A program made the translations under genes and the position numbers. A stretch of 20,820 bases of DNA from a virus. The stretch lies in IMG/VR virus record IMGVR_UViG_3300021956_000093, positions 1 through 20,820 of that record; one strand, given 5' to 3'. This document shows, one piece after another, positions 1 to 20,820 of this stretch; position 1 is the first letter of the stretch; the number at the start of each line of letters is the position of its first letter. The notes beneath the pieces were generated by a model that was not told where the DNA came from, made no database searches, and was given only the letters and a program-made list of their open reading frames with translations.

Positions 1-777
1 GAGGTCACTTCTGACTCAATGATTTACCAAGATGAACAGCAAGAAAAAGCAGATAGAACCGCTTTCTTAGCTGCAATCGGTCAATTTACACAAATGGCGT
101 TGCCAGCAGCGCAACAAGCACCTGAATTAGTGCCAATGTTGATGGAAATGCTGAAGTTTGGGGTAACAGCCTTTAAAGCTGGTAAGCAATTAGAAGGAAT
201 TATTGACGAAACTGCTGATAAATTCCGTGAACAAGCTAAAAATGCTGAAGGTCAGCCAAAACCACCTCCATTAGAGATTCAGAAGGTGCAAATGCAACAA
301 CAGGCTGAAATGCAGAAACTACAAATGCAATCACAGCTTGAACAACAGAAGATGCAAGCACAAATGGAGTTGGAAAAGGCTAAACAAGAGTACCAGGCGC
401 AAGAAAACCAGCTTAAATTCCAGTTGGAAGAACAGCGTAATCAGATGGACATGGAAATGCAGATGAAGGTAGCGCAGATGAAGTCTATGACTGAACGCAA
501 TACCCAAGTCTTATTGGCCCATATTAACAATGGCGCAAAAATTGAAGTAGCACGGATTGGTGCAGATGAGTCTGATGGCGCACAAGCCTATATGACTGAG
601 GAAAGCCTGGCACACGCTATGGAACACCCAATGCAACCTATTGCTAACGCTATTGGTCAAGGAAATGAACAAATGGCACAAGCCATTACTGCTTTAGTTG
701 ATACAATTAATCAGCAACATAATAGGCCTAAGACTGTAGTTAGGGGTCAAGACGGCAAAATTATTGGGGTTCAATAA
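1..777 (+). CDS. Portal protein, C-terminal part (cut by left edge)
   Basis: The frame is open to the first base of the window (six codons precede the first ATG at 19), so this is the end of a longer gene. The first ~70 residues read as a helical segment with DRTAFLAAIGQF, ALPAAQQAPELVPMLMEML and FGVTAFKAGKQLEG. This resembles the C-terminal region of portal proteins from P22-like and other short-tailed phages. It is followed by a long Gln/Met/Lys-rich coiled coil (about residues 85-160 from the first ATG), comparable with a portal barrel or C-terminal helical extension. The portal forms the dodecameric DNA entry ring at one capsid vertex. The stop overlaps the next start (TAATG). The catalytic and wing domains that would prove the assignment lie outside the window, and a different helical virion protein cannot be fully excluded. 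Confidence 0.68.
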   Translation, partial: EVTSDSMIYQDEQQEKADRTAFLAAIGQFTQMALPAAQQAPELVPMLMEMLKFGVTAFKAGKQLEGIIDETADKFREQAKNAEGQPKPPPLEIQKVQMQQQAEMQKLQMQSQLEQQKMQAQMELEKAKQEYQAQENQLKFQLEEQRNQMDMEMQMKVAQMKSMTERNTQVLLAHINNGAKIEVARIGADESDGAQAYMTEESLAHAMEHPMQPIANAIGQGNEQMAQAITALVDTINQQHNRPKTVVRGQDGKIIGVQ

Positions 778-3700
778 TGGCAATTAATGTCAAGCATTTA
801 AAGGTATCAACCATACCTGACGGTGATGACACATCGTTAGTACGCCCAAGTGATTGGAACGCTGACCATGTGCTAGATGGCACAGTACCAGTAGCTAACG
901 GTGGTACAGGCGCAGCTACATTAACTGGTTATGTAAAAGGTAATGGCACAAGCACAATGACTGCTTCTGCCACTATTCCTAGCACCGATGTAACTGGGCT
1001 TGGCACAATGTCTACCCAAAACAGTAATAACATTTCTGTTACTGGTGGTTCAATGTCTGGCGTTACGATTAGTGACTACATTCCTACCACGCAAAAGGCT
1101 GCTGCATTAGGTGTAGCTACACTTGATTCATCCACTAAAGTACCCATTAGTCAAATACCTGACGCTGTTATTGGTGCGTTAAACTATCAAGGAACTTGGG
1201 ATGCAGCTACTAATACTCCTACTCTTACTTCCTCTGTTGGTACTAAGGGTTATTATTATGTGGTTAGTGTGGCTGGTAGCACTAACCTTAACGGGACTAC
1301 TGATTGGTTGGTTGGCGATTGGGCGGTTTATAACGGAACGGCTTGGCAAAAGGTAGACAATACCGACTCAGTAACCTCTGTAAACGGACTTACTGGCGCA
1401 GTTGTATTAACCACTACCAATGTAACTGAAGGCACAAATCTTTACTACACAGACGCTAGGTCTAGGGCTGCATTAAGCGCTGGTACAGGAATTAGCTACA
1501 ACAGTACAACTGGTGTCATTACTAGCACAGTAGTGCCAGGCACAGGTGATGTAGTTGGCCCAGCAAGCGCCACAGATAACGCAATTGCACGCTTTGACAC
1601 CACTACAGGTAAGTTAATTCAGAACTCTGTAGTTGTTGTTAATGATGCTGGCACTATGTCTGGCGTTGAGTCTTTGGTATTCGATGGTTCAATACCTGCT
1701 GCTACTCCTGTAGGAACAATGTGGTATGACAATGCCACAGAAACCCTAAATTTCCAGCAAAACAATATTACCCAACAAATTGGTGAAGAATTGTTTGTTT
1801 ATGGTAAGGCTAGCGCAGCCATTACAGATAGCCCATTAAAAATTATTTACCATACTGGCACAGTAGGCTCTAGTGGGGTTGTTACTTTTGCCCCTACAGT
1901 AGCTGGCATTACAGACGAAAACGCCATTATTGGTGTTGCAACAGAAAACATTGCTTTAAACGGTTTTGGTCGTGTTACTGCTTTTGGTGTAGTGCATGGC
2001 ATTACTACTAACGGTACTGCATACGGTGAAACATGGGCAGACGATGATGTTATTTGGTACAACCCTGTAACTGGTAACCCTACTAATGTTAAGCCTAGCG
2101 CACCTAATATTAAGTTTCAAATTGGTCTTGTAATTAATGCAGGGTCAGGCGGTTCAGGTAGTTTTCAAGTTCTTTTACAGCCAGGCACACAATTAGGCGG
2201 CACAGACTCAAATGTGCAATTAACTAGCCCTACTGCCGCACAATTACTGACTTATAGCACTACTAACGGATATTGGAAAAACACTAGCCTAGCCGCAGGA
2301 ACAGGAATTAGCGTAGGCGCTGCTTCAAGTGGTGTTTTAACTGTAACTAATAGCGCACCTGACCAAACTGTAGCTATTTCTAGCGGTACAGGCATTAGTG
2401 TTACTGGTACTTACCCTAACTTTACAGTTACCAATACTAGCCCTTCAAGCGGTGGTACGGTTACTAGCGTTACAGCTACAAGCCCAGTTACTTCTACTGG
2501 TGGTACGACTCCAGTTATTGCTATGCCAGCCGCAACAAGTAGCGTAAACGGCTATTTGACAAGCACAGATTGGTCTACCTTCAATGGTAAAGGTAGTGGG
2601 TCTGTAACTAGCGTAGGCGGTACAGGCACAGTTAATGGCATTACATTAACAGGCACAGTTACTTCAAGCGGTAATTTAACCCTTGGTGGTACGCTTTCTA
2701 ATGTCAGTTTAGCTACCCAAGTAACAGGCAATTTACCTGTAACTAACCTCAATAGTGGTACAGGCGCAACATCTAGCACTTATTGGCGTGGTGATGGCAC
2801 ATGGGCAAGCGTAAGCGTTTCCCCTGCTGGTTCAAACACCCAAGTTCAATACAATAATAGTGGTTCATTGGCTGGTTCTTCTGGGTTTGTTTACAACACA
2901 AGCACACAAAGATTAGATGTTAGTGGAACTACTGGTGGGTTTATTCCACCAACAGGAACAACTGCCCAAAGAAATGGCACTCCTGTAGCTGGTGAAATTC
3001 GTTATAACACTACAACTTCATCATTAGAAGCGTGGAATGGTTATTCTTGGACAAATTTAACTACTCAATCTTATTCTATTAATTATTTAATAGTTGCTGG
3101 TGGCGCAGGCGGTGGATATTATGGAGGTGGTGGCGGTGCAGGGGGATTGTTAACTGGTTCTTATACAGTTTCAGGTGGCACTTCTTATACAATCACCATT
3201 GGCGCTGGTGGCGTTGGTGGAACAAGTGGAAGTGTTAGTGGTGGTGCTGGTACTAACTCCTCTATTACTGGATTAACTGCTGCCGTAGGTGGTGGTTATG
3301 GTGCAGGAACAACCTACCCAACACCTAATAATGGTGGAAATGGTGGCTCTGGTGGTGGCGCTTCTACTGGCTCAACAACAGGCGTTTCAGGTTCAGGAGG
3401 AACAGGAACATCTGGCCAAGGTTATGCTGGTGGCGCTGCTTACAATATTGGTGGTGGTGCATATTCTAGCTTTGGTGGCGGTGGTGGCGCTTCAGCAATA
3501 GGTGGGTCTGGAACACTTACACTTTCTGGTAATGGTGGCGCTGGAACTGCATCTTCAATTAGTGGTTCATCTGTAACTTATGCTGGCGGAGGTGGAGGTG
3601 GTGCAGATAGTCGTGGTACTACTGCTGGTGCTGGTGGCGCAGGTGGCGGTGGTACTGGAAGCCAAACCACAGGAAGTAACGGAACGGTAAATACTGGCGG

Positions 3701-3875
3701 TGGTGCTGGTGGTGGTGGTTATAACGGAAGCGTCTTAGGCAATGGTGGCGCTGGAGGTTCTGGAATTATTATTATTTCCTATTCTGGTTCTCAGCGTGGT
3801 TCAGGCGGAACAGTTACCTCATCTGGGGGTAACACCATTCACACATTTACAACTAGTGGTACATATACAGGTTAA
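777..3875 (+). CDS. Large glycine-rich tail fibre / receptor-binding protein
   Basis: This 1032-residue protein begins at the ATG overlapping the portal stop, with a GGGG-containing ribosome site just upstream. It has the modular make-up of environmental phage fibres. Residues 38-57 carry the VANGGTG...GYVKGNGTS module. Residues 135-235 hold LNYQGTWDA, GDWAVYNGTAWQ, SVNGLTGAV and NLYYTDARSR. Residues 295-475 form a folded segment, and 555-605 contain GTVTSVTA and NGYLTSTDW. From ~769 to the end comes a low-complexity Gly-rich domain that opens with YLIVAGG and closes with NTIHTFTTSGTYTG. Such glycine-rich tips are typical of fibre ends and adhesins. The gene probably mediates host recognition. 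Its location between portal and scaffold is unusual. No catalytic motif was seen. The antisense open frames under it are shadows. Confidence 0.82.
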   Translation: MAINVKHLKVSTIPDGDDTSLVRPSDWNADHVLDGTVPVANGGTGAATLTGYVKGNGTSTMTASATIPSTDVTGLGTMSTQNSNNISVTGGSMSGVTISDYIPTTQKAAALGVATLDSSTKVPISQIPDAVIGALNYQGTWDAATNTPTLTSSVGTKGYYYVVSVAGSTNLNGTTDWLVGDWAVYNGTAWQKVDNTDSVTSVNGLTGAVVLTTTNVTEGTNLYYTDARSRAALSAGTGISYNSTTGVITSTVVPGTGDVVGPASATDNAIARFDTTTGKLIQNSVVVVNDAGTMSGVESLVFDGSIPAATPVGTMWYDNATETLNFQQNNITQQIGEELFVYGKASAAITDSPLKIIYHTGTVGSSGVVTFAPTVAGITDENAIIGVATENIALNGFGRVTAFGVVHGITTNGTAYGETWADDDVIWYNPVTGNPTNVKPSAPNIKFQIGLVINAGSGGSGSFQVLLQPGTQLGGTDSNVQLTSPTAAQLLTYSTTNGYWKNTSLAAGTGISVGAASSGVLTVTNSAPDQTVAISSGTGISVTGTYPNFTVTNTSPSSGGTVTSVTATSPVTSTGGTTPVIAMPAATSSVNGYLTSTDWSTFNGKGSGSVTSVGGTGTVNGITLTGTVTSSGNLTLGGTLSNVSLATQVTGNLPVTNLNSGTGATSSTYWRGDGTWASVSVSPAGSNTQVQYNNSGSLAGSSGFVYNTSTQRLDVSGTTGGFIPPTGTTAQRNGTPVAGEIRYNTTTSSLEAWNGYSWTNLTTQSYSINYLIVAGGAGGGYYGGGGGAGGLLTGSYTVSGGTSYTITIGAGGVGGTSGSVSGGAGTNSSITGLTAAVGGGYGAGTTYPTPNNGGNGGSGGGASTGSTTGVSGSGGTGTSGQGYAGGAAYNIGGGAYSSFGGGGGASAIGGSGTLTLSGNGGAGTASSISGSSVTYAGGGGGGADSRGTTAGAGGAGGGGTGSQTTGSNGTVNTGGGAGGGGYNGSVLGNGGAGGSGIIIISYSGSQRGSGGTVTSSGGNTIHTFTTSGTYTG

Positions 3876-3888
3876 AAAGGAGTATTAA

Positions 3889-4248
3889 ATGACATATTTT
3901 GCAAAATGTTTACAAACCCCACAAGCATCAAAATTTGAAGTGGTAGATGTAATTCGTGCAGACCAAGAGTTTGTAGATAACCTACCTGGCTACTGGGTAC
4001 AAACAGATTACAACACATACGGAAATGTGCATTACGCACCATCCCCACCTGCTGAACCACATACACCTGACGGTGGCACACCATTGCGTGCTAACTATGC
4101 TGGTATTGGTTACACCCTAGATAACTCTGTAGTTATTGATGGTGTTGTAGGTGTATTTTATGCACCACAACCAACATCGCCAGGTACTTGGTCATTAAAT
4201 ACCACAACATATTTGTGGGAAAATTCAGACCCAACTCCAATTCCTTAA
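3889..4248 (+). CDS. Small fibre-associated protein
   Basis: This 119-residue protein has a good AAGGAG site 13 bases after the fibre stop and a stop that overlaps the next start. It carries a recognisable set of motifs: VVDVIRADQEFVDNLPG near the N-terminus, LRANYAGIGYTLD around residues 66-78, and a C-terminal WSLNTTTYLWE followed by Pro-rich residues. From memory, this pattern (NYAGIGYTYD, then WxLNEDxxxWE) occurs in small proteins near tail-fibre genes of cyanophages and other aquatic phages, whose function is not established. The position directly after the fibre suggests a fibre-attached or fibre-assembly protein, which is inference. It is soluble, with no signal peptide or membrane segment. 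Confidence 0.72.
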   Translation: MTYFAKCLQTPQASKFEVVDVIRADQEFVDNLPGYWVQTDYNTYGNVHYAPSPPAEPHTPDGGTPLRANYAGIGYTLDNSVVIDGVVGVFYAPQPTSPGTWSLNTTTYLWENSDPTPIP

Positions 4249-4721
4249 TGTTTCAAACTGCTTTCCAACCTAATGCGTTTCAAAATGACGCATTTCAGAT
4301 ATTTATTACACCGCCAATTCCTACGGGAACTGGTGGTGATGGTTGGACTCGTGAAGAATGGAAGTATTACCAAGATTTAGATAAGAAAAAGCGTAAAGCA
4401 GAAGCTAAACGCCTTGCTGCATTAAAAGCAGACAAAGAAAGTCGTAAACAAAGCATTGCTGACTTAATTGACCCACCAAAAGTAAGCAAACGCAAACAAA
4501 AAGAATTACAATCTAATCAAGCAGTTAGCGTTGATACACCGTCAAACCTAGCAAACATTGACCGATACATCGCTAATCTTGAAAAGCAACAACAAGACTT
4601 GCGAACCGCAGTAGCTATGAGAGAAGCAAAACTCCGTTTAGAACAGGAGATTGCAGTCTTAGAAGCCAAACGGTTAGCAGAATTAGACGATGAGGAAGCA
4701 TTATTAGCACTAATACTGTAA
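4248..4721 (+). CDS. Small Lys/Gln-rich coiled-coil protein, function unknown
   Basis: The reading frame is open further upstream, but the start chosen is the ATG at 4248 that overlaps the previous stop (TAATG), giving 157 residues. It opens with a repeated AFQ motif (FQTAFQPNAFQNDAFQIF), a run I recall at the start of many small phage proteins next to fibre and structural genes. After a Gly/Trp linker (TGTGGDGWTREEW) there is a long charged helical stretch rich in Lys, Arg, Glu and Gln, with heptad-like spacing between residues ~40 and 150, and a Leu-rich end (EEALLALIL). No domain of known function is recognised. It could be a small virion or fibre-associated protein. Its last ~20 bases overlap the probable start region of the downstream glycosyltransferase-like gene. 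Confidence 0.7.
   Translation: MFQTAFQPNAFQNDAFQIFITPPIPTGTGGDGWTREEWKYYQDLDKKKRKAEAKRLAALKADKESRKQSIADLIDPPKVSKRKQKELQSNQAVSVDTPSNLANIDRYIANLEKQQQDLRTAVAMREAKLRLEQEIAVLEAKRLAELDDEEALLALIL
4692..4705 (+). promoter_or_regulatory. Ribosome site and ATT codon proposed to start the glycosyltransferase-like gene
   Basis: GAGGAA at 4692-4697 is followed by ATT codons at 4700 and 4703 in the frame of the downstream gene. The frame has a TGA at 4691-4693 and no ATG, GTG or TTG before 4820. No Shine-Dalgarno-like sequence precedes the ATG at 4820. Initiation here would be translationally coupled to the upstream gene, which ends at 4721. Confidence 0.4.
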
Positions 4722-5611
4722 ACCCCCACCAGCAATACAAATTAGCTTACGAACACCTACACGCTGGTCGTTTAGACGCTGGATTTAGATTATTTGAATA
4801 CCGTTGGCATCCAGATATTATGGCTAATCAAGCACAGCCATATACTCAGCCATTGAAAATGCCAGTATGGAGAGGTGAAAGCCTATTAGGGAAAACCATT
4901 ACTGTAATGGCTGAACAAGGTTTTGGCGACATTATTCAATATGCTAGGTTTTTGCCATTTTTAAAGGTAATGGGCGCTAGTCGTGTTGTTTTATTACAAC
5001 ATGGTTCATTACATACATTATTTGGGCAAATGGATTGCGTTGATACCTTTAGCAATATGCCAGAAGAAGGTATTGCTACTGAATCTGATTACTGGATTGG
5101 CATTATTTCTCTGCCTTATTACATCTCTTTAGCGCCTTCTTACGCAAAAGCCCTATTTCCTCTATCAACTGACAAAATAATCGGTTCTGAGGGCTATTTA
5201 GACGCTGTGCCAAGCAATATTCCTAAGAAGATAGGTGTTAACTGGGCTACTTCTAAGGGATTGTTGCATTATGTCCGCACAATTCACCCAGAAAAGATGC
5301 TAGAAGTCATTGGCCCAGACGCTTATTCGTTTAATCCTGAAGAAGATAGGTTTTGGACACCATTACCTAATGATGGATGGAAGCAAGATTGGAATAAAAC
5401 TGCAAGCCACCTCAAAGCAATAAAGGGTTTGGTAACTGTAGATACGGGCATAGCCCATTTAGCTGGCGCATTGGGTGTAAAAACGGTTTGCATCATGCCT
5501 AGAAAAGATTTTAAGTGTTGGCGATGGAAGCATGGCACTTGGTATGACTCTGTAGTCACAGTTGAAGAAGATGAATTGCACAAAATACCTGAATTAATAA
5601 GGAGAATGTAA
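4703..5611 (+). CDS. Glycosyltransferase-like protein (OGT/GT9-type C-terminal fold), probable AUU start
   Basis: The first ATG in this frame is at 4820 (263 residues), but the frame upstream encodes residues that continue the family's usual sequence: LAYEHLHAGRLDAGFRLFEYRW, the end of a TPR-like helical pair that normally precedes the enzyme domain. I therefore extend it to ATT at 4703, six bases after a GAGGA ribosome site at 4692-4696, giving 302 residues. In this longer form the landmarks are the PLKMPVWRGESLLGKTI segment, AEQGFGDIIQYARFLP at 70-85, KIGVNWATS at 176-184, VDTGIAHLAGALGV at 246-259, and the W...WYDSVV segment near 274-285. These match the C-terminal domain of TPR-linked, heptosyltransferase/OGT-related proteins. 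The donor and acceptor are unknown; it may modify a virion or host surface glycan. The stop overlaps the next ATG. The fold is fairly sure, the activity and start less so. Confidence 0.7.
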   Translation: MSTNTVNPHQQYKLAYEHLHAGRLDAGFRLFEYRWHPDIMANQAQPYTQPLKMPVWRGESLLGKTITVMAEQGFGDIIQYARFLPFLKVMGASRVVLLQHGSLHTLFGQMDCVDTFSNMPEEGIATESDYWIGIISLPYYISLAPSYAKALFPLSTDKIIGSEGYLDAVPSNIPKKIGVNWATSKGLLHYVRTIHPEKMLEVIGPDAYSFNPEEDRFWTPLPNDGWKQDWNKTASHLKAIKGLVTVDTGIAHLAGALGVKTVCIMPRKDFKCWRWKHGTWYDSVVTVEEDELHKIPELIRRM

Positions 5612-5988
5612 TGATTTGCCCTAAATGCGGTTGGTCTGAAGGCAACCACACACAAGCCAAGAAGTCTGATAAAGACCATTACCTTGAATTTTGGGGGTTT
5701 ACCCTAGGTAGCCCAGAAGCCGAGGCAGCTTGGATAGAAAAGCAAAATATGACCGCTAAAGAAGCACCTATGGTCATTTCAGACATTGAAGGCTATGTTA
5801 GCCAGGTAGATGGCACATGGATTAAATCTAAATCTATGCACCGTGACCACCTAAAACAGCACCGAATGATTGAATTGGGCAATGATGTGCCTACTCAGCA
5901 TAAACCTGTAGAAATTGACAGGAAATCACAAGAGGCACGCAAGCGCCAAATAGCAGAATTAACTTACGCAAAACTTAACTACCGATAA
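5611..5988 (+). CDS. Small CxxC protein, function unknown
   Basis: This 125-residue protein has an AAGGAG site, and its start overlaps the preceding stop (TAATG). It begins with MICPKCGW, a single zinc-knuckle-like CxxC pair. No second Cys pair follows, though His residues are present. The C-terminal half carries GYVSQVDGTWIKSKSMHRDHLKQH and IELGNDVP. I recall a similar pattern (SxxDGxxIxSRxxHREHLKRHxxxELGND) in small uncharacterised proteins of many phages encoded close to portal, scaffold and capsid genes. The conserved context suggests a role in head assembly or DNA packaging, but no function can be assigned. It sits 12 bases before the scaffold gene and is probably co-transcribed with it. 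Confidence 0.72.
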   Translation: MICPKCGWSEGNHTQAKKSDKDHYLEFWGFTLGSPEAEAAWIEKQNMTAKEAPMVISDIEGYVSQVDGTWIKSKSMHRDHLKQHRMIELGNDVPTQHKPVEIDRKSQEARKRQIAELTYAKLNYR

Positions 5989-6000
5989 CTTGGAGAATAT

Positions 6001-7065
6001 ATGTCAAACGAACAACTAGACCGCAGGGAAGCGCTAATGGCAGCAATGGAAGCTGTGGAGGAAGGTACACTTGAAGCACCAGCCGATAAAGAACTTGAAG
6101 TTGTCGAAGATGATATTGCCAAGGAGTCCGTTGAAGCTAAAGTTAGCGATGCGGATAGAGAAGAACCTACCGAAGTTTCTGAAGAACCTGAACTTGAGGC
6201 TACGCATGAAGAAGCGCAGGATGAAGCCGAAGAAGTCAAGCCTGTAACACGCCCAAGCACCTGGAAGAAAGAATATGTCCAAATTTGGGACAAAATGGAA
6301 AAAGGCGAACAGATTAGCAAGGAAGATTTTGTTAAGTTTGCCGAATATGCCAATCAGCGTGAGTCTGAATACAAGAAAGGCGTAAGCACTTATAAGGCTG
6401 AAGCTGACCGTGCTAGAGGCTATGAAGAAGCTATTGCCCCATTCATTCCTGAGTTACAAGCGCAGAATATTAGCCCTGCTGCGTGGATTAATAACCTTGG
6501 TCGGGCGCACATGGTTTTGTCAAAAGCACCATATAGCGAAAAAGTGCAAATGTTTCAAAGACTTGCACAAGATTATGGAATACAATTAGGTGAAGATGGT
6601 ATAAGCGTACCTCAAACAGACGCTTATACACAACAATTAATGAACCAGTTAAATCAAGTAAACCAAGAGGTTTATTCGATTAAAAACAGGTTTCAGCAAG
6701 AAGAACAAACTCGGTTGATGAATGAAATCGAGAGAGTAAGAAGTGATGTGGAGAAGTTTCCACATTTTGATGTGGTTCGGGAAGAAATGGCTCAACTACT
6801 TGAGTTAGGGAAAGCCCAAGACCTAGAAACGGCCTACAAGAAAGCCGTGCGGATGAATGATGATGTATGGGCGCTAGAACAAGAACGACTCCTTGCAAGC
6901 GCTAAACAAGCATCAAGCAAAGCACAGCAAGTAGCGAAGGCTAAGACTGTTGCAGTCAGTCCGAAGTCCTCTACTCCTAGAGGCACGGTAGCTACAACAG
7001 ATAAAAAGGATAGACGGGCATTATTGTCAGAACAATTAGGTGAGGCAATGGCCCGTAGGGTTTAA
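6001..7065 (+). CDS. Capsid scaffolding protein
   Basis: This 354-residue protein lies directly upstream of the major capsid gene, the standard place for a scaffold, with a TTGGAG ribosome site. The N-terminal ~80 residues are strongly acidic and low in complexity (VVEDDIAKESVE, EEPELEATHEEAQDEAEE). They are followed by WKKEYVQIWDKMEKGEQI, a long helical middle with predicted coiled coil (about 205-250), and PHFDVVREEMAQLLELGKA near 254-271. The C-terminus is basic (AKAKTVAVSPKSSTPRG and a terminal MARRV), like the coat-binding end of P22-type scaffolds. Scaffolds guide coat assembly and leave or are degraded before packaging. No protease motif is seen. The assignment rests on composition, helical content and position. 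Confidence 0.82.
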   Translation: MSNEQLDRREALMAAMEAVEEGTLEAPADKELEVVEDDIAKESVEAKVSDADREEPTEVSEEPELEATHEEAQDEAEEVKPVTRPSTWKKEYVQIWDKMEKGEQISKEDFVKFAEYANQRESEYKKGVSTYKAEADRARGYEEAIAPFIPELQAQNISPAAWINNLGRAHMVLSKAPYSEKVQMFQRLAQDYGIQLGEDGISVPQTDAYTQQLMNQLNQVNQEVYSIKNRFQQEEQTRLMNEIERVRSDVEKFPHFDVVREEMAQLLELGKAQDLETAYKKAVRMNDDVWALEQERLLASAKQASSKAQQVAKAKTVAVSPKSSTPRGTVATTDKKDRRALLSEQLGEAMARRV

Positions 7066-7079
7066 CTTAACAATTAATT

Positions 7080-7100
7080 AAAGGAAATATCATGGCATTT
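7080..7100 (+). repeat. Translation-start repeat, copy 1 (major capsid gene)
   Basis: This 21-base segment covers the ribosome site, spacer, ATG and first codons of the capsid gene. It is identical to 8112-8132 in front of the next gene. The core is AAAGGAAATATCATGGCAT, and both proteins therefore start with Met-Ala-Phe. Confidence 0.85.
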
Positions 7101-8066
7101 GCTAACTCAGCAATCACCGATATTATCGCAACGACTATTCAAAGCCGTAGCGGTGAATTGGCAGACAACTTAACAGAAAACAATGCAATTCTGCAACGCC
7201 TGAACAGCAAGGGTAATGTACGCCCATTCTCAGGTGGTAATGTGATTTTGGAAGAAATCATGTACAACGACCCAAATACTAATAACGCTAACTCTTATAG
7301 CGGTTACGAAGTATTGAACATTGCCCCAGATAGCCCAATCTCTGCTGCACAATACAAAATTGCACAGTACGCAGATTCAGTAACAATGTCTGGTTTAGAA
7401 ATGTTGCAAAACAGCAGCAAAGAAGCAATCATTGACCTGTTAGATGGTCGTATGCAAGTTTCTGAAGCACGCTTGTTAAACCGCATTTCTGGTGACTTGT
7501 ACCTTGACGGTACTGGTAACGGTGGTAAGAACTTGGATGGTCTAGGCGCTGCTGTTTCAGCAACTCCTACAACTGGCACATACGGTGGTATCAATGCTGC
7601 TAACTGGACTTTCTGGCGTAACCAAATCACTACTGGCGCTACTGCTAACACAATGTTGGCTTCTATGACTACTGCTGCTATCAAGCAAATTCGTGGCACA
7701 GATAAAGCTGACCTTATCGTAGCTGGTAACACAATGTACCAATATTATGTTGGCGCATTGCAAGCTATTCAGCGTATCGCTTCTGAAGAATCTGGCGCTG
7801 CTGGTTTTGCTTCATTGAAGTTCTACGGTGGTGGTACTTCTGCTGATGTGGTATTAGGTGGTGGTTATGGTTCACAAGAAACAGCAACATATATGTATTT
7901 CTTGAACACTAACTACATTTTCTTCCGCCCACATAAAGACCGCAACTTTGTACCTATCGGTGGCGAACGCCAGGCGATTAACCAAGATGCGATTGTGAAG
8001 CTGTATGGATTTGCTGGCAATCTTACAACTTCTAACCGCTTCCTACAAGGCTTGTTGACAACCTAA
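7092..8066 (+). CDS. Major capsid protein
   Basis: This 324-residue protein follows the scaffold, with an AAAGGA ribosome site. It is probably an HK97-fold coat protein that forms the icosahedral shell. Visible features are an N-terminal helix (MAFANSAITDIIATTIQSRS), AILQRLNSKGNVRPFSGGN with the EE motif and NSYSGYEVL typical of this phage coat family, a long central helix (EAIIDLLDGRMQVSEARLLNRISGDLYLDGTG), and the C-terminal YIFFRPHKDRNFVP. No N-terminal delta domain or prohead-protease site is evident, which fits use of a separate scaffold. By hand count 21 of 28 Asn codons are AAC, unlike the AAT-rich neighbours, consistent with very high expression. A GAAA-loop hairpin begins at its stop codon. 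Confidence 0.88.
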   Translation: MAFANSAITDIIATTIQSRSGELADNLTENNAILQRLNSKGNVRPFSGGNVILEEIMYNDPNTNNANSYSGYEVLNIAPDSPISAAQYKIAQYADSVTMSGLEMLQNSSKEAIIDLLDGRMQVSEARLLNRISGDLYLDGTGNGGKNLDGLGAAVSATPTTGTYGGINAANWTFWRNQITTGATANTMLASMTTAAIKQIRGTDKADLIVAGNTMYQYYVGALQAIQRIASEESGAAGFASLKFYGGGTSADVVLGGGYGSQETATYMYFLNTNYIFFRPHKDRNFVPIGGERQAINQDAIVKLYGFAGNLTTSNRFLQGLLTT

Positions 8067-8089
8067 TAGATGGGGGAAACCCCTTCTAT
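8066..8089 (+). terminator. GAAA-tetraloop hairpin after the major capsid gene
   Basis: ATAGA-T-GGGG, loop GAAA, CCCC-T-TCTAT forms a stem of four G-C pairs and five outer pairs with one T-T mismatch. Only a short T-run follows (TTTAACTG), so it is a weak terminator at best. It may instead protect the 3' end of the capsid mRNA or reduce read-through into the next gene. Confidence 0.5.
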
Positions 8090-8111
8090 TTAACTGTCTA
8101 ATTTATTAAGA

Positions 8112-8132
8112 AAAGGAAATATCATGGCATTT
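8112..8132 (+). repeat. Translation-start repeat, copy 2 (small capsid-associated gene)
   Basis: This segment is identical over 21 bases to 7080-7100 and covers the same elements: AAGGA ribosome site, spacer, ATG and the Ala and Phe codons. Confidence 0.85.
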
Positions 8133-8417
8133 ACCACTCTCCCCATCGCAGGTGTAGACCTCGTTGATACTCAAACTGTTGCAGAACAAGCTACTACTAA
8201 TGGCGTTACATTTGGCCCATTAGGCGTACAAACTTTTGCAAATGATGGCTTGCGTTATGTTTGGGCTGTTGCTGGCGCAGCGATTACTGCTGCTACAACA
8301 ACTTGTTCTATTAACGCTTCAACCTTTGTAGCTACTGGTTCTGCTGGTACTTACTTATCACCAGCCGTAGCAATGGCTTCAGGTGATTATGGTTGGTTTA
8401 GCAAGGCTTCAGTCTAA
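8124..8417 (+). CDS. Small capsid-associated (probable decoration) protein
   Basis: This 97-residue protein is rich in Ala, Thr, Gly and Val, with an initiation region copied from the capsid gene. Its pattern (N-terminal VDLVDTQTVAEQ, central GVQTFANDGLRYVWAVAGAAI, then beta-rich Ala/Thr repeats) fits small beta proteins encoded directly after phage coat genes, some of which decorate the capsid surface. There is no membrane segment and only one Cys. The strong terminator that follows ends a unit that may be capsid gene plus this gene, so it could be made in near-stoichiometric amount. The precise role is inferred from position, size and composition only. Confidence 0.7.
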   Translation: MAFTTLPIAGVDLVDTQTVAEQATTNGVTFGPLGVQTFANDGLRYVWAVAGAAITAATTTCSINASTFVATGSAGTYLSPAVAMASGDYGWFSKASV

Positions 8418-8442
8418 AAAATTGAAGAAATAGTAGTAAGCT

Positions 8443-8478
8443 AGGGACTTCCTCACAAGGGGAGTCCCTTTTTCTTTT
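8443..8478 (+). terminator. Rho-independent terminator
   Basis: The perfect arms AGGGACT (8443-8449) and AGTCCCT (8463-8469) are extended inward by T-G, C-G, C-G and T-G pairs around a CACAA loop. They are followed by TTTTTCTTTT. This is a strong intrinsic terminator on the plus strand after the capsid and decoration genes. Because the genes downstream point the same way, it probably works partially or is bypassed by antitermination. Confidence 0.85.
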
Positions 8479-8506
8479 AATAACCCTAACCACTTAGGAG
8501 ATTTAA

Positions 8507-9133
8507 ATGGCTATCGAGTCAGATGTAAGAAACGCAGATGCAAACTTAGCAGTCACATTCTATAAACGGTCAGTAAAGCAAGACATGGCTTCTGAAGAAG
8601 CTGGCAGACCGATTTTTAAAGAATTTGATTTTATAAGAATCATGGTTCCAGGCGACAATTTAAGTGAAATTGACACTTATGCCCAAGAGTCCCATAAACA
8701 GCGTTTTCCACGCCAATGGGCGCATTATCAAAACCAAGAAGGTTCAAATCAAAGTTTTGAAGGTACGCCTATTGAACAATGGCCTCAAGTAAGTCGCAGC
8801 CAAGCTGATGAATTAAGAGGAATTAAGTTTCCTACTGTTGAGTCAGTAGCTAACTGTTCAGACCAACAATTACAGCGTATTGGCATGATTGCAGGGATGT
8901 CACCCCATTCTTTTCGTGAAAAAGCCAAGGCTTTCCTCAATTTAGCTAACGATTCAGCCGAAGTAGCACAAAGAGAAGCAGAATTGCAAGCATTAAAAGA
9001 AGAAAATGCTAAAATTAAGGCTGATGCTGATGCCAAACTTAGCAAAATGCAAGAACAGCTTGATGCTTTAATGGCTATGGTTGCTGAAAAAAAACCAAAA
9101 CCTCGTAAAACAAAAGAAGCTGAAGCAGTTTAA
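8507..9133 (+). CDS. Conserved phage coiled-coil protein between capsid and adaptor genes, function unknown
   Basis: This 208-residue protein has an AGGAGA ribosome site. The N-terminal part contains RPIFKEFDFIRIMVPGD and RFPRQWAHYQ, then GTPIEQWPQVSRSQADELRG and a short helical module (FPTVESVANCSDQQLQRIGM) that resembles a helix-hairpin-helix-like segment. Residues ~150-193 form a coiled coil (EVAQREAELQALKEENAKIK), and the tail is basic (EKKPKPRKTKEAE). I recall this arrangement in uncharacterised phage proteins encoded just after the coat gene. It may be a head-completion or minor structural protein; no catalytic residues are evident. Its stop codon overlaps the convergent stop of the HNH gene by four bases. 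Confidence 0.72.
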   Translation: MAIESDVRNADANLAVTFYKRSVKQDMASEEAGRPIFKEFDFIRIMVPGDNLSEIDTYAQESHKQRFPRQWAHYQNQEGSNQSFEGTPIEQWPQVSRSQADELRGIKFPTVESVANCSDQQLQRIGMIAGMSPHSFREKAKAFLNLANDSAEVAQREAELQALKEENAKIKADADAKLSKMQEQLDALMAMVAEKKPKPRKTKEAEAV

Positions 9134-9627
9134 TTATGTCGTGCAAACTTGCCGTGATATTTTTCCCTAGCTTCTTGGGCAACTAACTCGGCAAGTTCTA
9201 AATCTTCAAAAACGCCTACATATTTGCGTTTTCCTTCCACCCCTACATCAACTTTCCATTTATTTAATTCTTTAAACCAATAAACACCTTTTACTCCAGA
9301 CTTATTGTCTTTTCTTATTTTTGAGTTTTGTTGGTTTTTGTTTGTTGCATTGCGCAAATTTTCAATTCTATTGTCATTTTTTATGCCATTTATATGGTCA
9401 ATTTCTTTTGGAATATAACCATGAAACATCATAAAAATTAAACGATGTATAAGATAAAACTTACCTTTAATTGTTGTGGAAAAATAGCCTCTATTAGTAA
9501 AAGAACCAACCTTTTTGCCAATTATTGAGTTTGGGGAAGTTTTTTGTTTGTAGTAAAGGTGACCGTCTTTATATTCAAAGATTTGAAGTAAATAGTCTTT
9601 TGTTAGTGTAAAATCAATATCAGCCAT
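9130..9627 (-). CDS. HNH homing endonuclease with AP2 DNA-binding domain
   Basis: This 165-residue protein is encoded against all surrounding virion genes. The N-terminal half is an HNH_3-type nuclease: GKFYLIHRLIFMMFHG gives the first His (61), EIDHINGIKNDNRIENLR gives Asp77-His78 and the downstream Asn, and a Lys/Asn-rich segment follows. Residues ~110-155 (SGVKGVYWFKELNKWKVDV, then VGVFEDLELAELVAQEA) form an AP2 DNA-binding domain, the usual pairing in free-standing phage homing endonucleases. Such enzymes cut an allele lacking the insertion so that it is copied in by repair. A GAGGT ribosome site lies seven bases before the ATG. The gene looks more AT-rich than its neighbours, consistent with separate origin. 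All motif residues appear intact, so it is probably active. Confidence 0.92.
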   Translation of the reverse strand: MADIDFTLTKDYLLQIFEYKDGHLYYKQKTSPNSIIGKKVGSFTNRGYFSTTIKGKFYLIHRLIFMMFHGYIPKEIDHINGIKNDNRIENLRNATNKNQQNSKIRKDNKSGVKGVYWFKELNKWKVDVGVEGKRKYVGVFEDLELAELVAQEAREKYHGKFARHN

Positions 9628-9659
9628 AGCAATACCTCTATATTGTGGTGGTTAGGGGC

Positions 9660-9682
9660 TAGGATGACCGTTAATCATCCTA
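9660..9682. other. 8-bp inverted repeat in the HNH 5' untranslated region
   Basis: TAGGATGA and TCATCCTA are perfect arms around a seven-base loop (CCGTTAA). On the minus strand this lies between the putative HNH promoter and its ribosome site, so it could be an operator or an RNA hairpin that restrains translation. On the plus strand no T-run follows, so it is not a terminator. Confidence 0.5.
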
Positions 9683-9692
9683 TGTTCCGTTA

Positions 9693-9724
9693 ATTATAGC
9701 CCAATTACTTGGGTAAAGCGCCAA
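9693..9724 (-). promoter_or_regulatory. Possible promoter for the HNH gene
   Basis: Read on the minus strand, a perfect TATAAT lies at 9698-9693 and a TTGGCG at 9724-9719, with a 20-base spacer that is longer than the ideal 17. The -10 is convincing, the -35 is not. It would start transcription about 60 bases before the HNH ATG. Confidence 0.35.
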
Positions 9725-9737
9725 GTAAAGGATATAT

Positions 9738-10649
9738 ATGTCACAAACAATGCTTCAGCTAGTGCAGCAAACCACAGCAGAACTTAACCTGGCAGTACCT
9801 ACTTATGTAGCTGGCAATCAGTCACAAGATGTCCAGCAAATTCTGGCATTAATGAACGGTGCTGGCTATGATTTGGTTAAGGAATACGATTGGCAAGCCC
9901 TTCAGGTGCAATATCGTTTCTACACACAGGCAATCAACACTACAGGAACTAGCGTAAATGGTTCTTACATCTTGCAAATTGATGAAAACATTGATTTAAG
10001 TGCTGTAAACAAACAATGGCAAGTAACTGGTACAAATATTAACCAAGATACCTATGTTGTATCTGCTAATAACATTACAAAACAAATAGTTTTAAGCCAA
10101 ATGGCTTCAGGAACAGGGTCTGGGGCTATTGTTTTAGCACAAACCGCATACACATTACCTCCTGACTTTGAAACCATTACAGACCGCACTCAATGGGACA
10201 AAACTAAGCATTGGGAAGCATTAGGGCCTGAAAGCGCCCAACAATGGCAATGGTTAAAGTCTGGTTATATCTCAACTGGCCCACGCATTAGATGGCGTAT
10301 TTTGGATAATCAATTCCAAGTATGGCCTCCAATGAATACTAATGAGTATTTAGGTTGGGAGTATCGCAGCAAAGGTTGGGCAAGAAACTCTGCTGGAGAA
10401 GTCAAAAATAGTTTTACAGCAGATAGCGACACAACTGTATTTGATGACCGTTTAATGGTTCTTTACACCAAATTAAAGTATTTCCAAGTTAAATCTTTTG
10501 ACACTACAGCGCTAAATCAAGACTATATGCGTTATTTAAGCGTTGTTAAAGCTAATGACAAAGGTGCGCCAAACCTATCGTTTGCACCATACCCAAGCAA
10601 AGTGCTTATTGGCTACGCTAATATTCCTGATACTGGTTATGGAAGCTAA
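9738..10649 (+). CDS. Head-to-tail adaptor / tail-tubular-A-like protein
   Basis: This 303-residue protein has an AAAGGA ribosome site. The N-terminal helical part (MLQLVQQTTAELNLAVP, QDVQQILALMNGAGYDLVKEYDW) is the opening common to gp4/TtpA-type adaptors of short-tailed phages. The central region is beta-rich (GSYILQIDENIDLSAVNKQW, then LPPDFETITDRTQWD, GPRIRWRILDNQFQVWPP), and the C-terminal helical segment carries DTTVFDDRLMVLYTKLKYF and QDYMRYL. Such proteins bind beneath the portal and receive the tail hub. It lies two bases before the large hub gene, as expected. The exact subfamily cannot be decided without a structural comparison. Confidence 0.78.
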   Translation: MSQTMLQLVQQTTAELNLAVPTYVAGNQSQDVQQILALMNGAGYDLVKEYDWQALQVQYRFYTQAINTTGTSVNGSYILQIDENIDLSAVNKQWQVTGTNINQDTYVVSANNITKQIVLSQMASGTGSGAIVLAQTAYTLPPDFETITDRTQWDKTKHWEALGPESAQQWQWLKSGYISTGPRIRWRILDNQFQVWPPMNTNEYLGWEYRSKGWARNSAGEVKNSFTADSDTTVFDDRLMVLYTKLKYFQVKSFDTTALNQDYMRYLSVVKANDKGAPNLSFAPYPSKVLIGYANIPDTGYGS

Positions 10650-10651
10650 TT

Positions 10652-13111
10652 ATGGCGCAACCTAAAGGTCGTACCGCAGTCACAGCCTCGGTTTCTAGCC
10701 CTATTGGGGGATGGAACGCTAGAGATTCTATTGCAGAAATGCCACCGTTAGATGCTGTGGTTTTAGACAATATGTTTCCTACTCCTACTGATGTCCAGTT
10801 GCGTCTTGGCTATACCAAGTCTTGCACAGGCATTAATGACGGTTTAGGCAATCCATTACCAGTTAATTCTTTAATGAATTATGCTGGCACAAATACACAA
10901 GACCTATTTGCTGCTGCTGGCACAAAGATTTGGGATGTTTCAGGAACTACAGCTACACAAGTTCACACCATTTCCAATGACAAAATGCAGCACATTAACA
11001 TTACTACTGCTGGTGGTCATTTTTTAGTAGCTTGTAATGGTCAAGATGCTACAACATTTTATAACGGTACAAATTGGATTAATAACGCTTCTACTGACAC
11101 GCCACAAGTAATGCAAACCATTACAAGGGTTGGAACTTTAGCAACAGTTACTACCGCTTCTGCACATGGTTTAGTTACAGGCAATCAAATTGTAGTTTCA
11201 GGTGTTACACCAGCAGCTTATAACGGTACTTTCATTATTACGGTATTAAATGCTACTCAGTTTACTTACACAATGGCAAGTACACCATCGTCTAATGCTA
11301 CGGCTAACGGTACTGCTTATGCTATTACTTCTATTACCAATACAGGCACAGGCGCTTTAGTTACTACTGCTACTGACCATAATCTATATACAGGTAATAT
11401 TATTGTGGTTACTGGCGCTACTCCAAGCGCTTATAACGGCACTTATGCCATTACACGCCAAAGCGCTACAACCTTTACTTATGCTTTAACAAGCAACCCA
11501 GGTGGTAATGCCACAGTAGTAGGCACATATAGCGTTGCATCAAACACTATTACTTATTTAGCCCATGATGGGACTACAGCCAATGTAACTACAGCTACAG
11601 CGCATGGCTTATTAACAGGTAACCAAATTACGGTTACTGGTTGCACTCCATCTGATTACAACGGTACATTTATTATTACAAGGTTAAATGACACTCAATT
11701 TAGCTATGTAATGGCTACAACCCCAGCTACAGATGCTACCGTTATTGGCACTTATGTAGTAGTGGCACAAACCATTAGCAGTAATGTGCAAACAGGCATT
11801 GTGGCTAAAGCTACCACCCCTGTAAACCATGATTTAGTCACAGGTGACCAAGTTGTTATTTCAGGATGCACGCCTTCTGCGTATAACGGCACATACAATG
11901 TCATCGTTATTAGTGCTACGCAATTTAGTTACATTATGGCTTCAGCGCCCATTACAGGCGCAACTACAGTAGGCACTTATGCTACTTATCAAGGCACATA
12001 TAGCATTAATTACGCTATTACAGGCGTTAATTCCAACAAGTTTATCAATGTAAACCTGTTCAAAAATCGCTTATATTTCACCGAAGAAAACAGTATGCGA
12101 GTCTGGTATTTGCCAGTTAACTCTATTGCTGGTGAAGCGCAACCTCTTGAATTTGGTGGAATTGCACGCAATGGTGGCTACATTCAAGCTATGGCTACTT
12201 GGACTATTGACGCTGGTCAAGGCGCTGACGATTACGCAGTCTTTGTCACCAATATGGGCGAGGTAATTGTCTATAACGGTACAGACCCTAATGATGCAGC
12301 AACTTGGGCATTAAAAGGCGTGTGGCAATTAGGTTATGTATTTGCTAGACGCTGCTTTTATAAGTTTGCTGGCGACATTCTATTGCTTACCCAAGACGGT
12401 TTAGTGCCATTGGCTTCTGCATTGCAGTCAAGCCGATTAGACCCTAGGGTTAACCTTACGGACAAGATTTACTACGCTATTTCTCAAGCTGCTACGCTGT
12501 ATGGCATTAATTTTGGTTGGCAAATTAACTACTATGCCAGCGAAAATATGCTGATTATCAATGTGCCAATTAATTCAGGCACACAACAATTTGTAATGAA
12601 TACCATTTCTAAAGCATGGGCAAGTTTTAGCAATATTAGTGCCCAATGTTGGGAACTATCTAATGACCAAATGTATTTTGGTAGCACAGGTTACATAGGC
12701 CATTTCTGGAACGCTTATTCTGATGACGGTAGCAACATTAATGCTGATATTCAACAAGCCTACAGCTATTTTGACGCTAGGGGTCAGTTAAAACGCTTTA
12801 CTATGATTCGCCCTATATTCCAGACAGATAATGGAGTGCCTGGCGTATTAGCTGGTATTAATGTGGACTTTGCTACACAAAATGACCTTGGAACGGTGTC
12901 ATTTAATGCCCAAAACGCTGCTATTGGTTCTTGGGATAACGCTATTTGGGATGAGTCCCAATGGGGTGGCACATTAAGCATTACTAAGTCATGGCAAGGT
13001 GTTACAGGATTAGGATATTCAGGTGGTGTTGCTATGAAGATAGCTTCCCAAGGTATTGATGTGCATTGGGCATCTACAGATTATGTAATGGAACGAGGTG
13101 GCGTTCTTTGA
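10652..13111 (+). CDS. Tail hub/nozzle-like structural protein with four internal repeats
   Basis: This 819-residue protein has a GGAAG ribosome site inside the previous gene's end. The N-terminus (SSPIGGWNARDSIAEMPPLDAVVLDNMFPTPTDVQLR cut in pieces: GGWNARD, MPPLDA, LDNMFPT) and the beta-rich C-terminal half (RNGGYIQAMATW, FVTNMGEVIVYNGTDP, DGLVPLASALQSSR, MNTISKAWASF) fit the large tail-hub or nozzle proteins of short-tailed phages that follow the adaptor gene. Residues ~157-443 are an insertion of four tandem ~70-75 residue beta modules, each with HGL or HNL, TGNQ/TGDQ-type turn, TPSAYNGT and a TTFTY/TQFSY strand. The start of the GNAT gene overlaps its stop. Function as a tail-channel component is inferred from position and pattern. 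Confidence 0.75.
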   Translation: MAQPKGRTAVTASVSSPIGGWNARDSIAEMPPLDAVVLDNMFPTPTDVQLRLGYTKSCTGINDGLGNPLPVNSLMNYAGTNTQDLFAAAGTKIWDVSGTTATQVHTISNDKMQHINITTAGGHFLVACNGQDATTFYNGTNWINNASTDTPQVMQTITRVGTLATVTTASAHGLVTGNQIVVSGVTPAAYNGTFIITVLNATQFTYTMASTPSSNATANGTAYAITSITNTGTGALVTTATDHNLYTGNIIVVTGATPSAYNGTYAITRQSATTFTYALTSNPGGNATVVGTYSVASNTITYLAHDGTTANVTTATAHGLLTGNQITVTGCTPSDYNGTFIITRLNDTQFSYVMATTPATDATVIGTYVVVAQTISSNVQTGIVAKATTPVNHDLVTGDQVVISGCTPSAYNGTYNVIVISATQFSYIMASAPITGATTVGTYATYQGTYSINYAITGVNSNKFINVNLFKNRLYFTEENSMRVWYLPVNSIAGEAQPLEFGGIARNGGYIQAMATWTIDAGQGADDYAVFVTNMGEVIVYNGTDPNDAATWALKGVWQLGYVFARRCFYKFAGDILLLTQDGLVPLASALQSSRLDPRVNLTDKIYYAISQAATLYGINFGWQINYYASENMLIINVPINSGTQQFVMNTISKAWASFSNISAQCWELSNDQMYFGSTGYIGHFWNAYSDDGSNINADIQQAYSYFDARGQLKRFTMIRPIFQTDNGVPGVLAGINVDFATQNDLGTVSFNAQNAAIGSWDNAIWDESQWGGTLSITKSWQGVTGLGYSGGVAMKIASQGIDVHWASTDYVMERGGVL
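11120..11980 (+). repeat. Four tandem ~70-75-codon repeats inside the tail hub gene
   Basis: The repeats share HGL(V/L)TGNQIxVxGxTPxxYNGT...TQFxY. Their YNGT anchors are at protein residues 190, 261, 336 and 411, giving periods of 71, 75 and 75. The repeats are diverged at DNA level but clear in protein. They look like Ig-like or other beta-sandwich modules displayed on a virion surface. Confidence 0.85.
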
Positions 13112-13539
13112 GGCAAGTTGTTACTGCTGACCAAGACTATATGCGTGCTTGGTTGGGTAACAAATTGGGCGAGAAACTGCCAGAGAATACCACCTGTATT
13201 GGGCAAGAATTAGATGGTAATTTAGTAGCAGTAGTAGGGTATTGTGGCTTTCGCACAAAGTCGTGTGTTTGCCACATTGCCTCGGTAGGTGAAAATTGGA
13301 TGTCCAAAGACTTCTTATGGGCTATCTTTGATTATCCCTTTAATAAACTAGGAGTTAGCGTTATACTTATCACGGTTTCGTCAAATAATGACGATTCATT
13401 AAAGTTTAGCCGACACCTTGGTTTTGTAGATAAAGCGTATATCGAAGATGCCCATGAAGATGGGGATTTGGTTATATTAGCAATGAGGCGTGAACAATGT
13501 CGTTATTTAGACATTAAAACGACTCTACAAGGAGTTTGA
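13108..13539 (+). CDS. GNAT-family acetyltransferase-like protein, TTG start
   Basis: The frame is open to an ATG at 13066, but TTG at 13108 is the better start: it overlaps the previous stop (TTGA), has GAGG at 13095-13098, and gives MRQVVTADQDYMRAW, the usual opening of this phage GNAT family. The product has 143 residues. It shows the beta core DGNLVAVVGYCGF (36-48), CHIASVGENWMSKDFLWAIFDYPFN (55-79), the strand VILITVSSNND (85-95) followed by the SLKFSRHLGF helix (97-106), and the family end DGDLVILAMRREQCRYL. GNAT proteins transfer an acetyl group from acetyl-CoA to an amine. The substrate is unknown, and conservation among virion genes suggests a role in late infection or virion maturation. 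The acetyl-CoA loop is not classical. Confidence 0.78.
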   Translation: MRQVVTADQDYMRAWLGNKLGEKLPENTTCIGQELDGNLVAVVGYCGFRTKSCVCHIASVGENWMSKDFLWAIFDYPFNKLGVSVILITVSSNNDDSLKFSRHLGFVDKAYIEDAHEDGDLVILAMRREQCRYLDIKTTLQGV

Positions 13540-13540
13540 C

Positions 13541-14599
13541 ATGGGTGGCAATAACGGAATATTAGGCGGTATTACAAATACATTGTTTGGCAGTCCTCAG
13601 ACTGTAGCAACGCCTGACTATACTGGCGCAGCAGAAAAAACATCTGCTGCTAATCGTGTAAATCAAGTTACGCCTTATGGCAATGCAACATACTCTCAAA
13701 CAGGTACTGATGCTAATGGCAATCCCATTTATTCAATGACCACAACGGCAGCACCGTTTGTGCAAAATGCTATTAATGCCCAAGGTGGTCAATTAGCCTC
13801 TACATACGGTTCAGCGTTTCAATCACCTACATTTAATAGCACAGGCGATATGCCAGCTATGAATTACTATGGTTCACGCTTAAATCAGCAACAATTTAAT
13901 CCTGCAACACAATTAATTGATTTGCCTAAATTTAATGTTAATACAAACATTGACCAATCTAAGTTGCCTTCTTATGGTATTAACCCTGGGGAAACTTATG
14001 AAGCTGCAATTATGCGTAGGCTTGAACCTGCACTTCAGCGTCAATCACAGGCCTCTGATGCACAATTAGCTAATCAAGGTATTGTGCCAGGCACTAGGGC
14101 TTATGAAACCGCCAAACAACTGCTTGCACAACAACAAAATGATGCAAGAACTAGCGCTATTGTTGGTGGCATGGACACAGGATTGCGTGCTAATCAACAA
14201 GCATTTGGTCAAGGGGCTGCACAAGTTGGGCTTAACCTTGCTGGTCAAGAACAATCATTTACACAGCCATTACGCACCAATGTGCAAAATATGTCAGCTA
14301 ATGAGTTGGCATATAACCAGCAAATTGCAAACCAAGGCCTTGGTATGAACGCACAGCAACAAGCGTTTACTCAAGCTATGGCTAAATATCTATTGCCAGC
14401 ACAAGTAGCAGGTATGCTTAAAAATTTATCTACACCTACTTATGCGCCAACAGCGCCAGGAACAGATTATTTAAGCGCTATGGGGTTAACCAATCAATCT
14501 CAACAAGCAAACGCTAATGCCGAAAATGCTAGAAACAATGCAATGATAAGTGGGTTATTTAATTTAGGTAGTGCTGGTCTTAAATACGGAATGAGTTAA
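13541..14599 (+). CDS. Internal-virion / ejection-type protein 1
   Basis: This 352-residue Gln/Asn/Ala-rich protein has an AAGGAG site one gene downstream of the hub. It begins with a glycine-rich segment (GGNNGILGGITNTLFGSP), followed by TPDYTGAAEKTSAANRVNQV and TPYGNATYSQTGTD, a signature I recall in proteins encoded after the tail hub of many short-tailed phages. The middle contains YEAAIMRRLEPALQRQ and GIVPGTRAYETAKQLL, with Gln-rich helices to about residue 290. It has no signal peptide or catalytic motif. By position and composition it is probably an internal virion or DNA-ejection protein comparable to the small core proteins of T7 or P22, but no sequence identity to these is claimed. 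Confidence 0.65.
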   Translation: MGGNNGILGGITNTLFGSPQTVATPDYTGAAEKTSAANRVNQVTPYGNATYSQTGTDANGNPIYSMTTTAAPFVQNAINAQGGQLASTYGSAFQSPTFNSTGDMPAMNYYGSRLNQQQFNPATQLIDLPKFNVNTNIDQSKLPSYGINPGETYEAAIMRRLEPALQRQSQASDAQLANQGIVPGTRAYETAKQLLAQQQNDARTSAIVGGMDTGLRANQQAFGQGAAQVGLNLAGQEQSFTQPLRTNVQNMSANELAYNQQIANQGLGMNAQQQAFTQAMAKYLLPAQVAGMLKNLSTPTYAPTAPGTDYLSAMGLTNQSQQANANAENARNNAMISGLFNLGSAGLKYGMS

Positions 14600-14607
14600 G
14601 GATAAAT

Positions 14608-15807
14608 ATGGCTACTGATTTAAATCAACTATTAGCTAATCCAGAACTTGCTGGATTTGAACGCCAACGCAAAATGGCGCAAATGCTTGTTCAACAAGGT
14701 CAAAAAACACCACAAGGCCAGATGATTGGCAACATTTATGTTGGTGCTAGTCCTTGGGAATTTTTAGGAAATATGGCCCAACAATATGTTGGCGAAAAAG
14801 AACTTAAAAATATTGACCAAAAAGAACTTGAATTAGCTAAAGCGTTGCGTCAAAAAGAAGTTGAAGATTTAACTAAATTTTCAGAATTGCAATATGGTGG
14901 CAAACAAATACCAGCACAAGCACAAGCTGGCCCAATGCCTGATGGAGGAAATATTCCAATTGGTACAACACTTTCTGAACCTAATCCAATGGCTGCTTTC
15001 CAAGTTGCTGCCCAATCACAAAGCCCAATAGTTAGGGCGCAATTAGCAGAAATGCTTAAAGGGCAAAAATTTGCTGAAGGCGAAGTTATGCAGCGTTATA
15101 ACCCAGCTACAGGAAAAATGGAAACAACTGGTCAAGGCGCTGCTAAATACCGTGCCCCTATTCAAATTGACACAGGAACAGCCATTGAATTGCGTGACCC
15201 ATTAGACCCAACTAAAGTAATTTCTCGTATTGGCAAGTCACAAATGCCTACTGCTGGTCAAGTAGTAGAAACGGCTAATGGCCCTATGCTTATTGATACA
15301 CGCACAGGTGCAGCAAAACCAATTATGAGTGCTACTGGTGAACCTTTAGCACCTAAATTAACTTCAGAACAATCAAAAGACATTACCGCTATTAACCAAC
15401 AAAGGTCTACTATTGAAGGCGCTTTAGAATCTGTAAAGCAAAACCCTAAAGCATTTAGCTTTAGTCGTGGCGCATCACAAAATCTTCCTTTTGGTGAAAG
15501 TCTTGCTGGTAGATTTGACACAGAACAAAATTCTGCTGCTAGGGCTTATGTATTTAACAATGTATCTGCTGTTATTAAAGAACGGGCTGGTACAGCGCAA
15601 AGTGCACAAGAATTGCAACGCATCAATTCATTTATGCCAGCAGTTACAGATAATGCCAAACAAATTGAAAATAAACTTGCTGGATTTAAACAATATTTGT
15701 CTGATTTAGAAAAAGGTACTAGAGTAAATCCTAATATCCCTTCACAACAACAAGCGCCAAAAGATAATCAATCTACAGGTGGTTGGTCTGTTAAATCGGT
15801 GAAATAA
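14608..15807 (+). CDS. Internal-virion / ejection-type protein 2
   Basis: This 399-residue protein has an AAGGAT site eight bases after the preceding stop and a stop that overlaps the next start (TAATG). The N-terminus is helical (ELAGFERQRKMAQMLVQQGQ, then NIYVGASPWEFLGNMAQQYVG) with a charged helix through residue ~90. The middle contains beta-like segments with VVETANGPMLIDTRTGAA, and the C-terminal half is helical (LTSEQSKDITAINQQRSTIE, RAYVFNNVSAVIKERAG). The end is low in complexity. I do not recognise a characterised domain. The gene order and Gln-rich helical nature suggest a virion internal or ejection protein. About 16 of its 21 Asn codons are AAT, the opposite bias from the capsid gene. 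Confidence 0.62.
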   Translation: MATDLNQLLANPELAGFERQRKMAQMLVQQGQKTPQGQMIGNIYVGASPWEFLGNMAQQYVGEKELKNIDQKELELAKALRQKEVEDLTKFSELQYGGKQIPAQAQAGPMPDGGNIPIGTTLSEPNPMAAFQVAAQSQSPIVRAQLAEMLKGQKFAEGEVMQRYNPATGKMETTGQGAAKYRAPIQIDTGTAIELRDPLDPTKVISRIGKSQMPTAGQVVETANGPMLIDTRTGAAKPIMSATGEPLAPKLTSEQSKDITAINQQRSTIEGALESVKQNPKAFSFSRGASQNLPFGESLAGRFDTEQNSAARAYVFNNVSAVIKERAGTAQSAQELQRINSFMPAVTDNAKQIENKLAGFKQYLSDLEKGTRVNPNIPSQQQAPKDNQSTGGWSVKSVK

Positions 15808-17747
15808 TGGCACAATATATTGTTACTGCACCTGACGGAAAAGAAATAACATTAGAAGGCCCTGCTGGGGCTTCACAATCTGATGTTATTGCACAAGCAC
15901 AAAAACTATACCAGCCAACTAAATCACAACCGCAGGCGCAAAAAACACCTGAAGTTGGAAATATGTATACGCAATCTGCAAAAGATATTCAATATTCACC
16001 AGAAGGCATACCTTTAAATACTTCTTCTTATGGTTCTGCACCAACTGGAACAACAAAGTCAGCACAAGAAGCATTAACAAGTACCGTTAGTTTGCCACTT
16101 AATGTGGCTACTGGCGCTGCAAAAGCCCCTGCTGCTATTGCCCAACTTATTGGTAAATATTTTGGTTCAAACGCTGGCGATGTGCCAGTTGATGTTATTA
16201 ATCAAATTGAAAAAGGTACACAGGCCCAAATGGGTGGTGTTGGTAGCGCAGCAAGCCAGGTTGGTAGCGCAGTAGGTCAAGCAGCGCCATTTATGGGAAT
16301 AGGCGTAGCAGGAATGATTCCTAGTTTTGCACAAAAAGTAGCGTTAGGCGCTGGAACTGGCGCATTATCTGGAGTTTTAACGCCTGAACAAACAGGTTTA
16401 AATCCTGAAGAATTTGCTAATGCTAAAACACAAAACATTGGTATACAAAGCCTTTTAGGTGGCGCAATACCTGTTGCTGGTGGCGTTGCAAAAACTTTAT
16501 ACAATTCTGGAAAATCTCTTATTGAACCACTTTATACAGGTGGTAGAGAAGCTATTATTGGTCGTGCATTGCGTCAATTTTCAGGTGACGATGCAGAAAA
16601 AGCTATTTCTAATTTAAAAGGATATGAAACTTTAGTAAAAGGTTCTAATCCTACTGTTGCTGAAGTTGCTAATGTTCCTAGTTTAGCTGCATTGCAAAGA
16701 ACCGCAGTTAATGTGTCGCCAGAAGCTACTAATGCTTTAGCCCAAAGACAAGCTGAAAATGCTATGGCTAGAACAAACGCATTAGAAAATATTGCATCAC
16801 CAACAAGAGTTGCCAAATATCAAGATTTGCGTAGCCGTGTTGCGGAAGATTTGTATTCTGATGCGCTTAAACCTATTGATTTGGGTAAATTAACGCCTGA
16901 ATTAGGCAAAGAAGTTACTGGTCTTATAAAAACTCCAGCAATTAAATCTGCCATGAATCAAGCAAAAGAAAATGCTGCTAATAGAGGTATTGACATTGCT
17001 GACCCATCGGGTTCTATGCGTGGTTTGCATGAAACAAAAATGGCTTTGGATGATGAAATTGCCAAAGTTAAAGCATTAGCTGAAACTAGGGGTGGTGCAA
17101 AAAGCGCACAACTTGATAGTTTGCAAGAAGCTAAAAAGCGTCTTTTAGGATTTATGGAACAAGTAAGCCCTGAATATAAAACTGCAAGACAAACCTATGA
17201 AAGATTATCTAAACCAGTAGAACAATTAACTTCTATTGAAAGTATTGCTGGTAAATCTTTGAATCCAAAAGATTTTTCAGTATATTTAGGTCGTTTTTCT
17301 AATGAATTAGAAAAAGCCAAAAAAGAAGGTTTGTTAACAGACCAACAAATTGGTAGATTAGAAAACATTAAACAAGATTTAATGCGTACAGACTTTGCTG
17401 CTACTGCTGGCAAACCGCCAGGAACAAATACCGTACAAAACCTTGCATACGGAAATATGCTTAATCAGCTTAATTTGCCTAATTTGCTTAGAAGGTCTGG
17501 TCTTGCTGAAACTGTAAGTAATATTGGTTCAAGAGTTGGCGATATTGTTTATGGGAAAGCTAATAAAGAAATAGCTAATCAATTAGCTGAAACATTGCTT
17601 AATCCAAAACAAGCAGCTTCATACATGGAAGCAGTAACAGCAGCACCAAAAAACACTAAAATTACGCCTGAAATTGCAAAACAAATGGAACGGGCTAATT
17701 TAGCTAAATTATTATTAATGCAGTCTGCTGGTCAAGCAGCACAATAA
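15807..17747 (+). CDS. Large internal-virion / DNA-ejection-type protein
   Basis: This 646-residue protein starts at the ATG overlapping the previous stop. Residues 1-35 (YIVTAPDGKEITLEGPAGAS, then DVIAQAQKLY) form a short beta-beta-alpha module common at the N-terminus of phage internal and injection proteins. Residues ~110-250 contain Gly/Ala-rich hydrophobic helices (AQMGGVGSAASQVGSAVGQA, FMGIGVAGMIPSF, VALGAGTGALSGVL) that could insert into membranes during ejection. From ~290 to 640 the protein is charged and helical (DLRSRVAEDLY, QLDSLQEAKKRLLGFME, LAKLLLMQSAGQA). No lysozyme or transglycosylase motif is seen. The size, position and amphipathic make-up fit the largest of a set of three ejection proteins. 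Confidence 0.66.
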   Translation: MAQYIVTAPDGKEITLEGPAGASQSDVIAQAQKLYQPTKSQPQAQKTPEVGNMYTQSAKDIQYSPEGIPLNTSSYGSAPTGTTKSAQEALTSTVSLPLNVATGAAKAPAAIAQLIGKYFGSNAGDVPVDVINQIEKGTQAQMGGVGSAASQVGSAVGQAAPFMGIGVAGMIPSFAQKVALGAGTGALSGVLTPEQTGLNPEEFANAKTQNIGIQSLLGGAIPVAGGVAKTLYNSGKSLIEPLYTGGREAIIGRALRQFSGDDAEKAISNLKGYETLVKGSNPTVAEVANVPSLAALQRTAVNVSPEATNALAQRQAENAMARTNALENIASPTRVAKYQDLRSRVAEDLYSDALKPIDLGKLTPELGKEVTGLIKTPAIKSAMNQAKENAANRGIDIADPSGSMRGLHETKMALDDEIAKVKALAETRGGAKSAQLDSLQEAKKRLLGFMEQVSPEYKTARQTYERLSKPVEQLTSIESIAGKSLNPKDFSVYLGRFSNELEKAKKEGLLTDQQIGRLENIKQDLMRTDFAATAGKPPGTNTVQNLAYGNMLNQLNLPNLLRRSGLAETVSNIGSRVGDIVYGKANKEIANQLAETLLNPKQAASYMEAVTAAPKNTKITPEIAKQMERANLAKLLLMQSAGQAAQ

Positions 17748-17756
17748 GGAAATACT

Positions 17757-18944
17757 ATGCCACGCAACGGTTCGGGTACATACTCTTTAGTAGTTGGAAA
17801 TCCAGTGGTCACTGGAACCACAATTAGTTCAACATGGGCTAATAACACACTTACAGATATTGCTAACGCCCTTACAGGGTCTTTGTCTGCTGACGGTCAA
17901 ACAACCGCTTCTGGCAACCTTAATATGGGTACAAACCGTATTATTAATGTAAGTGACCCACAAAATGCACAAGACGCAGCTACAAAATACTATGTAGACC
18001 AATTAATTGGCGCTTTAGGCACAATGGCTTACCAAGATGCTGATGCTGTTGACATTACTGGTGGCGCTATTGTTAATGTGGATTTAGATTTACATTCTAA
18101 AACCAATGAAATTTATCTTCCTGTTGGCCCTACTTCTTTGCGTACTGCTTCTCCAATACCAGGTTTAATGCGTTTTAATACTGATGCTGGTGGCTTTTAT
18201 GAAGGCTACATTAATAGCACATGGCAAAAGTTTGTTACCGTAAACGAAGGTTCTTACACAATTACTTATGTGGTTGTTGGAGGCGGTGGCGGTAGTGGTG
18301 GTGGACAAGGCGGTGGTGGCGCAGGGGGCGCAGGTAAATACACAGCAAGTACATTAACCGCTATTCCAACCAATGTCTTTACTATGTTAATTGGTGGAGG
18401 TGGTTCTGGTGGTTCTAATGGTACTGCTGGTTCTACAAGTTCAATTACTGGTGTAGCATCTTCTACTGGAGGAATAGGTGGAGGATTATCACCAGACCAA
18501 AATGCTGGTGGTAATGGTGGCGCATCAGGAAATGGTTTTGCTGGCGCAGGTGGGTCGTATGCACCAAATCAATATTCTGGCGGTGGCGGTGGTGCTGCTG
18601 CTGCTGCAAGTGGCAATAGTGGCGGTATTGGTGTAAATAGTGTTATTAGAGGCACATCAGAATACTTTGGCGGTGGTGGTGGCGGTACACCAGGGGGTAG
18701 TGGTGGATTAGGTGGTGGTGGTACTGGTGCTGGCGCTGGTGCTGGAACTGCTGGAGGCGTAAATACTGGCGGTGGTGGTGGTGGTGGAAATAACAATGGT
18801 GTAAATAATGGTGGTTCAGGTGTAATTATTTTGTCTATGCCTACTGCTAATTACACAGGTACACACACAGGAAGCCCAACAGTTATTACATCTGGTAGCA
18901 ATACCATACTTACTTACACTTCTTCTGGCACTTACACAGCATAA
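17757..18944 (+). CDS. Second glycine-rich tail fibre / receptor-binding protein
   Basis: This 395-residue protein has an AAGGAA site. The N-terminus (MPRNGSGTYSLVVGNPVVTG, then TTISSTWANNTLTDIANALT) is a well-known anchoring region of phage fibres. It is followed by GNLNMGTNRIINVSDPQNAQ and DAATKYYVD, a fibre collar-like module, and PGLMRFNTDAGGFYEGYINS around 135-154. From ~167 onward comes a Gly-rich tip beginning TYVVVGGGGG and ending NTILTYTSSGTYTA. That tip is built like the C-terminus of the first fibre, but with a different length and sequence. It probably recognises the host surface or supports the first fibre. It is the last structural gene before lysis. Confidence 0.82.
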   Translation: MPRNGSGTYSLVVGNPVVTGTTISSTWANNTLTDIANALTGSLSADGQTTASGNLNMGTNRIINVSDPQNAQDAATKYYVDQLIGALGTMAYQDADAVDITGGAIVNVDLDLHSKTNEIYLPVGPTSLRTASPIPGLMRFNTDAGGFYEGYINSTWQKFVTVNEGSYTITYVVVGGGGGSGGGQGGGGAGGAGKYTASTLTAIPTNVFTMLIGGGGSGGSNGTAGSTSSITGVASSTGGIGGGLSPDQNAGGNGGASGNGFAGAGGSYAPNQYSGGGGGAAAAASGNSGGIGVNSVIRGTSEYFGGGGGGTPGGSGGLGGGGTGAGAGAGTAGGVNTGGGGGGGNNNGVNNGGSGVIILSMPTANYTGTHTGSPTVITSGSNTILTYTSSGTYTA

Positions 18945-18952
18945 GGACAATT

Positions 18953-19117
18953 ATGTTTATTTTTACTTGGTTATTTGACAAAATTGGCTATATGCCAAAA
19001 GTTAGCGTAGATACTGCATGGTCTTTTCCTACACCTAAAGAAGTTGTCCCAAAAGCTACAACTGTTGCCCAAAAGCCAACAGTAAAAAAGGCTACGACTC
19101 GCAAAAAGAAAGCGTGA
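18953..19117 (+). CDS. 54-residue Lys-rich protein, function unknown
   Basis: An ATG at 18953 follows AAGGA by five bases and gives a 54-residue product. It has a hydrophobic N-terminal patch (MFIFTWLFDKIGYM), a Pro-rich middle (SFPTPKEVVPKATT), and a strongly basic end (KKATTRKKKA). The next gene starts two bases after its stop. The hydrophobic patch is too short for a confident membrane helix, but a membrane-peripheral protein with a cytoplasmic basic tail is possible. It sits at the fibre-lysis border. I do not recognise a family. Confidence 0.6.
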   Translation: MFIFTWLFDKIGYMPKVSVDTAWSFPTPKEVVPKATTVAQKPTVKKATTRKKKA

Positions 19118-19118
19118 C

Positions 19119-19325
19119 ATGGCTGAATTTGATATGTTTAAATTCGGTGGTCTGGTTAATCAGGTTGAGAATTTGCAAGCCAAAGTAGATGACATGGACA
19201 AAGACATCAAGGCTTTGCTTGAACTAGCTAATAAGAGTCGTGGTGGTTTTTGGATGGGAATGGCTGTTGTGTCTGCAATTAGTGGAGTTATTAGCTTTTT
19301 TGCTGGCATATATCACGCAAAATGA
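19119..19325 (+). CDS. Holin-like single-span membrane protein
   Basis: This 68-residue protein has a coiled coil at residues 12-36 (VNQVENLQAKVDDMDKDIKA) and one membrane helix at about 44-64 (FWMGMAVVSAISGVISFFAG). It has the build of XhlA-type haemolysin/holin proteins: cytoplasmic coiled coil and one C-terminal span. Phages place such proteins before the endolysin to time membrane permeabilisation. No strong ribosome site is seen (weak GCAAG-type context), so translation may be coupled to the previous gene, whose stop lies one base before this ATG. Its stop overlaps a possible start of the next gene (ATGA). A role as holin or holin partner is inferred. Confidence 0.7.
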   Translation: MAEFDMFKFGGLVNQVENLQAKVDDMDKDIKALLELANKSRGGFWMGMAVVSAISGVISFFAGIYHAK

Positions 19326-19345
19326 GGCGCAAAACTAGGGGTGCT

Positions 19346-19525
19346 ATGCACTCCAAAACCATGTGGTTTTCCTTTGCATTGGTCGTACTGGGGGTGGTCT
19401 ATGATAATTTTAACTATGTTCAAAATATTATTGACCCTCGTTTGTATGGCGTATGCCTTATTTTTATTGGTATTGTTGTTGCTGTGCTTAGATTTATAAC
19501 CACAATGCCTTTGGAGGATAAATAA
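19346..19525 (+). CDS. Small two-span holin-like membrane protein
   Basis: I choose the ATG at 19346 (59 residues) over the ATG at 19322, because AGGGG lies four bases before it and MHSKTMWF is a start I recall in small phage holin-like proteins. The longer form would add eight basic residues and would overlap the previous stop (ATGA); it cannot be excluded, and dual starts are known in holins. Residues 6-19 and 33-52 are hydrophobic helices, separated by a short loop with IIDPRLYG, and the end is ITTMPLEDK. The small size, two spans and place before the spanins and endolysin support a holin. The stop overlaps the Rz start (TAATG). Confidence 0.65.
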   Translation: MHSKTMWFSFALVVLGVVYDNFNYVQNIIDPRLYGVCLIFIGIVVAVLRFITTMPLEDK

Positions 19526-19944
19526 TGTTTGGTCTAACAATTCCTATTCAGTTTTATATCTATGCAGCGTTATCTTTAGTAGCTATTGGTGGTATTGGCT
19601 ATGGAAAATATGAGTCTGCAAAGTATGATACTTATGTAGCCAAAGCAGAATTAGCTGCAAAAGAACAAGAAATGATTATTCAAGCAAAAGCCAAAGAAGC
19701 CAACCAAGTAACAGAAAAGGTAAAAAATGATTATGAAAATAAGCTATCTCTTATTAAGCATACTTATGGTGGGATGCGCCTCTCCAGTAGCAGTCAAACA
19801 GGCACAATTTCCAACACCACCAGCGCAACTGATGGCACAGCCACCGACCCTAAATTTATTGAAAAATGTGCAATAACCACACAACAGCTTGTTTCATTAC
19901 AAGCGTGGTTAAATGAACAAATAGGCATATTTAATGCAAGGTAA
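19525..19944 (+). CDS. Rz: Rz-like inner-membrane spanin
   Basis: This 139-residue protein has an N-terminal membrane helix at residues ~8-27 (IQFYIYAALSLVAIGGIGYG) and a charged periplasmic coiled coil at ~35-78 (AKAELAAKEQEMIIQAKAKE). It ends in Thr/Ser-rich and short helical segments with one Cys (115). This is the build of inner-membrane spanins, which bridge the envelope and fuse the outer to the inner membrane in the last step of lysis. GGAGG is directly upstream. A complete Rz1 lipoprotein gene is embedded in the +1 frame, which strongly confirms the role. The last 11 bases overlap the endolysin start. Confidence 0.88.
   Translation: MFGLTIPIQFYIYAALSLVAIGGIGYGKYESAKYDTYVAKAELAAKEQEMIIQAKAKEANQVTEKVKNDYENKLSLIKHTYGGMRLSSSSQTGTISNTTSATDGTATDPKFIEKCAITTQQLVSLQAWLNEQIGIFNAR
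19727..19876 (+). CDS. Rz1: Rz1-like outer-membrane spanin lipoprotein, embedded in Rz
   Basis: An ATG at 19727, seven bases after AAGG, opens a 49-codon frame that lies entirely inside the Rz gene in its +1 frame. The product starts MIMKISYLLLSILMVGCASP, a lipoprotein signal with Lys4, a Leu/Ile-rich core and lipobox LMVGC (Cys17), followed by a Pro-rich mature part with FPTPPAQ and QPPTLNLL. That is the classical Rz1 form: a lipid-anchored outer-membrane protein that pairs with Rz. A second in-frame ATG at 19733 gives a two-residue shorter signal. It is shorter than many annotation cut-offs and is easily missed. Confidence 0.88.
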   Translation: MIMKISYLLLSILMVGCASPVAVKQAQFPTPPAQLMAQPPTLNLLKNVQ

Positions 19945-20455
19945 TTTTAAAGAGTGTTTAGACTTAGTTTTAAAGTCTGAAGGTGGTTGGACAGGGCCAC
20001 AAGGATTAAAAGGTGACCCAGGTGGCGAAACCAATTTAGGCGTTACCAAAGCTGTTTGGGAAGAATGGGTAGGTCATCCTGTAGAGTCCCTTAAAAACCT
20101 CACTAAAGACCAAGTAGCACCTTTATATGAACAAAAGTATTGGAGGCCTTGTTATGGAGAAGTATTGCCTAGGGGACTCGACCTTGTTGTCTTTTCAATG
20201 GGAGTTAACGCAGGGCCAGGTAGGTCAGTTAAATTGCTTCAATCATCTATTGGATGCGTACCTGACGGAGTTATTGGCCCAAAAACAAGAGGACTTATTT
20301 GTGACTCCAATACTGCAACTCTTATCACTAAATTCTCTGAAGCTAGACGAGAATATTACCGTTCATTAAAAACCTTCCCCTTATTTGGGAAAGGTTGGCT
20401 TGACAGAGTAGATAAAGAAGAATCAGAAGCCCTTAACATGGCTAAGAACTCTTGA
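19934..20455 (+). CDS. GH108-type endolysin (N-acetylmuramidase-like)
   Basis: This 173-residue protein shows the GH108 signature: SEGGW with the predicted catalytic Glu16, then GDPGGETNLGVTKAVW at 27-42, and EQKYWRPCYGEVLPRGLDLV at 66-85. The C-terminal half has the peptidoglycan-binding type segment SSIGCVPDGVIGPKTRGLI (104-122) and ends with FGKGWLDRVDKEE. This family cleaves the glycan backbone of peptidoglycan. No signal peptide or N-terminal membrane anchor is present, so it should need a holin for release. The start overlaps Rz by 11 bases with no strong ribosome site. The 3' end overlaps the convergent minus-strand gene by 33 bases. Confidence 0.92.
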   Translation: MQGNFKECLDLVLKSEGGWTGPQGLKGDPGGETNLGVTKAVWEEWVGHPVESLKNLTKDQVAPLYEQKYWRPCYGEVLPRGLDLVVFSMGVNAGPGRSVKLLQSSIGCVPDGVIGPKTRGLICDSNTATLITKFSEARREYYRSLKTFPLFGKGWLDRVDKEESEALNMAKNS

Positions 20456-20653
20456 ACCCTTTGTAAGCTGTCCTAAAGGCGTTTCTAGGCGTTTTACACG
20501 ATTGTCTGGGTGACACACCCATTTGTTGCCCATCTTCTTAATCATAGCCTTAGAATCGGCTTTATTCTGTTCTATTAACAACTCATACATGGCATAGCTA
20601 AATCTGCCAGCTTCAATCATCTGTGTTAGTAGTTTCTTGTCGTTCTTTGTCAT
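20423..20653 (-). CDS. Small conserved-looking protein of unknown function
   Basis: This 76-residue protein is on the minus strand, with an AGGGG ribosome site six bases before the ATG. The N-terminal part is helical (NDKKLLTQMIEAGRFSYAMY, then ELLIEQN), and the end contains MIKKMGNKWVCHPDNRVKRL and ETPLGQL. The Cys-His pair might bind metal, but a full motif is not present. The 3' end overlaps the endolysin gene on the other strand by 33 bases. Its start overlaps the end of the neighbouring minus-strand gene by 41 bases. These two genes are probably the start of an oppositely transcribed block beyond the window. No family is recognised. Confidence 0.62.
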   Translation of the reverse strand: MTKNDKKLLTQMIEAGRFSYAMYELLIEQNKADSKAMIKKMGNKWVCHPDNRVKRLETPLGQLTKGSRVLSHVKGF

Positions 20654-20820
20654 GGTTTTCCCCTATAGTGATTTCACCGCAATTTACATTGATGGTAAGC
20701 GACCCATCTTTTTCTTCAATAATGACAAAATCTGTCATTTCTCTTGTGCCTTTCTTAATATTTAGTGCTTTCCGCACCCATTCCAACAATAAAACTAATA
20801 ATGACAATAAAAATAAATCC
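20613..20820 (-). CDS. Small membrane-type or soluble protein, cut by right edge
   Basis: The minus-strand frame is open to the last bases of the window. From the edge it reads a hydrophobic run (LFLLSLLVLLLEW), then VRKALNIKKGTRE, and then MTDFVIIEEKDGSLTINVN with a polar end. It could start at TTG 20807, at ATG 20738 (41 residues, no membrane segment), or outside the window as a longer membrane protein. The hydrophobic run followed by basic residues (RKALNIKKG) is what an inner-membrane anchor with a cytoplasmic tail looks like. The downstream gene starts inside its 3' end. Function unknown. Confidence 0.45.
   Translation of the reverse strand, partial: DLFLLSLLVLLLEWVRKALNIKKGTREMTDFVIIEEKDGSLTINVNCGEITIGENHDKERQETTNTDD

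Follow-up and report, generated by a model that had tools for sequence, protein, structure and literature searches.

Escherichia coli is credited with only two genes that begin at AUU (PMC9410913), and a reconstruction over 36 prokaryotic genome groups counted a single switch to AUU in 61,358 AUG starts (PMC5622118). In E. coli infC, which encodes IF3, the AUU start is discriminated against by IF3, and this limits expression (PMC9410913). The AUU start of E. coli pcnB is described, as cited in PMC13009471 and PMC9410913, as limiting expression of an enzyme (Binns and Masters 2002). In Staphylococcus aureus cvfC1, an AUU start and its Shine-Dalgarno sequence are conserved genus-wide, and expression in RPMI, a poor medium, is about 10% of that from AUG (PMC13009471). 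Mutation established the AUU start of Yersinia pestis rcsD-Hpt, function being lost with another codon and raised with AUG (PMC10191623). IF3 represses non-standard starts, and a Shine-Dalgarno sequence near an upstream stop enhances re-initiation (PMC2268962). In one in vitro test, full-length product from AUU read by a CAU anticodon fell to 31% at 1.5 uM IF3 (PMC10158994). Our search, which covered an open-access library, found no example of an AUU start in a phage.

Here we describe a glycosyltransferase gene in a virus record of 20,820 bases (the whole stretch analyzed, hereafter the window), located among portal, tail-like, and capsid genes, for which comparison of relatives strongly supports an AUU start. 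Like infC, this gene would begin with AUU, but infC is a host gene with an autoregulatory loop, whereas there is no sign of the phage product acting on IF3, and the phage start is instead buried within an overlap with the upstream gene. With pcnB, as that gene is portrayed by the citing papers, it shares the AUU start of an enzyme gene; pcnB is a bacterial chromosomal gene, whereas the phage start lies in an out-of-phase overlap. A conserved AUU with a conserved Shine-Dalgarno sequence is common to the phage gene and cvfC1, but cvfC1 is the first gene of its operon and has an extended Shine-Dalgarno sequence, in contrast to matches of 4-6 nt inside the upstream gene in the phage. The AUU of rcsD-Hpt resembles the one proposed here from comparison, but is an internal start after a frameshift within one gene, and not a conserved gene junction. 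In termination-reinitiation overlaps, usually of the ATGA type, the start is also near the upstream stop and accompanied by a Shine-Dalgarno sequence, although the usual overlap is 1-4 nt, compared with an AUU start and 13-19 nt across the phage relatives.

Results

The gene upstream of the glycosyltransferase gene encodes a charged protein of 157 amino acids ending in ...LDDEEALLALIL and, according to the open reading frame listing, extends from ATG 4248 to the stop TAA at 4719-4721 on the plus strand. It has no confident Pfam or PHROG match and no match in the phage collection. The glycosyltransferase gene, on the same strand but in a different frame, would occupy 4703-5611 (302 amino acids from ATT 4703; stop TAA 5609-5611). 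Direct reading places the last stop ahead of ATG 4820, in the same frame, at TGA 4691-4693, and codons 4694-4819, which read GSIISTNTVNPHQQYKLAYEHLHAGRLDAGFRLFEYRWHPDI, include no ATG, GTG, or TTG, as an earlier note on this DNA had stated and as recurs in relatives. There are two in-frame ATT codons in the window, at 4700 and 4703. A Shine-Dalgarno-like GAGGAA (4692-4697, plus strand) contains the GAGGA at 4692-4696 that had been proposed as the ribosome site, and its GAGG ends 7 nt upstream of ATT 4703 (4703-4705, plus strand). The overlap from this ATT through the end of the upstream stop is 19 nt in -1 phase.

Six IMG/VR scans returned 403 loci with upstream sequence, corresponding to 226 distinct contexts. 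The loci were fetched via the glycosyltransferase protein, and the start region was therefore not selected for. The arrangement recurred at the same site in related phages: in 222 of the 226 contexts, an in-frame ATT and no ATG, GTG, or TTG precedes the conserved N terminus, and the frame is closed by TGA in 224. All 222 contexts of the overlapping arrangement have ATT at the site equivalent to 4703, down to about 57% protein identity. Neither ATT 4700 nor ATG 4820 is conserved among relatives; ATT 4700 was rejected as a start on these grounds, and the earlier preference for 4703 holds. A sequence error at the CCCCC run (4723-4727) was also rejected, because identical frames recur in 222 distinct contexts; the run is absent from most relatives and lies beyond the upstream stop.

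Gene callers would by the standard rule place the start at the first ATG, GTG, or TTG, here the ATG at 4820-4822 (plus strand), giving a shorter protein. The UniProt entry A0A6J7WM20, a phage protein of 250 amino acids with 88% identity, agrees with such a start, given that 296-46=250 fits relatives whose first start-type codon is codon 47. The position of this codon varies widely among relatives, however, and it falls at the 4820 position in only 36 of the 226 and at codon 44 or beyond in 146 (counting N of NPH as 1); in 148 contexts there is no ATG, GTG, or TTG through the 4820 position. Homologues carry the lead-in rather than lacking it. In the stretch before ATG 4820, relatives differ by 219, 73, and 879 changes at codon positions 1, 2, and 3, respectively, and this dominance of third-base changes indicates that the stretch is translated. 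The N-terminal lead-in (4706-4819, plus strand) comprises two predicted helices, at residues 8-20 and 24-35 from the ATT, within a block of pLDDT 92-95 in an AlphaFold2 model. A start at 4820 was rejected as the least probable of the alternatives considered here, and the ATG encodes an internal Met, residue 40. By inference, A0A6J7WM20 (BFVD/UniProt) is a truncated annotation from an ATG at codon 47.

The AlphaFold2 model from the ATT, based on 82 aligned sequences, had a pLDDT of 92 and a pTM of 0.90, and replaced a model from 13 sequences with a pLDDT of 65. The nearest solved structures were all GT9 proteins (3tov, 1psw, TibC, and WaaC; best E 7e-05, probability 1.0), although TM-scores were only around 0.5; no matches came from searching the PDB with the sequence. 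Pfam Glyco_transf_9 (PF01075) was matched with an E value of 3.8e-05 and 23.6 bits against a cut-off of 22, below which one relative, L046, falls. The product is likely a GT9 (heptosyltransferase)-like protein, that is, a predicted sugar-transferring enzyme. No cultivated phage in the phage collection has a close relative of it.

The overlap allows the conservation of the AUU to be examined through the codons of the upstream gene. Codons were numbered after the conserved Asp-Asp-Glu motif of this gene, which served as the anchor in place of the ATT to avoid circularity, and changes were counted along a glycosyltransferase tree built with FastTree; a separate column table anchored on the ATT is descriptive only. 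The ATT spans the boundary between codons 3 and 4. Codon 3 underwent 61 first-base changes, interchanging Leu, Ile, and Val, but only about 2 wobble changes, and codon 4 underwent 4, 0, and 1 changes at positions 1, 2, and 3, compared with 14-69 wobble changes in most other codons of the upstream gene that were compared. At codon 4, 215 of 222 sequences have TTA. In L418 this codon has changed from Leu to Phe (TTT), with the ATT still kept. The pattern is broken in 9 sequences, all of which form an ATT one codon later. When each 85%-identity cluster was represented by a single sequence (34 clusters), the probability of a wobble A throughout by chance, given background codon usage, was about 10^-12; the single ATC in this set belongs to sequences with the shifted ATT. 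Codon bias of the upstream gene was rejected as an explanation for the frozen codons, since TTA accounts for 38% of Leu, ATA for 34% of Ile, and GTA for 39% of Val elsewhere in these genes. The Leu at codon 4 may in part be conserved for the upstream protein itself.

The last residues of the upstream gene (4248-4721 and homologues) show a conserved DDE-x-x-[LIV]-L motif. Its conservation is in part attributable to its encoding the ribosome site and start of the next gene, so it cannot be read as a sign of protein function alone.

The Glu codon that forms GAGG is GAG in 195 of 222 relatives (88%), compared with 26% GAG elsewhere in the same genes, and in 24 of the 27 GAA cases the next codon is GAG. 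A match of GAGG, AGGA, or longer, ending 4-9 nt before the ATT, is present in 216 of 222. The six relatives with a weak site have no GAGG, AGGA, GGAG, or AAGG within 18 nt.

Because the upstream gene is in the other frame, a -1 shift is required to join both frames. If ribosomes underwent a programmed -1 frameshift toward the end of the upstream gene, a fusion protein would result, and the -1 phase of the overlap in all 222 contiguous relatives, with both frames conserved, is what such a mechanism would need. In E. coli, frameshifting requires a Z_ZZN or an X_XXZ_ZZN motif (PMC4066793). However, extending the observation in the earlier note that no slippery heptamer is seen where the two frames could join, we observed an X_XXZ_ZZN heptamer in 0 of 222 relatives. 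A Z_ZZN tetramer occurs in 8, in most of them as the weak U_UUA or U_UUG; because the wobble base of codon 3 is frozen as A, U_UUA is excluded at codon 4. Structure prediction gave no conserved RNA fold, and the window's own fold is unremarkable (z -1.5). Moreover, in two relatives in which the genes have become separated, L069 and L249, the glycosyltransferase gene has its own ATG. We consider a frameshift very unlikely.

In L249, the genes are pulled apart and the upstream gene still ends in ...DDEESILALFL, but its codons are ATT CTG, compared with ATA TTA in contiguous relatives with the same residues, so that the glycosyltransferase frame no longer has the ATT. In L249 the glycosyltransferase gene starts from a downstream ATG (MSSNLNPH) with GGAG just ahead, and this ATG takes the same place as the AUU of relatives (ISTNT-L-NPH, ITTTLNPH). 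In L069, an HNH endonuclease gene is inserted between the two genes, the upstream gene ends in ...ALMLLL with codons TTG ATG and has lost the ATT, and the glycosyltransferase has an ATG before NPH with AAGG. The ATG starts of both look derived, since the tree places L069 nested among AUU-type relatives and L249 nearest the AUU-type L048.

L069 and a further lineage bear on whether translation might instead begin at the codon directly before NPH, here a GTA overlapping the upstream stop, through re-initiation. L069 starts there, and L074 and L203 have an ATG there, directly before the conserved N terminus, that overlaps a TGA stop. Elsewhere, however, the codon varies among GTA, TTA, CTA, and ATA, none of them an established start, and the frozen ATT and its Shine-Dalgarno sequence would be left unexplained, so that we regard this possibility as extremely unlikely. 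L074 and L203 keep the ATT despite this ATG; in their lineage it may serve no purpose as a start, or may persist for the sake of the upstream protein. It is possible that these two represent an intermediate or ancestral state; the position of L074 is not settled by the tree.

Several other features of the genomes were observed. The HNH endonuclease gene of L069 (4516-5004), whose insertion point is precisely the junction of the upstream and glycosyltransferase genes, resembles one at a different site in the window (9130-9627, minus strand; HNH_3 and a weak AP2 match). The major capsid protein of the window (7092-8066) shares about 50% identity with its counterparts in Myxococcus phage Mx8, Bradyrhizobium phage ppBjS10J-1, and Stenotrophomonas phage BUCT555, which have no close relative of the glycosyltransferase; naming a host from this protein was rejected, as this identity to the nearest phages is too distant. 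For an open reading frame listed from TTG 13066, TTG 13108 is the more likely start (13108-13539); this codon overlaps the preceding TGA (TTGA) and has GAGGTGG upstream. The frame has no Pfam match. The genes at 777-3875 and 17757-18944 have similar glycine-rich tails, with Gly_rich_2 in 777-3875, perhaps representing tail fiber or adhesin ends.

Discussion

The earlier note had proposed that the glycosyltransferase gene starts at AUU, and the comparison of relatives strongly supports this proposal: the lead-in is shared, the ATT at 4703 is common to the 222 overlapping contexts, none of which offers an ATG, GTG, or TTG start, and the wobble base of the overlapping codon is frozen. Our explanation, to which we assign a probability of roughly 0.9, is that the 30S subunit is placed by GAGG(A) ahead of AUU 4703 and that initiator fMet-tRNA is accepted at this codon. 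The GAGG(A) at 4692-4696, in the terminal part of the upstream gene, would position the 30S subunit, which may arrive freely or belong to a ribosome that re-initiates after the upstream stop at 4719-4721, the first base of which is 16 nt downstream. As AUU is a weak start, output of the enzyme would probably be low relative to its neighbors and sensitive to IF3. What the comparison shows is the position and identity of the start codon; the initiation route, expression level, IF3 sensitivity, and reason for retention are inferred. IF3 sensitivity and the unusual translational control suggested in the earlier note would follow by analogy with known AUU-started bacterial genes.

The overlap itself indicates why an AUU can exist here. 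In a -1-phase overlap, an NTG start requires the upstream frame to read TGN (Cys, Trp, or stop) there; AUU, by contrast, is compatible with the conserved upstream Leu codon TTA. This does not explain the reason for keeping the AUU. In 23 of 222 relatives, a single point change (TAA to TGA) would turn the upstream stop into the site of an ATG start, an option taken by the L074/L203 lineage only. TGA is the stop of 27 of 219 glycosyltransferase genes and of 92 of 1,050 long open reading frames (9-12%), compared with 0 of 222 upstream genes. That an ATG is reachable by one change, yet hardly used, is a hint, and only a hint, that the weak start is favored. We consider it a tentative idea, and on balance a doubtful one, that this phage group relies on an IF3-sensitive AUU to hold back translation of a sugar-transferring enzyme, with selection for low or timed output beyond the constraint of the overlap.

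In conclusion, we report here an overlapping gene junction at which, in a large group of uncultivated phages, a glycosyltransferase gene appears to start with AUU. Gene callers limited to ATG, GTG, and TTG truncate the front ends of such proteins, seemingly also that of A0A6J7WM20. Thanks to the overlap, conservation of the AUU can be measured here against the silent sites of the upstream gene, and these phages offer a setting in which to ask what keeps a weak start in place.
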